Positions 1-64,000 of a stretch of DNA of 64,000 nucleotides are shown here, piece by piece. The stretch comes from Halorussus sp. MSC15.2 (GTDB lineage Archaea > Halobacteriota > Halobacteria > Halobacteriales > Haladaptataceae). Both the position numbers and the translations under genes were made by a program. Numbering within the stretch: the first letter of the stretch is position 1; each line of letters begins with the position of its first letter. The notes under the pieces are model-generated. The model was not told the origin of the DNA and did no database searches. It saw nothing but the letters and a program-made list of their open reading frames with translations. The stretch is taken from the NCBI RefSeq assembly GCF_010747475.1, contig NZ_VSLZ01000004.1:1-64000 (forward strand). Direction: 5' to 3'.

Positions 1-1
1 C

Positions 2-1171
2 CGCGCGCTCGAACGCATGCGGGAGGCCGGACTCGGGAGCATGCTCCTCGTGAACGACCCCAACGTGCGGTACGTCACCGGTCTTGCCATGACCGGCGGG
101 AGCGGGGCCGACCACTACACCCTCCTGACCGAGGACGGCGACGTGGTCCACTGGGACACCGCCGACCACGCCAGCAACCAGCGGTTCAACTGCCCGTGGC
201 TCGACGACATCCGGTACGCCGCGCCGGGACTCGGGAACGTCCCGCGGGCGTCGGGCAGCAGTTCGGCCCGGGACTGGTTGAAGGGCAAGATGGCCGACCT
301 CGTGGTCGAGGCGATGGCGGAGTACGGCGTGAAGAAAGAGCCGATGGGCATCGACGTGGGGAACCGGTCGCTCCTCTCGAAGTTCGAGGAGCGCGGCGTG
401 GACGTGCGACCCGGCGACTGCGCCGACGTGATGGAGGACGCTCGGAAGGTGAAGACCCGCGACGAAATCGAGTGCCTGCGGATGGTCGCCGCGCTCTGCG
501 AGGCCGGATTCCAGCGCATCACCGAGACCGCCAAGCCCGGCATGCGCGAGTCCGAGGTCTGGGGCGAGGCGACGAAGGAACTCTGGCGACTCGGCGCGAT
601 GGTGCAGGGCGGGTACGTCACCTCCGGACCGAACACGTGGCCCAAGCATCAGGCCAACACCACCGACCGCGTGATTCGGCCCGGCGACCTCGTGTACGCC
701 GACTTCTACAACATCGGCTTCATGGGCTACCGCTCCTGTTACTACCGCACCTTCAGCGTGGGCGAACCCACGCAGGCCCAGAAAGACGCCTACGAGAAGG
801 CCCGCGACGACCTCTACGACGTGCTCGAACGCATCGAACCCGGGGCGACGACCGACGAAATCTGTCAGGGCTTCCCCGACGAGGAGGGCGAACACATGGA
901 CTGGTACGGTGCCGACGAGTTCTGGGAGATGACCACCAACCACTGGGCGCACGGTTTGGGTCTCCAACTCTACGAGGTCCCGCTCATCTGGCGAGGTCTC
1001 TCGCCCGACCACCCCATCGAAATCGAGGAGGGGATGACGATGGCCGTCGAGACGATGCGCCCCGCCGACCGACAGGGCGTCCGCGTCGAGGAGATGGTGG
1101 TCGTCCGCGAGAACGGCGTCGAGATTCTGAGCCAGTGGCCCGTCGAGGAGATTACGACCATCGAACACTGA
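2..1171 (+). CDS. M24 family metallopeptidase-like protein (Xaa-Pro dipeptidase/creatinase fold), 5' end outside window
   Basis: The reading frame is open to the first base of the window, so the true start probably lies upstream; the first internal ATG is at 17. Counting from that ATG, residues 1-140 resemble the creatinase N-terminal domain and 150-384 the pita-bread M24 catalytic domain. Expected metal ligands are visible as Asp229, His312 (AHGLGLQLYE), Glu345 (EEGMTMAVET) and Glu358/359 (VRVEEM). The second Asp of the pair, normally in a GYxSD motif, is Cys241 (GYRSCYYRTF), so the metal site is atypical. M24 members cleave Xaa-Pro bonds, but the fold also includes creatinases and DMSP lyases, so the substrate is open. 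The family is secure, the activity is not. Confidence 0.85.
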   Translation, partial: RALERMREAGLGSMLLVNDPNVRYVTGLAMTGGSGADHYTLLTEDGDVVHWDTADHASNQRFNCPWLDDIRYAAPGLGNVPRASGSSSARDWLKGKMADLVVEAMAEYGVKKEPMGIDVGNRSLLSKFEERGVDVRPGDCADVMEDARKVKTRDEIECLRMVAALCEAGFQRITETAKPGMRESEVWGEATKELWRLGAMVQGGYVTSGPNTWPKHQANTTDRVIRPGDLVYADFYNIGFMGYRSCYYRTFSVGEPTQAQKDAYEKARDDLYDVLERIEPGATTDEICQGFPDEEGEHMDWYGADEFWEMTTNHWAHGLGLQLYEVPLIWRGLSPDHPIEIEEGMTMAVETMRPADRQGVRVEEMVVVRENGVEILSQWPVEEITTIEH

Positions 1172-1196
1172 GCGGACGCGTCCGGCGGGTCCGCCG

Positions 1197-1268
1197 CTTC
1201 GGGTGGTTCGAGTACTTCGGCCACTTCCGGTGCTTCGGCGATTTCGAGTGCTTCGACTGTTTCAACTG
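1197..1268. repeat. Eight degenerate 9-bp tandem units (consensus YTTCGRSTG)
   Basis: Eight contiguous 9-base units such as CTTCGGGTG, GTTCGAGTA, CTTCGGCCA, TTTCGAGTG and CTTCGACTG run in perfect phase between the convergent M24 and ABC-ATPase genes. They lie outside either predicted reading frame. The complementary strand would encode an acidic Glu/Ala/Val-rich stretch in a frame other than that of the ATPase. Function unknown; it could be a decayed coding tail or a minisatellite. Confidence 0.6.
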
Positions 1269-1289
1269 GAAGTGGCGTCTCGATGCGAA

Positions 1290-2173
1290 TTACTCGTCCG
1301 GGAGCGCCCGCTTGGGCTGAATCCGGAGTTCCGGCGACCGCGTGACCGCGGCGTCCACGCCGAACACGTCGGCCAGCAGTTGCTCGGTCACGACCTCTCC
1401 GGGCGGTCCCCAGTCGTAGATGCCGCCGTCGTCCATGGCGACGATGTAGTCGGCGAACCGGACCGCCTGCGACAGGTCGTGGAGGACCACCGCCACGGTG
1501 ACGCCCTCCTCTTCGTTGAGACGGCTGACCGTCTCCATCACTCGAAGTTGGTGGTGGAGGTCGAGGAACGTCGTCGGTTCGTCGAGCAACAGTACGTCGG
1601 TCTCCTGTGCGAGAACCATCGCTATCCACACCAACTGCTTCTGCCCGCCGCTCAGCGCACCGACCTCCCGGTCCCGGAGGTCGTTCACGCCCGCGAGGTC
1701 GATGGCTCGTTCGACTGCGTCGTGGTCCTCTGCAGAGACGGAATCGAAGAACCCGCGGTGGGGGTAGCGACCGTGGTACACCAGTTCCTCGACCGTGATA
1801 CCGCCCGGCGAGTCGTTCTCCTGGGACAGGTGGCCGAGTTCCCGAGCGAGTTCCTTTCCACCGTACTCGCTTATCTCTCGGCGTTGAGCGCGACGACGCC
1901 CCGGTCCGGGTCGAGGTGGTCCGAGAGGGATTTGAGCAGGGTACTCTTGCCGCTGCCGTTCGGGCCGACGAGTGCGGTGATTTCGCCCTCGGGAACGTCG
2001 ATGCGCGGACACTCCACGACGGGGTCCTCCGTCGTCGGGTAGCCGACTTCGAGGTCCTCGGCGACCAGCGCGCTCTGGACTTCGACGGGTTCGCCCTCGC
2101 CGCCATCGCCGAGAGTAGTCGTCGCGTCGATGCTCCGCTCGCCGCGTTCCTTCGCGTCGGTTTCCTGCGTCAT
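1290..2173 (-). pseudogene. ABC transporter ATP-binding protein, iron-siderophore/cobalamin type (FecE/BtuD-like), frameshifted
   Basis: This would energise uptake with the adjacent FecCD-type permease. The N-terminal part (from the ATG at 2173) holds the Walker A motif GPNGSGKST at residues 70-78 and runs to a TAA near 1872. The rest continues in another frame: signature ALSGGQKQL, Walker B DVLLLDEP, D-loop and switch His (VLHDLSQ), ending at 1290. The frames meet near 1875-1885, where adding one base (reading NGREISEY) restores a normal protein of about 294 residues. The start overlaps the permease stop by four bases (ATGA), so the genes are translationally coupled. All catalytic motifs are intact, so a sequencing error is as likely as real inactivation. 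Confidence 0.8.
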
Positions 2174-3282
2174 AGTTCGCCTATCTCCTGTTGTTTCCGC
2201 ATCAGATAGAGGAAGTACGGTCCGCCGACGAGTCCGGTCACGACGCCGACCGGGACCTGCGTCGGACTGAGCGCGAGTCGCGCGCCCACGTCGGCCACCA
2301 CCACGAGCGCAGGACCCGCGAACACGCATCCCACTACCAGACGCTTGTAGTCGCTCCCGACGAGGGTCCGGACCATGTGGGGTACGACCAGACCGACGAA
2401 ACTCACGATGCCAGCCACCGAGATGGCCGCGCTGGCCGCGAGGACCGCCACGCCCGCCAGCGCGAACCGCACCTTCTCGACCGACATACCGAGCGACTTG
2501 GCGGTGCGCTCGCCGAGCAGGAGGACGTTCAACTGCCGCGACCCTATCAGCGCGAGACCGACCGAGAGGACGGTCCACGGCAGCGCGATTCGGACCTGCT
2601 CCCAATCGACGCCCGTGAGCGACCCGGTGGTCCACGCGATGGCCGACTGGACCACCCCGAGGTCCTCGGCGAGGTAGAACAGTCCCTGCTGGAGCGACCA
2701 GAAGACGGTGCTGACGATGACGCCCGCGAGGACGAGTCGGACTGGACTCGTCCCGCCCTTCCACGCGATGAGGTAGACGAGCAGGAACGCCAGCGCACCG
2801 CCGAGCGAGGCGAAGATTGGGAGATAGGGCGCGAGTCCCGAGAACACCACGAGGGTGAGCAGGACCGCGAGACCCGCTCCGGAACTCACGCCGAGGACGT
2901 ACGGACTGGCGAGTTCGTTCCGGGTCACGGCCTGAAAGATGGCCCCCGAGACTGCCAGATTCATCCCGACGAACGCCGCCACTATCACTCGCGGCAGTCG
3001 GATGTTCCAGACCACGAGTTGCTGTCTGGACATCTCGGGCAGTTCACTACCGAGCAGGAACGCCTGCCAGACCTGCGGGTCGAAGACGACGTCGGCGTCG
3101 AACACCGCGTGCCACGCTTGGGCCAGCGTCATCGAGTACGTCCCGAAACTCACCTGCACGAGTCCCGCCACGACGACCACGGCCACGCTTCCGAGGACGA
3201 CCGTAGCGAGCGACGCGTCTATCCACCCGAACCAGCCGGATTCGGTCGGCGTCCGTTCCTCCGTCCGAGTGTCGCTCGCCAT
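2170..3282 (-). CDS. FecCD/BtuC-family ABC transporter permease
   Basis: A 370-residue integral membrane permease of the iron-siderophore/vitamin B12 class, with about nine to ten hydrophobic segments. Family landmarks are visible: LPRVIVAAFVGMNLAVSGAIFQ near residue 97-118, the glycine-rich ASPYVLGVSSGAGLAV, and the coupling region GIVSFVGLVVPHMVRTLVG followed by DYKRLV. It is the first gene of a two-gene operon with the ATPase (four-base overlap). No substrate-binding protein gene adjoins it in the window. A palindrome resembling a DtxR/IdeR iron box sits seven bases upstream of the start, which suggests iron-repressed expression and therefore iron-siderophore rather than cobalamin uptake (inference). 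Confidence 0.93.
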   Translation of the reverse strand: MASDTRTEERTPTESGWFGWIDASLATVVLGSVAVVVVAGLVQVSFGTYSMTLAQAWHAVFDADVVFDPQVWQAFLLGSELPEMSRQQLVVWNIRLPRVIVAAFVGMNLAVSGAIFQAVTRNELASPYVLGVSSGAGLAVLLTLVVFSGLAPYLPIFASLGGALAFLLVYLIAWKGGTSPVRLVLAGVIVSTVFWSLQQGLFYLAEDLGVVQSAIAWTTGSLTGVDWEQVRIALPWTVLSVGLALIGSRQLNVLLLGERTAKSLGMSVEKVRFALAGVAVLAASAAISVAGIVSFVGLVVPHMVRTLVGSDYKRLVVGCVFAGPALVVVADVGARLALSPTQVPVGVVTGLVGGPYFLYLMRKQQEIGEL

Positions 3283-3289
3283 TCTCTTG

Positions 3290-3305
3290 TTTAGGCTACC
3301 CTAAA
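3290..3305. promoter_or_regulatory. Iron-box-like palindrome upstream of the FecCD permease
   Basis: TTTAGGCTACCCTAAA is a perfect inverted repeat (TTTAGG / CCTAAA with a 4-base centre) seven bases upstream of the permease ATG. It resembles DtxR/IdeR/SirR-type operators (TTAGG...CCTAA). In a leaderless haloarchaeal promoter this places it at or just upstream of the transcription start, suiting repression. Confidence 0.6.
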
Positions 3306-3415
3306 TTCACACAAAGGGGTTTCGGTACGACGACGAACGGACGCCCGCTCGAACGTCGTATCCTGCCGACGTGACAGGGACAAAATTATATCCGGGTCGC
3401 CGCCAACAAGCCGGT

Positions 3416-4207
3416 ATGGCCGACCTGCTGCCCTCCAGTCCCGACCCTTCGGCCGGAGACGGGGGTGAGCCTCGGGTCGTCGGCGTGGACAGCGACGACG
3501 CCGACGACCTGCTCGCCGCCCTCCAGTCGGAGACCGCCCGCGATATCCTCGGGGCGCTGTACGACGACCCCGCGACGCCGTCCTCGCTCGCTGAGGAGGT
3601 CGATACTTCCATCCAGAACGTCCGATACCACCTCGAACGACTCGAAAACGCCGACCTCGTCGAGGTCGCCGACACCGTCTACTCCGAGAAGGGCCGCGAG
3701 ATGAACGTGTACGCGCCCGCCGCGAAACCGCTGGTCGTCTTCGCCGGGAGCGACGACGACGCGCCCGGTGTCGAGTCGGCGCTCTCCCGACTGCTGGGCG
3801 CGCTGGGCGTCCTCGGGCTGTCGAGTCTGCTCGTCCAGCGGTTGTTCGGCGGTCGAAACGCGGGGGGTGCGGTCGATACCGACCTTACGTGGCAGGGCGG
3901 CGACTCCGCGGCCGCGACGACGACCGTGGCCGAGAACGCGACCGCGCCCGGCCCGAACGGCGGGGCCTCCGGGACCGCCGAGTCGGGACGAACGGTCGCG
4001 GAGGCGACTCAAACCGCGGCCCAGACCACCCAATCAGCGGCGGAATCGACGGGGACGTTCACCGAGGAGGTTGCCCGGACTACGACCACCGTCACCGAAG
4101 CGGGCGGGGCCGCCGTGAGCGGACTCCCGCCGGGACTGTTGTTCTTCGCGGGCGGGGTGGTCGTACTGCTCGCGTTCGGAGTCGCGTGGTACCTGCGCGC
4201 CGACTGA
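3416..4207 (+). CDS. Membrane-tethered winged-helix (ArsR-like) transcriptional regulator
   Basis: A 263-residue protein. Residues about 22-105 form an ArsR-like winged helix (SETARDILGALYDDPATPSS, then SLAEEVDTSIQNVRYHLERL and a wing ending MNVYAP). A first hydrophobic segment lies near residues 125-145, then a Ser/Thr/Ala-rich linker of about 80 residues and a second membrane segment near 240-260. The linker should therefore be outside the cell and the DNA-binding domain inside. The ATG at 3416 is chosen because a TATA-like AAAATTATA at 3382-3390 fits a leaderless start. It is divergent from the iron-type permease. A clear paralogue with a short linker lies at 41167-41769. Target genes unknown. 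Confidence 0.82.
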   Translation: MADLLPSSPDPSAGDGGEPRVVGVDSDDADDLLAALQSETARDILGALYDDPATPSSLAEEVDTSIQNVRYHLERLENADLVEVADTVYSEKGREMNVYAPAAKPLVVFAGSDDDAPGVESALSRLLGALGVLGLSSLLVQRLFGGRNAGGAVDTDLTWQGGDSAAATTTVAENATAPGPNGGASGTAESGRTVAEATQTAAQTTQSAAESTGTFTEEVARTTTTVTEAGGAAVSGLPPGLLFFAGGVVVLLAFGVAWYLRAD

Positions 4208-4324
4208 GGCGGTCGGACTCCGGCTAATTCGGTTCCGAAATCCCGCGGCTAAATTTTCCGCGATATCTCCGGTAGGTGTGGAAAAACGGTGGGTCTTTTA
4301 TATGATGGTGCGGTTACTAACAGT

Positions 4325-4555
4325 ATGGAACAACTGCTCGAGAGTCGGGAGACCGACACTGACGACGTAGACCTATCCCGCGGCGCGGACGACTTCGACT
4401 CGCTCCTGTTTTGTGGCCGATGCGGCGAGCGATTTCAGGCCGCCGAGGCTACGGACGACGGGTGGTACTACCGATGTCCGAACGACGACTGCGACGCGGA
4501 GGGCATCCACGAGGACCTCTATCCGGTGAAGGACGTGCTTCCATCGACGCACTGA
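4325..4555 (+). CDS. Small zinc-ribbon protein
   Basis: A 76-residue acidic protein with two metal-binding pairs: CGRC (residues 33-36) and CPNDDC (about 55-60). This is the layout of a single zinc ribbon as in many small haloarchaeal regulators and adaptor proteins. A TTTTATAT element at 4296-4303, 29 bases before the ATG, supports a leaderless transcript and this start rather than an in-frame upstream codon. No partner is evident; function unknown. Confidence 0.75.
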   Translation: MEQLLESRETDTDDVDLSRGADDFDSLLFCGRCGERFQAAEATDDGWYYRCPNDDCDAEGIHEDLYPVKDVLPSTH

Positions 4556-4590
4556 TACGCGACCGTACGGTTCCTTCGTCCAGTCCCACT

Positions 4591-5238
4591 TTACCACACA
4601 GCGACGGCCCTGACCGGCGACCCGTCGGCCCCGGCCAGCGCCAGCGGATACGCCCGGAGTTCGAACCGCTCCGGGAGGTCGTCTGTCCCCGTCAGGTTCT
4701 CGACGACGAGCAGGTCGCTCCCGAGCAGTTCGCGGTGGGCCGGAACCCCGTCGGGTTCGCCGTCGCGTTCGGCGTCCCGCGCGCTCGGCGACGGGTCCGG
4801 ACTCAGCGCGTCCGTCCCGACGTGGTACCCGCGCTCGGCGCACTTCGCCGCGGTCTCCCGAGCCAGATACGGATGGTCGTAGTAGCGCTCGGTCCCCCAG
4901 TGGTCGTCCCATCCGGTCCGGAAGACCAGCATCTCCGCGTCCGCGTCGTCCGGCACGCTCTCCGGACAGACGGGGTCGCGCGCTCCCGACGACGAGCAGT
5001 CCACGAGACGGGCGTCGAACGCGAACCGTTCGACCGCGAACTCGTCCAGATTCTTCCCGTCCGGTTCGGTGTGACTCGGCGCGTCCACGTGCGTTCCGGA
5101 GTGAGTGCCGAGGCGGACCTCGGTCACGCGATAGCCGTCCGACGCGTGGGTCGCCGCGGGGGTGCGTTCGACCGGCGGGTCGCCCGGGTAGACGGTGACG
5201 CCGTCGTCGAGCGGTTGGGTGAGGTCGCGAGTTGGCAT
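4591..5238 (-). CDS. Cyclase family protein (kynurenine formamidase-like metal hydrolase)
   Basis: A 215-residue member of the cyclase/KynB superfamily. The opening DLTQPLDDGVTVYPGDPPVE and the metal-binding motif HSGTHVDAPSH (about residues 46-56) are diagnostic; later DARLVDCS and the FRTGWDDHWG segment also fit. Relatives hydrolyse formylkynurenine, isatin or other cyclic amides, or are uncharacterised. It stands alone, convergent with the zinc-ribbon gene, and no tryptophan-degradation genes are nearby, so the substrate cannot be assigned. Confidence 0.9.
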   Translation of the reverse strand: MPTRDLTQPLDDGVTVYPGDPPVERTPAATHASDGYRVTEVRLGTHSGTHVDAPSHTEPDGKNLDEFAVERFAFDARLVDCSSSGARDPVCPESVPDDADAEMLVFRTGWDDHWGTERYYDHPYLARETAAKCAERGYHVGTDALSPDPSPSARDAERDGEPDGVPAHRELLGSDLLVVENLTGTDDLPERFELRAYPLALAGADGSPVRAVAVW

Positions 5239-5382
5239 GGTCGGTCTTCGGTCCCGCCCGACTTTCGTCCGTCGGAACCGAGCGCGTAGGAGACTCGCCC
5301 TCGAACGTGGCGGTTAGTCCCCGCGGGTCGTGACCGACTGACACGACACGGCTTTACCGTCGGCCGCCGTACTCTCCGCCCT

Positions 5383-6021
5383 ATGATGGCGACCACCCAC
5401 GCTCTGTTCGGCGTCGTCCTCGCCAGCGCCGCGGCGGGCGTCGCGCCCGAGTTCGCGCCCGTCGCGCTCGCGACCGGCGTGTTCGGGAGCGTCTTCCCCG
5501 ACCTCGACCTCTACGCGGGCCACCGCCGGACGCTCCACTTCCCGGTCTACTACGCGGTCGCCGCTCTCGCGGCCGTCGGTCTCGCGGTTCTGGTTCCGGT
5601 CGCGGCGACCGTCGCGCTCGCGGTCTTCCTCGTCGGGGCCGCCGCTCACTCTGTGATGGACGCGTTCGGCGGCGGTCTCGAACTCAAGCCGTGGCTCGCC
5701 GAGTCCGAGCGTGCGGTGTACGACCACTACCGCGGGCGGTGGGTCGCGCCGCGGCGCTGGATTCGCTACGACGGCGCGCCCGAGGACTTCCTCCTCGCCG
5801 TGGTCTTCGGTGCCCCGATGCTGGTGGCGTACGACGGCCCGGTCAGGGCGTTCGTGGCGGCGCTGCTGTTGGTCTCGGCGGGGTACGCGCTCGCGCGCAA
5901 GCACCTCGCGTCGTTGGCCGAGCACCTCGTTCGATACGTCCCCTCCGGCGTGCGTCCGCACCTCCCCGAGCGGTTCCGCGACGGGAGCGACCCGACGCCG
6001 CCCGCGGAGTCGGGTGATTGA
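5383..6021 (+). CDS. Membrane-bound metal-dependent hydrolase-type protein (YdjM/DUF457 family)
   Basis: A 212-residue membrane protein with about five hydrophobic segments. It begins MMATTHALFGVVLA and has the family signature FPDLDLYAGHRRTLHFPVYY (His and Asp positions conserved in this group) and AAHSVMDAFGGG. The family is named for resemblance to LexA-regulated YdjM; its substrates are unknown. The C-terminus is soluble and charged. The second Met (5386) is an equally possible start. Confidence 0.85.
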   Translation: MMATTHALFGVVLASAAAGVAPEFAPVALATGVFGSVFPDLDLYAGHRRTLHFPVYYAVAALAAVGLAVLVPVAATVALAVFLVGAAAHSVMDAFGGGLELKPWLAESERAVYDHYRGRWVAPRRWIRYDGAPEDFLLAVVFGAPMLVAYDGPVRAFVAALLLVSAGYALARKHLASLAEHLVRYVPSGVRPHLPERFRDGSDPTPPAESGD

Positions 6022-6215
6022 CTCGTGTCTCATGCATCCGTACCGGTCACCGTTTTGTCGGTCGAACCATCGGCCGATGCGAGTTTTAAGAACGATTCTA
6101 GAGACAGGAATATAAAGATATGGGGCCGCTGAATGGATTTTAACTGCAATATGTGGGGCGACGATTTTGGTGAGAACGAAACGCTAACAAGCGCGGAGTG
6201 TCTGTCGTGGTAACG

Positions 6216-9200
6216 ATGCAAAGGCCCCAGGGGGAACGGAGTCGAAGGCGGGGTGCGACGCGCCAGATAGTCTACGTCGGCGACGAGACGCGGGCCGCGG
6301 CCATCACCGAGGAGTTGACCGACGCCGAACTCAGTTGCGCACGTCACGGCGCGGCGGCACTCGACCACGTCGAGACCGCCGACGCCGACTGCGTGGTCGC
6401 CGAGACCGACCTCCCGGACGTGGACGGTGCCGAACTGCTCGACGCCGTGGCGGAACTGTACCCCGACACCGCACGCGTGTTGCTCGCGGAGTCGGTGGAC
6501 GACGCGCCGCCGGACGTCGCGTTCGTCCCGACTCGACCGCGGGCCGGACTCCCGGCGCGTGCGGCCCGGCGCGTCGAACGTGCCATCGAGTTCCGGACCG
6601 CTACCGGCGAACGCGACCGAATCACCGACCGGTTCGAGACGCTGGTCGAGGAGTCGCCCGACCCCATCCTGACATTCGACGAGAATTTTGATGTGGTGTT
6701 CGCGAACGAGGCCGTCGAGCGCGTGTTCGGGTACGACCCGGAGTCGGTCGTCGGCGAGTCGGTCCTGTCGCTGCTCGACGAGTCGGTCCGCGACTCCGTG
6801 GCGGAGACCCTCGAATCGGTGTCCGAGGACGAGGGCCACCTCCAGCGCGACTACGCGGAACTGCCGGGCGAGCACCGCGACGGCCGCGAGGTGCCGCTGG
6901 CGGTGTCGTACCGCGAGACCGAACGCGGCGACGACCACTACTTCTCGGCGGTCGTCCGCGACGTGAGCGAGCGCAAGCGACTGGAGGACCGCCTTGAAGC
7001 CGAGAAGCGAAAGACCAGAGAACTCCACGAGGTCGCGGTGATGCTGGAGGAGGGCGACAGCGTCGAGGAGGTCTGCCGACTGGCGGTCGAGACCGCCGAG
7101 CAGTTGCTTGAGTTCGACCTCTGTGCGGTCGATACCCTCGAAGACGGCGAACTCGTCCCGCAGGCCGTTTCGAAGGGGGTCCCGTCCGACGGCTACTACA
7201 CGACGACGCCGGTCACGGCGGACGATAAACTCGCGGCGCGCGCCTATCGGAACGGCGAGACGCTCCGGACCGACGACCTCCACGAGGAGGGCGTGGACCC
7301 GGCCGAGCGGGGGTACCGCGCGGCGTTGACCGTCCCCGTCGCGGATTTGGGCGTGTTTCAGGCCGTCTCGAAGGAGGCCGGCGCGTTCGGCGAGAGCGAC
7401 CGCGAACTCGCGGAACTGCTGACCTCTCACCTCGCGCAGGCGCTCAAGCGAATCCGGTCGGAAGCGGCCCTCGAAGCGGAGCGCGACCGATTCGCCGCGC
7501 TGTTCGAGAACACCCGCGACGCCGTCGTCTACCACGACATCTGTGACGGGGAGCCGGTTATCAGGTCGGTCAACGAGGCGTTCGAGGAGGTGTTCGGCTA
7601 CGACGCCGAGAGCGTCGTCGGCGAGTCGGTGCTGGACCGCATCGTCCCCGACGACCACATCGAGGAGGCCAAGCGCCACGTCGAGCAGATGCGCCGGGGC
7701 GAACACGTGGACGCGGAGGTGCGCCGCGAGACGGCGACCGAGACGCGCGACTTCCTCGTTCGGACCGCGAGCATGCCGGGTCCGGATTCCGGCGGGTACG
7801 TCATCTACACCGACATCACCGACCGTAAGCAGCTGGAGCGGGACCTGACCCGCCAGAAACAGAAGATAGAGGAACTGCATCACGTCGCGGTTAAACTCGA
7901 AGGCTGTGACACGCCCGAGGAGATATTCCGCCGGACCGTCAACGCCGCCGAGGAGATTCTGAAGTTCGACATCTGCGGCGTGGACGTCGAGGAGGACGGT
8001 TTCCTCGTCCCGAAAGCCACGTCGTCGGAACTGGACGAGACCGGGTACGACGTGCTTCGCGCCGACGAGGGTCTCGCTGGCGAGACCTACCAGACCGGAG
8101 AGACGTTCGTCGTGGACGACGTCTCGGAGGTCTCGGACGTGGAAATCGTCAGCGAACGGTACCGGTCGCTGCTCAGCGTCCCGTTCGGCGACGAAGGGGT
8201 CCTGCAGGCCGGGTCCCAGTTGCCGGGCGAGTTCGACCGCGAGGACGCGAAACTGGCGGAGTTGCTGGTCACCCACGCCGCCGAGGCGCTGGCCCGCGTC
8301 CAGTCCAAAGAGGCGCTCCGCGAGGAACGGGACCGATTCGCGGCGCTGTTCGAGAACGTCCCCGAACCGACCGCTCGGTACCAACTCCGCGACGGCGAAC
8401 CCGTCATCGAGTCCGTCAACGAGGCCTTCGAGGACACGTTCGGCTACGACACCGAGACGGTCGTCGGGGAGTCCATCGACGACCTGCTCGTCCCCGATGG
8501 CAAGTCCGGCAAGGCCGAGCGACTCAACCAGCAGGTCCAACGGGGCGAACGCGTGGACGTGGAAGTCCAACGCGAGGCGGCGGACGGGACCCGCGACTTC
8601 CTGCTCCGCAACGCGGAGGTGTCCGGCGACGGCGGCAACTACGTCATCTACACCGACATCACCGAGCGCAAGCGCAACGAGGAGCGCTACCGCACGATGA
8701 CCGAGGACGTGATGGACAACACCGACGTCGGCATCTTCGTCCTCGACGACGAGTTCGACGTGGCGTGGGCCAACGCCGCGGTGTCGGAGTACTTCGGTCT
8801 CGACCGGGAGACGGTCGTCGGCGCGGACAAGCGAACCCTCATCGAGGAGCGGGTCAGCCACCTCGTCGAAGACTCCGAGCGCTTCGTGGAGACGGTGACC
8901 GCGACCTACGACGACAACACCGGTCTCGAAGAGTTCATCTGCAAAGTGCGGTCGAACGAGGACGGCCGAGAACGCTACCTCCAGCACCGCAGCAGACCCA
9001 TCGAGTCCGGCCTGTACGCCGGCGGTCGAGTCGAACTGTACTACGACGTGACCGAGAGCGTCCAGCGCGAGGAGATGCTCGACGCGCTCCACGACGCGAC
9101 CCGGGACCTGATGGCGGCCGAACGCCAGCGCGACATCTGTGAGACCGCGGTCGAAACCGCGCGCGAAGTCCTCGACATCCCGCACTCGTCGGTATTCAAG

Positions 9201-10748
9201 TGGGACGACGACAGCGAGCGCCTCGAACCGTACATAATCCCCGACGACACCGTCATCGACGTCAGTTCCGTTCCCACCTTCGAGTCCGGCAACGGCATCG
9301 TCGGTACCGCTTTCGAGGACGGTGAGGCGCTCACCTTCGACAACGCCTGGAACGACACGCGCGCCCACGAGGACGGGTCCGAGGGGATTCGGGCGTTCGG
9401 CGCGTTCCCCCTCGGCGACTGGGGCGTGATGACCGTCGCTTCACCGACGGTCGGGGCGTTCGACGACTACGAGATGGACCTCGTGCGGGTGCTGGCCGCC
9501 AACGCCGAGGTGGCGCTGAACCGGGCGGCCCGCGAGGCCGAACTCGCCGAACAGCGGGGGCAACTCGCCGAACTCGACCGAATCAACGCGGTCATCCGCG
9601 ACGTGGACCAACTGCTCGTCCGGACATCGACTCGCGAGGAGATAACGCAGGCGGTCTGCGACCGCCTCGCCGAGTCCGCCCAGTACCAGTTCGCGTGGGT
9701 CGGCGAGAGCATGGCCGGGTCCAACGATGTCGAACCGACCGCGTGGGGTGGTCCCGAAGAGGGGTATCTCGACCGAATCGTCGAGATGCGCGACGAGACC
9801 CCGACCGGCCCGGCCCAGCAGGCGATGGAGACCGGGTCGGTGCAGGTCGTCCAGAGCATCTCCGACGACGAGGACTACGAACCGTGGCGCGAAGCGGCGC
9901 TGAAGCGGGGCTTTCAGGCGCTCGCCGCGATTCCGCTGCGCTACCGCGAGACGGTGTACGGCGTCCTCTGCGTCTACGCCGACCGGACGAACGCCTTCGA
10001 CGCCCGCGAACGGGCGGTCCTCGCCGAACTCGGCGAGACCATCGGCCACGCCATCAACGCCGCCGAGAACAAGCGCGCGCTGCTCTCGGACGGCGTGGTC
10101 GAGGTCGAACTCGAAATCCGCGAGGGCGACGGCTTCTTCTTGCGCACCCCGCGCGAGGAGGGCGGGACGTTCACGTTGGAGGGCGTGACGATGACCACCG
10201 ACGGGTCGTTCGTCTACTTCGTGACGGTGGACGGAATCGACCCGGACCGGGTGCTGGCGCTGTCCGACGACGCGCCCGACGTGGAGCAGGCCCGACTGGT
10301 CAACGAACACGACGACGGCGACCTGTTCGAGTTCGTCTACACCGGCCCGTCGCCGTTACAGGCGCTGTCGGACCACGGCGGGACGCTCCAGTACGCGGAG
10401 TTCACGGCCGAACGCGCCCGGAGCGTCGTGGAACTCCCCCGGAACGTGGACGTCCGGCCGGTCGTGGAGTCGATTCAGGAGGAACTCCCCGGGACGAGAG
10501 TTGTCGCCCAGCGCGAGCGCGAGCGACCCGCCCGGACGGTCGAGGAGTTCCGGACCGCGCTGGAGGAGGACCTCACCGAGCGCCAACGGTCCGCACTCGA
10601 CGCGGCCTACTACGCCGGGTTCTTCGAGTGGCCCCGCGAGAGTACCGGCGAAGAGGTGAGCGACTCGCTGGGCGTCTCCGCTCCCACCTTCCACCAGCAC
10701 CTCCGCGTGGGCGAGCGGAAACTGCTCTCGGCCTTCCTCGACGAGTAA
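6216..10748 (+). CDS. Multidomain PAS/GAF sensor with bacterio-opsin-activator HTH output
   Basis: A one-component signal transducer of about 1510 residues. Visible order: degenerate receiver-like domain (about 10-125), PAS1 (140-265), GAF1 (275-420), PAS2 (425-545), GAF2 (555-700), PAS3 (705-825), PAS4 (830-950), GAF3 (960-1110), GAF4 (1125-1285), a bacterio-opsin-activator-type domain (1290-1440) and a C-terminal HTH_10 (LTERQRSALDAAYYAGFFEW, then GVSAPTFHQHLRVGERKLL). There is no histidine kinase, so sensing should feed directly into transcription. PAS-GAF modules 2 and 3 look like tandem duplicates. Both GAF1 and GAF2 keep a Cys in FDLCAVD / FDICGVD. The ATG at 6216 is preferred over an in-frame GTG at 6198, without strong evidence. 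Confidence 0.93.
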   Translation: MQRPQGERSRRRGATRQIVYVGDETRAAAITEELTDAELSCARHGAAALDHVETADADCVVAETDLPDVDGAELLDAVAELYPDTARVLLAESVDDAPPDVAFVPTRPRAGLPARAARRVERAIEFRTATGERDRITDRFETLVEESPDPILTFDENFDVVFANEAVERVFGYDPESVVGESVLSLLDESVRDSVAETLESVSEDEGHLQRDYAELPGEHRDGREVPLAVSYRETERGDDHYFSAVVRDVSERKRLEDRLEAEKRKTRELHEVAVMLEEGDSVEEVCRLAVETAEQLLEFDLCAVDTLEDGELVPQAVSKGVPSDGYYTTTPVTADDKLAARAYRNGETLRTDDLHEEGVDPAERGYRAALTVPVADLGVFQAVSKEAGAFGESDRELAELLTSHLAQALKRIRSEAALEAERDRFAALFENTRDAVVYHDICDGEPVIRSVNEAFEEVFGYDAESVVGESVLDRIVPDDHIEEAKRHVEQMRRGEHVDAEVRRETATETRDFLVRTASMPGPDSGGYVIYTDITDRKQLERDLTRQKQKIEELHHVAVKLEGCDTPEEIFRRTVNAAEEILKFDICGVDVEEDGFLVPKATSSELDETGYDVLRADEGLAGETYQTGETFVVDDVSEVSDVEIVSERYRSLLSVPFGDEGVLQAGSQLPGEFDREDAKLAELLVTHAAEALARVQSKEALREERDRFAALFENVPEPTARYQLRDGEPVIESVNEAFEDTFGYDTETVVGESIDDLLVPDGKSGKAERLNQQVQRGERVDVEVQREAADGTRDFLLRNAEVSGDGGNYVIYTDITERKRNEERYRTMTEDVMDNTDVGIFVLDDEFDVAWANAAVSEYFGLDRETVVGADKRTLIEERVSHLVEDSERFVETVTATYDDNTGLEEFICKVRSNEDGRERYLQHRSRPIESGLYAGGRVELYYDVTESVQREEMLDALHDATRDLMAAERQRDICETAVETAREVLDIPHSSVFKWDDDSERLEPYIIPDDTVIDVSSVPTFESGNGIVGTAFEDGEALTFDNAWNDTRAHEDGSEGIRAFGAFPLGDWGVMTVASPTVGAFDDYEMDLVRVLAANAEVALNRAAREAELAEQRGQLAELDRINAVIRDVDQLLVRTSTREEITQAVCDRLAESAQYQFAWVGESMAGSNDVEPTAWGGPEEGYLDRIVEMRDETPTGPAQQAMETGSVQVVQSISDDEDYEPWREAALKRGFQALAAIPLRYRETVYGVLCVYADRTNAFDARERAVLAELGETIGHAINAAENKRALLSDGVVEVELEIREGDGFFLRTPREEGGTFTLEGVTMTTDGSFVYFVTVDGIDPDRVLALSDDAPDVEQARLVNEHDDGDLFEFVYTGPSPLQALSDHGGTLQYAEFTAERARSVVELPRNVDVRPVVESIQEELPGTRVVAQRERERPARTVEEFRTALEEDLTERQRSALDAAYYAGFFEWPRESTGEEVSDSLGVSAPTFHQHLRVGERKLLSAFLDE

Positions 10749-10882
10749 ACCGCGTCGAAACCGCACTACGGCGCGTCGCCGCGGTGACGGAGACCCACGG
10801 GAAACGGGGCGTCCGTGATTCTACCCCGGCAATCGGGGCGCGTTGTGCAACCATTAAGAGCCGGGAGCCTCAGGTCTCGGAT

Positions 10883-12814
10883 ATGCGACTGGAGGAGTAC
10901 TGGGGAGTCGGACCCAAGACGCGCGAGCGCCTCGAAGCCGAACTCGGCACCGAGCGCGCGGTGGAGGCCATCGAGACCGGGGCGGTACGGGCGCTCGTCT
11001 CCGCGGGGTTGTCCCGCGGGCGCGCCACCCGCATCCTCCGGCGGGCCAACGGCGGCGAGGGGATGTCGGTGCTGGCGACCCGCGACACCCGCGCCGTCTA
11101 CAAGGAACTGCTCGACGTGGCCAGCGACTACGCCGTGACCGAGGACGCGGCCGACCGTATCCGAGTGCTGACGCCGCTGATGGAGCGCGACCGAGCGACC
11201 GAGCGCCTCGACGCCGTGATGGACGCCGCGGAGTCGTGGGGCCGACTCGACGCCGAGACCCGCGAGCGAGTCCTCTCGGCGTTCGCCGAGTTCGCAGAGG
11301 ACGAGCGCATCGGCGACGACGAGGCCGCGGTTCGGACCGTTCTCGCGCTCCGCGAGGCGGGCCTCTCGGACGGCGGCTCCGCGAGTAGCGAGGGACGGAG
11401 TCCCTCGGACCGTTCGAGCGGGCAAAGCCCGCGAGAAGACGAAGCGAGTGGAGACTCGTCGGACCCTCTGTCCGACGGCGCGTTCTCGCGAGTGGCCGAC
11501 ATCGACGGCGACGACCTGCGAGCCGCCGCCTCGGCGCTGGCCGACCTCGACGGCGGCGACGTGGCCCGCGGCGTGGACGACGAACTCGACGCGCTCCGCG
11601 ACTCGCTGGAGAGCGTCGAGGCGCTGTCGGCCGACTCGCTCGACGCGATGGAGGAGATACGCGAGGAGGCCCGCGCCGGGGCGGAGTTCGGCGAGGTCGT
11701 CGTGGACTACGTGGCCAGCGAGACCGAGGCCGGGTTCCAGCGCGTCCGCGACGCCACGCCCGACGACGCGGTGGACGCCGCCGACTTCGTGAACGCCACG
11801 CTCCGGGACCTCACCGACGACCTGCGAGAGACCGTCGAGGAGCGCGAGCGGTCGGTCGCCCGCCGGTTGCGGGGCCGCATCGCCGAGACCCAGAGCGCCA
11901 TCGACGCCGCGAAGGCGGCGGTTTCCGATTTGTCCTTCCACCTCTCGCTGGCCCGCTTCGCTCACGACTTCGACCTCACTCGGCCCGCGTTCACCGAGAA
12001 CGGCTTCGCGGTCAGAAACGCACGGAACGTCTCCATCGAAGCCAGCGGCGAGGCGGTCCAGCCCATCACCTACGCAGTCGGCGGCCACGACCTGTCGAGC
12101 GAGTCGGCGTCAGACGCCGACCCGACGCCCCCGGACGGCGACCGCGTGTCGGTCCTGACCGGCGCGAACTCCGGCGGGAAGACGACCTTGCTCGAAACGA
12201 TGTGTCAGGTCGCCCTGCTGGCTCAGATGGGGCTTCCGGTGCCCGCAGAGCACGCGGAGGTCTCCATCTCGGAGGACATCGTCTTCCACCGGCGTCACGC
12301 GAGTTTCAACGCGGGCGTGCTGGAATCGACGCTCCGCAGTATCGTCCCGCCGCTGACCGACGGCGCGAACACCCTGATGCTCGTGGACGAGTTCGAGGCC
12401 ATCACCGAACCCGGGAGCGCGGCCGACCTCCTGCACGGTCTCGTCCGCCTCACGGTCGATAGGGGCGCGCTCGGGGTGTTCGTCACCCACCTCGCCGACG
12501 ACCTCAAACCCCTGCCCGAGAAGGCCCGGAAGGACGGCATCTTCGCCGAGGGACTGGACGACGACCTCGAACTCGAAGTCGATTACCAGCCCAGATTCGG
12601 CACGGTCGGCAAGTCCACGCCCGAGTTCATCGTCTCGCGCCTGCTGGCGGGCGCAGACGACCGCACGGAGCGCGCCGGGTTCGAGACCCTCGCCCGCGCG
12701 GTCGGCGAGGAGGCGGTCCAGCGAACGCTCGACGACTGGTCGCCGGAAGCGAGCACCGCCGAGCGAAGCGCGGCGAGCGAAACGAACGCGTCCGGTTCCG
12801 GCGACGACGACTGA
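10883..12814 (+). CDS. MutS-family DNA-repair ATPase with N-terminal helix-hairpin-helix
   Basis: A 643-residue protein. Residues 1-55 form a helix-hairpin-helix (YWGVGPKTRERLEAELG). The middle part is long and helical, like MutS core/lever regions. The C-terminal third is the MutS ABC ATPase: Walker A TGANSGGKTTLLE near residue 430, then MGLPVPAEHAEVSI, Walker B TLMLVDEFEAITEPG and the FVTHLADDL switch region. There is no mismatch-recognition domain I, so it is closer to MutS2/MutS5-like archaeal proteins than to canonical MutS. Residues 165-200 are a Ser/Asp/Gly-rich insert encoded by four consecutive DNA hairpins. The ATG fits an upstream ATTAAG element at 10852. Confidence 0.9.
   Translation: MRLEEYWGVGPKTRERLEAELGTERAVEAIETGAVRALVSAGLSRGRATRILRRANGGEGMSVLATRDTRAVYKELLDVASDYAVTEDAADRIRVLTPLMERDRATERLDAVMDAAESWGRLDAETRERVLSAFAEFAEDERIGDDEAAVRTVLALREAGLSDGGSASSEGRSPSDRSSGQSPREDEASGDSSDPLSDGAFSRVADIDGDDLRAAASALADLDGGDVARGVDDELDALRDSLESVEALSADSLDAMEEIREEARAGAEFGEVVVDYVASETEAGFQRVRDATPDDAVDAADFVNATLRDLTDDLRETVEERERSVARRLRGRIAETQSAIDAAKAAVSDLSFHLSLARFAHDFDLTRPAFTENGFAVRNARNVSIEASGEAVQPITYAVGGHDLSSESASDADPTPPDGDRVSVLTGANSGGKTTLLETMCQVALLAQMGLPVPAEHAEVSISEDIVFHRRHASFNAGVLESTLRSIVPPLTDGANTLMLVDEFEAITEPGSAADLLHGLVRLTVDRGALGVFVTHLADDLKPLPEKARKDGIFAEGLDDDLELEVDYQPRFGTVGKSTPEFIVSRLLAGADDRTERAGFETLARAVGEEAVQRTLDDWSPEASTAERSAASETNASGSGDDD
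11390..11476. repeat. Cluster of four perfect DNA hairpins inside the mutS-like gene
   Basis: Within 87 bases there are four perfect inverted repeats: GAGGGAC/GTCCCTC (11390-11406), GCGGGC/GCCCGC (11418-11432), CGAGT/ACTCG (11445-11458) and GTCGGAC/GTCCGAC (11458-11476). They encode a low-complexity Ser/Arg/Asp/Gly linker, suggesting an in-frame insertion of a palindromic element. Confidence 0.7.
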
Positions 12815-12866
12815 CGCGATAGCCGACGCTCCCGAGCGTTCCGTCCTCCTGCCACCCTGCGCTCCG

Positions 12867-13079
12867 TCAGAAGAACATCACCCACGCGATGAGTCCCATC
12901 GTGAGAACCGCCAGCAGCGTCGGCAAGAGTGCCAATACCACCGTCGTGAGTCGGTCCAGTCGCTTCTCGTTGTCTACGGGCTTCAACACGCTATATCCGC
13001 ACTCCATGCACTGCTTTCGGTCTGTCGCGTGTTGCCGCCCGCAGTCTTTACATTTCCACTGCTTTGGACCGAGACCCAT
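12867..13079 (-). CDS. Small zinc-ribbon membrane protein
   Basis: A 70-residue protein with two CxxC pairs, CKDC (residues 10-13) and CMEC (24-27), forming a rubredoxin/zinc-ribbon-like knuckle. A short charged linker follows (DNEKRLDRL), then one long or two tightly packed hydrophobic segments (residues 46-70). The soluble zinc head would face the cytoplasm. It is convergent with the mutS-like gene and divergent from the frameshifted RecA-like gene. Function unknown. Confidence 0.78.
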   Translation of the reverse strand: MGLGPKQWKCKDCGRQHATDRKQCMECGYSVLKPVDNEKRLDRLTTVVLALLPTLLAVLTMGLIAWVMFF

Positions 13080-13195
13080 GCGTTGACCGACTCGATGGAC
13101 GCATCTGTGTTAGGTTTTGCGACCTGTTTGACGCCCGAACGTCACTCGGTAACGAATTCACTAGAATTTAAGTTTCTTCACGAACACTTAACGAT

Positions 13196-13800
13196 GTGTC
13201 TCGTTCACAATCTTCGGTTTCCAACACCCTGTTGGAGGGACCGACGGCAACCGAGGGTGTGACAGCGGCGGTGTTCGACGAACTCGCCCGCCCCGTCGAG
13301 CGGAATCTCCTCGTCGTCTCCTACCGGCGTTCCCCCGACGTCTGGCTTCGTCAGTGGCGAACGAACGTAGGAGAACTGCCACCCGAGGTCGGATTCGTCC
13401 ACGTCGGCGAAACGACGCGCTCGTCGGCGACGGCAGTTTCCTCCGAGACGAGTTCGACCGCGCGTTCGCGCCCTTCCGCCGACACCGCCCCGTTCGTGAA
13501 AACGGTCTCGGACCCCACCGACCTCGCCAGCGTCGGCGTTCGCGCCAGCGAGTACCTCGACACGTGGGACGGTAACGGTCGCCGGACGGTCGTCTGCTTC
13601 GACTCGCTGACGGCGCTACTGGAGACCGTCGCCCTCGACCGTGCCTTCCGGTTCCTCCACCTCTTCGCGGGCCGCATCGAGAGCGTCGATGGTCGGGGCT
13701 ACTACCTGTTGCACCCTTCGCTCCACGACCAGCAGTCGCTCTCGGCGTCCGCGAACTCGCGGACGCCGTCGTGGACCTCGACGCGACTCGACGAGACTGA
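13196..13800 (+). pseudogene. Haloarchaeal RecA/KaiC-like domain protein (DUF7504-like), frameshifted near its end
   Basis: About 200 residues starting at a GTG, with a TATA-like AATTTAAG near 13165. The body has an alternating alpha/beta pattern of RecA-superfamily folds (RNLLVVSYRR, VGFVHVGE, RTVVCFDSLTALLE as Walker B-like strand, GYYLLHPSLHD) but no Walker A motif. After HDQQSL at 13738 the expected ending LGVRELADAVVDLDATRRD occurs in the next frame and stops at 13800, so one base appears missing near 13739. Without correction the frame runs on into the downstream gene, giving a false fusion of over 770 residues. The DUF number is from memory and tentative; function unknown. Confidence 0.6.
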
Positions 13801-13936
13801 CTGTCAGGTGCTGCCGAAGGTCCGACGGAATCGACGCTGCACGAACCCTTGCCGAGACTATCACTCGTTCTCTTCTGAACGGCACCGAGTGCCGGTGAAG
13901 GAACACTTATCGATTCGCGTGACATCGGTCCAACCG

Positions 13937-15514
13937 ATGGACGGACGCGACTCCGACGACCGCGAGCGGGCCGACCGCCTCCGGGAACAGGCCCGCGAGC
14001 GGTGGGGGACGGTGGACGACGACGCCGACGTCGCCGCGTCCAGACTCGACAGCGACGACCCCGAGGAGCGCGCGGCAGCGACGTGGACCCTCGCGGAAAT
14101 CGCGGCCGACGACCCCGACCGCTCGCGGCGACTTCCGGTCGAGTCCGAACTCGCGCCGCTGTTGGACGACGACGACCGGTGGGTCCGCCGCGGCGCGTCG
14201 TGGGCGCTGGCGACCGTCGCCGACCAGCACCCCCAGCGCGCCCGCACCGCGCTCTCGGCGGTCACCGAGAGTCTGACGGACGAGGACCCCCTCGTCCGGG
14301 AGAACAGCGTGCTCGCGTTCGCCGACGTGGCCCGAGAGTACCCCCACGCCGCCGAACCCGCGCTCGGTCGTCTCGCGGACCTCGTCGCGGACGGCGACGG
14401 ACTCGTTCGCCGGGTCGCCGCCGAGACGCTCCGGCGTCTCGTCACTCGACTCGACGAGGACGGGTTCCCCGAGACCATCGAGGCCACGCCGGACGTCGCC
14501 GAGATTCTGACCGGCGACGCCGACCTCGTCGCGGTGACCGACGAGTCCGGCGGGAGCGGCCGCCCGATACGAATCCGCGGCGGAGCGACCGACGACGAGG
14601 CGGCGGGCGACCGGAGCGGTGGCGACGACGAGGTAGACGAGTCGCTCGGACCGCCCGATTCGATTCCCTCGGTGCCCGCAGTCCTGCCAGAACGCGGCGG
14701 GTTCGAGCGGTTGACCGACCTCGGGGAGGGTCCGCTGACGAACGCGACGAAGGCCCGCGCCCCGACGCCGGGCGAGGGCGGCCGCCACGTCGTGGTCGCG
14801 CTCCGGACGCTCCGGCCGGACGCGGGCATCGACCCGTCGCGCGTCGAGACAGCGATTCGGGCGTGGTCGGGCGTGGACGACCACGCTCACGTCGCTCCAA
14901 TTCTCGCACGCGGGGCGACGCCCCGACCGTGGTTCGCCACCGAGTTCATGGACGGTGGGAGTCTCCGCGACCACCTCGGGTCGGTCGGTCTCGACCGCGC
15001 GGTGTGGTACGCCCACTGCGTCACCACGGCGGTCTGTCACGCCCACGCCCGCGGCGTCGTCCACGGCGCGCTCCGCCCCGGTGCAGTGGGTCTCTCGCGC
15101 ACGCTCGGCGCGTGGCCGGTCCCGAAGGTCGGCGACTGGGGGTTCGGCGACCTGCTCGGGGAACTCCGCGACCCGCCGGTTCCGCCGGGCTACGCCGCGC
15201 CCGAACACGTCGCGCCCGAGGCGTTCGGCCGCCCGGACCCAGCGACCGACGTCTACCTCCTCGGCGCGCTCTGTTACGCCCTGTTCGCCGGGCGGCCGCC
15301 GTTCGCCGGCGACACCGGAGAACTCCCGCGGCAAATCCGCGAGGCGGACCCTGAACCGCCGAGCGCCCACGTCGAGGACGTGCCCGAGGCTATCGACGAG
15401 TTAGTCGGGCGGGCGCTCACGAAGGAGAAGCGCGCGCGATTCGAGACCGCCGAGGACTTTCGCCGGGAGTTAGAGGTGGTCGCGCGGGACCTGCCGCTGT
15501 CGTTCGACGTGTAG
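13937..15514 (+). CDS. HEAT-repeat protein with C-terminal protein-kinase-like (pseudokinase) domain
   Basis: A 525-residue protein. Residues about 30-190 form HEAT-type helical repeats (SDDPEERAAATWTLAEIA, DDRWVRRGASWALATVA, DPLVRENSVLAFADVA, DGLVRRVAAETLRRL). An acidic linker follows to about 240, then a Hanks-type kinase fold. Catalytic residues are altered: the VAIK lysine position reads VVALRTL, the HRDLKPxN loop reads HGALRPGAV, and DFG reads DWG. The APE-type motif (YAAPEHV) and the later GALCYALFAGRPPF remain. This suggests a pseudokinase scaffold rather than an active kinase. The ATG at 13937 is supported by an ACTTATCG TATA-like element at 13907, within the false fusion with the upstream gene. 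Confidence 0.8.
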   Translation: MDGRDSDDRERADRLREQARERWGTVDDDADVAASRLDSDDPEERAAATWTLAEIAADDPDRSRRLPVESELAPLLDDDDRWVRRGASWALATVADQHPQRARTALSAVTESLTDEDPLVRENSVLAFADVAREYPHAAEPALGRLADLVADGDGLVRRVAAETLRRLVTRLDEDGFPETIEATPDVAEILTGDADLVAVTDESGGSGRPIRIRGGATDDEAAGDRSGGDDEVDESLGPPDSIPSVPAVLPERGGFERLTDLGEGPLTNATKARAPTPGEGGRHVVVALRTLRPDAGIDPSRVETAIRAWSGVDDHAHVAPILARGATPRPWFATEFMDGGSLRDHLGSVGLDRAVWYAHCVTTAVCHAHARGVVHGALRPGAVGLSRTLGAWPVPKVGDWGFGDLLGELRDPPVPPGYAAPEHVAPEAFGRPDPATDVYLLGALCYALFAGRPPFAGDTGELPRQIREADPEPPSAHVEDVPEAIDELVGRALTKEKRARFETAEDFRRELEVVARDLPLSFDV

Positions 15515-15754
15515 CTACCGCCCGCCTGCCGGACTGTCGTCGTGGAAGTAGACCACGCGCTCGCTCTCGCTCCGGGCGCGCTCCTCCTCCGCATCGTACC
15601 GAGTCGCACACCGCCGGGCATACTTCGTGAGCGCGGAGAACGGCGGCCCGCCGAACACGTCGGCCCAGCGGTCGCCGCGCTCCACGACGACGCGCTGGTC
15701 GTAGGCTTTGCCACAGACCGGGCAGGGCGTCTCGTCCGGGTCGTGGGAGTGCAC
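15515..15754 (-). CDS. Small haloarchaeal protein with one CxxC motif
   Basis: A 79-residue protein with CPVCGKAY at residues 11-18, a hydrophobic middle (WADVFGGPPFSALTKYA), a further Cys (ARRCATRY) and an acidic tail (RVVYFHDDSPAGGR). The stop codon directly abuts the stop of the convergent pseudokinase gene. It looks like a small metal-binding protein conserved among haloarchaea. No function can be given. Confidence 0.65.
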   Translation of the reverse strand: MHSHDPDETPCPVCGKAYDQRVVVERGDRWADVFGGPPFSALTKYARRCATRYDAEEERARSESERVVYFHDDSPAGGR

Positions 15755-15958
15755 GTCGAACTAGACGGGAGCGAGCGGTTTCAATCTCCCGGCGTTCGGG
15801 AACTGGTAGTTCGGTCCACCGCCGACCGGTGGCCTAGTTCGACGACTGGTCTTCTAGTCCGAGTTCGGAAGCCCGCCCGTCCCCTCGAAGTTCGTTCCGA
15901 CTGCGGAGCGACGGGACTCCGCCCGTATTTAAGTGGCCCCGATGCGACGTTTCGGGAA

Positions 15959-16705
15959 ATGACGGCGCTCGCGCCGCTCTCCGTCGAAGCGACCGGCGAC
16001 CCGAGCGCCGCGGTCGTCCGCTTCCTCGGGTCGGTCCTTGTCGCGGTGTCGGCCGGAGTGTTCGGGTTCTACGCGGTCAGGAACCTCCGACTGAACCGAC
16101 TGGAGTCCCAGCGCCCCTTCTGGCGCTACCTCGGGGCGGTCGGGGCGACCGCCGGACTCTTCGGTCTGTTCGGCGTCGCCGAATCGGTCGTCAGTTCTCG
16201 GGTCCTGACCGCGTTCGGCCACGGTGCCCTGCTGTTCTGCATCGTCTTCCTCGCGTTCTCGATGCGGGAGGTCTACTACAACTCGGCGCTCGCTCCCGCG
16301 CCGGACGACCAGCGGTTCTCGCTCGCCACGCTCCGCAGAGTCGAGGCCGCGTTCGTCGTGGTAATCCTCGTGGAGTGGGTCGCGGTTCTGCTCGTCGCTC
16401 AGACGGCCGTCGCCGAGGTCGTCAAGGGTCTCGGCAGCGTCGCGTTCGCGGCCTACGGCGTGGTGTTCGCCGAGAAACTGGAGTCGATGGCGCGCGGCAC
16501 GTCGCTCGACACGCTCCGCCGTCATCTCCTGCCGGTGCTGGTCTCGTTGGCGGGTCTGGGACTCGCGGACCTCGGCGTCCTCGTGGGATTCAGTCCGGTG
16601 GTCGTGGGGGCCGTCGAGAACGTCTTCGTCGTCCTCGTGGCCGGGTTCCTCATCACCACGACCATCCGACTCCAGCAGAACGTCGAGGGTCTGTCGGCCG
16701 GGTAG
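15959..16705 (+). CDS. Predicted multi-pass membrane protein
   Basis: A 248-residue protein with about seven hydrophobic segments, a topology reminiscent of haloarchaeal 7TM sensor-input regions but with no soluble output domain. The charged loops are short (RNLRLNRLESQRPFWR; APAPDDQRFSLATLRR). The ATG at 15959 is chosen from a TATTTAAG element at 15926-15933, suiting a leaderless start. The in-frame sequence upstream overlaps the neighbouring antisense gene and is not used. Function unknown. Confidence 0.72.
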   Translation: MTALAPLSVEATGDPSAAVVRFLGSVLVAVSAGVFGFYAVRNLRLNRLESQRPFWRYLGAVGATAGLFGLFGVAESVVSSRVLTAFGHGALLFCIVFLAFSMREVYYNSALAPAPDDQRFSLATLRRVEAAFVVVILVEWVAVLLVAQTAVAEVVKGLGSVAFAAYGVVFAEKLESMARGTSLDTLRRHLLPVLVSLAGLGLADLGVLVGFSPVVVGAVENVFVVLVAGFLITTTIRLQQNVEGLSAG

Positions 16706-16803
16706 CTCTCGGAGTCGCAGGGGTTTCGTTCGCACCGTTCTCCCGTCGTATTCGGAGGAAACGATTAGTGTTTGTGGGTAGTTACCGTGTCTGGGTGTTA
16801 CCG

Positions 16804-18084
16804 ATGGGAGCAAACGACGACACGCTATCGAGACGCACGTATCTGAAAGCGACCGGCGCGGCGAGCGCGGCCGGACTCGGCGGACTGTCCGGTCTCCTCG
16901 GACAGGACTTCGAGACGCTCGAAGTTCAGCACTGGTGGACTGGGGGTGACGGTGCAGAGGCGATTCAGGCGCTCTTCGAGGGGTTCCAACAGAAGTATCC
17001 CGACATCAAGGTCAATCAGAACCCCGTGGCGGGTGGCGCGGGCCAGAACCTCCACACCGTCATCAAGAAGCGGGTACTCAACGACAACCCGCCGAGTTCG
17101 TGGCAGGCGTGGCCGGGTGCGAACCTGTTGCCGTTCACTCGGGCGAACAAACTGGAGAACATCGAGGAGTCGGTCTGGTCGAAGAACGACATGAAGTCGG
17201 CCTACTTGAAGGGACCCAAGCAGGCCGCTCGACCGTCGGGCAACTACGTGACGGTGCCGCTGAATATCCACCGCATCAACAACCTGTTCTACAACGTCAA
17301 CGTTGTCGAGCAGGCGGGCGTGGACCCCTCGTCAATCTCGAAACCCAGCGACCTCTTGGGCGCGATGAAGCAGGTCAGCAACAACACGGAGGCCGCGGGG
17401 ATGGCCCACCAGACTAAATCGGGATGGTCCACGATGCAACTCTGGACGACCGTCCTGCTGGGCGAACACGGACTGGACACCTACACCGCCTTCACCGAGG
17501 GGAAAGTGACGCAGAACGAACAGGCCATCAAGAACTCGCTCCAAATCGTCAAGGACTACAAGCAGTACTTCAACGACGACGCGGGGTCCATCGGCTGGAC
17601 CGAGGCCAACAAGCGCATACTCAACGGTCAGGCCGCCTTCTTCCACCAAGGCGACTGGGCAGCGGGCATGTACTCGCCGGAGACCCTAGAGTTTCAGAAG
17701 GGCTGGAATCAGGTCACGTTCCCCGGGACCGAGGGCCTCTACATGCTCAACATGGACTCGTTCCCGTTCCCGACTAACAACCCGTCGCCCGAGGCGACCA
17801 CGCGGTTCCTTCGCTACGTCGGTAGCGTCGATGCCCAGAAGCGGTTCAACCCCAAGAAGGGGTCGATTCCGCCGAGAACCGACGTGCCCAAGGACGCTTT
17901 CGGGCCGTTCCTCCAAGGTCAGATGGAGGACTTCAAGCAGTCGAAGGCCCAACCGCCCTCGACTACTCACGGTCTCGCGGTGCCGCCCGAGACGCTGACC
18001 AACCTCGAAGACGCCATGGCGACGTTCATCTCGTCGTGGAACGTCGACCGGGCCTACGACGGTATCGTGCAGGCCTTCCAGTGA
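16804..18084 (+). CDS. Tat-exported ABC sugar-binding protein, orphan
   Basis: A 426-residue extracellular solute-binding protein of the family-1 (maltose/multiple-sugar) type. The N-terminus has a twin-arginine signal (SRRTYLKATGAASAAGLGGL). The mature part begins EVQHWWTGGDGAEAI and shows typical features: EGFQQKYPDIKVNQNPVAGG, LPFTRANKLENI, GQAAFFHQGDWAAGMY and a C-terminal SIPPRTDVP segment. It resembles glucose/galactose-binding proteins of archaeal and Thermus transporters. Unusually, no permease or ATPase gene adjoins it: a divergent-end HTH gene follows. It may serve a transporter encoded elsewhere. The ATG at 16804 is the start that places the Tat motif near the N-terminus. Confidence 0.9.
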   Translation: MGANDDTLSRRTYLKATGAASAAGLGGLSGLLGQDFETLEVQHWWTGGDGAEAIQALFEGFQQKYPDIKVNQNPVAGGAGQNLHTVIKKRVLNDNPPSSWQAWPGANLLPFTRANKLENIEESVWSKNDMKSAYLKGPKQAARPSGNYVTVPLNIHRINNLFYNVNVVEQAGVDPSSISKPSDLLGAMKQVSNNTEAAGMAHQTKSGWSTMQLWTTVLLGEHGLDTYTAFTEGKVTQNEQAIKNSLQIVKDYKQYFNDDAGSIGWTEANKRILNGQAAFFHQGDWAAGMYSPETLEFQKGWNQVTFPGTEGLYMLNMDSFPFPTNNPSPEATTRFLRYVGSVDAQKRFNPKKGSIPPRTDVPKDAFGPFLQGQMEDFKQSKAQPPSTTHGLAVPPETLTNLEDAMATFISSWNVDRAYDGIVQAFQ

Positions 18085-18180
18085 GGACTGTCGGACTTAC
18101 GGGTACCGACCGCGGACGACCAGAGTCCGACCGCCCGGTCGTCCGTCTTCGCGACGCTGTCGCTCGGGACGTGAGAATCA

Positions 18181-18272
18181 GGGCGGCGAGGACCGCCCCG
18201 GTTGTCAGAGGCACAGTAATTAATTTACGACTCCCTTGCCTGCGACGCCGGGGCGTGGGACCCCTGCAGGCA
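18181..18272. terminator. Two hairpins downstream of the sugar-binding protein gene
   Basis: GGGCGG/CCGCCC (18181-18198, 6-base loop) and TGCCTGC/GCAGGCA (18237-18272) are perfect inverted repeats in the space after the solute-binding gene. No strong T-run follows the first, so termination is a guess; structured mRNA 3' end or small RNA are alternatives. Confidence 0.35.
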
Positions 18273-18343
18273 GGAATATCTACGACCGTTACGTGGATAG
18301 GTGTACTGCATGATATGACGGGCCTTTAAGTCCCCTCCGGGAC

Positions 18344-18646
18344 TTACGCAGTCAGTTCTGCGTCTTCCGGAACCGAGACTGGCCGCGGCAGGTACAACCG
18401 TTTTCGCGCGTCGGGGACGTACATCTGCTCTTCGATGAGTCCGTCGTCTTCGAGTTTCGTCAGTGCGTCGCGGGTCGTCCTCGCCGGAAGGAGCGCTTGC
18501 CGACGAATCTGCCCTTGGGTCAACGGACTGTCTTCCTGCTCTAACACTCTGTAGACGAGTTTCGCACTCGGCGGGAGTTCTAGGAGTCGCTCGAATCGTT
18601 GTTCCGGTGTCGTCTCCGGTTCACTGCCCGTGGCAAAAACGATCAC
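18344..18646 (-). CDS. Winged-helix transcriptional regulator (MarR/TrmB-like)
   Basis: A 100-residue protein, essentially a single winged helix: ELPPSAKLVYRVLEQEDS, LTQGQIRRQALLPARTTRDA as the recognition helix region, LTKLEDDGLIEEQMYVPDARKRLY as helix 4 and wing. The start is a GTG at 18646. A perfect hairpin (TAAGTCCC / GGGACTTA, 18327-18346) overlaps its stop codon. Small stand-alone regulators of this type are abundant in haloarchaea; the target is unknown. Confidence 0.85.
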   Translation of the reverse strand: MIVFATGSEPETTPEQRFERLLELPPSAKLVYRVLEQEDSPLTQGQIRRQALLPARTTRDALTKLEDDGLIEEQMYVPDARKRLYLPRPVSVPEDAELTA

Positions 18647-18970
18647 TGGGTTTCGACATATCCATCTGGACGTAGAGACCGAACCGATTTAGTTGTTGCG
18701 GTCGGTTCGGTGAAGAAATGTTCGGAGGCTGATTCTCGACTCCCGTTCTCTCCCGATGGACGACCTGATTGGGACGTCGTTCGACGGCGCGTCGGTCACG
18801 AACACCGTCTCACGTCTTCGGCTCCAAATAACGGACGGAGGGCCGACGAACCTCCGATTTGCTGCGGGAAACTCGGACTGTTTCGATTCGATAACCACAA
18901 GATATAAGTCCATATTGTCGCATCATTCAGTCAGTAACCAAAGGCCGTTCGAGTCGCGCCTGTCACGACC
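18647..18970. other. Intergenic region between divergent regulators
   Basis: This 324-base stretch separates the minus-strand winged-helix gene from the plus-strand HalX gene. A GATATAAG element at 18901-18908 is a likely TATA box for the HalX gene, about 62 bases before its ATG, implying a short leader. I see no convincing gene or repeat in it. Confidence 0.5.
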
Positions 18971-19534
18971 ATGTCCCCCGATCAATCGACTGTTCTCGTC
19001 GTGGACGACGAGCAAGACGTTGCCGACCTCTACGCGATGTGGTTAGAGAACGACTATCGCGTGCGGAGTGCCTACGAGGGCGATGCGGCACTGGACGTGC
19101 TCGACGAATCTGTCGACGTCGTCCTCCTCGACCGCCGGATGCCGGGCCAGTCCGGTGACGAGGTCCTCGCGGAGATTCGAGACCGCGACCTCAACTGCCG
19201 CGTCGTCATGGTGACCGCGGTCAAACCGGACTTCGACATCTTGGAGATGGGGTTCGACGACTATCTGGTCAAACCCGTCTCGAAAGACGACCTCCACGAA
19301 ACCGTCGAACAGATGTTGACTCGCGTCGATTACGGCGCGAAGCTACAGCAGTACTTCTCGCTGGTCTCCAAACGAGCGGTCCTCGAATCCGAGAAGGACG
19401 CCGAGGCGCTCGAATCCAACGACGAATACGCCCAACTGGAGACCGAAATCGAGTCGCTGCGGACCGAAGTGGACCATTCTCGCGACCAACTGGACGACCA
19501 CGACGACTTCGTCGGGGCGTTTCAGGACCTCTGA
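18971..19534 (+). CDS. HalX-type response regulator
   Basis: A 187-residue protein. Residues 5-120 are a receiver domain: acidic pair DDE at 12-14, phosphoacceptor Asp54 (VVLLDRRMPG), Thr in MVTAVKP and Lys in YLVKPVSKDD. Residues 125-187 form a HalX-type helical coiled-coil domain (LLSKRAVLESEKDAEALESN-like region, TEIESLRTEV). HalX regulators are haloarchaeal and often paired with histidine kinases, but no kinase is adjacent here. DNA binding is not evident; the output may be protein-protein contact. Confidence 0.92.
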   Translation: MSPDQSTVLVVDDEQDVADLYAMWLENDYRVRSAYEGDAALDVLDESVDVVLLDRRMPGQSGDEVLAEIRDRDLNCRVVMVTAVKPDFDILEMGFDDYLVKPVSKDDLHETVEQMLTRVDYGAKLQQYFSLVSKRAVLESEKDAEALESNDEYAQLETEIESLRTEVDHSRDQLDDHDDFVGAFQDL

Positions 19535-19786
19535 GGCCCCCACCGTCGTCTCGCATTTTCCCCAACGCGGCGTCTCCACGACCGGCCGGCGGCGATTCCC
19601 GTGAGGTCCGTGGAGTTCCAGGTCGGTTAAAATAGTTTCGTGTTGGGGGCTAGCCCAATCCTTCGACTGCGACCTGTGATACTGGCGGAACTGCCCGCTA
19701 CCAATACGGGGTCGGCCAATCGTCACGTCACTGAGTGGTGCCGCTGTCCGACGAGTTTACTCCCGGAAATCCATCGACTCACAGAA

Positions 19787-19834
19787 CGCTAACGCAACCG
19801 TTTACGTAACTGTAAACGTTAACGCAAACGACTT
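19787..19834. repeat. 12-bp array a: four in-phase units with CGNAAACG/CGTTTNCG octamers
   Basis: Units CGCTAACGCAAC, CGTTTACGTAAC, TGTAAACGTTAA and CGCAAACGACTT follow one another with no gap. A CG (once TG) opens every 12 bases. It is the first of a family of such arrays spread from 19.8 to 34.4 kb. Confidence 0.75.
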
Positions 19835-19880
19835 TTGTCTTCGAATCTGCCAGTAACTACCTGATTGCGTCGAAAGAATG

Positions 19881-19906
19881 TACCTCGTGTACCCCTACCC
19901 GAGGTA
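19881..19906 (-). terminator. Possible terminator of the DUF456-DUF192 operon
   Basis: TACCTCG/CGAGGTA forms a perfect 7-bp stem with a 12-base loop, about 60 bases after the minus-strand DUF192 stop. On that strand it is followed by ACATTCTTTCG, weakly T-rich. Confidence 0.35.
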
Positions 19907-19966
19907 TTATTTCGGTCTCACCAATCACATATATGCTTTGTGTTCCGACGAACGACGGTCCGCGCG

Positions 19967-20509
19967 CTACTCCACGGTCGGCGGGGTCCCGTTGAACACG
20001 AGTTCGGTCCCCGGTCCCACGCCGGTCCGGTTCGCGAACCCTCGCGGGAGTTCGACGACGTACTTCGCCTGGCCGTCGCTTGGGTATCTCCGTAACTCGT
20101 CCGTGGACGCGTTCGGCTGTGGACTGGCGTGCCGGACGTTCAGTACCGTTCCGTTGGGTGCGACGAATATCATGTCCAGCGGAATCAGGGTGTTCTTCAT
20201 CCAGAACGACACCTGCTGGGCGTCCTCGTAGACGAACACCATGCCGCTGTTGTTGGCCAGTGACTCGCGGTGCATCAGTCCCGACTGACGCTCTTCGGGT
20301 TCGTCGGCGACTCGCAGGCTCACGGTGACGTTCTCTCCGTCCTCCACCACGAACGTCGCGTTGACGACTCGTTCGACGTCAGTCGTCGTCGGCGGTGTCG
20401 TCGAAGACCCTCCTCGGTCCGCGTCACCCGTGATGGCACCGCTCATTCCGCCTGCACAACCTGCGAGCAGGACCATCGCCCCCACCAGAAGCGCGGCGTA
20501 CGACTCCAT
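19967..20509 (-). CDS. DUF192 family lipoprotein
   Basis: A 180-residue exported protein with a lipobox-like signal (VLLAGCAGG, Cys at about residue 18), a Thr-rich linker and a DUF192 domain: EPEERQSGLMHRESLANNSG, GMVFVYEDAQQVSFWMKNTL and IPLDMIFVAPNGTV are family signatures. The fold is a small beta-barrel of unknown function, often secreted in archaea. It lies 33 bases downstream of the DUF456 gene on the same strand, probably one operon. Confidence 0.9.
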   Translation of the reverse strand: MESYAALLVGAMVLLAGCAGGMSGAITGDADRGGSSTTPPTTTDVERVVNATFVVEDGENVTVSLRVADEPEERQSGLMHRESLANNSGMVFVYEDAQQVSFWMKNTLIPLDMIFVAPNGTVLNVRHASPQPNASTDELRRYPSDGQAKYVVELPRGFANRTGVGPGTELVFNGTPPTVE

Positions 20510-20542
20510 GCCACACTACTACTCCGTGCTTGGACAAAAAGG

Positions 20543-21019
20543 TTAGAACGCCACGAACAAGAACGCGACGAGCAGCGAGAGCGTGACGACCAACTGCACG
20601 AGCGCCGACCCCAGGACTCCGACCGCGGCGAAGACGGCCGCGCGGGTACCCTGCTCGGCGCTTCGGGTTCGATAGAGTTCCGCGACGAACACCGCGCCTG
20701 CGACCCCGAGAACGAGTCCCACCGGCCCGGCGACGAACAGGAGTGGAACGCTGACTAAGGTCGCTACGACCACCGTTTTCGTCGAGGCACCGCCGGCGCT
20801 CGCGGCGAGTGCTCCGCCGAACTGGTCGGTGACGATAGCGGCGACTCCGACCACTGTGAACGCGAGCAACGCCCACGGTCCCGGTTCGGCGTAGCCGGTG
20901 GACCACCAGTAGAGGTAGATTCCGAGCAGCGACAGGCCCGCGCCGGGGACGAGGGGCACCACGCTCCCGACGACCCCAGCAAGCAGGATAGCCAGCGCAA
21001 CGAGGACGAACGGTTCCAT
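20543..21019 (-). CDS. DUF456 family membrane protein
   Basis: A 158-residue membrane protein with four to five hydrophobic segments. Typical DUF456 features: PLVPGAGLSLLGIYLYWW near the N-terminus, VTDQFGGALAASAGGASTKT in the middle and a Gly/Val-rich segment PVGLVLGVAGAVFVAELYR. Function unknown; small-molecule transport or lipid association have been suggested for the family only by topology. The ATG at 21019 is chosen because the frame upstream crosses a repeat array. Confidence 0.85.
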   Translation of the reverse strand: MEPFVLVALAILLAGVVGSVVPLVPGAGLSLLGIYLYWWSTGYAEPGPWALLAFTVVGVAAIVTDQFGGALAASAGGASTKTVVVATLVSVPLLFVAGPVGLVLGVAGAVFVAELYRTRSAEQGTRAAVFAAVGVLGSALVQLVVTLSLLVAFLFVAF

Positions 21020-21081
21020 ACGATTCGACTTCGGGTTCGCGCCCGTTAGCGATTCCGGCCTCGGTCGCGAACGCTCGGGGG

Positions 21082-21141
21082 CGTTTACGTTAACGAAAAC
21101 GCATCCGAAAACGGTACTGGATACGCAATCGTAAATGTTGT
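21082..21141. repeat. 12-bp array b upstream of parA, five units
   Basis: Units CGTTTACGTTAA, CGAAAACGCATC, CGAAAACGGTAC, TGGATACGCAAT and CGTAAATGTTGT run in unbroken 12-base phase between the DUF456 start and the parA promoter. They share the CGNAAACG octamer (or complement) with the parA operator. Confidence 0.78.
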
Positions 21142-21167
21142 TTCCTACACACGTGTCTGACGAAGGA

Positions 21168-21201
21168 TTAAATAGGTCGTTTGCGTTTGCGCAAACGCAA
21201 A
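21168..21201 (+). promoter_or_regulatory. parA promoter with 22-bp perfect palindromic operator
   Basis: A TTAAATA box (21168-21174) is followed by a perfect palindrome at 21180-21201 whose left half is TTTGCGTTTGC. It consists of two overlapping inverted octamers, CGTTTGCG (21184-21191) and CGCAAACG (21190-21197). The palindrome ends two bases before the parA ATG and would cover the transcription start, the position of a repressor site. Confidence 0.75.
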
Positions 21202-21203
21202 TT

Positions 21204-22094
21204 ATGCCTCGCTCCATCCGAGCCTGTACCTTCCTCGACAAGGGCGGTACGGGCAAGACGACCACCGCGGCCCACCTCGGCGTGGCGCTCGCCGAACAGG
21301 GCAACGACGTGTTGCTCATCGACCTCGCGGGCAAGCAGGGTGACCTCGTGAAGCACTTCGGACGTTGGGAGACCGTCGAGCGCCAGATAGCCGAGGACGA
21401 CGACTGGCCCAACATCTCCACGGTCTTCCAAGACCAGTGGAGCGCCATCGCCGAGAAGTTGGGCGACGCCGCGGTCGAAGGACTCATCCTCGACACCGAC
21501 GAGGGCGTGGACCTGATTCCCGCCCACCCCGGTCTTGACAGCCTCGACGCCGAACTGGGTAACATCGACGACGCCCACGACCGCTACTCGCGACTCGATA
21601 CGTTCTTGGACGAGTACATCGAACCGCTGGGCTACGACGCCATCCTCATCGACCTGCCGGGTCTGACGAACAACGTCAGTTACAACGGTCTCTGGGCCGC
21701 CCGGAACGTCATCGCGCCGGTCGAGATGGGACCGTTCGAGTCCGAACAGGCCGAGGCGCTCCGGGCCGACCTCGACAAAATCGGCGCGAACTTCGGCGTG
21801 GACGTGCGACTCGCCATGGTCCTCCCGAACAAGGTCGACACCCGGACGAAACTCGCCGAGGAGTACCTCGACGCCTTCGAGGAGGCGTACCCCGACGCGT
21901 TCGTGTCGTCGCACGTCCCGGTGAGCCAAGACATCCGGAACGCCGCCGAGTCGGGCCGGACCGCGTTCGCGCTCGAAGAGCCATCGACGACTGCCGCGCG
22001 CGCACGCGAAGCATTTCTCGAAACTGCCGCGACACTGACCGAGCGGTTGGAGCGCGCCGAACCGGCAGCGACCACGGGAGGTGAGACGGCGTGA
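21204..22094 (+). CDS. parA: ParA-family partition-type ATPase
   Basis: A 296-residue deviant-Walker ATPase. Walker A is KGGTGKTT at residues 13-20, the A' strand reads DVLLIDLAGKQGDL, and Walker B is YDAILIDLPGLTNNVSY. This is the ParA/Soj/MinD superfamily; such ATPases bind DNA or membrane when ATP-bound and move cargo or plasmids. The ATG at 21204 is chosen because it follows the TATA box and palindrome by the expected leaderless distance. The stop overlaps the next gene by four bases (GTGA). CGNAAACG arrays lie on both sides. No ParB homologue is visible, so the small downstream gene is the likely partner. Confidence 0.92.
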   Translation: MPRSIRACTFLDKGGTGKTTTAAHLGVALAEQGNDVLLIDLAGKQGDLVKHFGRWETVERQIAEDDDWPNISTVFQDQWSAIAEKLGDAAVEGLILDTDEGVDLIPAHPGLDSLDAELGNIDDAHDRYSRLDTFLDEYIEPLGYDAILIDLPGLTNNVSYNGLWAARNVIAPVEMGPFESEQAEALRADLDKIGANFGVDVRLAMVLPNKVDTRTKLAEEYLDAFEEAYPDAFVSSHVPVSQDIRNAAESGRTAFALEEPSTTAARAREAFLETAATLTERLERAEPAATTGGETA

Positions 22095-22483
22095 GCGACC
22101 CCGACCTCGAAGAACTCCGCCAGCAGACCCAACGCACCGACCGTCTGGCCGAACCGGCGAGCAGGGAGGACGAGAGCGACGATTTGGTGGAGGACCTCGT
22201 CGACGCGCTCGCGGCCATCGACTCGGGCGAGCAGGCCAAGACGTTCGCGGCCCGCGACGAGTCGGTGACCGCGCTCCTGACGACGCTGGCAGAACGCGAA
22301 CAGGACCTCGAAGCGGTCGGGACTTCGCTTCAGAGCGCGCTGGGACGGGACGTGGACCGCGACGCGCTCGACCGGAGCGAGGTCGTCCGACTCGCGGTCC
22401 GTCTGGGTCTGCGGGAAGCAGCCCCGGAGTATCTGGACCTCCTCGCGGACGCGTCGGGTGAGTACGCCCGACGCAACTTCTGA
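22091..22483 (+). CDS. Small acidic ParA-partner protein (candidate centromere-binding factor)
   Basis: A 130-residue protein starting at a GTG that overlaps the parA stop by four bases, so it should be co-translated. The N-terminal third is acidic and probably disordered. The C-terminal region (LDRSEVVRLAVRLGLREAAPEY) resembles the helix 1-helix 2 part of ribbon-helix-helix DNA-binding domains. In many plasmid partition operons the gene after parA encodes the centromere binder. Two inverted blocks of CGNAAACG arrays begin 17 bases after its stop. The DNA-binding role is an inference. Confidence 0.7.
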   Translation: MSDPDLEELRQQTQRTDRLAEPASREDESDDLVEDLVDALAAIDSGEQAKTFAARDESVTALLTTLAEREQDLEAVGTSLQSALGRDVDRDALDRSEVVRLAVRLGLREAAPEYLDLLADASGEYARRNF

Positions 22484-22499
22484 CAGGCCGTATCACAGC

Positions 22500-22636
22500 C
22501 GTTTTCGAAATCGTTTTCGACTGCGTTTCCGTTGTGCGTTTACGGCCACGTTGTCGAATTCACTCGCTTTTCGTTTCCGATATCGTTCGCGGTATCGTTT
22601 CCGTTATCGTTTACGAAAATGAAATCGTTTCCACGG
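22500..22636. repeat. 12-bp array c-left: CGTTTNCG-oriented units after the parA operon
   Basis: Two runs: CGTTTTCGAAAT, CGTTTTCGACTG, a 13-base CGTTTCC unit and CGTTTACGGCCA (22500-22548); then CGTTTCCGATAT, CGTTCGCGGTAT, CGTTTCCGTTAT, an 18-base unit from 22608 and CGTTTCCACGG from 22626. All read CGTTTNCG on the plus strand. Confidence 0.78.
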
Positions 22637-22714
22637 CTGTTCACGTGTGGATTTTGATTCGATTCAGTCTCGCGACGCGCCCGCCTTCGTCTCGGCATGT
22701 GTTCCGCGCGAATA

Positions 22715-22750
22715 CGAAAACGTATACGTAAACGTCTACGCAAACGTGGT
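22715..22750. repeat. 12-bp array c-middle: CGNAAACG-oriented units
   Basis: Three exact-phase units, CGAAAACGTATA, CGTAAACGTCTA and CGCAAACGTGGT. Their orientation is opposite to the block at 22500-22636, with about 80 bases of ordinary sequence between. Confidence 0.75.
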
Positions 22751-22812
22751 TGTAGCAGATAGGTTGAGCAGTATTCGTCACCGAAGCCCACACGACTCGG
22801 TGGTACGGTGGA

Positions 22813-22862
22813 CGGAAACGTATCCGTAAACGAAATCGCAAACGATTTCAAAAACGTAAGCG
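22813..22862. repeat. 12-bp array c-right: CGNAAACG-oriented units
   Basis: Four units, CGGAAACGTATC, CGTAAACGAAAT, CGCAAACGATTT and CAAAAACGTAAG, then a further CG. It ends about 75 bases before the next gene and completes the 457-base intergenic region after the parA operon. Confidence 0.75.
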
Positions 22863-22938
22863 TCCACTACCTGCGAACGATATTGGATTCTGACACGCGA
22901 CGTAGAGATTGATAAGTGATGACGATGTACTATCGCCC

Positions 22939-23328
22939 GTGACCGACGACGCGCCGACGTTCGACATCCCGCGCCGCCCCGAGCGCGTCTACCCGCGCGA
23001 CGGGGGCGTGGAGTACGAGGGGGGAACCGTCTTTCGTCTCTCGCCCGAGCCGGAGCGTCCCGAACGGGAGTTAGCCGCGCTCGTCGAGGGCGTTCTGGAC
23101 GGCGACCGCTACACCTACGGCGACTGGTTCGAACTCCCCGCGCCGGTGTATCTGGTCCACGACGAACGCCACTCTACCGCCTTCCGCATCGTGATTCGCT
23201 ACGGGAGCGTGGAGTTCCACGTCCTGCCGGAGACGGCGGAAGAGGCCCTGCGTGGGATGTACTCCCGACTCCGGGAGTTCGGCGAGTGTCGGTGGAACGT
23301 CGCTTGCGAGACGACTCGGCCGGACTGA
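22939..23328 (+). CDS. Conserved hypothetical protein
   Basis: A 129-residue acidic soluble protein starting at a GTG; a TTGATAAG element about 28 bases upstream favours this start over an in-frame TTG at 22909. It has a plausible mixed alpha/beta domain (APVYLVHDERHSTAFRIVIR, GSVEFHVLPETAEEALRGMYSRL) and no recognised motif. It lies next to the repeat region but points away from it. No function can be assigned. Confidence 0.68.
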   Translation: MTDDAPTFDIPRRPERVYPRDGGVEYEGGTVFRLSPEPERPERELAALVEGVLDGDRYTYGDWFELPAPVYLVHDERHSTAFRIVIRYGSVEFHVLPETAEEALRGMYSRLREFGECRWNVACETTRPD

Positions 23329-23459
23329 CCCCTCCGCCTTCGACTTTACCTCGAACCCGTATCTCGCGTCACGGTGGCCTCCAACTTTCGTTCTCGGACC
23401 ATCGACGGGTCCCCGCGAGCGCGGTAGCTTTTTACCGTCCCCGCGACACCGCAGACGTA

Positions 23460-24128
23460 ATGAACCTCCCCACGACCGACGACGCCGAATTGCGCACGAG
23501 CGACACCGCATCCGAGATGTGGGAGTTCGCCGAGGACGCCGACCCCGCGCAGGCCCGGCGCGCCTACCCGAGCGGGTGGCTCTGGCTGACGGGCGAAGAG
23601 TCTGTTCGGTCGCTTCTCGCGGCGTTGCTCGACGCCGACCCGGACGCCCGTTACGGCGAGGACGACCTGGCGTCGCGTTCGGACCTCTCCGAGGCGGCGG
23701 TAGCGGAAGCCATCGACGCGCTCATCTCGCTCGGCGTGCTGGTCGCCGACGACGGTGCCTACCGCGTCAACGAACACGCTATCGTCTACCACGCGGCGCG
23801 GGAACTCTCGGCCGCCGTCGAGACCACCGGCGCGCCCGACGACGAGGGCGGGTTGGCGTACCTCGCGCGACTCGAATCGGTGCGACTCATGCTCGACGCG
23901 CTGTTGGAGGCCGACCCCGACCAGTCGCTCACGCAAGAGGACGTTCACCTGCTCACGGGCGTCTCGCGCAAGCGGGTCTGGCTTCACGTCGAGAAGTTAG
24001 TGGACCTCGGCGTCCTCGAAGAGTCCGGCGACGAGTACGTCGTCGGACCCGATTGCACCGTCCTCCGGTGGGTACAGTCGCTCGATGCGGCGGTCGTCGG
24101 TGCGACGCTCGCCCCGTCGCATCCCTGA
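23460..24128 (+). CDS. Double winged-helix regulator-like protein
   Basis: A 222-residue protein with two related winged-helix units: SVRSLLAALLDADPDARYGE followed by DLASRSDLSEAAVAEAIDAL (residues about 45-95), and SVRLMLDALLEADPDQSLTQ followed by DVHLLTGVSRKRVWLHVEKL (about 135-190). The two units look like an internal duplication. It resembles haloarchaeal HTH families of unknown targets. The ATG at 23460 follows a CTTTTTACC element at 23427, about 30 bases upstream. Confidence 0.75.
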   Translation: MNLPTTDDAELRTSDTASEMWEFAEDADPAQARRAYPSGWLWLTGEESVRSLLAALLDADPDARYGEDDLASRSDLSEAAVAEAIDALISLGVLVADDGAYRVNEHAIVYHAARELSAAVETTGAPDDEGGLAYLARLESVRLMLDALLEADPDQSLTQEDVHLLTGVSRKRVWLHVEKLVDLGVLEESGDEYVVGPDCTVLRWVQSLDAAVVGATLAPSHP

Positions 24129-24206
24129 ATTCGCGGTCGTTCCTTCCGGTCGCTTCGATTTCGGAATCTCGTCTCTCCGTGACTCGTAGGTACGGTTCGA
24201 ACGACG

Positions 24207-24500
24207 TTACGCGGTCGCTTCCTGTGGCAGGTCCACGTACTGGGACTCCCACTCGCGGCGGGCCTCGATTTCTCGGTCGCCGCGGCGGGTCAGGGTGTAG
24301 TAGTTCGTCCGACGGTCGCGCTGGCCCTTCTCGACGAACCCTTTGTCCACGAGGGTATCGAGGTTCGGGTAGAGTCGGCCGTGGTGAATCTCTTTCTCGT
24401 AGTACGATTCGAGTTCGTCCTTGATAGCGAGACCGTGCGGTTCGTCTAACCCCGCGATGACGTATAGCAAGTCTCTCTGAAAGCCTGTCAGGTCGTACAT
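24207..24500 (-). CDS. PadR-family transcriptional regulator
   Basis: A 97-residue PadR-type winged helix: LTGFQRDLLYVIAGLDEPHG, then LAIKDELESYYEKEIHHGRL, YPNLDTLVDKGFVEKG and the wing RRTNYYTLTRRG. PadR proteins normally repress stress or efflux genes and bind DNA as dimers; this one is the short haloarchaeal form without a long C-terminal helix. It stands alone on the minus strand upstream of no obvious target. Confidence 0.93.
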   Translation of the reverse strand: MYDLTGFQRDLLYVIAGLDEPHGLAIKDELESYYEKEIHHGRLYPNLDTLVDKGFVEKGQRDRRTNYYTLTRRGDREIEARREWESQYVDLPQEATA

Positions 24501-24602
24501 CGTCTCCCCTTTTAGATTGGAACCTACCTATCGGGAAAAGGATGATGGCCGTTTCGAGAACCGAGACCTGTCACGGTCAGAAGATAGCGAAATCGACCGA
24601 CG

Positions 24603-25337
24603 CTACGGGTCTGCCCCCGTTAAGCATTCCATACTCACTGATTCGACCCACATGTCGCCCACCGCGGAGTCGTCGGCCCGACTCGCACGAGGGACGCCGA
24701 CTATCCGCACTTCGTCGCCCTCCGACACTGTGCCCGTCAGGTCGTGTTCGAGCAGGACCGGGAGTCCGTCGCCGCCCGCCGGGTCCCGCACCGTCACCTC
24801 TTGGGCATCGACGTACTCGCTCGCCTCCGGCGCGAACGAGAGGTATCCGACCGAACTGCACCGCGGACACTTGGCGTTCGTCCGGAACTCCCGGCCCGAC
24901 TGGGCGACGTGGCGCGTGACCGCCTCGCACTTCGCGCACCGGAACCCCGCACGGACCACCTTCGGCCGGAGCGGCCCTGTCTCGGCGACGACGCCCCGCA
25001 TCGTGTGGAGGCTGTTGAGGTGGGTCGCCCGGAGGTCCGAGAGCGCCACCTCGCTCTCCGCGGGGAGGTCGCTGATTCGGAGGTAGACGTCGCGGAGGTC
25101 GCGGTCGGACTCCCCGGAGAGGAACCGCGAGAGCGCGGCCTTCCCCGCTCGCAACGCTTCGTCGGGGTTCGAGAGCAGCGGCCGCACGAATCGGTAGTCG
25201 TGACCGAACCGGTCGCAACTGACCGACAGCGCGCGCTCGTCGGGGTAGTTCTCGACGAACCGGCGCACCGACTCGTCGCGGTCGCGGTAGACGTACTCGC
25301 ACCACTTCTCGGTCAGGTCGCCGTTTCGCACTGCCAT
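24603..25337 (-). CDS. Stand-alone MCM N-terminal (OB-fold/zinc) domain protein lacking the helicase
   Basis: A 244-residue protein matching the non-catalytic half of the MCM replicative helicase. It has the helical A-domain (FVRPLLSNPDEALRAGKAAL), the OB-fold (VYLRISDLP, LNSLHTMRGVVAETGPLRPK), the zinc site Cys134/Cys137 (CAKC) with Cys157/Cys160 (CPRC), and the later FAPEASEYVDAQEVTVRDP and LVLEHDL-like VLLEHDLTGTVSEGDEVRIVG segments. It ends before any Walker motif, so it cannot hydrolyse ATP. It could modulate MCM loading or act as a single-strand binder. It lies between CGNAAACG array regions. The family match is made by eye. Confidence 0.75.
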   Translation of the reverse strand: MAVRNGDLTEKWCEYVYRDRDESVRRFVENYPDERALSVSCDRFGHDYRFVRPLLSNPDEALRAGKAALSRFLSGESDRDLRDVYLRISDLPAESEVALSDLRATHLNSLHTMRGVVAETGPLRPKVVRAGFRCAKCEAVTRHVAQSGREFRTNAKCPRCSSVGYLSFAPEASEYVDAQEVTVRDPAGGDGLPVLLEHDLTGTVSEGDEVRIVGVPRASRADDSAVGDMWVESVSMECLTGADP

Positions 25338-25816
25338 GGACGACCGTTCCGGCGCGTCGGTCTTTGTTACACACCTCCTGCCGGTCGCTCGTCCGACTTA
25401 GCGTCGTCCTGTGGTCGCAGTGCGGTCGGGCCTCGACGGAGGCGTCATCGTCTCTAGTGCCGGTATCGCCCGCGTTCCCGGTCCGATTTCCGTCTCCGTT
25501 TTCCGTTCCGTCAGCGTCACCGATTCCGTTTTCATTATCGTTTTCGAAACCGTTTACGTAAACATTTGCGTCAGGTCCGCCGGAGTCAGTCGCGTTGTCG
25601 GACTCGAACTGGACTCGGCGGGCGTATCGACCGAGTGCATCGGTACCCCCTCTGAATATGGACACGCCGTACCGAGTCAATCTGCACTGTGTCGTCCCGG
25701 CCGCAAACGCATACCTGTCGCCCAAACTTCGACGAACGCACCACCTTCGAATCGTCTCCCATTCACACCCGCAACTGCACCCGCAATTTATGACCTCTCG
25801 GGTGTCATTACCTATC
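25338..25816. other. Divergent intergenic region with CG-phased array
   Basis: Separates the MCM-like gene and the FAD/Fe-S dehydrogenase. It contains the phased array at 25485-25570 and, at 25786-25791, a TTTATG box 27-31 bases before the dehydrogenase ATG. Open frames crossing it are low-complexity products of the repeats and are not taken as genes. Confidence 0.55.
25485..25570. repeat. Array d: CG dinucleotide every 6 bases, with 12-bp CGTTTNCG units
   Basis: CG occurs at 25491, 25497, 25509, 25515, 25521, 25527, 25539, 25545, 25551, 25557 and 25569, all in the same 6-base phase. The clearest 12-bp units are CGTTTTCGAAAC (25539) and CGTTTACGTAAA (25551). It reveals that the basic period of the family is six. 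Confidence 0.7.
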
Positions 25817-28795
25817 ATGTCGTCTCCGCCCGCCGACGGTCTCGACGTCGAGAGCTACCGCGAATCGGTCGGTATCGACGCGCCCGACGACCCCGCTCAC
25901 ACCGAACTGGCGGCCGCCCTCCGCCGGGCGTGCGAGGGCGAGGTCCGGTTCGACGAGTACACTCAGATTCTGTACGCGACCGACGGGAGCATCTACCAAG
26001 CCCGGCCCGCGGGCGTCGTCTTCCCGACCGACGCCGCCGACGCGCAGACCGCGATGGCGGTGGCGGCCGACCACGACGCGCCGGTTCTGCCCCGCGGCGC
26101 TGGGTCGTCGCTGGCCGGGCAGGCCGTCGGTCCCGGGTGCGTCGTCGTCGACTTTACGCGGCACATGGACGCGATTCTGGACGTGGACCCCGAGACCGAG
26201 CGTGCGACGGTCCAACCCGGCGTCGTGCAGGACGACCTCGATTCGCGTCTCGCGGAGGACGGCCTGAAGTTCGCGCCCGACCCGGCGTCGTCGAACCGCG
26301 CGACGGTCGGCGGAGGTATCGGAAACAACTCGACGGGCGCACACTCGGTCCGGTACGGCATCACCGACGCCTACGTCGAGGCGGTCGAAGCGGTCCTCGC
26401 CGACGGAAGCCGGATTCGCGCCCGAGAGGTCGAATTCGACGGTCCCGAGTACGAGCGTATCGTTTCGAAGGACGACCGCGAGGCCCACATTTACCGCACG
26501 GTCCGCGCCATCGTGGAGGGGAACGCCGAGGAGATAGCCGAGCGATACCCGGACCTCAAGCGGTCGGTGTCTGGCTACAACCTCCACGAGTGCGTTTACG
26601 AAAACGCAAACGGAAACGAATGCGTAAATCTCGCCAAGCTGTTCGTCGGCGCGGAGGGGACGCTGGGCGTCGTGACCGAGGCGACCCTCTCGCTGGTCTC
26701 CAAACCCGACGAGACGGCGGTGGCGCTCTACTGCTTCTCGGACCTGCTGTCGGCGATGGAGGCGGTCCCCGTCGCGCTCGACTACGACCCGAGTGCGGTC
26801 GAACTCATGGACGACGAGGTGTTCCGACTGGCCCGGGAGTCCGCAGAGTACGCGGAGTACGCCGACCCGATTCCCGACGACGCCGCGGCCGCGCTGATGC
26901 TGGAGTTCGACTCGGAGGTCCACGACGACCTGACCGACGCCGTCGCCGAGACCAACGCGGAGTTCGTCCGCGATGGCGAGGCCTTCGACGTGCTGGAGGC
27001 TTACGACGACGAGTCGCAGGCGAAACTGTGGAAACTCCGGAAGGCCGCCATCCCCCTGCTGATGAGCATGGAGGGCGACCCCAAGCCCTACCCATTCATC
27101 GAGGACGCCTCGGTGCCGCCCGCGGAACTGGCCGAGTACGTGCAGGGGTTCGAGGGCGTCTTGGAGGCCCACGACACCTCGGCGGCCTACTTCGCCCACG
27201 CCGGAAGCGGCACCCTCCACGTTCGACCGGTGCTGAACCTCAAGTCCGAGGCGGACGTCGAGAAGATGCAGTCCATCGCCGAGGACGTGACCTCGCTCGT
27301 TCTCGACCACCACGGGTCGTTCTCCGGTGAGCACGGCGACGGACTGGCCCGCACCCAGTTCAATCCCAAGATGTACGGCCCGGAGCTATGGGACGCCTTC
27401 AAGCAACTCAAGACCGCCTTCGACCCAGACTGGCGGATGAACCCCGGGAAGGTGGTCTTCGAGGAGGAGTCACCCACCGACATGCGCGAGAACCTGCGGT
27501 ACGGCCCGGCCTACTCGTCGCTCGAACCCGCGACCGAGCAGGATTTCTCCAAGGAGGGCGGCTTCTCGCACCTCGTGGAACTCTGCAACGGGTGCGGAAC
27601 GTGCCGACAGACCGACTCCGACGTGATGTGTCCCTCCTACCGCGGCATGGACGAGGAGGTGGCGACCACTCGCGGCCGGGCCAACATGCTCCGGGCCGCC
27701 ATCTCCGGCGAACTCCCGCCTGAAGAGATGCACACCGAACGATTCCAGAAGGAGGTGCTGGACCTCTGTCTCGGCTGTAAGGGCTGCCAGAGCGACTGCC
27801 CGACCGGCGTGGACCTCGCCAAACTCAAAGCCGAGGTCAAACACCGATACCACGAGGAGGAGGGCGCGAGCCTGCGCGAGCGACTGTTCGCCGAGGCGGA
27901 CCGACTGGCCGCGGTCGGGTCCGCGCTCGCGCCGGTGTCGAACTGGCTGGCCGACCTGCCGGGGACTGGTCTCGTCGCCGAGAAGGCGCTGGGCGTCGCC
28001 CGCGAGCGCGACGTCCCGGCGTTCGCCGACCAGTCGTTCGAGGCGTGGTTCGAGTCCCGCGGCGGTCCCCGAGTCCCTGAGTCCCGCGCCGACGACAGGG
28101 TCCTGCTCGTGCCGGACACCTACACCAACTACGTCTATCCCCGGACCGGCCGGGCCGCGGTGCAGGTCCTCGAAGCCGCGGGCGTCCACGTTCGAGTTCC
28201 CGACGCCGACCCGAGCGGCCGCCCTGCCTACTCCGAGGGATTCCTCGACGTGGCGCGCGAACGCGCCGAGTCGAACGTCGTCCGCTTCGCCCCGCGGGTC
28301 CGCGATGGCTGGTCGGTCGTCTACCCCGAACCCTCCGACGCAGCGATGGTGCAGGACGAGTATCTGGACCTGCTCCCCGACGCCGAGGGGGCCGCGGCGC
28401 TCGCCGAGAACGCCTACGGCGTCTGCGAGTACCTCGACCTGACCGGCCGCGACGAGGAAATCGAGTTCGACGCCCCTGCAGACCGACTCGCCTACCACGG
28501 CCACTGCAACCAGAAGGCGCTTGGCACCGCCGACCACGCCGCCGCGGTCCTCGACCGGGCGGGCTACGACGTGGCCGCGCTCGACTCGGGCTGTTGCGGT
28601 ATGGCCGGGAGCTTCGGCTACCACACCGAACACTACGACCTCTCGCAGGCCATCGCCGACGACCTGCGCGACCGGATTTCCGAGGCCGACGCCGACGAGG
28701 TGGTCGCACCGGGCGCGTCCTGCCGGTCACAACTCGAAACCCAGCGTCCGACCCACCCCGTCGAGAAGTTGGCCGCGGCGCTCCCGTGGCGCTGA
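25817..28795 (+). CDS. FAD-linked oxidase fused to Fe-S/CCG domain (D-lactate/glycolate dehydrogenase-like)
   Basis: A 992-residue fusion. Residues about 30-530 are a GlcD-type FAD-binding oxidase (PRGAGSSLAGQAVG, ASSNRATVGGGIGNNSTGAH, LFVGAEGTLGVVTEA, HHGSFSGEHGDGLAR). Residues about 590-680 carry two ferredoxin-like clusters (CNGCGTC and CLGCKGCQSDCPTG). The C-terminus has a CCG-type domain (GHCNQKALG, SGCCGMAGSFGYH). Such enzymes oxidise D-2-hydroxyacids at the membrane and pass electrons to quinone; the exact substrate is unknown. A TTTATG box fits the ATG at 25817. Residues about 259-271 (VYENANGNECVN) come from an in-frame 12-bp repeat array. Confidence 0.9.
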   Translation: MSSPPADGLDVESYRESVGIDAPDDPAHTELAAALRRACEGEVRFDEYTQILYATDGSIYQARPAGVVFPTDAADAQTAMAVAADHDAPVLPRGAGSSLAGQAVGPGCVVVDFTRHMDAILDVDPETERATVQPGVVQDDLDSRLAEDGLKFAPDPASSNRATVGGGIGNNSTGAHSVRYGITDAYVEAVEAVLADGSRIRAREVEFDGPEYERIVSKDDREAHIYRTVRAIVEGNAEEIAERYPDLKRSVSGYNLHECVYENANGNECVNLAKLFVGAEGTLGVVTEATLSLVSKPDETAVALYCFSDLLSAMEAVPVALDYDPSAVELMDDEVFRLARESAEYAEYADPIPDDAAAALMLEFDSEVHDDLTDAVAETNAEFVRDGEAFDVLEAYDDESQAKLWKLRKAAIPLLMSMEGDPKPYPFIEDASVPPAELAEYVQGFEGVLEAHDTSAAYFAHAGSGTLHVRPVLNLKSEADVEKMQSIAEDVTSLVLDHHGSFSGEHGDGLARTQFNPKMYGPELWDAFKQLKTAFDPDWRMNPGKVVFEEESPTDMRENLRYGPAYSSLEPATEQDFSKEGGFSHLVELCNGCGTCRQTDSDVMCPSYRGMDEEVATTRGRANMLRAAISGELPPEEMHTERFQKEVLDLCLGCKGCQSDCPTGVDLAKLKAEVKHRYHEEEGASLRERLFAEADRLAAVGSALAPVSNWLADLPGTGLVAEKALGVARERDVPAFADQSFEAWFESRGGPRVPESRADDRVLLVPDTYTNYVYPRTGRAAVQVLEAAGVHVRVPDADPSGRPAYSEGFLDVARERAESNVVRFAPRVRDGWSVVYPEPSDAAMVQDEYLDLLPDAEGAAALAENAYGVCEYLDLTGRDEEIEFDAPADRLAYHGHCNQKALGTADHAAAVLDRAGYDVAALDSGCCGMAGSFGYHTEHYDLSQAIADDLRDRISEADADEVVAPGASCRSQLETQRPTHPVEKLAAALPWR
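26593..26628. repeat. Array e: three 12-bp units inside the FAD/Fe-S dehydrogenase gene
   Basis: CGTTTACGAAAA, CGCAAACGGAAA and CGAATGCGTAAA in exact phase. Because 12 is a multiple of three the array keeps the frame and adds an Asn/Glu/Val-rich loop just before the conserved NLAKLFVGAEGTLG motif. Confidence 0.75.
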
Positions 28796-28968
28796 CGGCG
28801 AACCCGCGGACCGGCGGTGGTCGTAACATTCGCTGACCGAGCCGTCCCGACTATCGGTTCAGACGCCGACGGTGATTCGCTACGTTCCCGCACGCTGCCA
28901 ATTATCCACACTGGTAATCACCGGATAGGTTTAAACCTCTGGACCGTGAAACGCCTCCAAGTAGCGAA

Positions 28969-29247
28969 ATGCAACCGATGGAAATCGCCTACGTCGTTCT
29001 CAGCGTGACCCTCGTAATCGCGGGTCTGACGCTGGTCGCGATGGCGGCACGCGCGTACATCGAAACGGAGAACCGAGCGATGCTGTTGCTCTCTATCGGG
29101 TTCTCGTTCGTCGTGGCCGCGGCGGTGGCCACCACCTTCAGCGCGTTCCTGACCGACTTCACGCGGAGTCGCCTCCTGTTGACGGTCAACTACGCGGTGA
29201 CGACGGTCGGGTACGTCTTCATCGTGTCGAGCGTTCGGACGCAGTAA
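28969..29247 (+). CDS. Small three-helix membrane protein (DUF7521-like)
   Basis: A 92-residue protein with three predicted membrane segments: residues 5-27, 37-60 and 68-88, with charged loops RAYIETENRA and TDFTRSRLL. Haloarchaea encode many such small membrane proteins (DUF7521, from memory) commonly beside winged-helix regulators, though none adjoins here. A GTTTAAACC element at 28929 is a probable promoter. Met4 is an alternative start. Function unknown. Confidence 0.7.
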   Translation: MQPMEIAYVVLSVTLVIAGLTLVAMAARAYIETENRAMLLLSIGFSFVVAAAVATTFSAFLTDFTRSRLLLTVNYAVTTVGYVFIVSSVRTQ

Positions 29248-29592
29248 CTCGGTCCTACTTCTGTCGGTCGTGGGTTGTCGGACGTGTTCGCGCTCTCCTT
29301 CTATCGTGGTGTTGCGGTTGAAGGTGGAGACTGTGTGGAGTGGGAGGATGGAGGTGTGGGTGAATATTGGAGGTAATACGAGGTTCGGACTGTAGGTGAC
29401 ACGAAGGAGGAGGCTGTTTGTGGCACGAAGGGAACGACAGTCGGAAAGAAGCTAGCTACTGCTCGAGCAAGTGAGTACGGCAACTGCGCTGCCCCCTCCA
29501 GAACAGCACCGCGACAGCCTCGAACCTCCCACCGGACCGGCCGTTCTGCCGCCTCGGAAACCTACTTGCCGCGCGACGCCGACGGTTCCCTC
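29248..29592. other. Purine/G-rich intergenic stretch
   Basis: No convincing gene. From about 29310 to 29450 the plus strand is strongly purine-rich with many GG and GGG runs (29322-29372), plus two similar segments GTGACACGAAGG and GTGGCACGAAGG. This is unlike the rest of the window and may be a decayed element, structured RNA or G-quadruplex-prone DNA. Confidence 0.4.
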
Positions 29593-30369
29593 GTGACAGA
29601 CGCCTCCGAATTCAAGCGACGACTCCGCGACGGCGACGCCGTGGTCGGCCACTGGCTCTCCATCGGCCACGCCGCGGTCGCAGAGGTCTGCGCCCGCGAC
29701 GCCGACTTCGCGGTCGTGGACACCGAACACGCACCGACCGACATCGACACCGTCGCCGACACCGTCCGGGCCGTGGAGGCCGCGGGCGACGGGACCACCG
29801 CCGCGCTCGCTCGCGCCGCGTGGAACGACCCCGTGCGAATCAAGCGGTTGCTGGACACCGGCGTCGCCGGCGTCCTCGTCCCGATGGTCGAGACCGCAGC
29901 GGAGGCCCGCGAGGCGGTCGAAGCCACACGCTACCCGCCGGAGGGCGTCCGGGGCATCGCCGGGTCGCGCGCCAACGACTACGGCCGGGACCTCGCCGAG
30001 CAGGTCGCGTCCGGCGGCGACCACCTCGTGACCGTCGTGCAGGTCGAGACCGAGCGCGCGGCCGAGAACGCCGCCGACATCGCCGCGGTCGAGGGCGTGG
30101 ACGCACTGCTCGTCGGTCCCGCCGACCTCTCGGGGTCGTTGGGCGTGTTCGGCGAGTACGACTCCGAGACATTCCGCGAGACCGTCGAGGATGTCCTCGA
30201 CCGCGCCCACGAGTCCGAGACGCCGGTCGGCACCCTCGCCACCTCCGAGGATGAGATTCGGCGTTGGAGCGACTACGGCTACGACTACCAGATAGTCGGC
30301 ACCGACGCGGGCTACCTCGCCAGCGGTGCCGAGCGCGCTCACGACGCGTACGACGACGCGATGCGATGA
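29593..30369 (+). CDS. HpcH/HpaI-family aldolase
   Basis: A 258-residue class II (metal-dependent) aldolase of the HpaI type, which cleaves 4-hydroxy-2-oxo acids such as 4-hydroxy-2-oxoheptanedioate or 2-keto-3-deoxysugar acids. Signatures: GHWLSIGHAAVAEVCARDAD, FAVVDTEHAP (metal/base region), GVAGVLVPMVETAAEA, VRGIAGSRANDYG (usual G-rich RASxYG motif altered) and ALLVGPADLSGSLG. The GTG at 29593 gives the normal family length; an upstream TTG at 29566 is less likely. Its stop overlaps the next ATG by four bases (ATGA). Confidence 0.9.
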   Translation: MTDASEFKRRLRDGDAVVGHWLSIGHAAVAEVCARDADFAVVDTEHAPTDIDTVADTVRAVEAAGDGTTAALARAAWNDPVRIKRLLDTGVAGVLVPMVETAAEAREAVEATRYPPEGVRGIAGSRANDYGRDLAEQVASGGDHLVTVVQVETERAAENAADIAAVEGVDALLVGPADLSGSLGVFGEYDSETFRETVEDVLDRAHESETPVGTLATSEDEIRRWSDYGYDYQIVGTDAGYLASGAERAHDAYDDAMR

Positions 30370-31662
30370 CGGGCGACCCGCCCGATTCCCCGTTCGCGTC
30401 GCCCGACCTGACCTGCTACCGGTGCGGCCGGACCGCGGCCTTTCCCGACCGCAAGCGATGCGAGTGCGGCGAACCGCTCTGGTTCGACACTGCCGAGCGG
30501 CCGCAGACTTCGAGTGGCCCGTCTCCGAGCGGTCGGTACGCCGCGGCGGCGGAGATTCCGGGGTCTGGCGCTACGCCGACCTCCTGCCGGTCGGACCTCT
30601 CGCTGGCGCGAACGCGGGCGTCGCCGCGGCCGCTGGCGCGACCCCGCTCGTCCGCGTTCCGGACCTCGACGCCGGATGCAGACTCCACCTCAAAGACGAG
30701 AGCGAGAATCCGACGGGCAGTTTCAAGGACCGCGGGAGCGCGGTCGGCGCGGCGTGGGCCAGCGCGGCGGGACGCGACTGGGTCGGCACCGTCTCGCACG
30801 GCAACATGGCCATCAGCGTGGCCGCCAACGCCGCCGGGAGCGGTCCCGACGGCCCGAACGCGCTCGTGCTGGTCCCCGACGACATCTCGGGCGAGCGACT
30901 CGCGGCCATCGCCCGGTACGACCCAGCGGTTCTCCGGGTGGCGGGCGATTACGGCCGACTCTACTACGACGCCCTCGACGCCGACGCGCCGGTCGAGTTC
31001 GTCAACTCCGACACGCCCCTCCGCGTGGCCGGGCAGAAGACCACGGCGCTGGAACTCTGCGAGGCGTTCGCGTCGGCGGGGGGCGCGTCCGGACCGACGG
31101 GCGCGAGTTCCCCCGCGCCGGACGCTATCGTCCTCCCGGTGAGCAGCGGGGGCCACGCTAGCGCGACGTGGAAGGCCCTGCGCGAACTCCGGGCCGCGGG
31201 CCTGCTCGCCGAGTCCGACCTGCCGAGACTCTACCTCGTACAGGCCGCGGCCTGCGACCCCATCGCGGCCGCCTACCGCCGGGGCGCGGACGAGGTGACC
31301 GCAGCAAGCGACACCGAGGACACCGTCGCCTACTCCATCGCCAACGCGGACCCGCCGAGCGGGACGCGGGCGCTCGCGGCTGCCCGCGAGACCGGGGGCG
31401 CGGTCCTCTCGGTGCCGGACGACGCGATTCTGGACGCGAAGGCCGACCTCGCGGCGACGCGGGCTTCTGCGTCGAATCGGCCTCCGCGACGACGCTCGCC
31501 GGGGTTCGGCGACTCTCGGAGCGCGGCGAACTCGCACCGGACGACGACGTGGTCGCGGTGCTGACGGGGACCGGATTCCGCGAACTCGACGCCGACGGCG
31601 AGAAGCCGGACGCCGTCGGACTCGACGACCTGCCGGAGCGTCTGCGGGCGCTCACCAGTTGA
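30366..31662 (+). pseudogene. Threonine-synthase-like PLP enzyme with two frameshifts
   Basis: The product would be about 430 residues: an N-terminal zinc ribbon (CYRCGRTAAFPDRKRCECGEPLWF), then a fold-type II PLP domain with the catalytic lysine in ENPTGSFKDRGS and the PLP-phosphate loop VSSGGHASATWKAL. The frame changes near 30500 (before ADFEWPVSERSV) and again near 31460 (before GDAGFCVESASATTLAG), ending in VVAVLTGTGFRELD at 31662. Each break is fixed by one added base. The ATG overlaps the aldolase stop, so the pair forms an operon. It could be a threonine synthase paralogue or related lyase. Real decay or sequence error remain open. Confidence 0.75.
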
Positions 31663-31680
31663 CGAACAGCCGTCGGGGAA

Positions 31681-31920
31681 TCACTCCTCCGCGAAGACGA
31701 ACGACTCGATTTCACGGCGTTCGCCCTCTGGGTCGTCGTTCTCGTACTTGTATCGAACCCCGTCTTCCTCGTCCTCGGTGACTCGATGCGCCCCGTCGCA
31801 GAAGGGGTACTCTTCCGAGAGACCGCAGAGGCAAACGGCGACGTCGCCTTTCTCCTCGTCCAAGTCGCTCTCGTCGAGTTTGAGCGGACCGGTCGCGTCG
31901 TGGGTAATCTCGCGGACCAT
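31681..31920 (-). CDS. CDGSH iron-sulfur domain protein
   Basis: A 79-residue acidic protein carrying one CDGSH-type [2Fe-2S] site with the three-Cys-one-His ligand set Cys30, Cys32, Cys41 and His45 (CLCGLSEEYPFCDGAH). Such domains act in redox sensing, electron transfer or Fe-S handling. Residues 1-20 (GPLKLDESDL) match the usual N-terminal strand. It is 39 bases downstream of the OYE-type gene on the same strand, so the two may be co-transcribed. Confidence 0.93.
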   Translation of the reverse strand: MVREITHDATGPLKLDESDLDEEKGDVAVCLCGLSEEYPFCDGAHRVTEDEEDGVRYKYENDDPEGERREIESFVFAEE

Positions 31921-31959
31921 GGCCGACGGTAGCGTCCGGGCCTCCTTATCTCTGGTCGG

Positions 31960-33273
31960 TCAGTCCCGTTCGTACGTACCCTCGCGCTCCAGTTCGCCGC
32001 GCTCGGCCAGCACCTCCGGCGTCCGGCAGACTCCGTTCGCGCCGGTGACCTGCGGGACGGTGCAGTTGTTGCAGTTGTCGCAGACCGCCTCGGCCGCGTC
32101 GTTGGCCGAATCGAGGAGGCGCGCGGGCAGTCGCGGTTCGGCGTAGAACGGGCGGCCCATCCCGACCGCGTCGCAGACCTGCTCGGAGCCATCGCTTCCG
32201 AGCAAGTCGTCAATCTGCTCGCGGCTCCGAATCCCGCCCTCCAGCAGGACCGGGACGGACGTCCGCTCGCGGACGCGCCGGGCGAGGTCGGCGTTCCACC
32301 CCGGTTCGAAGTCGTATGCGACCGCCTCGACGCGATTCGCGGCCGCGACCAGCGCCGCCTTCCACCTGCTCCCGAACGCCGCGACGTACCCCTCGCGGAA
32401 CTGCTCGTCACGCCACGCTCGGTCGGGAAACCGCCCGCGGACGATGCTCATGTCCCAGAACGTCGAACACCGGACCGGCACGAGCGCGTCGTAGCCGATG
32501 CGGTCGAGGCGCGCACAGATTTCGACGGCGTCGTCGTCGGTGAGATGTCGCCGGACGAACGGCGGCGACGCCGTCTCGGCGGGCACTTTCGCGACGAGAG
32601 CAACGTCGCCCGCCCGCGCCCGAATCTCGTCGTGTACTACCTCCAAGAAGCGCACGCCGTCGGCGAACTCGTCGTCCCGGCGGTTGTAGAACGGCGAGAG
32701 GAACTGCTGGAAGATGCCCATGTTCGCCCCGGCGAGGTGGACACCGTCGTAGCCCGCGTCGTCGGCGTTGGCCGCGCACCGACCGACGTCAGCGGCGAGT
32801 TCGTACACCTCCTCGGTCGAGAGGACGCGCGCGTCGAGGGCGAGGAAGCCGAGTCGGTCGGCGAGTCGGAGTGGCCACGGCGGTTCTGACACGGCGAGTT
32901 GCGACAACTCCGGGTTGGCCCGGCGGTACTCGGCGTGCCACGTCTCCATAGTCCGGAGACCGCCGTGGTCCAACTGGGCGAAGATGCGTCCGCCGTGGTC
33001 GTGTATCGCGTCGGTGAGCGCCGACAGGGTCCGCGCGAACTCAGGGTCCGCGAGCGGGGTCATCGAGGGCGCGACCCGGCCGCCCTCCTCGCGAACGGGG
33101 GCCGCCCCCTGAAAGACGAGTCCGGCCCCGGCCGCCGCCGCGGGTTCGAGTTCGCTCGCGAGCGTCTCGGGGGCGTCCGGTCCGTCGCCAGCGCATTCGA
33201 GCAGGGGCGCGCGATACAGTCTGTTCGGGAGTTCTAGACCCCCGACTTCGAGGGGCGCTTCGAGTTCGGGCAC
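31960..33273 (-). CDS. Old-yellow-enzyme-type NADH:flavin oxidoreductase with C-terminal Cys cluster
   Basis: A 437-residue TIM-barrel flavoenzyme. Visible features: start PLEVGGLELPNRLYRAPL (FMN strand 1), RIFAQLDHGG, AGYDGVHLAGANMGIFQQFLSPFYNRRDDEFADG, and the FMN phosphate region VPVLLEGGIRSREQ plus AVGMGRPFYAEP. The C-terminus has CDNCNNC followed by a distant Cys, resembling the [4Fe-4S] ligands of 2,4-dienoyl-CoA reductase-like members, but with no FAD/NAD domains after it. The substrate is unknown. A CDGSH protein follows, a possible redox partner. Confidence 0.9.
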   Translation of the reverse strand: MPELEAPLEVGGLELPNRLYRAPLLECAGDGPDAPETLASELEPAAAAGAGLVFQGAAPVREEGGRVAPSMTPLADPEFARTLSALTDAIHDHGGRIFAQLDHGGLRTMETWHAEYRRANPELSQLAVSEPPWPLRLADRLGFLALDARVLSTEEVYELAADVGRCAANADDAGYDGVHLAGANMGIFQQFLSPFYNRRDDEFADGVRFLEVVHDEIRARAGDVALVAKVPAETASPPFVRRHLTDDDAVEICARLDRIGYDALVPVRCSTFWDMSIVRGRFPDRAWRDEQFREGYVAAFGSRWKAALVAAANRVEAVAYDFEPGWNADLARRVRERTSVPVLLEGGIRSREQIDDLLGSDGSEQVCDAVGMGRPFYAEPRLPARLLDSANDAAEAVCDNCNNCTVPQVTGANGVCRTPEVLAERGELEREGTYERD

Positions 33274-33638
33274 GCTCTCGTCTCTCTTCGACGGGTTTCG
33301 GGTAAAGTGTTGGGCCGCCGTCCGGTGCGCGCCGATTCCGTGATAACACGTAAATATCTTACTTTGAGGACTATCTACCTATCTCTGAGAATTCTATTTC
33401 TGTGCGATGCGAAACACTTATTATTCCCCGCAACGAAATATTACACAGGAAGTAAAGTAGAAATAAAATCGCTGCTTTTTTCTAACAGTTCCCCGTAGAT
33501 ACGTCTCCGGCGCTCGCATACTAGACGCTCGAACGCTCTCGACGACGAACTACACGCTAACCGACCCGACGAGCGACGCGTGGCGCGACCGCTCGCCGGA
33601 CCGTCGTGCGACGCGACACCCGACCACAGAACGCACCC
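33274..33638. other. AT-rich divergent intergenic region
   Basis: From about 33340 to 33500 the sequence is markedly AT-rich (TAAATATCTTACTTT, ACTTATTATTCC, AAATATTACACAGG, AGAAATAAAATCG) in a GC-rich genome. It holds promoters for the OYE-type gene (minus) and possibly the Nudix gene (plus). No gene is seen; horizontally acquired DNA or a replication/regulatory element are possible. Confidence 0.45.
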
Positions 33639-34190
33639 ATGCCAGAGACATCTACGGAAACCACCGACGACGTATCACCCGCCGACTCGCTCACCGACCC
33701 GGAACGCCTGCGCGACCGGGCCGACGTTCCGTTCACCAGCGAGGAGGCTATGCACGACGACCGGGACCACTGTAACACCGACACCGCCGGACGGGCCGTG
33801 GTCGGCCTGACCAACGACGCGGGCGACGTCCTACTCGCAGTCCACAAGGAGGAGTCCGTCGCCATGCTCCCGCATTGCGGCGTCGAACCGGGCGAGGACT
33901 GGGCCGCAGTCGCCCGCGGGACGGTCGAGATAACGACCGACCTCCCCTTCGAACTCGACGGCGTGGAGGCCGTCAGGGAGATAGACCACTTCGCCGAAGG
34001 CGAGGACGAACCGCACGCCACGACGTACGGCGTCGTCTTCCGCGCTTCGGTCGCGGGCGACCCCGACACCGCCGACCCCAGTCACGACGAGAACGAGCAC
34101 TGGGACGCCGACTGGTTCGACGCGGTTCCGGAGAACACGCCCGAGGGGTCGGGTCTCGTGGAGGACGACATCCGACTGTTCGTGGACTGA
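33639..34190 (+). CDS. Nudix-fold protein with degenerate Nudix box
   Basis: A 183-residue acidic protein resembling haloarchaeal Nudix hydrolases: AVVGLTNDAGDVLLAVHKEE, LPHCGVEPGEDWAAVARGTV and a C-terminal WFDAVPENTPEGSG. The Nudix box consensus GX5EX7REUXEEXGU is not kept: the segment after GVEPGED reads WAAVARGTVEITTDL, so the REUXEE metal-binding core is lost. It is probably not a standard pyrophosphatase. The ATG at 33639 fits the family start better than one at 33606. Confidence 0.75.
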   Translation: MPETSTETTDDVSPADSLTDPERLRDRADVPFTSEEAMHDDRDHCNTDTAGRAVVGLTNDAGDVLLAVHKEESVAMLPHCGVEPGEDWAAVARGTVEITTDLPFELDGVEAVREIDHFAEGEDEPHATTYGVVFRASVAGDPDTADPSHDENEHWDADWFDAVPENTPEGSGLVEDDIRLFVD

Positions 34191-34315
34191 CCGTCGACAC
34201 TCGGCGCGACCGGCGGTACCGCTCGGCGCGGAGGCGGCGTCGGTCCCGCGTCTCGTCTCGTTCGTTTACAAGACCGTGAGCGCGCTCCCACCGAGACCGT
34301 CTTCGAAACTCCTCC

Positions 34316-34363
34316 CGTTTTCGTATCCGCAAACGTTTGCGTTTTCGAAATCGAAAACAGTCT
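34316..34363. repeat. 12-bp array f, four units
   Basis: CGTTTTCGTATC, CGCAAACGTTTG, CGTTTTCGAAAT and CGAAAACAGTCT in exact 12-base phase, alternating in octamer orientation, between the ends of the convergent Nudix and HTTM genes. This is the array farthest from parA. Confidence 0.75.
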
Positions 34364-34423
34364 ACGAGGGCCTGCTGCAGTACCGTCGTGGCACCACGTG
34401 CTTCACGCAGAAACCGCGCGACC

Positions 34424-35977
34424 TCACGCCGACCCGGAACACGTGTGACTGTGGAGTTTCACCCGCTCGGTCGGGTCCGGGCCGTCGAGTCGAACCGGCT
34501 GTTCCACGTAGTAGAGTTCCAGTCGCCGCACGCCGTCCTCGTGGGTCGCGTTCCACCGCTGGCAGAGGTACTCGGCGAACTGTGGACGGAGCGGGGCGTA
34601 CGCGCTCGCCCGGAGGTCCATCATGTACTTGAACCACCTGACGTTGCGGTAGCTCCGCGCCACGTTAGGCGGCGGGTCCCACCTCACCGCTCGCCGGTGG
34701 AACACGTCCACCCGTTCGCCCGACGCCAGTTCGCCGGGCACCACGTACCACCCGTCGGTCGTCCGGGGTTCGGGCGCGAACATGTCCCAGCGGTACTCCT
34801 CGGGGTCCACCGTCGAACTCACGTCCTCGGGCAGCGCGACGTAGCCGAGCGTGGCCGCGTTCCAGAGGAGGACGAGCGCGAGCAGACTCCCAACGACCGG
34901 CGGTCGAACTCGGCGCACCCACCGCGCGACGCCGGACGGCACCGACCCGACCGCTCCGAACCGCGACTTCGGGACCAGTTGCTCGACGCGCGTCGGCCAC
35001 TCGGTGGCGGCGAGTCGCTTCCCGACCCGAGACTCGCAGAACTTCGCGGTCGCGGCGTCCCAGAACACACTCGGCAGGAAGGGGAGGAGGCCCGCGATGG
35101 AGACGAGGGGGAAGACGGTGATTCGCATCGTCAGCGCCATTCCGAGGTGCATCCCGACGAACAGCGCGGCGAACGCGGCGCGCGCCCACCCTGTTAGGAG
35201 CAGTAGCCCGACCGACGCGACCAGCAGGACGAGCCACACCCTGTCGAAGGCCCTGAGCAGGGTCGGGTACTGGGCCAGCGCGTCACCGACGCCCGTCGTC
35301 AACTGGTCCAACCGGAACACGTACAGAATCGCCTCGCCGCTCACCCACAGGTCGCCCCGGAGTTTGAACAGCGCGTTCGCTGTGTAGACGAGGACTACTT
35401 GCACCAACAGCGCCGCGGACGCGACGCTGGCGACGCGTCCGACCCGCGTCTCTCGCCCGACTCCTTCGCTCCCCGCCTCGCTCACCGTCGCCGTCTCCGC
35501 GCGGAGCGCGTCCACCGACCACCGGCGGCCCAGCGGCAGGAACGCGCCCCAGAACAGCAGGCGTCGGAGCAGCGAGTCGCCGCCGTTGAGCAGGACCGGG
35601 TTCCGGGCGTGGAGCGACACCAGCAGGACGAACGACACCGCCGTGGCGAGGGTGGTTCGGTAGCCCACGAGTAGCGCCGCGGCGGCCACACCGGCGAGGA
35701 CGAACAGCAGGCCCTGTACCCACGGCGACCCGGAGAGGGCGTGGAGCGAGAGCGCGGCGATACCGCCGACGTGGTCGCGGAGGACCGACCGCGGCAGGAC
35801 CCCGGCGTCGGTGTAGAACGCGACGAGGTCACGCGACCGGAGCAACAGGTCCGCGAGCAGGAGAACGCCCAGCGAGACCCGGAGCGCGGCCAGCGCCCGC
35901 GGGTCCACGCCGAACCGACGGGCGAGCGCGCTCCCGGCGCGGTCCCGGAGCGTCCTGCGGAGGGCGCGAACGTCCAT
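34424..35977 (-). CDS. HTTM domain membrane protein (vitamin K-dependent carboxylase-like)
   Basis: A 517-residue membrane protein with about eight to ten hydrophobic segments and a soluble C-terminal region. It has the HTTM-type start (VDPRALAALRVSLGVLLLADLLLRS, LVAFYTDAGVLPRS), LHARNPVLLNGGDSLLRRLLFWGAFLPLG and VYTANALFKL. The C-terminal WDMFAPEPRTTDGWYVVPGEL matches the same family. Homologues relate to the gamma-glutamyl carboxylase transmembrane region, but carboxylation is not shown for archaeal members. The ATG at 35977 gives the normal length; the frame is open further upstream. Confidence 0.88.
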   Translation of the reverse strand: MDVRALRRTLRDRAGSALARRFGVDPRALAALRVSLGVLLLADLLLRSRDLVAFYTDAGVLPRSVLRDHVGGIAALSLHALSGSPWVQGLLFVLAGVAAAALLVGYRTTLATAVSFVLLVSLHARNPVLLNGGDSLLRRLLFWGAFLPLGRRWSVDALRAETATVSEAGSEGVGRETRVGRVASVASAALLVQVVLVYTANALFKLRGDLWVSGEAILYVFRLDQLTTGVGDALAQYPTLLRAFDRVWLVLLVASVGLLLLTGWARAAFAALFVGMHLGMALTMRITVFPLVSIAGLLPFLPSVFWDAATAKFCESRVGKRLAATEWPTRVEQLVPKSRFGAVGSVPSGVARWVRRVRPPVVGSLLALVLLWNAATLGYVALPEDVSSTVDPEEYRWDMFAPEPRTTDGWYVVPGELASGERVDVFHRRAVRWDPPPNVARSYRNVRWFKYMMDLRASAYAPLRPQFAEYLCQRWNATHEDGVRRLELYYVEQPVRLDGPDPTERVKLHSHTCSGSA

Positions 35978-36085
35978 GATGTAGCGGCTTATCAGCTTCG
36001 TCCTGTAAACGTATCGAAGAGAGCGCGGCCGCATCAGCTCCGACTGGCGACCGGGCTTAAGTCCCGAGACGCCGTATCGAACGCC

Positions 36086-36565
36086 ATGACCGTCTACGAG
36101 ACGGACGTGCCCGGCGTCGGTCGGAAGTTCGAGTACGAGATAGACGGCGACGACCGTCTCGTAGTCCTCATCCACCACGACGGCAAGCGCGAGGTGTTCC
36201 GGCGGCGCTCGGCCGAGGCCGACAGCGAGAAACTCTTCGAACTCACCGACAAGCAGGCGAGGGAGTTCGGCACCCTGCTGGAGGGCGCGTACTTCCAACC
36301 GCTCGATTTAGAGCGCGTGCAGGTCCCGGTCGGCGACGAGATAATCGAGTGGCACGACGTGGGACCGGACTCGCCGCTCGTCGGCCAGTCGCTGAGCGAC
36401 TGCGGAATCCGCCGACGGACCGGCACGTCCGTCCTCGCGGTCCAGCGCGACGGAGAGACGTTCGCCAACCCGGACGCGGACTTCGAGTTAGACGCGGGTG
36501 ACGTGGTGGTCGCGCTCGGGACTCGCGCCGAACACGGGACGCTGGCGGACCTCGTGTCGAACTGA
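36086..36565 (+). CDS. Regulatory subunit of cation/proton antiporter (TrkA-C/RCK_C domain)
   Basis: A 159-residue soluble protein, KhtT-like. The N-terminal domain (VPGVGRKFEYEIDGDDRLVV, HHDGKREVFRR) is the KhtT-type extension. Residues 90-155 are an RCK_C/TrkA-C domain (VGDEIIEWHDVGPDSPLVGQ, then ETFANPDADFELDAGDVVVALG). It overlaps the antiporter start by one base (TGATG), so the pair is an operon as in KhtTU. It probably gates the transporter in response to pH or a nucleotide. A CTTAAG element at 36056 is a likely TATA box. Confidence 0.92.
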   Translation: MTVYETDVPGVGRKFEYEIDGDDRLVVLIHHDGKREVFRRRSAEADSEKLFELTDKQAREFGTLLEGAYFQPLDLERVQVPVGDEIIEWHDVGPDSPLVGQSLSDCGIRRRTGTSVLAVQRDGETFANPDADFELDAGDVVVALGTRAEHGTLADLVSN

Positions 36566-37752
36566 TGGCGGAGGCCCTCGTGGAACTGGGCATCGCGTTC
36601 ACCGCCCTCGCGGTCGCGGGTGCCCTCGCGGCGCGGGTCGACCAGTCGGTCATCCCGGCGTACATCCTCACGGGCATCGTCGTCGGACCGAACGAACCCC
36701 GGTCGCTCGGTCCGCTGGACCTGACGCTCGTCTCCCACTCGCAGGTACTCGACGTCGGCGCGGACCTCGGCGTCGTCTTCCTCCTGTTCTTCCTCGGACT
36801 GGAGTTCAGTCCCGACCGCCTGCTGGCGCGCCCGACCAGACTGCTCGGCGTGGGCGCGGCGGACTTCGCCATCAACTTCGGCGTCGGCGCGGCGCTGGCC
36901 GCGCTGTTCGGGTTCCCGCTGCTCACCGCTCTCTTCTTCGCCAGCGTCGTCTACATCTCCTCCAGCGCGGTGGTGACGAAGTCGCTGGTCGAGCGCGGGT
37001 GGATAGCCGACCCCGAGAGCGACGTGATTCTTGGCACCCTCGTCTTCGAGGACCTCCTCATCGCCGTCGTCCTCGCCGTCCTGTCCGCAGTCGCGCTCGG
37101 GGGTGGGGGAGTCGCCGCGGTCCTCTCGTCGGTCGCGACCGCCGCCGCGTTCCTGCTCGCGCTCGCGGTCACCGCGGTCTACGGCACGCCGTACGTTGAG
37201 CGACTGCTCTCGGTCGAGGCCGACGAACTCTTCTTGCTGTTCGCGGTGGGAATTACCACATTGGTGGCAGGGGAAGCGCTCGCTATCGGCGTCAGCGAGG
37301 CCGTTGCCGCCTTCTTCGTCGGTATCGCGTTCGGTCGGACGAACCACGCCGAGCGCCTCGAAGACGTGGTCGGCCCGACTCGCGACCTGTTCGCGGCGGT
37401 GTTCTTCTTGACCATCGGCCTGACGACCGACGTGACGACGTTTCTCGATGTGGGTCTACTCCTCGCCGTCGCGGTGGTGGCGACCGGTGTCTCGAAACTT
37501 GCCAGCGGTCTCCTCGGCGGTCGGTTCTACGGACTGAACCGGCGTCGGTCGCTCCGAGTCGGCGTCGGACTGGTCCCGCGCGGCGAGTTCTCGCTGGTCA
37601 TCTCCTCGCTGGCGGCCGCGGGCGGAGCGACCGTCCCGAGAACCGACGAACTCACGTCGTTCACGGTGGCATACGTCCTCGTCATGAGCATCCTCGGGAC
37701 GGTGGCGATGCAGTACGCCGACTCGCTGACGGCGTTCCGCGGTGGGGAGTAA
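36565..37752 (+). CDS. CPA2-family cation/proton antiporter (KefB/KhtU-like)
   Basis: A 395-residue membrane protein with 11-12 hydrophobic segments, a typical Na+/H+ exchanger domain: VIPAYILTGIVVGP, DLGVVFLLFFLGLEFSPDRL (conserved Asp/Glu region), YISSSAVVTKSLVERGW, LVFEDLLIAVVLAVL and AFFVGIAFGRT. There is no C-terminal TrkA-N domain; regulation comes from the separate protein encoded just upstream. It exports K+ or Na+ in exchange for H+, important for salt-in haloarchaea. Confidence 0.93.
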   Translation: MAEALVELGIAFTALAVAGALAARVDQSVIPAYILTGIVVGPNEPRSLGPLDLTLVSHSQVLDVGADLGVVFLLFFLGLEFSPDRLLARPTRLLGVGAADFAINFGVGAALAALFGFPLLTALFFASVVYISSSAVVTKSLVERGWIADPESDVILGTLVFEDLLIAVVLAVLSAVALGGGGVAAVLSSVATAAAFLLALAVTAVYGTPYVERLLSVEADELFLLFAVGITTLVAGEALAIGVSEAVAAFFVGIAFGRTNHAERLEDVVGPTRDLFAAVFFLTIGLTTDVTTFLDVGLLLAVAVVATGVSKLASGLLGGRFYGLNRRRSLRVGVGLVPRGEFSLVISSLAAAGGATVPRTDELTSFTVAYVLVMSILGTVAMQYADSLTAFRGGE

Positions 37753-38137
37753 ATGCGGACGGAGGACGAGCGGCCGAAGCACCTCGTGGACCGGACGACG
37801 AACTCACTTCCACTTCATGGAGCAACCCCGCGCGGGCACGAACTCCGACTCGACTTCCTCGCCCGGCAGCACCGATTCGATGGCGTCCCGAACGTAGATT
37901 TCGGTCGGTCGTCGTCGGAGTTGGCGCGTCGTCCCGTAGTCCGGCGTCCTCGTACCGTCCTCCGGAGACTAAAAGAGGTGTTTCACCGCTCCGAGACGTT
38001 CTATTCGACTCCGAGAGGTGGATTCGTCGGCTCTAGAGAATCTAACAGCGTCGCCTTGGAAAGGTCACTTGTAGTGTAAGGGAGACCGGTTTTCCGTGAT
38101 TGAACTGTTGCGGGGGTTTATCTAGAATACAGATAGT
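37753..38137. other. Intergenic region with coding remnant and regulator promoter
   Basis: It holds the thioredoxin-like remnant (37804-37960) and, at 38117-38121, a TTTATC element a little before the HTH regulator start. A plus-strand frame of about 108 codons here has no family features and is antisense to the remnant. Confidence 0.4.
37804..37960 (-). pseudogene. Remnant of a thioredoxin/peroxiredoxin-like C-terminus
   Basis: On the minus strand about 50 codons read RTPDYGTTRQLRRRPTEIYV, then RDAIESVLPGEEVESEFVP and ARGCSMKWK before a TGA at 37804. The ending GCSxKWK after RDAIExVLxGxxV is the usual tail of haloarchaeal AhpC/TSA-like thioredoxin-family proteins. Nothing upstream encodes the active-site half, so this looks like a truncated relic. 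The match is made by eye. Confidence 0.4.
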
Positions 38138-38941
38138 ATGAAATATATGGCTCCTGAATCCTCGGAGGTCCTCCTTGAGTGCGTCCAAAAACGGGGTGAA
38201 TTACTCGCGGAAATCCGTGACGGCACCGTCGAAAAACGCGACCTCACGGACAGTCTCCCCGTGTCTCGTTCGACGGTTAATCGGGCGATTAGCGAACTCA
38301 CCGAACTCGAAATCGTCCGCGAACGGGCGGGAGACTGCGAACTCACGCTCTACGGAGAGAGCCTGTATCAGTCTTACCGGCGGTTCATCCACCTCTACGA
38401 CAAACTGCTTGCCGCGAAACCCCTTCTGGTCAACCTACCGTCGTCGTTTCCGTTCGACTACGACGTCCTCCGAAGTGCGACTGTGCACGTCTGTGAACGA
38501 CCGGACCCACGCAAACCGCTCACCGCTCTCCACAGTCGTGTCGAAGATGGCGATGAGGTACAAGTTCTTTCGTCGGTCGTGATGCCCGCCACCGTCGAAC
38601 TCTATTACGAACAGATTACGGAGCAGAACCTTACCGCCGAGTTCACGCTCTCTGCGTTCGTCCTCGAACATCTCCTCTCCGAGTATCCCGAGAAGACTCG
38701 GACCGTTCTCGAACTCGAACACACGACGTTCCACACGATTGAGGAGGACTTGACGTTCGAATTAGTCGTCGTGGATGGTACGGAAGTCTGGTTCGGGGTC
38801 TACGACGAGAGGGGGCGTATCGTCGGTGCATTCGTTGCCGATACCTCGACCGCTATCGAGTGGGCCGAATCGTTGTACGCCGACTTCCGCGATGGAAGTT
38901 CCCCTATCGCGTCTTCACGAGGGAAATTCGACATGGGATAG
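38138..38941 (+). CDS. HTH regulator with C-terminal FilR1-type domain (TrmB-like)
   Basis: A 267-residue protein. Residues 10-95 form a winged helix (RGELLAEIRDGTVEKRDLTD, LPVSRSTVNRAISELTEL, GDCELTLYGESLYQSYRR). Residues 110-260 form the FilR1/DUF1724-like effector domain typical of archaeal regulators related to methanogenesis and motility control (DEVQVLSSVVMPATVELYY, FELVVVDGTEVWFGVYDERG, FVADTSTAIEWAESLYADFR). The effector is unknown. It opens a stretch with slightly lower GC than its surroundings and precedes a secreted protease gene. Confidence 0.85.
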   Translation: MKYMAPESSEVLLECVQKRGELLAEIRDGTVEKRDLTDSLPVSRSTVNRAISELTELEIVRERAGDCELTLYGESLYQSYRRFIHLYDKLLAAKPLLVNLPSSFPFDYDVLRSATVHVCERPDPRKPLTALHSRVEDGDEVQVLSSVVMPATVELYYEQITEQNLTAEFTLSAFVLEHLLSEYPEKTRTVLELEHTTFHTIEEDLTFELVVVDGTEVWFGVYDERGRIVGAFVADTSTAIEWAESLYADFRDGSSPIASSRGKFDMG

Positions 38942-39103
38942 GCGTTTTGGTGAATTCGGTCGGTCTCTCCGTGGACGCTGAGACGAGGTGCAAATGCTGA
39001 ACTTCTGCTCGTGACCTGCGCTGCGCTCATCGACCGCACGTAATACCAACGGTTAGTTAATTACATCTATAGTTTAGTGATTATATTGGGTGAATCAACC
39101 CCT

Positions 39104-40198
39104 ATGGCGAAAGATACGAAACGGCGAGCTATTTCGAGACGGAACGCCCTGAAAGGACTCGGAACCGGCGCACTCGGTGCTTCGAGTATCGGGTTCGCCA
39201 CCGCGAGTTCTGGCGAGGACACCGTTCGTATTCCCACGGTCAAACGCGGCGACGAGGTCCTCAAACGGAAAGCTGTCCCGCGGTCGTGGTACGAACACAC
39301 CCAACACTCCGAACAGGTCCGAGAGAAACTCGTCGAGCAACACCTCGACGACCCGGGCGTCCAGAGCATCGCCTCCGCCCGGTGGGACAAACGCTTCGGC
39401 GGGAAGAACGGTCTCCTCGTCGAGGTCGAAGTCGACCCAGAGACGTACAAGGATACCCTCCCGGACTCGAAGGGTGGGGTCCCGGTTCGGACTACGGACG
39501 CTCCCGACCTGCGACCGGGAGACTGCTGTTTCCACGACGATTACGACCCGGTTCCCGGCGGCGTCGCGGTCCAAACCGCAAACGGTGGCGGGAGTGCCGG
39601 CTTCTGTGTCGACGACCCCGACGGAAACAAGCGACTGCTGACGGCGAATCACCTGTGGAACACGTGCTCGGACAACACCGGCAAGACCCTCCACCAGCAC
39701 ACTGACGAGTTCGGTGTGGTCGATAGCTACGACGCGGACACGGACTACGCACTCGTCAAACCCACGAGCACGGAAGGAATCGACAACGAAGTGTTCGTCA
39801 ACGGTATCCGGTACCGGGTGTCCGGCTACAAGACGACCTCCGGCATCAACGACCTGATATCCTCGGGTGAGACCTGCTACGACACCGGGGCGACGACCTG
39901 CACGACCGAAGGGACCATCGAGGCCAACGGTCTCAGCACTCCCGGTTACGACTGCATCGACTACGAAGGTGCGGGAATCAAAGCGAACATCGTGGCTGGC
40001 GACGGGGACTCGGGCGGTCCCATCGTCTCGCTCGACGAGTTCAACGGGAACCAGTACGCCGTCATCATCGCGCACTTCTCCCTGTTCGACAAGGATTCCT
40101 CGGTGAGCTGTCACTGGGGTAGCGGGTACAAGGGAAGCCCGATATACGGAACGGCGTTCAACCACCTTCACGACAACCACAACCTCACCATCTGCTGA
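39104..40198 (+). CDS. Tat-exported chymotrypsin-like (S1) serine protease
   Basis: A 364-residue exported protease. It starts with a Tat signal (ISRRNALKGLGTGALGASSI). The mature part has the trypsin-fold triad: His183 (LLTANHLWN), Asp214 (DTDYALVKP) and Ser303 (GDGDSGGP). Cys pairs (GDCC, FCVDD, NTCSD, ETCYDTGATTC, YDC, SCHWG) suggest disulfides, unusual for haloarchaeal proteins. A propeptide-like segment (residues 45-120) precedes the catalytic domain, as in streptogrisin-type proteases. A TTATATTG box 25 bases upstream supports this ATG. Confidence 0.9.
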   Translation: MAKDTKRRAISRRNALKGLGTGALGASSIGFATASSGEDTVRIPTVKRGDEVLKRKAVPRSWYEHTQHSEQVREKLVEQHLDDPGVQSIASARWDKRFGGKNGLLVEVEVDPETYKDTLPDSKGGVPVRTTDAPDLRPGDCCFHDDYDPVPGGVAVQTANGGGSAGFCVDDPDGNKRLLTANHLWNTCSDNTGKTLHQHTDEFGVVDSYDADTDYALVKPTSTEGIDNEVFVNGIRYRVSGYKTTSGINDLISSGETCYDTGATTCTTEGTIEANGLSTPGYDCIDYEGAGIKANIVAGDGDSGGPIVSLDEFNGNQYAVIIAHFSLFDKDSSVSCHWGSGYKGSPIYGTAFNHLHDNHNLTIC

Positions 40199-40246
40199 GC
40201 CTCCCCAACGCCCATTTTTCACGACCAATACGACCACGCCAGAAAC

Positions 40247-41041
40247 ATGAACCTGAAAGACCCGAGATATACCGGGGAGAACCGATGTCTCCCGTGTACG
40301 GCTGTCAACCTCGCCATCTCGTTCGCGCTCGCGGCAATCGCCTATCACGTCCTCGAAGTCGTTATCGCCGCCGCGATACTCGTTCTCTCAGTGGTACTCG
40401 TCTACGCACGCGGGTACCTCGTTCCGGGGACGCCCGGCCTCACCAAGAAGTACCTCCCAGAGACCGTACTGGCGCTCTTCCACGGTTCCGAGAAGTGGGG
40501 GTCCGACGAGACCGACGCCGACGGTCGAATTGGCGAGACCGAGGTGTTTCTCCACGAGCACGGAATCGTCGAACCGTGCGAGAACGGCGAAGACGTCTGT
40601 ATCGCGCCGGACTTTCGGTCGTCTTGGTACGACCGGATGGCGTCGCTCCGAGAGAACGACGTCCGAACCGTTCTCGGTACGCATCTCGACGTCGCTCCGT
40701 CGGACGTAGTTGTAGAGCGGGGCGACGAACGGATTTCCGTCCGGTATAACGGCCGCCATCTCGGGTCGTGGCGGTCGGAAGCGCTGTTACTCGCCGACGT
40801 AGCGACCGAACTGGAACTGCGGGAGCGCCATCCAGAGTGGTCGCACCTTCTCGTCCAAGAACGGGAACAGGTTATCGGTGGTCTCCGGGTCTTCCTCGAC
40901 CGGTGTCCGGACTGTCTGGAACCAGTTACGGAACGGGAAACCCCGACCGAGACCTGCTGTTCGGTCCGAACCGAAATCGCGGGCGAATGCGTCGGCTGTG
41001 GAACCCAACTGTATTCGTTACCGCAACCGACCACCGCCTGA
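40247..41041 (+). CDS. Two-helix membrane protein with C-terminal zinc-ribbon-like Cys pairs
   Basis: A 264-residue protein. It begins with a conserved-looking TGENRCLPCTAVN box, then two close membrane segments (residues about 18-52), a cytoplasmic domain of mixed alpha/beta type, and C-terminal Cys pairs CPDC, CCS and CVGCG that should bind zinc. I recognise the opening box from other haloarchaeal membrane proteins but cannot give a function. It is 48 bases downstream of the protease gene on the same strand, so co-transcription is likely. Confidence 0.72.
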   Translation: MNLKDPRYTGENRCLPCTAVNLAISFALAAIAYHVLEVVIAAAILVLSVVLVYARGYLVPGTPGLTKKYLPETVLALFHGSEKWGSDETDADGRIGETEVFLHEHGIVEPCENGEDVCIAPDFRSSWYDRMASLRENDVRTVLGTHLDVAPSDVVVERGDERISVRYNGRHLGSWRSEALLLADVATELELRERHPEWSHLLVQEREQVIGGLRVFLDRCPDCLEPVTERETPTETCCSVRTEIAGECVGCGTQLYSLPQPTTA

Positions 41042-41166
41042 CACTCGGCACCGCGAAAGAAACACGCGAAATCCCTCCGCTCGGAAACGAGCGCGCGTCC
41101 CGAGGGGGTAAAACGCCCATTTTACTCTTGCTAAACCCTATCACCTCGCCGTCCATATCGTCGTCT

Positions 41167-41769
41167 ATGTCGTCGATAAGCCGTCTTCTGTCACAGGGGC
41201 CGTCTTCTGCCTCTGGTCGAGAAGGCGACGAACAGGACCCTGCTCTGATAGCTATCGATGACGAAGCGGCTGATGACGTCTTCTCCGCACTCTCGTCCAC
41301 GACCGCCCGTTCCATCCTCTCGTCGCTCTACGAGGAACCGCGGACCGCTTCCGAAATCGCCGACTCGACGGACACGTCGCTCCAGAACGTGAACTACCAC
41401 GTCAACAACCTCCGGGACAGTGACCTTATCCGAGTGGTTGACACCGGCTACTCGGACCAAGGACGGGAGATGAAGGTGTACGCGCCGACCAACGAAGCCC
41501 TCGTCGTGTTCGCGAGTGATGACCTCGAACGCGACTCGTTTTGGAACACCCTCAAGCGGTTACTCGGCGGCGTCGGTCTCTTAGCCGTCGTCAGCCTCGC
41601 TATCGACAGACTCGTCCGTCAACCCGCCTCCCGGCGTCAACTCACCCCCGGTACGACCGGACCGACTCCCTCTGAGACGTTTTCGCTCTCGCCCGGAGCT
41701 ATCTTCTTCCTCGGGGCTGTCTTCGCGCTCCTCGCCGTCGCGGCGTGGTGGCACTTTCGGTCGTACTGA
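41167..41769 (+). CDS. Membrane-tethered winged-helix regulator, short-linker paralogue
   Basis: A 200-residue protein closely related to that at 3416-4207: AADDVFSALSSTTARSILSS, EIADSTDTSLQNVNYHVNNL, YSDQGREMKVYAPTNEALVVF. Residues about 125-145 and 175-198 are membrane segments separated by a Pro/Thr-rich loop of roughly 25 residues. The paralogue has an 80-residue loop. The DNA-binding head should be cytoplasmic. It follows the two-helix membrane protein, and precedes a Tat lipoprotein, so it could regulate this surface cluster. Confidence 0.83.
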   Translation: MSSISRLLSQGPSSASGREGDEQDPALIAIDDEAADDVFSALSSTTARSILSSLYEEPRTASEIADSTDTSLQNVNYHVNNLRDSDLIRVVDTGYSDQGREMKVYAPTNEALVVFASDDLERDSFWNTLKRLLGGVGLLAVVSLAIDRLVRQPASRRQLTPGTTGPTPSETFSLSPGAIFFLGAVFALLAVAAWWHFRSY

Positions 41770-41865
41770 CACGGGCCGCGGTCTCACCGCCCCTCGTGGA
41801 GGGTAAAACGGCTTTTTTAGCCCACAGAAGCTGTTTATCCGTTACGCACGAACGTCTGACTGTCC

Positions 41866-42414
41866 ATGAAACGCCGCACCTACCTCGCCTCGTCAGCAAC
41901 CTTCACCGCGAGCGCCGGATGCCTCGGTCGAATCGCCGCAACGAACGACTTCTCCACAAAACAGACGCAGAAGACAGTCTCCGTCACGAACGTCGGCACG
42001 AAAGGAGCACCCGAAGGACTCGACCTTCACGTAGCGGTCCATGACCCGACGATTACGGAGGACTCGACCGCTCGTATGTCGTTGAAATACACGAACATAG
42101 GCGAGAACACTCTCAGCCTGAACATCAACCCGGACGCCCCGGACCCCGTATTCAGCGTCGAAGACAGTCCGGGACTCCTTCTCCTCTCCGACGCGTACGA
42201 CCCGAGACAGACCTCGCCGGGGTGCTGGAAACCGAAACAGGACCAGTTCGTGCAACCCGGCGTTGTCCATAACTACCGGCTCGAACCCGGACAGACCGCA
42301 ACGCTCACCTACGATGTGTGGGCGAATCCGACACAGGATGGCTGTATCCAACCGGGTGACTACCGACTCGAACTCCTGTACGGCTCGACTACACTCACCG
42401 TCGCCCGCAGGTGA
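41866..42414 (+). CDS. Tat-exported lipoprotein of unknown function
   Basis: A 182-residue exported protein. The signal is KRRTYLASSATFTASAGCLG: twin arginine at residues 3-4 and a lipobox Cys at about 19. The mature part looks like a single immunoglobulin-like beta-sandwich (VSVTNVGTKGAPEGLDLHVA, RMSLKYTNIGENTLSLNI, YRLEPGQTATLTYDVWANP), ending with YRLELLYGSTTLTVARR. Two Cys (SPGCWKP, DGCIQPGD) could pair. It probably coats the outer membrane face. No partner is known. Confidence 0.78.
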   Translation: MKRRTYLASSATFTASAGCLGRIAATNDFSTKQTQKTVSVTNVGTKGAPEGLDLHVAVHDPTITEDSTARMSLKYTNIGENTLSLNINPDAPDPVFSVEDSPGLLLLSDAYDPRQTSPGCWKPKQDQFVQPGVVHNYRLEPGQTATLTYDVWANPTQDGCIQPGDYRLELLYGSTTLTVARR

Positions 42415-42636
42415 CTTCGCCTGTTTTAGTGGGACTTGGGACTCATAACGAGACCGACGAGCGCGTACACGACAGGCCGACGTCTTGCGTTTGTCCCGCG
42501 GCCGCCGGGTTCTCACCGGCGGAAACGCCGTGCTCGCACCCCGTCTTCGGGACGTCTAGTCTCGATACAGTCGGCACTGACTCGTCCCTTGGCGTGCCAG
42601 AACCAGAAGAATGGGTGAGCGACGGAACCGGCGCGG

Positions 42637-43437
42637 TCAGTCCGCGAGCGCGACTCCCTCGGCCGCGAACCGCTCGTCTACGCGCCGGATGACCACCGAG
42701 CGCACCCGCACGAGGTCGGTGTGTTCGGGGTCGGCAATCCAGAACCGAATCTGGAGTCGGACGTGGTCCGGGGTGAGTTCGGTCGCTCGAACCGACGGCT
42801 TCGGGTCGGAGAGGGTCTCGGGGATTGCGGCCACCTCGGAGCGCAGCATCTCGGACACCTCGTCGGCGTCGTGTTCCCTGCTCACGTCGAACGAGAGCGT
42901 GACCCGGAGTCGGTCCGCGGCGGCCGGGTTCGTCACTTCGCTGGCGGTCAGGTTCGAGTTCGGCACCGTGACCAGTTCGCCGTCGAAAGTCCGGACGCGG
43001 GTGACCCGGAAGCCGATGTCCTCGACCACGCCCTCCGTGTCGCCCCACCGAATCCAGTCGCCGATTTGGAACTTCTCGTCGGCGACGATGAACGCGCCGC
43101 TGACCACGTTGGACATCAGGCTCTGACTCGCGAGACCGACCGCCAGCGTGAGCGCGGCCGCGATGGTCGCCGAGGCGCTGAGCAGGTTCCCGAGACCCGC
43201 CGCGCTGAACCCGAACGTCAGCGCGAAGAAGAGGACGGCGACGCGAGCGAGACGACGGAGCGGGCGCGCGAGGGTCGGTTCGAGTTTGCGTGCGCGAACT
43301 ATCCGGTTCATAACCGGTTCGAAGAACAACCGACCGACGGCGTAGACGACGGCGAACCCGAGTACGAAGAACGCCGCCCGGAGGGCTATCGAAACGACGA
43401 ACGACAGGAGGTCGGGGACGAGTTGCAGAACGAACAC
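42637..43437 (-). CDS. MscS-family mechanosensitive channel
   Basis: A 266-residue small-conductance channel. Three hydrophobic segments occupy residues 5-120; the third is the pore helix with Gly/Ala pattern (ASATIAAALTLAVGLASQSLMSNVVSG). The beta domain signature follows (FQIGDWIRWGDTEGVVEDIG, TRVRTFDGELVTVPNSNL). It releases solutes on hypo-osmotic shock. Length is typical of the minimal MscS core. It is a single gene convergent with its neighbour. Confidence 0.95.
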   Translation of the reverse strand: MFVLQLVPDLLSFVVSIALRAAFFVLGFAVVYAVGRLFFEPVMNRIVRARKLEPTLARPLRRLARVAVLFFALTFGFSAAGLGNLLSASATIAAALTLAVGLASQSLMSNVVSGAFIVADEKFQIGDWIRWGDTEGVVEDIGFRVTRVRTFDGELVTVPNSNLTASEVTNPAAADRLRVTLSFDVSREHDADEVSEMLRSEVAAIPETLSDPKPSVRATELTPDHVRLQIRFWIADPEHTDLVRVRSVVIRRVDERFAAEGVALAD

Positions 43438-43534
43438 GGCCTCTCCGGTACGTCTACCGCGGGTAGCCGTGTCAAAGTTCTGGCGGATGCGCGTCCGAGG
43501 CGCCTAGAGTAGCGAGTAGGGCCGATTTCGGTCG

Positions 43535-44536
43535 CTACTTCGGGACCTGTTCGAGCGCTTCGGGCGGCCCGCCCGACAGTTCGTCGCGGTCGTGGGGTGC
43601 CTCGAAGTCGATGTCGGGTCCCTTCGGGACGATGCGCTTGGGGTTCAGGTCGGCGTGACTCCGGTAGTAGTGCTCCTTGATGTGGTCGAGGTGAACCGTC
43701 TCGGCGACCCCCTCGGTCTGGTAGAGGTCTCGGAGGTACGGCCAGAGGTTGTCGTAGTCCGAAATTTGGCGGACGTTGCACTTGAAGTGGGTGTGGTAGA
43801 CGGCGTCGAACCGGACGAGCGTTGTGAACATCGCCACGTCGGCCTCCGTGAGCGCGTCGCCACAGAGGTACCGCCGGTCTTCGAGCAGGTCGTCGTAACG
43901 GTCGAGCGCGTCGAACAGTTCGGTGACGGCCCTGTCGTAGGCCCGCTGGGTGCCCGCGAACCCGGCCCGGTAAACCCCGTTGTTGATGGGTTCGTAGATG
44001 TCTTCGATGGTCTCGTCCACCTCGTCGCGGTAGCCCTCGGGATAGAGGGTCACGTCACGGGTGGCGACTCCGTCGAATGCCGTGTCGAGCATCCGCATTA
44101 TCTCCTCGGACTCGTTGTTGACGATGGTCTCGCGCTCCGTGTCCCAGAGGACGGGCACCGTGGGGCGGCCGGTGAACTCGGGGTCGGCCGCGACGTAGGT
44201 CTCCCGGAGGTAGTCGAAGCCGTTGACGCGGTCCTCGGTACAGCCCTCCTTCTCGGGGCTGAACTCCCAGCCGTCGTTCTCGCGGTAGGGGTCTACGACC
44301 GAGACCGAGATTGCGTCTTCCAGTCCCTTCAGACTCCGGACCAGCAGGGTACGGTGCGCCCACGGACAGGCGTAGGAGACGTAGAGGTGGTACCGACCCG
44401 CCTCGGCCGGGAACTTGGCGTCCGGGTCGTCCTCGACCCAATCCCGGAAGGCGGTCTCCTGCCTGTCGAACTCGCCCTCCTCGTCGGTGGATTCGTAGGC
44501 GTCGGTACGCCACTCGCCGTCCACGAGCATGTTCAT
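43535..44536 (-). CDS. Glutathionyl-hydroquinone reductase-type GST (ECM4/YqjG family)
   Basis: A 333-residue omega-like glutathione transferase. The catalytic Cys57 lies in the conserved CPWAHR motif (YVSYACPWAHRTLL); also visible are VNNESEEIMRML and the C-terminal helical domain (RRYLCGDALTEADVAMFTTL, VRFDAVYHTHFKCN). Family members reductively remove glutathione from quinone conjugates. Haloarchaea are reported to use gamma-glutamylcysteine rather than glutathione, so the physiological thiol may differ (inference). Single gene. Confidence 0.92.
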   Translation of the reverse strand: MNMLVDGEWRTDAYESTDEEGEFDRQETAFRDWVEDDPDAKFPAEAGRYHLYVSYACPWAHRTLLVRSLKGLEDAISVSVVDPYRENDGWEFSPEKEGCTEDRVNGFDYLRETYVAADPEFTGRPTVPVLWDTERETIVNNESEEIMRMLDTAFDGVATRDVTLYPEGYRDEVDETIEDIYEPINNGVYRAGFAGTQRAYDRAVTELFDALDRYDDLLEDRRYLCGDALTEADVAMFTTLVRFDAVYHTHFKCNVRQISDYDNLWPYLRDLYQTEGVAETVHLDHIKEHYYRSHADLNPKRIVPKGPDIDFEAPHDRDELSGGPPEALEQVPK

Positions 44537-44797
44537 AGCTCAATCTACGGCTTCGAGGCCAAAAGGACCGTTGCTCGCGGCAGTCGGCTCCGCGGCGTCG
44601 CCAGCAGTGGCGTCATCGAACCGTCTCCGAGCGGTCCGTGACGTGACGCCGAACTCGCTCTCGGACGCTCCGTGACTTCGGCAGGCTCCCGTTCCGTACG
44701 ACGGCACTGGCCGTCGACAGTTGGTTTCTCGCCGAAACCCATCGGTTTCAAAGAACAGGCCCAACCTTTCTTGGCGGTGTAGCACTCAGGATTTCGT

Positions 44798-46555
44798 ATG
44801 GTCGAAGTAGGGCAACTCGCACTCACTGCGGTCATGGGGGTGCTTCTGGTCGTCGTCGCCGCGTACATCCTGCGCATCGAAGACTGGCGGTCGTACACGC
44901 CGCTCACCGGAGGGGGTGGTGGCGCGTACCGCGAGGGCGCGGAAGTGACCCATCGGGAGAAGCCGGAGGGGTTATCCCGGTGGCTGACGACGGTGGACCA
45001 CAAGGACATCGGCATCCTCTACGGTATCTACGGTCTCATCGCGTTCGCGTGGGGCGGTATCAACATCATCCTCATGCGGACCGAACTGATGACGCCCGAG
45101 TCAGTCGTCATCGGGGCGAACTTCTACAACTCGCTGCTCACCTCTCACGGTATCACGATGCTGTTCCTGTTCGGAACGCCAATCATCGCGGCGTTCGGCA
45201 ACTACTTCATCCCGCTGCTCATCGGCGCGGACGACATGGCGTTCCCCCGAATCAATGCCATCGCGTTCTGGCTCCTCCCGCCGGGCGCGCTGCTCATCTG
45301 GTTCGGCTTCTTCGCCGCGCCGTTGAACATCGGCATCCAACCGTCCCAGACCGCGTGGACGATGTACGCGCCGCTCTCGGTCGAGCAGACCAACCCCGGC
45401 GTGGACCTGATGCTGCTCGGACTCCACCTGACCGGCGTCTCGGCGACGATGGGGGCCATCAACTTCATCGCGACTATCATCACCGAACGCGGCGAGGACG
45501 TGGGGTGGCCGGAACTCGACATCTTCTCGTGGACGATGCTCACCCAGTCGGGTCTCATCCTGTTCTCGTTCCCGCTGTTGGGAAGCGTGCTCGTCATGCT
45601 CCTGCTCGACCGGAACTTCGGGACCTCGTTCTTCCTGAGTCCCGGCGGCGGGTCGCTACTCTACCAGCATCTGTTCTGGTTCTTCGGCCACCCGGAGGTG
45701 TACATCCTCGTGCTGCCGCCGATGGGATTAGTCAGCCTCATCCTGCCGCGGTTCTCGGGCCGGAAGCTGTTCGGGTTCAAGTTCGTCGTCTACTCGACGC
45801 TGGCAATCGGGGTCCTGAGTTTCGGGGTCTGGGCGCACCACATGTTCGCCACCGGCATCGACCCGCGGATTCGCGGGAGTTTCATGGCGGTGTCGATGGC
45901 TATCGCTATCCCGAGCGCGGTCAAGACGTTCAACTGGATAACCACCATGTGGAACGGCCGGTTGCGACTCACTGCGCCGATGCTGTTCTCCATCGGGTTC
46001 GTCCAGAACTTCATCATCGGCGGCGTCACGGGCGTCTTCCTCGCGTCCATCCCGGTGGACCTCGTCCTCCACGACACCTACTACGTGGTCGGTCACTTCC
46101 ACTTCATCGTGATGGGTGCCATCGCCGTCGCCGGGTTCGCGGGCATCTACTACTGGTTCCCGATGGTCTCGGGCCGGATGTACCAGCGCACCCTCGCCAA
46201 GGCCCACTTCTGGCTCACCATGCTCGGCACGAATCTGGTGTTCTTCTCCCTGCTCATTCTGGGGTACGGCGGGATGCCCCGGCGCTACGCCACCTACCTC
46301 CCGAAGTTCCAGAGTTTCCACGTCATCGCCGGAGTCGGGACGTTCATCCTCGCGTTCGCGCAACTCATCTTCGTCTACAACATCGTCACCTCGTGGATGG
46401 AGGGCGCTCGCGTCGAGAGCGGCGACCCGTGGGACCTCCAAGACGACGGTCTGAAGACCCGGGAGTGGACGTGGTTCGAGCGCAAGCGCGAGACCGCACT
46501 CACAGACGGCGGAGAAGGCACGGCCGCGGACGGCGGCGAAGGGACCGACGACTGA
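44798..46555 (+). CDS. coxA: Haem-copper oxidase subunit I (A1-type)
   Basis: A 585-residue integral membrane protein with about 13-14 hydrophobic segments: a first helix fused before the standard 12, and a soluble tail. Haem a and a3/CuB ligands are visible: SHGITMLF (low-spin His), FFGHPEVYILVLPP (CuB His, with A1-type Glu and cross-linked Tyr), WAHHMFATG (CuB His pair) and VVGHFHFIVMG (haem His pair). It reduces O2 at the end of respiration. No subunit II or III gene adjoins it, so the partners must be encoded elsewhere. A nickel-type regulator is convergent just after it. Confidence 0.95.
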   Translation: MVEVGQLALTAVMGVLLVVVAAYILRIEDWRSYTPLTGGGGGAYREGAEVTHREKPEGLSRWLTTVDHKDIGILYGIYGLIAFAWGGINIILMRTELMTPESVVIGANFYNSLLTSHGITMLFLFGTPIIAAFGNYFIPLLIGADDMAFPRINAIAFWLLPPGALLIWFGFFAAPLNIGIQPSQTAWTMYAPLSVEQTNPGVDLMLLGLHLTGVSATMGAINFIATIITERGEDVGWPELDIFSWTMLTQSGLILFSFPLLGSVLVMLLLDRNFGTSFFLSPGGGSLLYQHLFWFFGHPEVYILVLPPMGLVSLILPRFSGRKLFGFKFVVYSTLAIGVLSFGVWAHHMFATGIDPRIRGSFMAVSMAIAIPSAVKTFNWITTMWNGRLRLTAPMLFSIGFVQNFIIGGVTGVFLASIPVDLVLHDTYYVVGHFHFIVMGAIAVAGFAGIYYWFPMVSGRMYQRTLAKAHFWLTMLGTNLVFFSLLILGYGGMPRRYATYLPKFQSFHVIAGVGTFILAFAQLIFVYNIVTSWMEGARVESGDPWDLQDDGLKTREWTWFERKRETALTDGGEGTAADGGEGTDD

Positions 46556-46576
46556 CCGCCGACCGCTCGAAGGCGC

Positions 46577-47005
46577 TCACTCTCCGGTCTTCAGCGGTCC
46601 GACCTCGTCTACCGGAATCACGGAGTAATCGACCGTGAGCGTGTCTTGGGTCGCCCGAATCTTGCCGACGAACGTCGAGATGTCTTCCAGACCGCCTTCG
46701 AGGATGAACAGTTCCATGCAGTAGTGGTCGCCGACGTGGTTGTGGACGTTCGAGGCGACCAACCCCTCGTACTCGTGGCGGAGGTGCATCATTCGCTCCT
46801 CGACGGTCGTGTCCTCGTAACTGAACAACACGGTGACCACGCCCATGAGGTCGCGGTCTTCCAGTTTCTTGTCCTCGAACTCCCCGAGCAGGTTCCGGGC
46901 GGCCTCCCGGAACACCTCGCTCCGGCCGGTGTAGCCGTGTTCGCCCGCGAACTCGTCCACGCGGTCCAGCAGTTCGTCCGGCATCGAGATACTGACGACG
47001 GTCAT
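46577..47005 (-). CDS. nikR: NikR-type nickel-responsive regulator
   Basis: A 142-residue protein. Residues 3-45 are a ribbon-helix-helix domain ([33 protein letters not shown]). The C-terminal ACT-like domain has the Ni(II) ligand pattern: His77 (LRHEYE), His88, His90 and Cys96 ([12 protein letters not shown]), matching E. coli NikR His76/87/89/Cys95 with an offset of one. It normally represses nickel uptake. No nickel transporter or urease is in the window. Confidence 0.93.
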
Positions 47006-47179
47006 GGTATTAATCGAGACGGTGGAAAATAATAGCCTTTGTTATCATCTGCCGGATTCGTCCCGACGAGTTACTAACTGACGGTCCGCGGACCTTCGAC
47101 CCACGGTCTCCCGTCCCGCCCTCCGAGTTCGCCGTACTCGTCTTCCCGCCTCACGACGCTCCACAGTCGGTCTTCTGGC

Positions 47180-47551
47180 TCAGAGCCGTTCGATGCACGA
47201 CCGCATGAAGTCGTTGAGTTGACGGGCCACGTCGGTGTCGAGCGTGACGACGGCTCCCTGTTCCTGCGGAAGCGGAAAGTGCATCACGATAGCCTCGTCG
47301 AACGACCGAACGGTACCGTCGAGGTCACCGAAGGGGAAGGCGCGTTGCTCTCGGGCGCGTGACTCGTTACGGAGGTGCGCGACCATCTTGTCTATCTCCT
47401 CCCCGAGCGTCTCGCGTTGCAAGTCGGGTCTGACGTACAGTACTTCGTACTCCTCGGCGTCGTAGTGCCCGACTCCCCGGAGATACTCGCCTGTCGTCTC
47501 GTGGAGGAACTCGGCCAGTTCCTCGACTCGCTCGCGGGTCATACCATCCAC
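47180..47551 (-). CDS. Conserved haloarchaeal protein (DUF7522-like)
   Basis: A 123-residue soluble protein with the recurring haloarchaeal pattern: ELAEFLHETTGEYLRGVGHY, EYEVLYVRPDLQRE, and the core AFPFGDLDGTVRSFDEAIVMHFPL followed by DTDVARQLNDFMRSCI. The PFG-TV-FD-A-HFP segment is characteristic. The DUF number is from memory. The length fits. Met4 (47542) is an alternative start. No function known. Confidence 0.78.
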   Translation of the reverse strand: MDGMTRERVEELAEFLHETTGEYLRGVGHYDAEEYEVLYVRPDLQRETLGEEIDKMVAHLRNESRAREQRAFPFGDLDGTVRSFDEAIVMHFPLPQEQGAVVTLDTDVARQLNDFMRSCIERL

Positions 47552-47602
47552 GATGAATCGGCCGGTAAATAATCTTGAGGCCGACAGTTCGACGCCGCGG
47601 TC

Positions 47603-48592
47603 TCACTCTTCGCGGCGCATCACCTCGGGGTCTCCGAGAATCCCCCACGGCCGGTAGGTCATCACGACGACCACGAGCAGACCGACGACGAGCAGTCGGA
47701 GGTTCGTCACGACGCTCTCGAAGGGGACGAAGTCCCTGAGGAACCGGGGGAGTTCCAGCAGGACTGCCAACACGAGACCGCCGAGGACCGCCCCGCGGTT
47801 GGTCCCGCTTCCGCCGACGATGACGGCGATGTAGACGTAGAAGGCCCACCTCGGTGCAAACTGGCCGGGGACGAGGAAGTTGAGTTGAAGCGCCGTGATT
47901 GTTCCCGCTGCGCCCATCACCATGCTCCCGAGCACGAAACTCTGAGTCTTGAAGGCGAACGTGTCCTTGCCCACGCTCTTGGCGACGGTCTCGTCTTCGC
48001 GGACCGCCTTCAGCACGCGGCCCCACGGGCTATCGACGCCCGCTTCGAGCAACCAGTAGGTAACTCCGAGCAAGGTGAGCGCGATTCCGAGGAGAATCAG
48101 ATTCGAGTAATCCATCCCGAGGATTGGGTTCGACACCGAGAGTCCCCGAGCGCCCTGCGTGAGCCACTCCTCGTTCGTCAGAATCAACCGGATGACCTCG
48201 GCCAGACCGAGCGTGGCGATGGCGAGGTAGTCGTCACGCAGGCGGAGAGTCGGAATCGCGACGAGCAGACTCACCGCGCCGGCGGTGAGCGCCCCCGCGA
48301 ACACGGCGGGCGCGAGCGGGAGCGGAACCCCGGCCACGTCCACCCAGAGATACGGGAGATTCAGGCCGAACGCGGTCGGTGCGCTCGGCGGTTTCGTGAC
48401 GACCGCCGCCGCGTAGGCTCCGATGCCCCAGAAGGCGGCCACGCTGATGTTGAACAGGCCGGTGTACCCCCACTGGAGGTTCAGACCGAGCGCGAGGACC
48501 ACGTATACGACCGCGAACGTGGCGACGTTGACGATGAAGGCAGAGAGTCCAGTCAGTCCGGCCAACGCCACCTCCGATACCGTCATCGCCAC
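47603..48592 (-). CDS. livM: Branched-chain amino acid ABC permease LivM
   Basis: A 329-residue permease with about nine to ten hydrophobic segments: YVVLALGLNLQWGYTGLFNI (LivM signature), VAAFWGIGAYAAAVV, TLRLRDDYLAIATLGLAEVI (the EAA-like coupling loop), and SPWGRVLKAVREDETVAKS. It lies 25 bases after livH in the order livK-livH-livM. No livG or livF follows: the next gene is an unrelated small protein. Substrate may be branched-chain amino acids, amides or urea. Confidence 0.93.
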   Translation of the reverse strand: MAMTVSEVALAGLTGLSAFIVNVATFAVVYVVLALGLNLQWGYTGLFNISVAAFWGIGAYAAAVVTKPPSAPTAFGLNLPYLWVDVAGVPLPLAPAVFAGALTAGAVSLLVAIPTLRLRDDYLAIATLGLAEVIRLILTNEEWLTQGARGLSVSNPILGMDYSNLILLGIALTLLGVTYWLLEAGVDSPWGRVLKAVREDETVAKSVGKDTFAFKTQSFVLGSMVMGAAGTITALQLNFLVPGQFAPRWAFYVYIAVIVGGSGTNRGAVLGGLVLAVLLELPRFLRDFVPFESVVTNLRLLVVGLLVVVVMTYRPWGILGDPEVMRREE

Positions 48593-48617
48593 CCTCCGGC
48601 CGCGTTGGACGCGACGG

Positions 48618-49529
48618 TCATCCCCACCGCCCTCCGGCGATACCCTCGGGTCTGACCAGCAGGACGACCACCAACACGAGGAAGGAGACGGCCGCCCGGT
48701 AACTCGCGCTCACGCCCGGAACGGCGATGGACATCTCCTGAGCGATGCCGATGACGTACGCGCCGACCATGGCTCCGTACGGGCTACCGATGCCGCCGAG
48801 GATGACCGCGGCGAACGCCACCAGCAGGATGTTGAACCCCATCCGAGGCTGGATGACGCCGGTCTGGACGCCGAGGAAGGCGCCGCCGACCGCCGCCAGC
48901 GCCCCCGATAGCCCCCACGTCGCCCGCAGCACTCTGTCGGTGTCGACGCCCGTTATCTTCGCCAGCGACCGGTTGTCGGCGGTCGCCCGCATCGCCACTC
49001 CCATCTTCGTTCGGGTCAGGAAGAGGTGCGTCACGAGCGCGAACAGCGCGGCGACCGCGACGATAGTCAGGCCGTCCCGAGTGACCCGCAGGCGGAGCAG
49101 GACGTCGTAGCTCCCGACGTGGAGCGTGGTGTCCACGAACTGGATGCCCCGCCGGAGCGGGAGTCGGTAGGACCGCAGTTGGTTGGTCCAGACGATACGT
49201 ATCAGACTTCGCAGGACGAGCGCCACTCCGATGGTCACGATGAGCAGGACGATGGGCGAGGAGTCGCGGTGGCGCACGAACAGGACGCGGTCGAGCGCGA
49301 CGCCGACCACCGCGGTGGCGACCACACTCACCCCCAGCGCCGCCACGAACGGAAGTCCCAGCGTGACCTTGACGACGAACGCGACGTACGCGCCGATGGT
49401 CAGCAACTCGCCGTGGGCGAAGTTGGCGAAGTTACCGATGCCGTACAGCAGCGAGAGTCCGACGGACGCCAGCAGGACGATGCTCCCGAATATCACCCCG
49501 TTGGCGAACAACTGGAGGAGGCTAGCCAT
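48618..49529 (-). CDS. livH: Branched-chain amino acid ABC permease LivH
   Basis: A 303-residue permease with eight hydrophobic segments: LFANGVIFGSIVLLASVGLS (start), LLYGIGNFANFAHGELLTIG (LivH signature), RTKMGVAMRATADNRSLAKI (coupling loop) and LGGIGSPYGAMVGAYVIGI. It starts 10 bases after the livK stop and ends 25 bases before livM. It is the partner half of the membrane channel. Confidence 0.94.
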   Translation of the reverse strand: MASLLQLFANGVIFGSIVLLASVGLSLLYGIGNFANFAHGELLTIGAYVAFVVKVTLGLPFVAALGVSVVATAVVGVALDRVLFVRHRDSSPIVLLIVTIGVALVLRSLIRIVWTNQLRSYRLPLRRGIQFVDTTLHVGSYDVLLRLRVTRDGLTIVAVAALFALVTHLFLTRTKMGVAMRATADNRSLAKITGVDTDRVLRATWGLSGALAAVGGAFLGVQTGVIQPRMGFNILLVAFAAVILGGIGSPYGAMVGAYVIGIAQEMSIAVPGVSASYRAAVSFLVLVVVLLVRPEGIAGGRWG

Positions 49530-49539
49530 CTCTCGCGTC

Positions 49540-50820
49540 CTACTGCCCCTGCGTCGTCGTTTCCGCTCCCGTCCCGTTCGTCGTCCCTTGGTCCTGTTTC
49601 ACGTCGATGAAGTCCTGCATCTGGTAGCTCCCGTTCGTGAACTTCCACCACTTGTAGGTGCCGGGCACGTCGCCCTTCTCGTTCAAATCGATGGACCCGG
49701 AGACGCCCGCGTAGTCTATCTCGTTGCCTGCTTGGAGTTCCGACTTCGCGGTCTCGAACGTCGAGACCGTCTTGCCTTCCGGCCGCGAGACCGGGTAGAT
49801 AGACTCTTTGAGCGCCGGTCCGGTGAACTCCGACGATTTCTGCACCGCCAGCGCCGACAGCATCGTGGCGTCGTAGGAGTACGCCGCCCAGACGGTCGGC
49901 TCCTGACCGTACTTCTCCCGGAACGCCGAGACGAACGACTGCCAGCCCTCGTTCCGTGTCGGCGCGCTGGGCGTCGTGCCAATCATCCCGTTGAGCGCCT
50001 TCGCCGGGACGTTCTCCTTGATGGGTTCGGCGAGCGTGCTCTCGGCGCCGATGTATTGCACTTGGTCTTTGATACCCATCTCGAACGCCTGCCTCGCCAT
50101 CGTGGTGAACGACTCCGGGTAGGCGACGAACAGTATCGCCTCTGGGTCGCTCTGCATCGCCTGATTCAGTTGCGGTCGGTACGACGACTTCCCGGAGTTG
50201 TACGGCACCTTGTTCGTGATGGTACCGCCACCCTCGGCGAACCGTGTTTCGAGGACGTCGGCGAATCCGCGCCCGTAGTCGTTGTTGACCATGATGACCG
50301 CAGCCCGCTGGATGCCTTGGTCGAGCGCCAACTGGGCCATCGCCGCCCCTTGGAAGGCGTCGGATGGCGCTGCCCGTAGGACGTAGCCGTCGTCTTGGAG
50401 GTTCGTAATCTTCGGGCTGGTGCTGTGCGGACTCACCTGAACGACGTCGTTCGGAATCGTCACCGACCGCGCGATTGCCATCGTGACTCCGCTGGAGACG
50501 GCAGCGATTAACAGCGGAACGCCTTCTTGATTTACGAGCTTCTGGGCCGCGCTGACCCCGGTCTGAGGCGAACTGGCGGTGTCCTCGACGGACACCTTCA
50601 GCGTTCCGCCGTCGCCGATGCCGACTTCGTTGACCTGTTCCAGCGCGAGGTTCATCCCTCGCTTGTGCCGCTGACCGTACACTGCGAGGTCGCCGGAGTT
50701 CGATACCGCCGACCCGATTCTGTACGTCTGGCCCTGCCGTAGCAGTCCGGTCGTCGTCGCGCCGACGCCGCCTGCGCCGAGCGCTTTCAGCACCGACCGC
50801 CGGTTGGTGTGTGTTCTCAT
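49540..50820 (-). CDS. livK: Tat-exported branched-chain amino acid-binding protein (LivK-type)
   Basis: A 426-residue periplasmic-binding protein type I. The start at 50820 puts a Tat signal at the N-terminus (TNRRSVLKALGAGGVGATTT). The mature part begins YRIGSAVSNSGDLAVYGQRH; other features are DTASSPQTGVSAAQKLVNQE, VPLLIAAVSSGVTMA, AAVIMVNNDYGRGFADVLE and VWAAYSYDATMLSALAVQKS. It heads the livKHM operon and captures the transported solute. It ends in a Thr/Gly/Gln-rich tail. Confidence 0.93.
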   Translation of the reverse strand: MRTHTNRRSVLKALGAGGVGATTTGLLRQGQTYRIGSAVSNSGDLAVYGQRHKRGMNLALEQVNEVGIGDGGTLKVSVEDTASSPQTGVSAAQKLVNQEGVPLLIAAVSSGVTMAIARSVTIPNDVVQVSPHSTSPKITNLQDDGYVLRAAPSDAFQGAAMAQLALDQGIQRAAVIMVNNDYGRGFADVLETRFAEGGGTITNKVPYNSGKSSYRPQLNQAMQSDPEAILFVAYPESFTTMARQAFEMGIKDQVQYIGAESTLAEPIKENVPAKALNGMIGTTPSAPTRNEGWQSFVSAFREKYGQEPTVWAAYSYDATMLSALAVQKSSEFTGPALKESIYPVSRPEGKTVSTFETAKSELQAGNEIDYAGVSGSIDLNEKGDVPGTYKWWKFTNGSYQMQDFIDVKQDQGTTNGTGAETTTQGQ

Positions 50821-51006
50821 TTCCCCCACCAACGATTCACTCAACGCAGTCCGTCTAATACCCTTCGGTGGTACGACAGGTTCCGCCTGCGAACGACCGC
50901 CCGTGGGACTCGCGGCACGGCGGTGACGGTTTCGATGCGTCGGACGACCGAGACCTCGGAATCAGTCGTCCCGAAGGAACCGGGTGACGTATCGACTCCT
51001 CGAAAA

Positions 51007-52083
51007 TCATTGCTCCTGTTTCGCCGTGGTGAACGGAATCGTCGCCGCGGTGCGTTCGGTCACCGTCGCCGTGCGGACGATGAACGACAGCAGCAGCGCC
51101 AGCGGCAGGAACGCGAGCGTCACCGTAATCGGCAATAGGAGGTGGGCGTACGGGGTTATCCCGGTCCCCTGTCGGGCCGTGAGACCGAGCAGGACGACCA
51201 CCGAGAACAGTTCCGCGGGGAGTCCGGCGTAGAGCAGGACCCGAGATAGCGACGAAAGTTCCTCCTGCAGGTACAGCGACTTGAAGTACTGGCGCGCCAC
51301 GTCCACCTTCTGGAGGTGGTCGACGAGCGTGTCGAGGGCGTCCGTCACCGACTCCGGCAGGTCGTCGCTGTGGTTGGCGCGAATCCGTCGAATCCGATTT
51401 ATGTCCCCGGCGTAGTTGGTCGTGAGCGTCACCGACAGCACGTCGAACGTGTTGGCGCTCGAGTCGTCGAGGAGGTCGAGGACGCGCTCGGCGTGGTCGG
51501 TCATCGATTCGACCACCTCGTCCACCTCCGAGCGCGTCTCCTCGCCGACCGCACCGAACGTCATCCCGTCGATTCGGTGGGTCTCCCGGCGCGTGTTCTC
51601 GTAGAGCAGTTGCAGGAAGCCAAGGGGCTTCACCGGCGCGATTTCGCCCGCGTGTTCCTCCACCTCCCTCCGGTAGTCGATGACGTTCCGAATCTCGGAT
51701 TCGAGTTCGCCCGGCGAGTGGAACTCACGACCGAGCAGCAACTGATTGATGGAGACCACGACCGTAATCAGCGTGAGGTTCCCGCTGATGAGCGCGCTGA
51801 ACACGTAGTACACCGGCTGATTGCGGTCCAGCGGAACCAGCCCGAGTCGCTCTATCCCGGCCAGCACGGCGAGGACCCCGGCCAGAACGACGCCCGCGAC
51901 GACCAGCCGATTCCCGTCGAGGAGTACCCACTCGCGGACGCGGTTCTTCTTCGCCACCAGCCCCGAACTACCGCCTGACGTCGCGCCTGACGACCGGCCG
52001 TCGTCCGACGACGCCTCGTCGCTGGACGACCCTCCACCGAGAAGTCCGCGACCTCGTCCTTCGGTGGCGTCGCTGTCGGTCAT
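51007..52083 (-). CDS. Haloarchaeal membrane protein with large central soluble domain
   Basis: A 358-residue protein. It has a Ser/Gly/Asp-rich disordered N-terminus (residues 1-45), two membrane segments (about 58-80 and 88-112), a long helical soluble region (115-285) and two further segments (about 288-308 and 315-335). The helical region contains EHAGEIAPVKPLGFLQLLYE and DVARQYFKSLYLQEELSSLS. I do not recognise the family; it looks like an uncharacterised group widespread in haloarchaea. It stands alone. Confidence 0.78.
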   Translation of the reverse strand: MTDSDATEGRGRGLLGGGSSSDEASSDDGRSSGATSGGSSGLVAKKNRVREWVLLDGNRLVVAGVVLAGVLAVLAGIERLGLVPLDRNQPVYYVFSALISGNLTLITVVVSINQLLLGREFHSPGELESEIRNVIDYRREVEEHAGEIAPVKPLGFLQLLYENTRRETHRIDGMTFGAVGEETRSEVDEVVESMTDHAERVLDLLDDSSANTFDVLSVTLTTNYAGDINRIRRIRANHSDDLPESVTDALDTLVDHLQKVDVARQYFKSLYLQEELSSLSRVLLYAGLPAELFSVVVLLGLTARQGTGITPYAHLLLPITVTLAFLPLALLLSFIVRTATVTERTAATIPFTTAKQEQ

Positions 52084-52167
52084 CCCGAACGTAGTACGCT
52101 ACTGGGACGGAAAACGGCGTCGGGCAGCAAAGCGGAACCGGAGTCGGAGTCCCGACTGTCGCCGCGC

Positions 52168-55100
52168 TCAGTCGCGTCTCCGTGCGAGTAGCACCGCCCC
52201 GATTAGCGCGACGACCGCGGTGCCGACGCCGAATCCGGGAACGCTCGGGGCGTCGTTCCCGAGAACGCCGCCGTCGTCGGCGCTCGTCACGCCGAGGGTC
52301 GCCGTCTTCCCCTCCACGTCCACCGTGAAGTTACCGGCGGCGTCCACCTGCCGGACGAAGGTGACGGTCGCCGTCTCGCCCGGCGGGACCGTCACGTTCT
52401 TGGTCGCCAACTGCTCGCCGAACATGGTCAGCGTCACCGGTCGTTCGCCCGGTTCGCCGCCGGTGTTCTCGACCGTGGCCGTGATTTCGACCTGCTCGCC
52501 CGCCGAGATGGTCGAACTGTTCAGCGACACGTCGGTGACCGACGTGTTCGCCGGAATCGTCTCTTTGACCGTGAGGTTACCGACCGACGTGCCGCCGACA
52601 GCGACGTCGTAGGTGCCGGTCGCCGGGGCCGTCCCCGTGAGCGTCACTTCGGCCGACTCGCCGGGAGCGACCTCCACCGTCTCGGAGGCGACCGAACTCC
52701 CGTCGAGCGTGAGGGTCACCGCGGCGCTCCGGGTGGCAGTCCCGGTGTTCTCGACCGTCGCGGTCGCCGTCACCTCGTCGCCGGTCGCCACGGTCTCGCT
52801 CGCCAACTCGGCGTCGGCGACCGCGAGCGGCCGGTTCGCGCCGACCGCGAACGCACCGAGTCCGTCGGCGGTCGTCCTGAGTCTGTAGGCGTCGCCGGTC
52901 GATTCCACGACCGTCGCGTCGAGTCGCGTCCACCCGGCGTCGTACCGGTAGACCGCCACGTCGTCGCCAGACGCGAGTCCGCCGAGCGCGGACCGATTGA
53001 CCGTGAACTCCACGGTCGCGTTCTCCACGCCGGTATCGAGATACTTCGCGTCGAGACCGAGGTACGCCAGCGTTTCGTCGGTCGCGGTCAGTTCGGCGGC
53101 GTTCTCCGGCGGGTCGGCGCTCGCGGAACTCTCGAACGCGACGTGCGTGTCGTCGCTCCGGATATCGACCGCCACGCGCCGGAAGGTGACGCCGGTCTGT
53201 CCTGCAACCTCGCTGGTCGGCAGTCCCGCACTAATCGTCTCGTCGGACTGCCCGTTTCGCACGTCCACTACCGCGGTGTTTGCCCCGGTCTGTTTGACCT
53301 CGGTGACGACCGGCGGCGGGCCGAGACTGGTCGAACCGCCACCGCCGCCTCCCCCGCCACCGCCGCCCGCGGCCTTCTCCTCGGGTTTCACCTCGATAGT
53401 CGCCGACGCGTTGTCGGTGTCCCCGTCGTCGTCCGCGACGGTCACGACAGGGCCGTAGGTACCGGAACTGTCGTACGTGTGGGTCACCGTCGCGTTCGCG
53501 GCGTCGGTGGTGCGCTCGGCCGTCCCGTCGCCGTCGAAGTCCCAGCGGTACTCCGTGATTTCACTCCGTTGGTCGGTGGAGTTGCTCGCGTCGAGCGTCA
53601 CCTCGTTCCCCGCGCGGGTCTCGTCGGGGACCGAGAGTTCCGCGTTCGGTCTGTCGACGACGTCCACCGAGATATCGCCGGTCGAGACCGCCCGGCCGGA
53701 GGCGTCGCTGACCACGAGTTTGACCGTGGCCGCTCCCGTCCCGTCGAACTGATAGCTCGCGTCCGGGCCGTATCGTTCGGCCACGGTCCCCGACTGGCTG
53801 AACGTCCACGTGTAGTTCAGCGACCGGTCGCTGTTGTCGGTCGCGGTCGCCGACACCTCGACGGTCTCGCTCACCGACACCTCGCTCGGAACGGAGTGGC
53901 TCGTGATGTTCGGGTCGCTCCCGTTCGTGACCGTGACGTTGACGCTGTCGGTGTCGGCGTTCCCGTTGTTGTCGGTAGCCGTCAGTTCGACCTGATAGTC
54001 ACCTGCCGACCCGTACGTGACGCTGGCTCCGGGGTCGCCGCCGTCCTCGTCGCGCACGTCGCCGCCGGGTGCGCTCCACGAGTAGGATTCGACGCTCCCG
54101 TGTTCGTCACTGCTCGCGCTCGCGTCGAGAGTTATCGGCGCTCCCGCTTCGACCGTCGCGGGGGTCGCCGCGGCCTCGGCGGTCGGGTCGTCCTGTGTGA
54201 CGACGGTCACCGTCTTCGTGACGTTATCGGTCTTCCCGCTTCGGTCGGCCACAGTGAGTGACACCTCGTACTCGCCCGGCGCGCCGAAGGTGTGCGAGAC
54301 TCGCTCCCCGCTCTTCGCGCTCCCGTTGACGCGCCACTCGTAGCCGTCGGCGAGCGCCACGTTGTCGGAACTCGCCGACCCGTCGAACGCGATGGACTCG
54401 CCGACGACGTGGTACTGGCTGTCGCCCGCTGTGTCGTTGACGGCGAAGTCCGCTGTGGGCGGTTCGCCCGCCTTCACCTCGACCGTGGTAGACGCCGTCA
54501 CCTCCCGGCCGTCGGCGACCATGGTCACGGTCGCCTGCTTCTCGCTTGCGTTCTCGTAGGTGTGGGCGACCGAGTGGTCGGTCGTGTTCTCGTCTACCTG
54601 CCCGTCGCCGTCGTAGTCCCACTGGTAGCTCTCGGCGGCTTCGTCCGCGGTGAACGTCACGCTCTGGCCCGCCTCGACCGGACTCCGGTCTGCGTTCAAG
54701 TTCGCGTCGAGGCATCGCGCGCCGCGCTCGATGACCAGCGGTTTGTCCATCTGGAGATTCTTCATCTCGCCGTTCATGTCGTCGTGGCCGGTGTTGTGGC
54801 GCACGGCCCACCGCTGGATGTCGCCGGTGAACGCAGCGTCGATGGTGACGTTCTCGCCCCGCTGGAGGTTGTGGAACCCGCGGTACGCGCCGCCGTCAGT
54901 TCCGCCGGGACCCCACGTCCAGTGGACGTCGAAGTAGCCGCCGGTGAAGGTGCTGAGGCGGTCGTAGTTCGCGTTCTTTTCGGCGAGGTTCCGGTGGCCG
55001 AACTGCGTTCCGCTGGCATCGACGTACCGGTCGTCTATCTCCGCGCGGGGGTACATGTCGTCGATGTACGCCCACTCGCCACTCGGGAGGTCGTCGAACG

Positions 55101-55737
55101 TCCAGTCGGCCGTCCCGCCGCCGGGCGACGGTTCGAGGAAGCCGTCGGCGGGACCGTACTCGCCGTTGTACGGGTAGTGCGACGAGGTGCCGGTCTCCTC
55201 GTACAGTCTGTCGTGGCGGACGACCAGACTCACCTCCCCGTTCGCGTTCTCGTAGAAGAACAGGTGGCTCTCCCCGTCAGCCGACCAGTTGTACTTGCCG
55301 TACGTGGCGTACTCCCAGCCCTCGTGGACGAACTGGGTGTTGAGGTACGGTGCGTACTCCGAAATCTGGCCCTTGTAGGAGACGTTCTCCGGACCGGGAC
55401 GCGGGTCGGTGTCGTTCCGGTAGCGGTAGTCCATCTGGGACTCGATGGACTCGAACCCGTTCCAGTCGGGGTTGCGGAACGACCCCTTCACGTCGGCCTC
55501 CTCGTAGGTGATGTCCCGCCGAACTTCGACTTCGGGGACCATCTTGGGGTGGTCGTACGAGTAGGGTTGTACCTCGTAGCAGACGTTCGTGCCGGGTTGC
55601 CGAACCGTGTACACCGGCGCGTCGCCGTGGTCCGCGCTCGCCGTCCCGACCAGCCCCGCGATGCCGGGCGGCAGCGCCGACGTTACCAACAGTACCGTCA
55701 GTCCAAAGCTTAGAATCGTGGTTCTATCGACGTTCAT
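52168..55737 (-). CDS. Giant PKD/CARDB surface protein with PGF-CTERM anchor
   Basis: An 1189-residue exported protein. It begins with a Sec-like signal (TILSFGLTVLLVTSALPPGIAG). Residues 37-345 are a unique acidic domain of unknown fold (DAPVYTVRQPGTNVCYEV). Then follow about five PKD-like repeats (345-835), a run of about 11 glycines, a PGF-pre-PGF-type domain (about 860-1010: ATVEFTVNRSALGGLASG, VAVYRYDAGWTRLDATVV), two CARDB-like domains (1010-1155) and a C-terminal PGF-CTERM (VPGFGVGTAVVALIGAVLLARRR). The anchor would be processed by archaeosortase ArtA. Many NxS/T sequons suit S-layer glycosylation. Likely an adhesin or S-layer-associated protein. Confidence 0.9.
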   Translation of the reverse strand: MNVDRTTILSFGLTVLLVTSALPPGIAGLVGTASADHGDAPVYTVRQPGTNVCYEVQPYSYDHPKMVPEVEVRRDITYEEADVKGSFRNPDWNGFESIESQMDYRYRNDTDPRPGPENVSYKGQISEYAPYLNTQFVHEGWEYATYGKYNWSADGESHLFFYENANGEVSLVVRHDRLYEETGTSSHYPYNGEYGPADGFLEPSPGGGTADWTFDDLPSGEWAYIDDMYPRAEIDDRYVDASGTQFGHRNLAEKNANYDRLSTFTGGYFDVHWTWGPGGTDGGAYRGFHNLQRGENVTIDAAFTGDIQRWAVRHNTGHDDMNGEMKNLQMDKPLVIERGARCLDANLNADRSPVEAGQSVTFTADEAAESYQWDYDGDGQVDENTTDHSVAHTYENASEKQATVTMVADGREVTASTTVEVKAGEPPTADFAVNDTAGDSQYHVVGESIAFDGSASSDNVALADGYEWRVNGSAKSGERVSHTFGAPGEYEVSLTVADRSGKTDNVTKTVTVVTQDDPTAEAAATPATVEAGAPITLDASASSDEHGSVESYSWSAPGGDVRDEDGGDPGASVTYGSAGDYQVELTATDNNGNADTDSVNVTVTNGSDPNITSHSVPSEVSVSETVEVSATATDNSDRSLNYTWTFSQSGTVAERYGPDASYQFDGTGAATVKLVVSDASGRAVSTGDISVDVVDRPNAELSVPDETRAGNEVTLDASNSTDQRSEITEYRWDFDGDGTAERTTDAANATVTHTYDSSGTYGPVVTVADDDGDTDNASATIEVKPEEKAAGGGGGGGGGGGSTSLGPPPVVTEVKQTGANTAVVDVRNGQSDETISAGLPTSEVAGQTGVTFRRVAVDIRSDDTHVAFESSASADPPENAAELTATDETLAYLGLDAKYLDTGVENATVEFTVNRSALGGLASGDDVAVYRYDAGWTRLDATVVESTGDAYRLRTTADGLGAFAVGANRPLAVADAELASETVATGDEVTATATVENTGTATRSAAVTLTLDGSSVASETVEVAPGESAEVTLTGTAPATGTYDVAVGGTSVGNLTVKETIPANTSVTDVSLNSSTISAGEQVEITATVENTGGEPGERPVTLTMFGEQLATKNVTVPPGETATVTFVRQVDAAGNFTVDVEGKTATLGVTSADDGGVLGNDAPSVPGFGVGTAVVALIGAVLLARRRD

Positions 55738-56018
55738 CTCACTGCTAACCGTCCGTATTCCGGTATTTCCCTTTGTTATGGACTCTCTGGGGCGTTCTCT
55801 GCCGGACGCTACGCTCGCGTAAACGAGGCGTAACTGTCACTCATCGGGTGATATCCGCGACTAGGTGCGGCCTACCTCGGTCTCCTCCGCCGACCGGACG
55901 GCGTAGAGGACGGAATCGCGTCGCGAGAGGGGCTGTCTCGACAAAGAAATCGTATCGAGCCGGAACGACGAAACCTCCCTGCGGGAGAGGAGAGTGCCGA
56001 TGTCGATAGAGGAGACGG

Positions 56019-57944
56019 TTACGGCGTGCGGTCCTCGACCGCTTCCGCGCTCTGCTCGGTGACGCGGACGCCCTTCGCCGAGAGGTGTTGCATCCGCCGC
56101 CGGGCGAAGTCCTCCTCGGTCGTGCCACGGGTCGCCAGCACGTACATCCGGGAGTTGCCCGTCGGGCGCATCGTCCGGCCCGCGCGCTGTGCGCCCTGTC
56201 GTCGGGACCCGCCGAGACCCGAGGCCACGATGGCGAGTTCGGCGTCCGGCAGGTCGATGCCCTCGTCGCCGACGCGGGAGACGACCAGCGCGTCGCGCTG
56301 GCCCGACTTGAACTGCTGGAGCAACTGTTCGCGCCGGGCGTGGCGCATCTCGCCCGAGATGAACGGGACGTTGAGCGCCTCCGCCAGCGCCTCGCCTTGG
56401 TCGAGGTACTCCACGAATATCAGGGTCTTCGCGTGGGGGTGCTCCGCGCGCAGGTGGCGAATCTCGCGGAGTTTCGCGGGGTTGCTCGCGGCTATCTGGC
56501 GCTTCTCGTGCCCGTCGGCGCTCCCGTACTCGTTGCGGTAGGTCTCGTCGTCCCACGGGACGTAGCGAATCTGGACCTCGGGTTCCTGCACGTATCCGGC
56601 CTCGAACAGCGCGTCCCAGTCGGTGCCGATGGGCGGGCCGATGAGCGTGAATATCTCCTCTTCCTTGTCGTCCTCGCGGACCGGGGTGGCCGAGAGACCG
56701 AGTCGGTGCTTGCTCTGGAGTTCCGCGGACCGCCGGAAGACCCGAGACGGGACGTGGTGGACCTCGTCGTAGATGATGAGGCCCCACTCGCGCTGGTCGA
56801 ACAGTTGGCGGTGGCGGTCCATCCCGGCGGTCTGGTAGGTCGCTATGGTGACCGGCCGGACGTCCTTCGTGCCGCCGTGGTACTCGCCTATCTGGTCGGG
56901 CGCGAGGGTGGTGTTGGCCAGCAGTTCCTCGTGCCACTGACTGGCGAGTTCGCGGCCGGGGACGAGAATCAGGGTCTCGCCGCCGACCGCCTCGATAGCG
57001 CCCATGCCCGCCACCGTCTTCCCGCTCCCCGGCGGACCGACGAGGACGCCCGACTTGGTCTCGACGAACTGGTTTACCCACTCCTGCTGGTAGTCGCGCA
57101 GACGCAGGTTCAGTGTCACGTCCAGTTCCTCGCCGGTGTCGAGGTCGCGCTCGTCGCGGACGGGGTATCCGGCCTCGTAGAGGACGCGCTTGACCTCGGC
57201 GACTGACTCCTCGGCCACCCAGCTCTCGGTGTCCGACAGCGGGGCGCGGAGTTGGCCCTCGTCCAGTCGCTGGCGCGCGACGTTGCCCATCAGGTCCTCG
57301 CTCGCGGCTTCGAGGACGACGTAGCCGTCCTCCTCGTCGGTCCGGAGGACGAACTGGCGGGCGCGCTTCCACTGGCTCTCCATCCACTCTTCGAGGTGGG
57401 GCGACCGCTCGGGTAACACGTCGCGGAGGGTGCCCAGCAGGTCCTCGAAGTCGTCGAACGGGGCGGCCCACACGTCCTCTTGGCGAATCTCGTAGATGTA
57501 ACCGCCGTCGCGCGTGGTGTCCACGAGGTGGGCGAACTGGGAGAGTTGCGCGCGAGTGAACTGGGTCGGTTGGTCCACGACCAGTTCGCGGCGCTTCGGG
57601 AAGACGATGACGCGCTCGCGGTCGGCCAGTTTCCCCCAGTCGGTCGGATACCAGACCACGGGGTCGTTCGAGACGTCGAGACGCTCGACGCCCTCGCCCT
57701 CCGCGAGACCGGCGAGCGCGTCGTCGGTCTCGGCCTGCGACCGGTCGAGTGCGCGCGCGACTTCCTCGGCGGTGACGACGGGGCGGCCGAACTGCTCGAC
57801 GGCGTCGTGGAACGACTCGACGTCCACCGCCTCGTCGTCGGCCACTTCGCTGGCGGATTCGACTGCGTCGGTCGCTTCGTCCGGGCGAGTGTCGCTCTCG
57901 TCGGGAGGGCCGGCGTCGGCGACATCGTTCTCGGAGTCGGTCAT
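56019..57944 (-). CDS. rad25: XPB/Rad25-type DNA repair helicase
   Basis: A 641-residue superfamily-2 helicase. The acidic N-terminus (1-45) is followed by a winged-helix-like and damage-recognition region, then helicase domain 1: LRLRDYQQEWVNQF (Q-motif-like), Walker A VGPPGSGKTVAG, DEVHH (motif II, IIYDEVHHVPSRVF) and LSATPVRED (motif III). Domain 2 has FVEYLDQGEALAEAL, VVSRVGDEGIDLP and the final QRAGRTMRP (motif VI). It unwinds damaged DNA in nucleotide-excision repair-like pathways. The ATG at 57944 fits the acidic start. Confidence 0.93.
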   Translation of the reverse strand: MTDSENDVADAGPPDESDTRPDEATDAVESASEVADDEAVDVESFHDAVEQFGRPVVTAEEVARALDRSQAETDDALAGLAEGEGVERLDVSNDPVVWYPTDWGKLADRERVIVFPKRRELVVDQPTQFTRAQLSQFAHLVDTTRDGGYIYEIRQEDVWAAPFDDFEDLLGTLRDVLPERSPHLEEWMESQWKRARQFVLRTDEEDGYVVLEAASEDLMGNVARQRLDEGQLRAPLSDTESWVAEESVAEVKRVLYEAGYPVRDERDLDTGEELDVTLNLRLRDYQQEWVNQFVETKSGVLVGPPGSGKTVAGMGAIEAVGGETLILVPGRELASQWHEELLANTTLAPDQIGEYHGGTKDVRPVTIATYQTAGMDRHRQLFDQREWGLIIYDEVHHVPSRVFRRSAELQSKHRLGLSATPVREDDKEEEIFTLIGPPIGTDWDALFEAGYVQEPEVQIRYVPWDDETYRNEYGSADGHEKRQIAASNPAKLREIRHLRAEHPHAKTLIFVEYLDQGEALAEALNVPFISGEMRHARREQLLQQFKSGQRDALVVSRVGDEGIDLPDAELAIVASGLGGSRRQGAQRAGRTMRPTGNSRMYVLATRGTTEEDFARRRMQHLSAKGVRVTEQSAEAVEDRTP

Positions 57945-58105
57945 CGGGTCGTCGTAGGAGCATCGCGAATAAACGATTTGCGCTACAAAAAATGCAATAG
58001 TTACCTTGAGTCCGTCCTTGGTTTTCCAACAGATGGCCACAAGATTTATTCCTATTCGTTGACAGCCAGAGTAAAATTTGAGTAGTGGGGGTTTGACCGA
58101 GAGAT

Positions 58106-58249
58106 ATGGACACGGGAATCGCGGCCATCGAACGCTGTGCGTACTGCCGGGAGTACGTTCCGATAACGGTCTTGCCCGTCGGCCCGGAGGACGGGCCGAT
58201 TTCGGCCGAGGTGGCCGTCTGCGAGGCGTGCCGAACCGACGGACGCTGA
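58106..58249 (+). CDS. 47-residue double-CxxC zinc protein
   Basis: A short gene with ATG at 58106 and TGA at 58247-58249. The product has CAYC at residues 11-14 and CEAC at 39-42, an arrangement suited to one structural zinc. An AAAATTT element at 58074-58080, about 29 bases upstream, gives a leaderless promoter, and the gene is divergent from the XPB helicase. The strong promoter spacing, Cys pairs and lack of other coding support it as a real microprotein. Function unknown. Confidence 0.65.
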   Translation: MDTGIAAIERCAYCREYVPITVLPVGPEDGPISAEVAVCEACRTDGR

Positions 58250-58527
58250 CGGCTTTGCCCGCGCTGTCGGTGGACGGAGACGCCTCGACCGTCGCGGTCC
58301 GGCCGAGGCGCGCCGATAGCATCAGCTAGAATCCGTCCGGGCGCCCTCGCCGCAGTAAGCGATGTCCTCACGGTGGCACTGCCGACCGTCAGCAGTTTCT
58401 CCGTCTTTACCACCGGTCGCGCTCCAGTCCTCGCCGCCGGATTAGTCCCCGCTTACCGTTTCGTTTACGACCGTTAGCGGTCGAACTGCACCGTAGGTAT
58501 AACTACTCGTCTATCGTGGCAGAGTCC

Positions 58528-59106
58528 ATGACATTTCGAGAGGTCCGAACGCTCGTCGTTCTTCTCACCGCGCTCGGATTGGCGCTCGGCGCTGGCGGCG
58601 TCCTGACGACGACCCCGTTCGACGCGGCGACGGCGACCGACGCGACCCCGACGGAAATCGGTTCCTGCACGACCATCGACGAACCCGGTACCTACGTCCT
58701 GACGACCGACATCGAGAACGCGGGCAAGACGGCTATCTCTCAGCCCTGCATGAAAATCACCGCCGACAACGTGACCTTCGACGGCGGCGGTCACACCATC
58801 GACGGCAGAGGCGAGAGTCACACCAAGGGTGTCGCGGTCGCGGACGCCGAGGGCGTTACCATAACGAACGTCTCCGTCAACGACTGGCACTCCGGCGTCC
58901 TCGTCACGGGCGGGTCGGCCACGGTCCGGAACGTCTCGACGTTCTCGAACGCCTACGGGGTCCGACTGGAGAACGCCACCGGCGGCACCGTCGAGAACAG
59001 CACCATCTCGGACAACCTCGTCGGCGTCTCCGCGATAGGCGTGGACGTGTCGCTCTCGAACAACGAGTTCTCGGGCAACGAAATCCGCGTCCAGCGCGCC
59101 GACTGA
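58528..59106 (+). CDS. Exported right-handed beta-helix (NosD-like) protein
   Basis: A 192-residue exported protein. A signal peptide (VLLTALGLALGAGG) is followed by the NosD-like opening TEIGSCTTIDEPGTYVLTTD and at least five beta-helix coils (ITADNVTFDGGGHTIDGRGE, GVTITNVSVNDWHSGVLVTG, NAYGVRLENATGGTVENSTI). It is shorter than typical NosD proteins. These helices bind metals or carbohydrates, or act as surface decoration. The ATG at 58528 is preferred over a GTG at 58516 from the GTATAAC box at 58497. Confidence 0.85.
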   Translation: MTFREVRTLVVLLTALGLALGAGGVLTTTPFDAATATDATPTEIGSCTTIDEPGTYVLTTDIENAGKTAISQPCMKITADNVTFDGGGHTIDGRGESHTKGVAVADAEGVTITNVSVNDWHSGVLVTGGSATVRNVSTFSNAYGVRLENATGGTVENSTISDNLVGVSAIGVDVSLSNNEFSGNEIRVQRAD

Positions 59107-59162
59107 GCGCGAACCTCGGTCTCGACTGGACATTTAAGTCGGCCGACTGCGTACGCCCTCTC

Positions 59163-59486
59163 ATGTCAGGCGGTCCCTTCGAGACCACGTTCCGCGTCGG
59201 CGAAGTCGTCGAGGCCGAGTCGTTCCCCGAGACGAACAAACCCGAGATGGCGAAACTCCGAATCGACCTCGGCGACGAGGCGGTCCAGTCGGTCGCTCAG
59301 ACCGGCTACAACTACGACCCGGAGGACCTCGTGGGCCGACAGGTCCTCTGCGCGACCGACCTCGGGTCGGTCCGCATCGCGGGCGAGAAGTCCGAGGCGC
59401 TGACTGTCGGCGTCCCCGACGAAGACGGCCACCCGGTTCTCGTCGCGCCCGACGACGACGTGCCCCTCGGCGGGGAACTCTACTGA
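59163..59486 (+). CDS. tRNA-binding OB-fold protein (CsaA-like)
   Basis: A 107-residue OB-fold protein of the tRNA-binding-domain family (CsaA/EMAP-II type): FETTFRVGEVVEAESFPETN, KPEMAKLRIDLGDEAVQSVA, GRQVLCATDLGSVRIAGEKS and TVGVPDEDGHPVLVAPD. Family members bind tRNA or act as export-associated chaperones. A CATTTAAG element at 59130, about 30 bases upstream, supports this ATG. It lies alone between unrelated genes. Confidence 0.9.
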   Translation: MSGGPFETTFRVGEVVEAESFPETNKPEMAKLRIDLGDEAVQSVAQTGYNYDPEDLVGRQVLCATDLGSVRIAGEKSEALTVGVPDEDGHPVLVAPDDDVPLGGELY

Positions 59487-59505
59487 CTTCGCCGCCTGTC
59501 CCACT

Positions 59506-61929
59506 TCACGACTGCTTCCCGTTCACCTCGCCGAATCCGAGGCGATAGGGCCATCCCCGGTACTGTTCGGCGTCACCGCCGTTCGGGTTCGCGGACCACG
59601 GCCAGCACTCCACGACGAACGCCTCCTCGTCGAATTTCACCTTGACGATACCGTACCCGTCGGGCCGAACCTCCCGGTCGAAGAGTAGCCCGTCGTGACT
59701 CTTCTCGTACTGTCTGTGGGAGATGTCGGGGTTATCGACCGCGAGCATCCGGCACTTGTTCCCCAGCGCGTCGGTGAAGTTCCCCGTGTGGGGGTACTCT
59801 CTCCCGTTCGGGAGCGACCGCTTCGGTTCGAACCACCGTGGGTAGTTCGCGGACCCGCCCGGACCGACGAACTGGACGACACCGTCGGTGTGGGCGTCGA
59901 GACCGTGCCGTAGCAGCATCGGGAGGTGCAGGTCCCCCGAGAGGACGAGCGCGCCCGCCTCGCGGAACAGTTCTATCGCGCGGTCCCGACCCGCCTTCGG
60001 GTACGCGTTCGTGTCGTAGCTCTGGGCGGCGTTCTCGCCCGGCGTCATCAGTTCCCCGTCGGCGTCGGTGAGCGCGTTGGCGAACGCCGTCTGGGTCAGG
60101 CAGAGTTCGACCGACTCGCCGTCGGACTGCTCGGCCCACTCGCTGAGGAACCGCGCTTGGCGGTCGCCGAGCAACGCTTCGCCGTCCTCTTCGGGACCGG
60201 TCTTGAACTTTCGGTCTTCGAGCATGGCGAACCGCGCGCCGCCGTACGTGAACTTCCCGTAGTACACGTCGATTCCGCGTTCGATAGGCGTCGGGTCGTA
60301 GGGGTCGGGGTTGTGACCGCACTGAATCCGCTGGACTCGATTGACGAACTCCGTGTCCGCGACGTATCCGCCGCGCTTGAGACCGTCCATCGCCGTCTCC
60401 TCGCCGCCCGACCCCCAGACATTCGGTTGATAGACGTCGTGGTCGTCAACCAGCAGTATCGACGGCCGGTCGCGCGTCAGACCGCGGAACGACCAGAGCC
60501 ACAGGTACCACTTGTAGAGGTAGTCGAGGGTCGGTTCGTCTCGACCCGCGACCGAGGTGGGTTTCGGTTCGTACACTTGGTCGCCGACGCAGACGAGCAG
60601 GTCGGGGTCCTGTCTCCCCAGATTCGCCGCCAGCGTCTCGTAGGGGAAGTAGACGTTCCCGGGCGTGTACCGGCCCGGAGGCGTGCCCGCGCCCGAGTCG
60701 CTATCGCGGGCCTTCGCGCTGTCGAGCGCGCGGCCCGACGGTGCGGTGCAACTCAGCAGGCCGACGGTCAACTCGTCGGCGTCGGCCGGGTCCTTCCGGA
60801 CGCGACCCCCGTACCGCCACGTCTCGCCGCTCCCGTCTCGATAGCGAACCTGATACTCCCAGTCGCGGGTCGCGTCCCAGTCCTCGACTCTGAACAGCGC
60901 CACGTACCCCTTCCCCATCGTCGCGCGCCGAGTTCGCCACGACTCGGAACTCCCCGCGGGTCGATAGCGAAGCGTCACCTCGTCCGGGTCGGACTCGCCC
61001 ATCGGAAGCAGGTGGGCCGAGAGTTTCATCACCGAATCGTTCACCGAGTAGAGGGTGCCGGCGATGGGACCGAAGGACCGCTCCGGACGAGTCTCGACTT
61101 TCTCTCCTGCGGTCTCGATGTCTTCGAACCACCATCGCGGCCCGTCCCGTCCCGGCAGTGGCGAGGAGACCAGCGAGATTCCGCCGAGTAACGTCTCCTC
61201 GGCGACGTCCTCCCGGACCGCGCTCGCCAGCGAGCGCCCGTCCTCGCCGTCGAACGCTTCGACGCGGAGGTCGAACGACCCGTCGCCGCGCGGTACGACG
61301 TCCACCGAGAGGCGAACGCTCCCGTCGCTCGTCGGTTCGGCGTCGTCCGTCTTCGTCGAACGCGCCGCGGGGAGTTCGCGGTACTCGACCGGACTCCCCT
61401 CGTCGGTGTGGTCGCGGAACCGGACCCGCCCGTCGGACTCGTAGGTACAGAGGAGTCCGCCACCGACTCCCGACCCGCGTTGTACCAGCGCTCCGGCGCG
61501 TGGATTCAGGTTCCCGGTGCCCGTTCCGACGAGGAATCCGCAGAACCCGTCCTTCCCGGCCCCGTCGGCGATGCCGGCGCGGACCCGCAGGTGGGCCGGT
61601 CGGTCGCCCGAGACTATCTCGCGGGTGAGCAGCGCGACCGTTCGGAGTTCGAAACCGGACTCCCCCCGGAGGCACTCGATTCGACCGCCGTCGTTGCGCC
61701 AGTCCTGCAGCCGGTTGCCCCACAACTCCGGGCCGAGCCAGTGGCGCGCCCCGTCGGTCGGTTGTGGCGTGACTGTCGCACTCTCCTCGAAGATTCGCGG
61801 GTCGGACAGAATCCGTCCGTCCCCGGAGACGAGCAGTCCACCGCCGATAGCCATCGTCCCGACGAGCGATGCGGTACCGACCAGCAGTCCGCGGCGGGTC
61901 ACCCGCGAACGGAGTCCGTCCCTCGTCAT
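59506..61929 (-). CDS. Tat-exported PhoD-like phosphatase/phosphodiesterase
   Basis: An 807-residue exported metallophosphatase. It starts with a Tat signal (SRVTRRGLLVGTASLVGTMA). Residues about 60-330 are a beta-rich N-terminal extension. The catalytic PhoD domain follows: LLSCTAP, CVGDQVYEPKP (metal Asp and Tyr), SILLVDDHDVYQPNVWGSGG (metal Asp/His), CLTQTAFAN, ALVLSGDLHLPML and FVGPGGSANYPRW. It hydrolyses phosphodiesters or phosphomonoesters outside the cell. The ATG at 61929 gives a normal Tat N-region; a GTG at 62001 is possible. Confidence 0.9.
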   Translation of the reverse strand: MTRDGLRSRVTRRGLLVGTASLVGTMAIGGGLLVSGDGRILSDPRIFEESATVTPQPTDGARHWLGPELWGNRLQDWRNDGGRIECLRGESGFELRTVALLTREIVSGDRPAHLRVRAGIADGAGKDGFCGFLVGTGTGNLNPRAGALVQRGSGVGGGLLCTYESDGRVRFRDHTDEGSPVEYRELPAARSTKTDDAEPTSDGSVRLSVDVVPRGDGSFDLRVEAFDGEDGRSLASAVREDVAEETLLGGISLVSSPLPGRDGPRWWFEDIETAGEKVETRPERSFGPIAGTLYSVNDSVMKLSAHLLPMGESDPDEVTLRYRPAGSSESWRTRRATMGKGYVALFRVEDWDATRDWEYQVRYRDGSGETWRYGGRVRKDPADADELTVGLLSCTAPSGRALDSAKARDSDSGAGTPPGRYTPGNVYFPYETLAANLGRQDPDLLVCVGDQVYEPKPTSVAGRDEPTLDYLYKWYLWLWSFRGLTRDRPSILLVDDHDVYQPNVWGSGGEETAMDGLKRGGYVADTEFVNRVQRIQCGHNPDPYDPTPIERGIDVYYGKFTYGGARFAMLEDRKFKTGPEEDGEALLGDRQARFLSEWAEQSDGESVELCLTQTAFANALTDADGELMTPGENAAQSYDTNAYPKAGRDRAIELFREAGALVLSGDLHLPMLLRHGLDAHTDGVVQFVGPGGSANYPRWFEPKRSLPNGREYPHTGNFTDALGNKCRMLAVDNPDISHRQYEKSHDGLLFDREVRPDGYGIVKVKFDEEAFVVECWPWSANPNGGDAEQYRGWPYRLGFGEVNGKQS

Positions 61930-62001
61930 CCGTCGTCCCGAACGCGAGTCGCGGACCGAGCGGGTGGCGCTCTCGGCGGCCGGTCGGGTCGGCGGTGACA
62001 C

Positions 62002-62348
62002 GTCTCCACGGTGGCGATGTCTCCTGTTCCAGTCAGCATGACACCGCCTGTACAGGAACGACGCGTAAACCTATTTCCGATGGTCTCAGCGACTCGCGGT
62101 TTCCACTTTCGTCGCATCGTCTCGATAGGAAAACCTTTCGCACCGCTGGCACCGCTTCGCCTGCTCGTCGTCGCGGGCGTCGGCAGCACCGGGAGTCGTA
62201 ACGGAGCGGCCGGCAGTGAACGTCGCCGTCACGACAGTGGTGTTGTTCGAACGCTCACGTCCCGATGATATTTCATACAATAAATAACAAAAAATATGAC
62301 TATAATAAGAAAGGTTCATAATAAGTCGATGTTCAATCCACTACTGCA
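62002..62348. other. AT-rich divergent promoter region
   Basis: This stretch between the PhoD-type and Cys-rich Tat genes is strongly AT-rich from about 62265 to 62330 (CAATAAATAACAAAAAATATG, CTATAATAAG, CATAATAAG). The last, about 62317-62325, is a probable TATA box for the ATG at 62349. No gene is seen. Confidence 0.5.
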
Positions 62349-63245
62349 ATGTCGGAGAAGAACGAACTGACACGTCGGAAGGCCCTCTCGGCTTCCGCCG
62401 GACTTAGCGGTGCGATAGTAGGAATTCCATCCGTCGTAGTAGGTCAGTCGAAGAGTAACGACGACTCTCACGCACAGACTCCGGCAAAGGTCACGGAGAT
62501 AGTCGAAAACTCCGAACACTTCGTCGCGAAGCCAGAAGCGTACCATCGGGTCAAGGAGCAGTCGATATCTCCCGAGTCCCTTCCCCCGTCCGCCACTCCC
62601 GACGACGTCGAAATCTACTTCGGGAAGTATAAAAACGCGAAACCGCCGTCGGGTAGGTTCGCCGAGTTGGGAAGTCCCCTTGAGGTCCAGCAGAACGACG
62701 GTCCACTAGCCCTCGAAAGCGACTCCCAAAACCGTCTCGTAACGGACGGTGCCGTCGTCGAACCGCAGGTCAGCGACCTCTTCTACATGGAGAAGAACCT
62801 CGGTACCCATACCATCAAGGAAGCTGGACACAGCATCGACGTCGGTGTCAAAGTCGGTGCTGGTCTCAAAATCGACCTGATAACTTCGGACCTCCAAGTG
62901 GGCGCTACCCTCTCGTGCGACATCACGCTCACAGTCGGCGGAGCGAGCCTCACGGTGACCCCCGCGAGTTTCGGCGTTTCCGCAGGACCCAGTGAGAAAG
63001 ACGGTTACTGTATCGGTCCGGTGAAGTTCGATTGGGCGAACCTGCCCGGAGGAGAAGTCGAGTTGTGCGGTGCCCTACAAGTCCTGACGCATTCCAACGG
63101 CGAGATTAGCCTGAAGGTCTCGCTCAAGGGACTCGACGTCTGTGCAGACCCGTGTCCGGGAATCAACTGTCCCGTCTGTGCGTCGGTTCTGTCGGGGTCC
63201 GTCGGTCTCACGACTCCACGGTTCGACCCGGGCGCCTTCATGTAG
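62349..63245 (+). CDS. Tat-exported protein with Cys-rich C-terminus, unknown function
   Basis: A 298-residue exported protein. The Tat signal is LTRRKALSASAGLSGAIVGI. The middle region is mixed, with YFGKYKNAKPPSGRFAELGS; the C-terminal half is a repetitive beta-type domain (HSIDVGVKVGAGLKIDLITS, GATLSCDITLTVGGASLTVT, EISLKVSLKGLDVC) ending with a Cys-rich tail (CADPCPGINCPVCASVL). Five Cys within about 18 residues suggest disulfides or a metal site. I do not recognise a family; surface structural protein or secreted bacteriocin-like product are guesses. Confidence 0.75.
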   Translation: MSEKNELTRRKALSASAGLSGAIVGIPSVVVGQSKSNDDSHAQTPAKVTEIVENSEHFVAKPEAYHRVKEQSISPESLPPSATPDDVEIYFGKYKNAKPPSGRFAELGSPLEVQQNDGPLALESDSQNRLVTDGAVVEPQVSDLFYMEKNLGTHTIKEAGHSIDVGVKVGAGLKIDLITSDLQVGATLSCDITLTVGGASLTVTPASFGVSAGPSEKDGYCIGPVKFDWANLPGGEVELCGALQVLTHSNGEISLKVSLKGLDVCADPCPGINCPVCASVLSGSVGLTTPRFDPGAFM

Positions 63246-63373
63246 GGTTGTCGGGTTCGGTAACGGGTAACTCCCCGTATAAACGCTCCGTCCGAGACCT
63301 TTTTTTCGGCGCGTAATCGAACGAGTGTGCGTGTCCGTCCTTCGTCCGGTCGAGCGAATCGGAACTCCCCGAC

Positions 63374-64000
63374 TCAGCCGGAGCTTTGGAAAACGACGAA
63401 CAAGAACGACGAGAGGAGGATGCCGAACGTTACGACGTACGTGAGAGCCGCCCGTCCCGACAGTGTAACGGTCTCCGATGGGGTCGAAGGCGAGAACCAC
63501 GCGGCGTAGCTATCGGGGTCGGGGAGCCGTTCGGCACGAAAGCGCCCCCATTCGAGGAACAGCTTCAACGCGAGGAACGACCCGGCCCATAGCAAGTAAA
63601 CTCCCCAGTGCGGAAGGACACCGTTCAGGAGCGCGCCAACTAGTAGCGCGTAGAGGAAGAACGGCGGAACGAATGCGAGGTACACGAGGATGAACCGTAC
63701 CGGCGGTTCGAGGGTCATGTACGCCGACAGCTCTTCGTGTTTTCCCCGACGAACGTACCGACGGTAGAGAGTAACGACGTGTACGCCGAGTATGACCGCT
63801 CCGACTCCGAGCACGAGTGGTGAGGCGAACACCGAAAACATCGATAGGAACTCCACCGGATTCCCCGGACTGCCGATGTTGCTCTCCAGAGTGCCCGCCA
63901 TCCAGTCCGCACCGGCGGTGAACAGTATCACGAACACCACGAAAATCAGCGTCGGAAGGATGACCCGCAGGTTCCGAGTGTATATCGGGGGGAGGAACCG
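63374..64000 (-). CDS. Predicted membrane protein, 5' end outside window
   Basis: The frame stays open to the last base of the window, so this gene is truncated there; the first internal possible start is a GTG at 63940. The visible 209 residues hold about five hydrophobic segments, with loops TLYRRYVRRGKHEEL and EWGRFRAERLPDPDSYAAW. It ends 128 bases from the Tat Cys-rich gene on the other strand. Family not recognised. Confidence 0.72.
   Translation of the reverse strand, partial: RFLPPIYTRNLRVILPTLIFVVFVILFTAGADWMAGTLESNIGSPGNPVEFLSMFSVFASPLVLGVGAVILGVHVVTLYRRYVRRGKHEELSAYMTLEPPVRFILVYLAFVPPFFLYALLVGALLNGVLPHWGVYLLWAGSFLALKLFLEWGRFRAERLPDPDSYAAWFSPSTPSETVTLSGRAALTYVVTFGILLSSFLFVVFQSSG

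Follow-up and report, generated by a model that had tools for sequence, protein, structure and literature searches.

A candidate partition centromere of phased hexad arrays around parA on a Halorussus plasmid

The centromeres of archaeal plasmids and chromosomes, and the segregation of multiple replicons in halophiles, were described as still open questions in a 2016 review (PMC5120986). Among the closest described systems, delta/omega of plasmid pSM19035 has a parS of 7-10 contiguous 7-bp heptads, WATCACW; contiguity of the units is required, and at least four are needed for full ParA stimulation (PMC9499535). SegAB of the Sulfolobales has a 13-bp SegB palindrome, TCTAGA-S-TCTAGA (PMC12284271), and AspA-ParB-ParA of pNOB8 is a partition system of an archaeal plasmid (PMC5120986).

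We analysed a window comprising the first 64 kb (64,000 nucleotides) of the 405-kb contig C4 in a 4.4-Mb Halorussus genome, where phased arrays of short repeats surround a parA gene. Like pSM19035, this locus combines a small ParA with a small partner, predicted here to be site-specific, and has contiguous short units in both orientations at several sites, which overlap the par gene promoters. Unlike pSM19035, it is archaeal, its unit is 6 bp (12 or 13 bp in relatives) rather than 7 bp, one array lies within a gene, and the partner has no detectable sequence relationship to omega. With SegAB it shares an archaeal ParA-like ATPase, a small predicted DNA binder and sites both upstream of the operon and elsewhere, and the two hexads of the 13-bp SegB site recall a 13-bp array class of haloarchaeal relatives; SegB, however, uses scattered single chromosomal palindromes, whereas Halorussus has CGNAAA arrays clustered at the operon. 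As in pNOB8, an archaeal plasmid encodes a binder, predicted here to be site-specific, that would cover the DNA adjoining its own gene, but pNOB8 uses three proteins, one 23-bp palindrome and spreading, in contrast to two proteins and explicit arrays in Halorussus. Bacterial type Ib ParABS systems likewise have a small ParA without N-terminal helix-turn-helix, a small partner and operon-promoter sites; the Halorussus locus differs in its new partner family without recognised domain, its hexad grammar, and sites on both sides of the operon and kilobases away.

We propose, with a probability of roughly 86%, that the arrays are the centromere (parS) and operator of a type Ib-like partition system of the 405-kb plasmid, with the partner acting as ParB. 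The mechanism most likely resembles type Ib systems, above all pSM19035; a short ParA with deviant Walker A motif, a small downstream partner and repeated promoter sites are all present. We found no earlier description of the array-partner system in the open-access literature, to which the search was confined.

Phased hexad arrays around parA

The initial annotation had reported about 30 octamer units in phased arrays clustered around parA, and on these points our counts agree. The octamer CGNAAACG occurs 44 times in the window, against 19.0 +/- 4.1 (maximum 31) in dinucleotide shuffles, with ~31 copies in the listed arrays. Octamer pairs at 12-bp distance number 10 in the window and 0 in 100 shuffles. 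The pattern CGNAAACGNNNNCGNAAACG has 10 copies in the window, where 0 are expected, and 13 in the whole genome, of which 10 lie less than 6 kb from parA. Genome-wide, the 13 octamer pairs comprise ten at C4:21094-26618 and three at the single site C4:353125, and a reversed-pattern control gave a whole-genome pair count of 0. Across the entire 405-kb replicon, we identified 10 strong hexad arrays, whereas none appeared in any of 20 third-order Markov simulations. Strong arrays also lie beyond the window and distant from par, at C4:164779 and C4:353125.

Other parts of that description required revision. The repeating unit is not a 12-bp octamer unit but a 6-bp hexad, CGNAAA or TTTNCG, with the column consensus CG-N-(A/T)(A/T)-N: among 403 octamers within arrays of 14 Halorussus species, 553 of 574 spacings of up to 60 bp (96%) are multiples of 6. 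Phase is indeed kept across most blocks, but the octamer at 22537 is off by 1 bp. The listed blocks are real, although those at 19787 and 25485 are degenerate, and the palindrome at 21178-21201 had been missed (Table 1). Hexads also show an orientation bias, with TTT-type units to the left and AAA-type units to the right; '<>' outnumbers '><' by 44 to 10 at 6 bp and by 41 to 3 at 12 bp. The arrays are therefore built around dyads, for example CGTTTNCGNAAACG.

Table 1 Arrays and genes at the par locus (window coordinates; counterparts relative to parA in 14 Halorussus species)
Feature	Position	Strand	Remarks
Degenerate hexad array	19787..19830, core 19799-19830		1.4 kb upstream of parA; counterpart -1.1 to -1.8 kb, 14/14 species
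Hexad array CGTTTA CGTTAA CGAAAA CGCATC CGAAAA CG	21076..21115		Upstream of parA; counterpart -98 to -165, 14/14 species
24-bp palindrome CGTTTGCGTTTGCGCAAACGCAAA, four hexads	21178..21201		Directly before parA ATG
parA, 296-aa Walker ATPase	21204..22094	+	Pfam AAA_31 5.5e-18, CbiA 8e-16
Partner gene, 130 aa, candidate centromere-binding protein (ParB analogue)	22091..22483	+	Directly after parA
Hexad array, CGTTTN orientation	22500..22544		Directly 3' of partner gene
Hexad array, CGTTTN orientation	22572..22620		In phase with 22500 array, 72 bp start to start
Hexad array, CGNAAA orientation	22709..22748		
Hexad array, CGNAAA orientation	22813..22846		
Degenerate array	25485..25562, good core 25539-25558		Counterpart +3.8 to +4.8 kb, 13/14 species
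FAD/Fe-S dehydrogenase gene, array host, outside par system	25817..28795	+	H. aquaticus orthologue annotation
In-frame hexad array, encodes CVYENANGNECVN	26587..26628		Within dehydrogenase reading frame
Outlying intergenic hexad array, 7 hexads	34316..34359		

In H. aquaticus, contig C4 has a near-identical counterpart, plasmid unnamed1, which is complete at 434 kb. H. pelagicus, H. caseinilyticus, H. limi, H. salilacus and H. vallis also have complete orthologous plasmids, in the size range 303-558 kb. A parA orthologue was detected in 14 of 18 Halorussus genomes (86-99% identity in the 13 others), and in all 14 it co-occurs with arrays. Three near-complete genomes (G082, G097 and G147) have neither a parA orthologue nor octamer pairs, and the fourth genome without the orthologue, G149, is 62% complete. 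Among the 14 species, 110 of 140 octamer pairs fall within 10 kb of parA. Array sequences vary between these species and their positions stay fixed: besides the two upstream positions in Table 1, arrays recur relative to parA around -20 to -26, between +1.3 and +1.65 kb and, in most species, at ~+4 kb and ~+5 kb.

This conservation bears on the idea of a mobile or slippage-expanded simple repeat; a mobile or expanding repeat had also been raised in the initial annotation. Slippage does occur, as one genome (G074) has seven near-identical 12-bp units, and genuine (CGGAAA)n microsatellites are present in other haloarchaea. We nevertheless regard this origin as scarcely credible, because positions are fixed despite differing sequences, the units run in both orientations with a dyad bias, genomes lacking the operon have no arrays, and the array is erased where its host gene lies far from par. 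A simple microsatellite, which had already been discounted, is at odds with the variable units and both orientations; in the array-rich non-Halorussus genomes examined, true (CGGAAA)n runs differ from the arrays and are scattered.

The position at -20 to -26 is occupied in 14/14 species by the nearly invariant 24-bp palindrome, which is preceded by a TATA-like TTAAATA and by a GTCTGACG element that is likewise conserved. We propose that it may serve as autoregulatory operator and nucleation site; an autorepressor would be expected to bind at such a place, adjoining the parA start codon behind the TATA-like box.

ParA and its partner

The ParA protein is short and has no N-terminal DNA-binding domain; its Walker A motif, at ~residue 12 and thus near the N-terminus, is of the deviant type (KGGTGKT). 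Its closest solved relative in the PDB is a Soj-type segregation protein. The GTG start of the partner gene overlaps the parA stop, and the partner lies directly 3' of parA across Halorussus and in most distant systems.

Neither Pfam nor NCBIfam assigns a family to the partner, whose plasmid-borne relatives are annotated 'hypothetical protein'. Among 23 members of the partner family, none matched the ParB/Srx CTPase (Spo0J/ParB N-terminal) domain in Pfam, and one matched RHH_1 weakly (E 0.52). A search of the PDB with the partner profile gave no credible match; even with E values up to 10 allowed, no SegB chain was matched. An AlphaFold model built from seven sequences is helical and of low confidence (pLDDT 60), and hhalign comparison with five ribbon-helix-helix (RHH) sequences, one of them from the window, gave no significant match. 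An RHH fold is thus a lead, for which the strand-like KTxSxRD segment is only suggestive. A virus or phage origin was rejected: scans of IMG/VR recovered relatives of neither ParA nor the partner, and one remote phage match concerned ParA alone. Rfam had no match to an RNA element across 18-36 kb of the window.

In the mechanism that we propose, the partner would bind the hexads CGNAAA / TTTNCG, dock side by side at 6-bp steps from nucleation points at dyads such as CGTTTNCGNAAACG, and oligomerise into a multi-protein partition complex over ~8 clusters within ~15 kb. Nucleoid-bound ParA, presumably stimulated by the partner, would tether and move this complex and stabilise the plasmid. The copy at the parA start would allow the partner to repress its own operon in a feedback. 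A point against this reading is that haloarchaea, being polyploid, do not necessarily need active partition.

An array within a coding region

One array lies in a gene annotated in its H. aquaticus orthologue as 'FAD-binding and (Fe-S)-binding domain-containing protein', where codon choice writes it into the reading frame (GTT TAC GAA AAC GCA AAC GGA AAC). Dehydrogenase orthologues near par carry the in-gene array. In one species (G017), the dehydrogenase gene lies 105 kb from par; its equal-length segment reads GTC TAC GAG AAC GAC GCG GGC GAG, so that the hexad lattice is lost and the surrounding protein is preserved. The orthologue in G082, where the operon is absent, keeps a CG every 6 bp, with most AAA cores gone, as if the lattice were decaying in what is apparently an operon-loss species. 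Because the G017 copy is erased and the G082 copy degraded, selection appears to act on the in-gene array at the DNA level and to do so only near par.

An array maintained in a coding region also speaks to whether the arrays are regulatory operators only, through which the partner would repress its own operon and control neighbouring genes without any centromere role. In favour of this, 14/14 species have an array that overlaps the parA promoter region, and some other arrays are intergenic. Yet each locus has at least seven arrays, one of them in a coding region and several located behind genes, not in promoters, and they are always centred on the ParA operon. We therefore consider a purely regulatory role unlikely. 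Type Ib ParB proteins commonly act as both repressor and centromere binder, so the operator and centromere roles are compatible.

Hexad sequence and partner segment across haloarchaea

Of 392 genomes of the order, 87 encode a member of the partner family, spread over 32 of 95 genera; its operons are mostly on plasmids, some on main-chromosome-sized contigs. Upstream of parA and after the partner, most relatives have phased arrays of their own, built on another hexad with a period of 6, 12 or 13 bp. Scanning these two stretches in 71 distant operons, we found an excess of 4-mer recurrence at lags of 6, 7, 12, 13, 24 and 26 (z up to 27). Recurrence was much weaker in control stretches far from the operon and mainly at multiples of 3, the kind of pattern that coding DNA gives. 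Raw pattern counts across the order (at least one match in 180 of 392 genomes) mislead, inflated as they are by scattered single matches and by runs of (CGGAAA)n.

The hexad sequence follows a short partner segment (KTxSxRD/KTxSxWD) and not ParA. CTATAG every 12 bp goes with KTVSVWDG-type partners, CGTATA with KTLSVRD, and CGNAAA with KT(I/V)AVRD and with the Halorussus KTFAARD, which sits where the family segment tracks the array motif. At a 13-bp period, GTATCT/GATAC accompanies SNLTLRD/SNITVRD partners and GTAACC accompanies ENINIRD partners. The period is also class-specific, being 12 bp for SxWD, 6/12 for AxRD and SxRD, and 6/7/13 for TxRD. In 48 dereplicated systems analysed with an 8-residue sliding window, the best predictor of array similarity was the partner segment TVSVWDGHLAAF, with a partial rho of 0.38 once the remainder of the partner is accounted for. 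In a simple permutation of related sequences, which does not fully model phylogeny, 99% of the maxima were <0.21. ParA similarity adds nothing beyond this segment (0.001).

Halorussus lies about as far from an SVRD relative as from an AVRD one (52% each) but has the array motif of the AVRD group. As predicted, CGTTTNCGNAAACG occurs less than ~8 kb from the operon in 6/6 tested non-Halorussus genomes with AVRD (AxRD) partners. Among eight genomes without an AxRD partner, it is absent from seven, and a single copy occurs in G082. Partner homologues L022, L024 and L027 and, weakly, L023, L089 and L090 have no clear array. Homologues of this kind and the two strong arrays far from par count against the centromere reading.

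Phased short repeats near a maintenance operon and clustered on a replicon could alternatively be replication-origin iterons bound by an initiator. No initiator gene is annotated beside the arrays in H. aquaticus, and an Orc1/Cdc6 match lies at C4:372-373 kb, which on a circular contig would put it ~53 kb from par. The operon-array layout moreover recurs with a motif that tracks the partner segment, and we judge iterons highly improbable. A partition centromere remains our preferred reading, and the initial suggestion of a protein-binding element linked to parA is strongly supported, at the level of sequence, by array positions, co-occurrence, the palindrome and partner covariation.

In some genomes, among them G391, G135 and, through its second operon, G017, co-resident systems differ in their hexads, which is what orthogonality would demand. 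Orthogonality of co-resident hexads is only a tendency, because the pairs in G361 (C41/C39) and G069 (C102/C116) are each of the same class. We favour, with less assurance than the centromere reading itself, a modular centromere code across haloarchaea, in which ~8 residues of the partner (KTxSxRD, KTxSxWD, SNLTLRD and others) in a single ParA-partner family would set the hexad and its 6-, 12- or 13-bp lattice.

The locus provides a concrete candidate centromere, operator and probable binder on genus-wide 300-560-kb plasmids, and the order-wide recognition relationship is testable with synthetic DNA. If the proposed code is true, several replicons in one polyploid cell could keep non-interfering centromeres.

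Possible promoter element and variation of the arrays

Just 5′ of the par promoter's TATA-like box lies a GTCTGAC(G) element, which may be a promoter element or the site of a second regulator. It is found upstream of parA in 43 of the 71 distant systems and in all 14 Halorussus species.

Two strong hexad arrays also occur remote from par on C4, the contig carrying the window, and are apparently matched by H. aquaticus counterparts at 199608 and 380746. Upstream of par in the Halorussus genome G074, seven nearly identical CGGAAACGATAG units stand in tandem, a recent 12-bp expansion inside an otherwise varied array. Long (CGGAAA)n microsatellites, among them the two tabulated, match the octamer pattern in unrelated haloarchaea and inflate its naive counts.

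Coordinates of the features
Feature	Position	Remark
GTCTGAC(G) element	window 21155-21162	
Hexad array (L151)	C4:164779	
Hexad array (L046)	C4:353125	flanked by small hypothetical genes
CGGAAACGATAG tandem (L044)	G074:C2:41735-41814	
(CGGAAA)n	G296:C1:1143822-1143937	
(CGGAAA)n	G330:C62:164235-164314	
MCM OB-fold protein	window 24603-25337	244 aa; Pfam 4e-15
Orc1/Cdc6 match	G000:C4:372159-373254	
Second operon (L056)	G017:C19:13652-14880	
Partner gene	G204:C1:1302331	
Partner gene	G334:C1:3875520	
Partner gene	G236:C1:2852140	
Partner gene	G302:C1:2537625	
Partner gene	G391:C1:2003077	

Other genes on the replicon

The sole Orc1/Cdc6 match on C4 is spread over two frames, which suggests a frameshift or a sequencing error. 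Near par, between two arrays, lies a gene for a protein with an MCM OB-fold domain.

Co-resident systems and partner genes on chromosome-sized contigs

A second, diverged parA-partner operon is co-resident with the Halorussus-type one in G017, another Halorussus genome. Its ParA match holds one in-frame TAA, and its hexads (CATATA/GATACA) are unlike those of the Halorussus-type operon.

Partner genes were also found on chromosome-sized contigs (at least 3.8 Mb, for contigs whose size was seen), reflecting either plasmids that have become integrated or a par system that serves the main chromosome.

Follow-up and report, generated by a model that had tools for sequence, protein, structure and literature searches.

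The window, i.e., the whole 64-kb stretch of DNA analysed here, carries a two-gene operon in which parA is followed by a small overlapping gene, orf2 (Table 1). The AAA_31/CbiA match of ParA begins near residue 12, and the protein has no N-terminal DNA-binding (HTH) extension, unlike the type Ia ParA regulators, which carry one. In the relatives orf2 is annotated as hypothetical; a small orf2 adjoins parA in most other genera as well, the overlap not being universal there. Where the contigs are long, the operon-bearing replicons measure 300-560 kb, and several of them are complete plasmid records. The operon-bearing contig of the source genome is 405 kb long, and the H. aquaticus operon lies on a 434-kb plasmid record.

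Table 1. Features of the parA-orf2 locus and of the hexad clusters in the window.
Feature	Position	Strand	Basis or remark
Outlying hexad cluster	19787..19830	.	Apparently between convergent genes (ends 19534 and 19967)
Upstream hexad array, 6 units	21082..21117	.	Phased cluster at similar place in all 14 species
GTCTGACG element immediately 5' of TATA box	21155..21162	+	(Nearly) invariant in 14 Halorussus promoters
TATA box TTAAATA	21168..21174	+	Sequence; GGAYTAART kept in 14 species
Operator, four contiguous hexads CGTTTG CGTTTG CGCAAA CGCAAA, enclosing 22-bp palindrome	21178..21201	.	Sequence and conservation
parA, 296-aa Walker ATPase, P-loop near residue 12	21204..22094	+	Pfam AAA_31 5.5e-18, CbiA 8e-16; PDB Soj/ParA relatives
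orf2, 130-aa putative centromere-binding/repressor protein	22091..22483	+	4-bp overlap with parA
Array directly 3' of orf2, first part	22500..22619	.	Hexad runs
Array 3' of orf2, second part	22709..22746	.	Hexad runs
Array 3' of orf2, third part	22813..22848	.	Hexad runs
Outlying hexad cluster between MCM-OB-domain gene and FAD oxidase gene	25539..25562	.	
Six phased hexads within FAD-linked oxidase ORF	26593..26628	.	Encodes YENANGNECVN
Outlying cluster, 7 hexads	34316..34357	.	Apparently between convergent genes

The operator is placed between the TATA box and the ATG of parA (21204), and its hexads follow each other in the order forward-forward-reverse-reverse. They enclose TTTGCGTTTGCGCAAACGCAAA (21180-21201), which is identical to its own reverse complement, confirming the perfect 22-bp palindrome that an earlier note on this DNA had described; its position between TATA box and start codon was also given correctly. 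This is the longest palindrome of the window and the sole perfect one above 16 bp. The same note had seen in it two overlapping array octamers. Indeed, CGTTTGCG at 21184-21191 and CGCAAACG at 21190-21197 have two bases in common, but a third octamer had been overlooked: with an additional copy of CGTTTGCG at 21178-21185, the operator holds three overlapping octamers (21178, 21184 and, reversed, 21190). With 11 copies in the window, CGTTTGCG exceeds the expected number of 3.5. The statement that the operator uses the motif of the arrays stands as well, both being built from CG hexad units with a 6-bp phase.

Upstream of the TATA box, we made a side observation. GTCTGAC occurs upstream of 45 of 63 haloarchaeal parA genes, and GTCTGAC(G) is also found before ParA types with unrelated partners (source genome C6, L027, L028); it is absent before the Orc1/Cdc6 genes of the source genome. 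The motif may reflect a shared regulator or a core-promoter element of plasmid partition genes.

Runs of at least three CGNWWN hexads number 10 in the window, compared with 0.23 expected under a first-order Markov model, and all 10 fall between 19.8 and 34.4 kb. The strict array motif, CGNAAACGNNNNCGNAAACG, matches the 4.4-Mb source genome 13 times, of which 10 fall between 21 and 27 kb in the window; its reversed control has no match in the source genome or in any genome compared. Over the 14 operon-bearing genomes, 116 of the 140 matches are no more than 20 kb away from parA (for two, the distance runs past the end of a record that was treated as circular), and three nearly complete Halorussus relatives without the operon have no match. 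In one of these three, G017, a looser hexad pattern forms two clusters (C2:164182 and C2:252383), perhaps relics of an integrated or lost plasmid. At the 14 Halorussus loci, the spacing of neighbouring sites is a multiple of 6 bp in 189 of 203 cases, and column counts at the arrays show CG at every sixth step with A/T in between.

Further clusters are found at a distance. A five-hexad run at C4:353 kb of the source genome (L050 2626-2657), apparently between convergent genes, is separated from parA by about 73 kb on the assumption of a circular contig, and H. aquaticus has a similar distant cluster at 380746. Since the clusters at 19787-19830, 34316-34357 and C4:353 kb all apparently lie between convergent genes, they are unlikely to be promoters, and this placement argues for a non-promoter role of the arrays. 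The arrays were also considered as replication origins, a reading that we rejected because the 15 kb around the plasmid Orc1/Cdc6 gene (C4:372 kb) contain no hexad runs. The only Orc1/Cdc6 match on the megaplasmid contig (C4:372159-373254) is split over two frames, possibly by a frameshift or an assembly error. As for the six phased hexads at 26593-26628, they dictate the peptide YENANGNECVN of the FAD-linked oxidase, and an identical 20-mer is found in both H. aquaticus and G006; a loop of this protein seems to be shaped by a DNA-binding constraint.

The relatives with which we compared the locus were Halorussus. A close ParA (86-99% identity) is carried by 13 of 17 same-genus relatives and by the window's own genome, giving 14 operons. 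Conservation upstream of orthologous parA genes, a check proposed in the earlier note, was borne out when we ran it: the palindrome core lies directly before parA, exactly once per genome, in 14/14 Halorussus genomes with this parA, and it is missing from the four Halorussus genomes that lack this ParA, one of which is just 62% complete. Across the 14 promoters, 21 of the 22 palindrome columns are invariant, the single change being CGCAAA to CGTAAA in H. caseinilyticus (L004), at the degenerate position of the hexad; in the same comparison, 16% of the fourfold-degenerate parA sites are invariant. Since the five bases immediately 5' of the palindrome vary freely among these promoters, selection acts on the palindrome element itself. 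No match to the palindrome was found in viral contigs.

Homologues of orf2 are found in 79 of 342 haloarchaeal genomes, belonging to 31 of 89 genera. In the other genera, the corresponding positions (the stretch from TATA to ATG and the DNA just 3' of orf2) carry different motifs. When the 45 bp before parA were compared with the 250 bp after orf2, 163 common octamers were counted over 50 operons, many of which are related to each other; dinucleotide shuffles of the same operons averaged 21.8 and never exceeded 39, the observed number being 7.5-fold the shuffle average. The six-letter version of this shared-word test was weaker than the eight-letter one, and at the window locus alone the sharing was not significant with either version.

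The motif also follows the orf2 protein. Residues 53 and 55, in a putative DNA-contact strand, fall into the classes A-R, S-R and S-W. Proteins of the A-R class go with CGNAAACG operators (in Halorussus, but also in Natrinema, from another family), those of the S-R class with CGNATACG operators, and those of the S-W class with CTATAG operators of 12-bp spacing; the spacing in the CTATAG class is a multiple of 12 bp in 96 of 134 cases. Altogether, 43 unambiguous calls agree with the strand class, none contradicts it and 2 are ties, while three operons with a class call have no expected motif before the assigned start. Operators again matched the strand class in a second set of operons, fetched afterwards, and the two operons of Nanosalinarum, which differ in strand class, have different motifs to match. 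With the strand excluded from tree building, few class changes are needed (one for A-R, two for S-W and two to three for S-R), so that the covariation rests on a handful of independent events. The largest array that we observed belongs to a CTATAG-class operon of Halocatena marina (L045), where some 50 sites, many of them in 12-bp phase, are scattered along the 5 kb upstream of parA.

The orf2 protein has a putative strand, KTFAARD (50-56), a putative helix, DRSEVVRLAVRLGL, and an invariant Arg18 in its N-terminal tail. In the alignment of its homologues, a strand-like KTxxxxD precedes a helix DRSExxRLAxR, forming a strand-helix-RSE-helix pattern. We consider that the fold is probably a ribbon-helix-helix (RHH)-like dimer. 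In Pfam and NCBIfam, orf2 itself matched no family above cut-off; RHH_1 was the family most often matched among its homologues, weakly (6 of 17, best E 0.047). An hhalign comparison of orf2 with the genome's own RHH proteins aligned only 12 columns, in helix B, and the short KTLSLYD homologue had no RHH match when scanned with Pfam. AlphaFold monomer models of the full-length protein (pLDDT 76) and of its putative DNA-binding part (pLDDT 82) had no significant structural match; since a monomer cannot form the RHH strand pair, we did not count this against an RHH fold. No partition protein was found with the orf2 profile among PDB chains, and no orf2 relatives were found in phages.

Considering all the above results, we are fairly confident in reading the palindrome as the autoregulatory operator of a plasmid partition operon, parA-orf2, with orf2 as the putative centromere-binding protein of both operator and arrays. 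The earlier note had proposed one DNA-binding protein for the two, and this proposal gains support, at the level of sequence, from the conservation, from the 7.5-fold octamer sharing and from the tracking of the partner protein by the motif. It had taken this binder to be a partner of parA but left open which one; the evidence favours a partner and points to the protein encoded at 22091-22483. Because ParA has no N-terminal DNA-binding extension, this 130-aa protein, and not ParA, is the best candidate.

According to our model, an orf2 dimer would bind the 6-bp-phased CGNWWN units. On the arrays around the operon it would build the partition complex moved by ParA; sitting on the four units that separate the TATA box from the start codon, it would block transcription initiation, allowing the operon to sense the level of its own centromere-binding protein. 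The TATA box precedes the ATG by about 33 bp, which, at the spacing known for haloarchaea, implies a transcript that is leaderless or almost so. Transcription is therefore expected to start at the ATG or a few bases before it, which places the four-unit block over the initiation region, and we infer that repression would occur by occlusion of this region. The strict conservation of the operator in 14 species suggests that one small protein may both help to move the plasmid and control its own gene.

Alternatively, an unlinked chromosomal regulator or chromatin protein could bind operator and arrays, with orf2 acting merely as a ParA adaptor. This would be consistent with the structural searches, which gave no fold match for orf2, and with the hexad clusters of G017, a genome without parA-orf2. 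However, the palindrome and the strict arrays are both missing from the three nearly complete operon-less relatives, and the motif changes in step with orf2 between operons, even within the Nanosalinarum genome. We regard this alternative as unlikely. Somewhat less likely still, the palindrome could be a purely transcriptional operator and the arrays separate elements, e.g., replication or silencing sites, with the same motif by happenstance. The centromere role of the arrays is one that we infer, which leaves room for such a separation; yet the motif and the 6-bp phase are the same, octamers are shared across 50 operons, and the 15-kb neighbourhood of the plasmid Orc1/Cdc6 gene lacks hexad runs. 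Finally, a long perfect inverted repeat adjoining a start codon might act as an RNA hairpin at the 5' end of the parA transcript, or be a chance or compositional feature, but we find this very improbable, as a TATA box about 33 bp before the ATG leaves most of the palindrome upstream of the start site, the CTATAG-class operators, which occupy the same place, consist of spaced repeats and not of long hairpins, and chance is excluded by the conservation.

Control of parA-orf2 by its own centromere-binding protein is thus the explanation that we prefer. We further lean, with less assurance, towards a widespread and undescribed haloarchaeal partition family, in which the centromere-binding protein would read 6/12-bp-phased units through a strand code (T-A-R, T-S-R, T-S-W), and each plasmid lineage would have its own matching operator and centromere, predictable from the protein sequence. 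The nature of the centromere on archaeal chromosomes and plasmids has been listed as an open question (PMC5120986). In the open-access literature, with most subscription journals and preprints outside its coverage, we found no described haloarchaeal plasmid centromere or orf2 partner family. The parA-orf2 locus represents a concrete candidate centromere for a haloarchaeal plasmid, and, with the protein family and the motif rule, the centromeres and compatibility groups of haloarchaeal plasmids could be deduced from sequence. The sharing of one kind of site by operator and centromere, a bacterial principle, would also be extended by this locus to haloarchaeal megaplasmids.

By analogy with known partition systems, parA-orf2 probably works like type Ib ParABS, which relies on an RHH centromere-binding protein. 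The Walker ATPase lacks an N-terminal HTH extension, the small partner gene lies downstream in the same operon, and the repeated units near the operon also overlap the promoter, as judged from the sequence. Type Ia ParABS, with its HTH/CTPase ParB, was rejected, since orf2 has no ParB family match in Pfam or NCBIfam. The layout resembles that of the archaeal SegAB (Saccharolobus), but SegAB is chromosomal and its sites are dispersed, mostly in genes; identity with SegAB was rejected, the SegB motif TCTAGASTCTAGA having 0 matches in the window with up to 2 mismatches. Between orf2 and the SegAB partner, no sequence link was detected either. On the archaeal plasmid pNOB8, AspA recognises a 23-bp palindrome that lies upstream of the gene encoding it, and then spreads (PMC5120986). 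The AspA-ParB-ParA system thus shares with ours an archaeal plasmid and a palindrome upstream of the system's own gene, whereas it has three genes in a different order and a single palindromic nucleation site instead of phased arrays.

In TP228, ParG binds both the centromere, parH, and an operator preceding parFG, through which it represses these genes; the N-terminal tail of ParG carries an arginine finger (PMC7308502). The invariant Arg18 in the N-terminal tail of orf2 may sit where such a finger would be expected. We found no sequence relation between ParG and orf2, and parH consists of tetramer boxes with AT-rich spacers, unlike the 6/12-bp-phased CG units of the Halorussus sites. In the delta-omega system of pSM19035, an RHH-ParB binds 7-bp units overlapping the partition promoters, which makes operator and parS one, and ParA is already activated by four contiguous units (->-><-<-) (PMC9499535). 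Our system differs in its 6-bp, CG-bounded units, in its haloarchaeal host, in arrays that also lie kilobases away between convergent genes, and in orf2, which has a putative fold and no detectable sequence relation to the pSM19035 partner. Nevertheless, both combine ParA with a small partner, and the Halorussus operator has the same number and order of units. By this analogy, parA-orf2 is most likely a ParA system whose centromere-binding protein, ribbon-helix-helix-like, would repress its own operon through a centromere-type site.

Follow-up and report, generated by a model that had tools for sequence, protein, structure and literature searches.

A candidate partition cassette bordered by repeat arrays in Halorussus sp. 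MSC15.2 and its relatives across haloarchaea

The stretch of DNA analysed in this study (the window) covers positions 1 to 64,000 of a 405-kb contig from Halorussus sp. MSC15.2, the genome of which amounts to 4.41 Mb in 25 contigs, and it harbors a two-gene operon with short repeated words on both of its sides (Table 1). The ATPase encoded by the first gene carries its Walker A motif at residues 13-19 of 296 and has no N-terminal (HTH) extension; it matched the Pfam model AAA_31 with an E value of 5.5e-18 and Soj/ParA chains of the PDB with E values as low as 4e-15, and it scored 63.5 bits against the NCBIfam model ParA_partition, which is under the 180-bit cut-off of that model. The start of the partner gene overlaps the parA stop by four bases, and the four-base coupling proposed in the sequence-only reading can therefore be read directly in the sequence. 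The partner is annotated as a hypothetical protein in relatives, and no significant match to it was found in Pfam, NCBIfam or the PDB. A ParB-CTPase system (type Ia or chromosomal ParABS) was considered and rejected, as the partner has only 130 residues and no ParB match in Pfam or NCBIfam. About 2 kb downstream of the arrays, positions 24603-25337 encode a 244-residue protein with an MCM OB domain, in which Pfam detected no other MCM parts; the gene at the matching position in relatives is annotated as hypothetical.

Table 1. Features of the operon and of the repeated words in the window
Feature	Position	Strand	Basis or remark
Distal upstream array, 3 exact units (one CGTTTNCG, two CGNAAACG)	21082..21113	.	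exact scan
GTCTGACG box directly upstream of the TATA-like element	21155..21162	+	sequence
TATA-like element ATTAAATA, inferred promoter	21167..21174	+	sequence
Putative proximal operator CGTTTGCGTTTGCGCAAACGCAAA between TATA-like element and parA ATG	21178..21201	.	sequence, exact scan
ParA-family ATPase, 296 aa	21204..22094	+	Pfam AAA_31, Soj/ParA structure matches
Partner, putative centromere-binding protein, 130 aa	22091..22483	+	GTG start; residues 51/53/55 = T/A/R
Array block 1, 7 exact CGTTTNCG units and degenerate copies	22500..22636	-	exact scans
Array block 2, 3 exact CGNAAACG units, 12-bp steps	22715..22746	+	exact scans
Array block 3, 3 exact CGNAAACG units, 12-bp steps, and degenerate copies	22813..22862	+	exact scans
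Outlying dimer	25539..25558	-	dimer scan
Outlying four-unit cluster within FAD-oxidase ORF, in the segment that separates the two main Pfam domains	26593..26618	.	unit and dimer scans
Outlying cluster, 4 units	34316..34347	.	exact scan

Behind the operon, seven exact CGTTTNCG units face six exact CGNAAACG units, and exact scans also recovered copies upstream, so that both the inverted blocks and the bracketing of the operon by arrays, as first proposed, hold. The exact units of block 1 start at 22500, 22512, 22524, 22537, 22572, 22596 and 22608 (steps of 12, 12, 13, 35, 24 and 12), the last of them ending at 22615, with degenerate copies between them and out to 22636. Those of block 2 start at 22715, 22727 and 22739, and those of block 3 at 22813, 22825 and 22837, ending at 22844 and followed by degenerate copies to about 22862; the distal upstream units start at 21082, 21094 and 21106. 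The single unit occurs 44 times in the window against 19.0 +/- 4.1 in shuffled sequences, none of 100 shuffles being as high, and the dimer (two units with a 4-bp gap) occurs 10 times against none in 100 shuffles. The whole 4.41-Mb genome has 13 dimers, ten of which fall within 21094-26618 and the other three at 353 kb on this contig, and a letter-reversed control of the dimer pattern had no match in it. Dimers at a distance from the partner comparable to that of the cluster at 26593-26618 were seen in several genomes of the genus.

Relatives of the partner were recovered in one search from 88 of the 391 genomes of the class, and a profile search of the phylum gave at least 6 of 294 genomes, all of one order, which is a lower bound because its first pass scores few candidates and missed partners known from the class search. 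A total of 128 loci (L014-L141) were collected, of which 91 are non-redundant and 64 are representatives below 85% identity; an adjacent parA-partner pair was extracted at 117 of the 128, and the other 11 were dropped before the counts. Alignment A3 holds all of the 64 except L049, L098, L099, L111 and L124. A tblastn search of a plasmid collection with the partner returned 20 records, including six Halorussus plasmids of 303-557 kb. These six records are complete megaplasmids, which answers for close relatives the earlier question of chromosome or megaplasmid, and the nearest of the Halorussus plasmids is 97.7% identical, with the gene order around the operon seen in the window. Since Halorussus relatives carry the cassette on megaplasmids, we infer that the contig of the window is likewise a plasmid. 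Cassettes were also observed on contigs of about 3-4 Mb (G298:C1, G132:C1, G376:C1, G175:C1, G255:C1, G114:C1 and G068:C1), where they probably lie in chromosomes, either as integrated plasmids or as chromosomal par loci, and such cassettes count against the megaplasmid par-locus reading proposed below. Among 18 genomes of the genus, the dimer was present in 15 and the partner in 14; the three genomes without a dimer all lack the partner, the single discordant genome is 62% complete, and the letter-reversed control was found in none of the 18. Of the 140 dimers in the 14 partner-bearing genomes, 103 are no more than 5 kb from the partner and 110 no more than 10 kb. The facing layout, with CGTTTNCG nearest the gene and CGNAAACG farther out, recurs in most of the 16 genus loci that were printed, some of which are copies of one another, and L016, L018 and L019 deviate from it.

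Upstream of parA, three overlapping exact units start at 21178, 21184 and 21190 (span 21178-21197) close to the ATG, and positions 21180-21201 form a perfect 22-bp palindrome, so iterated sites lie over the par promoter. Each of the 16 printed genus loci has units near -20 and -14 relative to the parA ATG and a cluster of the distal type 75-129 nt before parA, and most of them have a unit near -26 as well. As the units next to the ATG fall in the gap from the TATA-like element to the start codon of parA, the partner may repress its own operon. The sequence GTCTG[AG] occurs in the 110 nt that precede parA in 41 of the 64 representatives, against 14 of 64 coding controls; a GTCTGACG-like box immediately ahead of the TATA element is conserved across different array words and is possibly a promoter element or the site of another regulator.

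We propose, with a probability of about 75%, that the arrays and the operon together constitute a partition (par) locus carried by a haloarchaeal megaplasmid, in which the partner binds the arrays both as centromere and as an operator over the parA promoter. A partner that uses the arrays only to regulate the operon and its neighbours, in a pair which positions some other cargo and has no centromere in the arrays, would account for the finding that in most representatives units lie over the parA promoter, in the interval from TATA to ATG, and arrays on both flanks could be regulatory. This role is nonetheless improbable, because the units of the window are mostly located downstream of the operon, clusters occur as far as 12 kb away, one of them inside a coding gene, and 132 of the 140 dimers in the partner-bearing genomes of the genus are on the contig of the partner. 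Much less probable still is that the arrays are replication iterons, that is, a megaplasmid origin to which an initiator binds, the par genes being adjacent by chance: the arrays do look iteron-like, and par and ori often adjoin each other, but the sole Orc1/Cdc6-type match on the contig (372159-373254 of 405 kb, read in two frames) is about 55 kb off if the contig is circular, and the word tracks the par partner over replicons of many kinds.

Repeats in the flanks of the operons of the wider collection peak at lags of 6, of 12/24/36 and of 13/26/39, while the parA and partner coding controls show peaks at multiples of three only and none at 6 or 13. Five main words, assigned by eye, were recognized, namely A CGNAAACG, B CGNATACG, C CTATAG, D GTATC and F GTTAC, and rarer words occur in one or two cases each (CGATACCG, CCATATATGG, ATACAG, CTGTTT and ATTTCGA). 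The labels were set from k-mer lists, and their final list followed a printout that also displayed the protein segment; L120 was labelled D with no GTATC in its counted flank. The unit counts by regular expression are mechanical, and they gave at least two units on both flanks in 47 of the 52 operons with words A, B, C, D and F (out of the 64 representatives), against 0 of 52 coding controls. The step class, assignable in all but 12 of the 64, is 13 in 15 of 15 rows of the D/F/E/J clade, and outside that clade 33 rows have step 12 and four have step 13 (L024, L109, L110 and L125). The new site grammar first claimed for the window is borne out and proves wider than was claimed, with at least eight words on one layout. 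Neutral microsatellite-like tracts multiplying through slippage, with which the six-base periodicity and the differing unit numbers of relatives would agree, are hardly credible, as the core is kept while the free base and the spacer vary between units, the words differ among cassettes yet fit the partner, the flank placement is absent from the controls (47/52 against 0/52), and three complete-looking genus genomes without the partner have no dimer.

Phage records and viral contigs yielded no relative (12 pattern stretches occur in the viral contigs). A B-type cassette (L069) lies on a 959-kb scaffold labelled Candidatus Nanosalinarum, which indicates either transfer into a nanohaloarchaeon or a mis-binned contig, and a 34-kb contig from Halobacterium salinarum DSM 3754, an organism well suited to laboratory work, carries a C-type partner (L070/L077). 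The idea that the words set plasmid compatibility gained no support: 3 of 15 co-resident pairs, typed by eye from G024, G179, G188, G235, G236, G330, G361, G364 and G376 with fragmentary or unfetched matches left untyped, share a word (two C/C pairs and one H/H pair) against about 2.3 expected by hand from the word frequencies in the 64 representatives, so no exclusion was apparent.

With regard to the fold of the partner, its prediction as suggested earlier was carried out, and an AlphaFold2 monomer was obtained (pLDDT 83, pTM 0.64) without a convincing structural match. It has helices at residues 4-15, 23-45, 57-68, 70-83, 95-110 and 112-129, with neither strand nor helix at 46-56; no PDB match fell under E 2, and VIA-align against 115 chains gave Z of at most 4.0. 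These results speak neither for nor against the fold, since an intermolecular ribbon is invisible in a monomer. The models matched by most members were RHH_1 in Pfam (weak, 8/59, best E 0.016) and aCcr1 in NCBIfam (weak, 7/59, best E 0.0013), both of which match L034 at residues 78-107. We consider it likely that the partner is an RHH-like dimer. The ribbon, if there is any, would lie at residues 48-56, ahead of the C-terminal helices, with an extra helix preceding the RSExxR helix; the original proposal had a possible ribbon-helix-helix at the C-terminus.

The array word varies along with the partner across haloarchaea. Residues 51/53/55 are TAR in 12 of 12 partners with word A, [TS]SR in 8 of 8 with word B, [TV]SW or TTY in 17 of 17 with word C, NTR in 13 of 13 with word D, and NNR in 2 of 2 with word F. 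W or Y occupies position 55 in all 17 rows with at least two CTATAG-like units, and three additional rows with W at 55 carry other or weak words. Exceptions to the match between triplet and word are TSR with other words (L090, L129), NTR in L107, and TSW in L084, L099 and L110. At the centre of the unit, 78 of 96 A-type copies (residue 53 = A) carry the base A, and 53 of 56 B-type copies (residue 53 = S) carry T. Residues 51, 53 and 55 alternate with hydrophobic 52 and 54, the pattern expected of one face of a strand. The operons L098, L111 and L124 have no clear array; their partners, of 152-180 residues in total, have long acidic N-termini and S, E or D at 55, and their DNA-reading function has perhaps been lost or changed.

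The words cluster on the ParA tree, where their labels take 15 changes; shuffled labels take 40.9 on average, and none of 200 shuffles came as low. On the partner tree, with the strand segment removed, the corresponding figures are 13 and 40.7. At 40-50% partner identity, the flank similarity is 0.53 for pairs with the same triplet (93 pairs) and 0.05 for pairs with different triplets (279 pairs); below 30% identity, the gap is small. The trees hold one or two independent pairs (starred branches), too few for a sign test. The relation between triplet and word is an association and not proof, because in a scan of 127 columns residues 51, 53 and 55 rank only 49, 15 and 11, with clade-tracking columns above them. 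The partner probably reads the flanking repeated words, and residues 51, 53 and 55 are the likely base readers. The one layout with differing words on related plasmids suggests a family of matched protein-centromere pairs. The fuller proposal, on which we are evenly divided, is a superfamily of haloarchaeal partition cassettes with at least eight centromere words, one fixed layout and a code at 51/53/55 in a DNA-reading strand, in which A to S at 53 would turn CGNAAACG into CGNATACG, W or Y at 55 would go with CTATAG-like words, and the 12- and 13-bp steps would mark two deep clades.

In the par-locus reading, a partner dimer with an N-terminal ParA-contacting tail would bind the CGNAAACG arrays, stepped by 12 bp, cooperatively, and the arrays behind the operon together with those upstream would form the centromere, to be loaded onto DNA-bound ParA-ATP. 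An arginine-bearing N-terminal motif, whose R18 is invariant in alignment A2, is the candidate activating tail, and by analogy the partner-array complexes may stimulate nucleoid ParA-ATP and ride its gradient. The operator would consist of the units that follow the TATA-like element and precede parA. Across haloarchaea, the one cassette would have switched its word and its step, the three residues of the strand-like segment being the likely base readers.

In the bacterial type Ib loci pB171 par2 and TP228 parFGH, a small partner gene stands behind parA and iterated sites stand at the operon, as is found here; in pB171 the sites flank the operon on both sides. The haloarchaeal cassette shares its layout with bacterial type Ib partition loci, with a ParA that has no N-terminal HTH extension and a small protein gene directly behind parA. 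The type Ib-like cassette of the sequence-only reading can be retained for the ParA, the small overlapping gene and the arrays on both sides, with DNA binding, the partition function and the RHH fold as inferred parts, and we regard it as a new variant of type Ib-like partition with its own site words. The partner sequence showed no detectable relation, among PDB chains, to the partners of pSM19035, pB171 or TP228. Closest in spirit is the delta-omega system of pSM19035 (ParA with an RHH ParB and heptad parS arrays), which, in the excerpted text of PMC9499535, shares a ParA with a small partner and contiguous short repeats, both direct and inverted, over promoters, and in which ParA activation needs at least four contiguous repeats. 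It differs in its gapless 7-bp WATCACW repeats, against 8-bp units with a 12- or 13-bp step and many words here, and in that the present host is archaeal.

Among archaeal systems, SegAB of Sulfolobales likewise has a ParA homologue with an overlapping small gene; according to extracts of PMC12284271 and PMC5120986, SegB is an RHH protein whose site TCTAGA-S-TCTAGA is a 6+1+6 bp palindrome, resembling the 13-bp step class of the present family, and most of its sites are inside genes. SegAB is, however, chromosomal with dispersed sites, in contrast to the long arrays here; the window contains no TCTAGASTCTAGA-type SegB site with up to two mismatches allowed, and no SegB-type relative of the partner was found among PDB chains at a meaningful E value. 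The AspA-ParB-ParA system of pNOB8 is also an archaeal plasmid partition system with a ParA, but it is tricistronic with a ParB-like protein, as extracts of PMC5120986 describe it, unlike the two genes here.

The arrays were not described in the titles or the beginnings of abstracts of the open-access literature searched, and a 2016 review, in the part available, counted the nature of archaeal centromeres, chromosomal and plasmid-borne alike, among the open questions (PMC5120986). Dozens of haloarchaeal replicons would gain explicit candidate centromeres from the cassettes, which would also provide a protein-DNA code that can be tested and may open the way to stable haloarchaeal vectors and to sequence-based plasmid typing.
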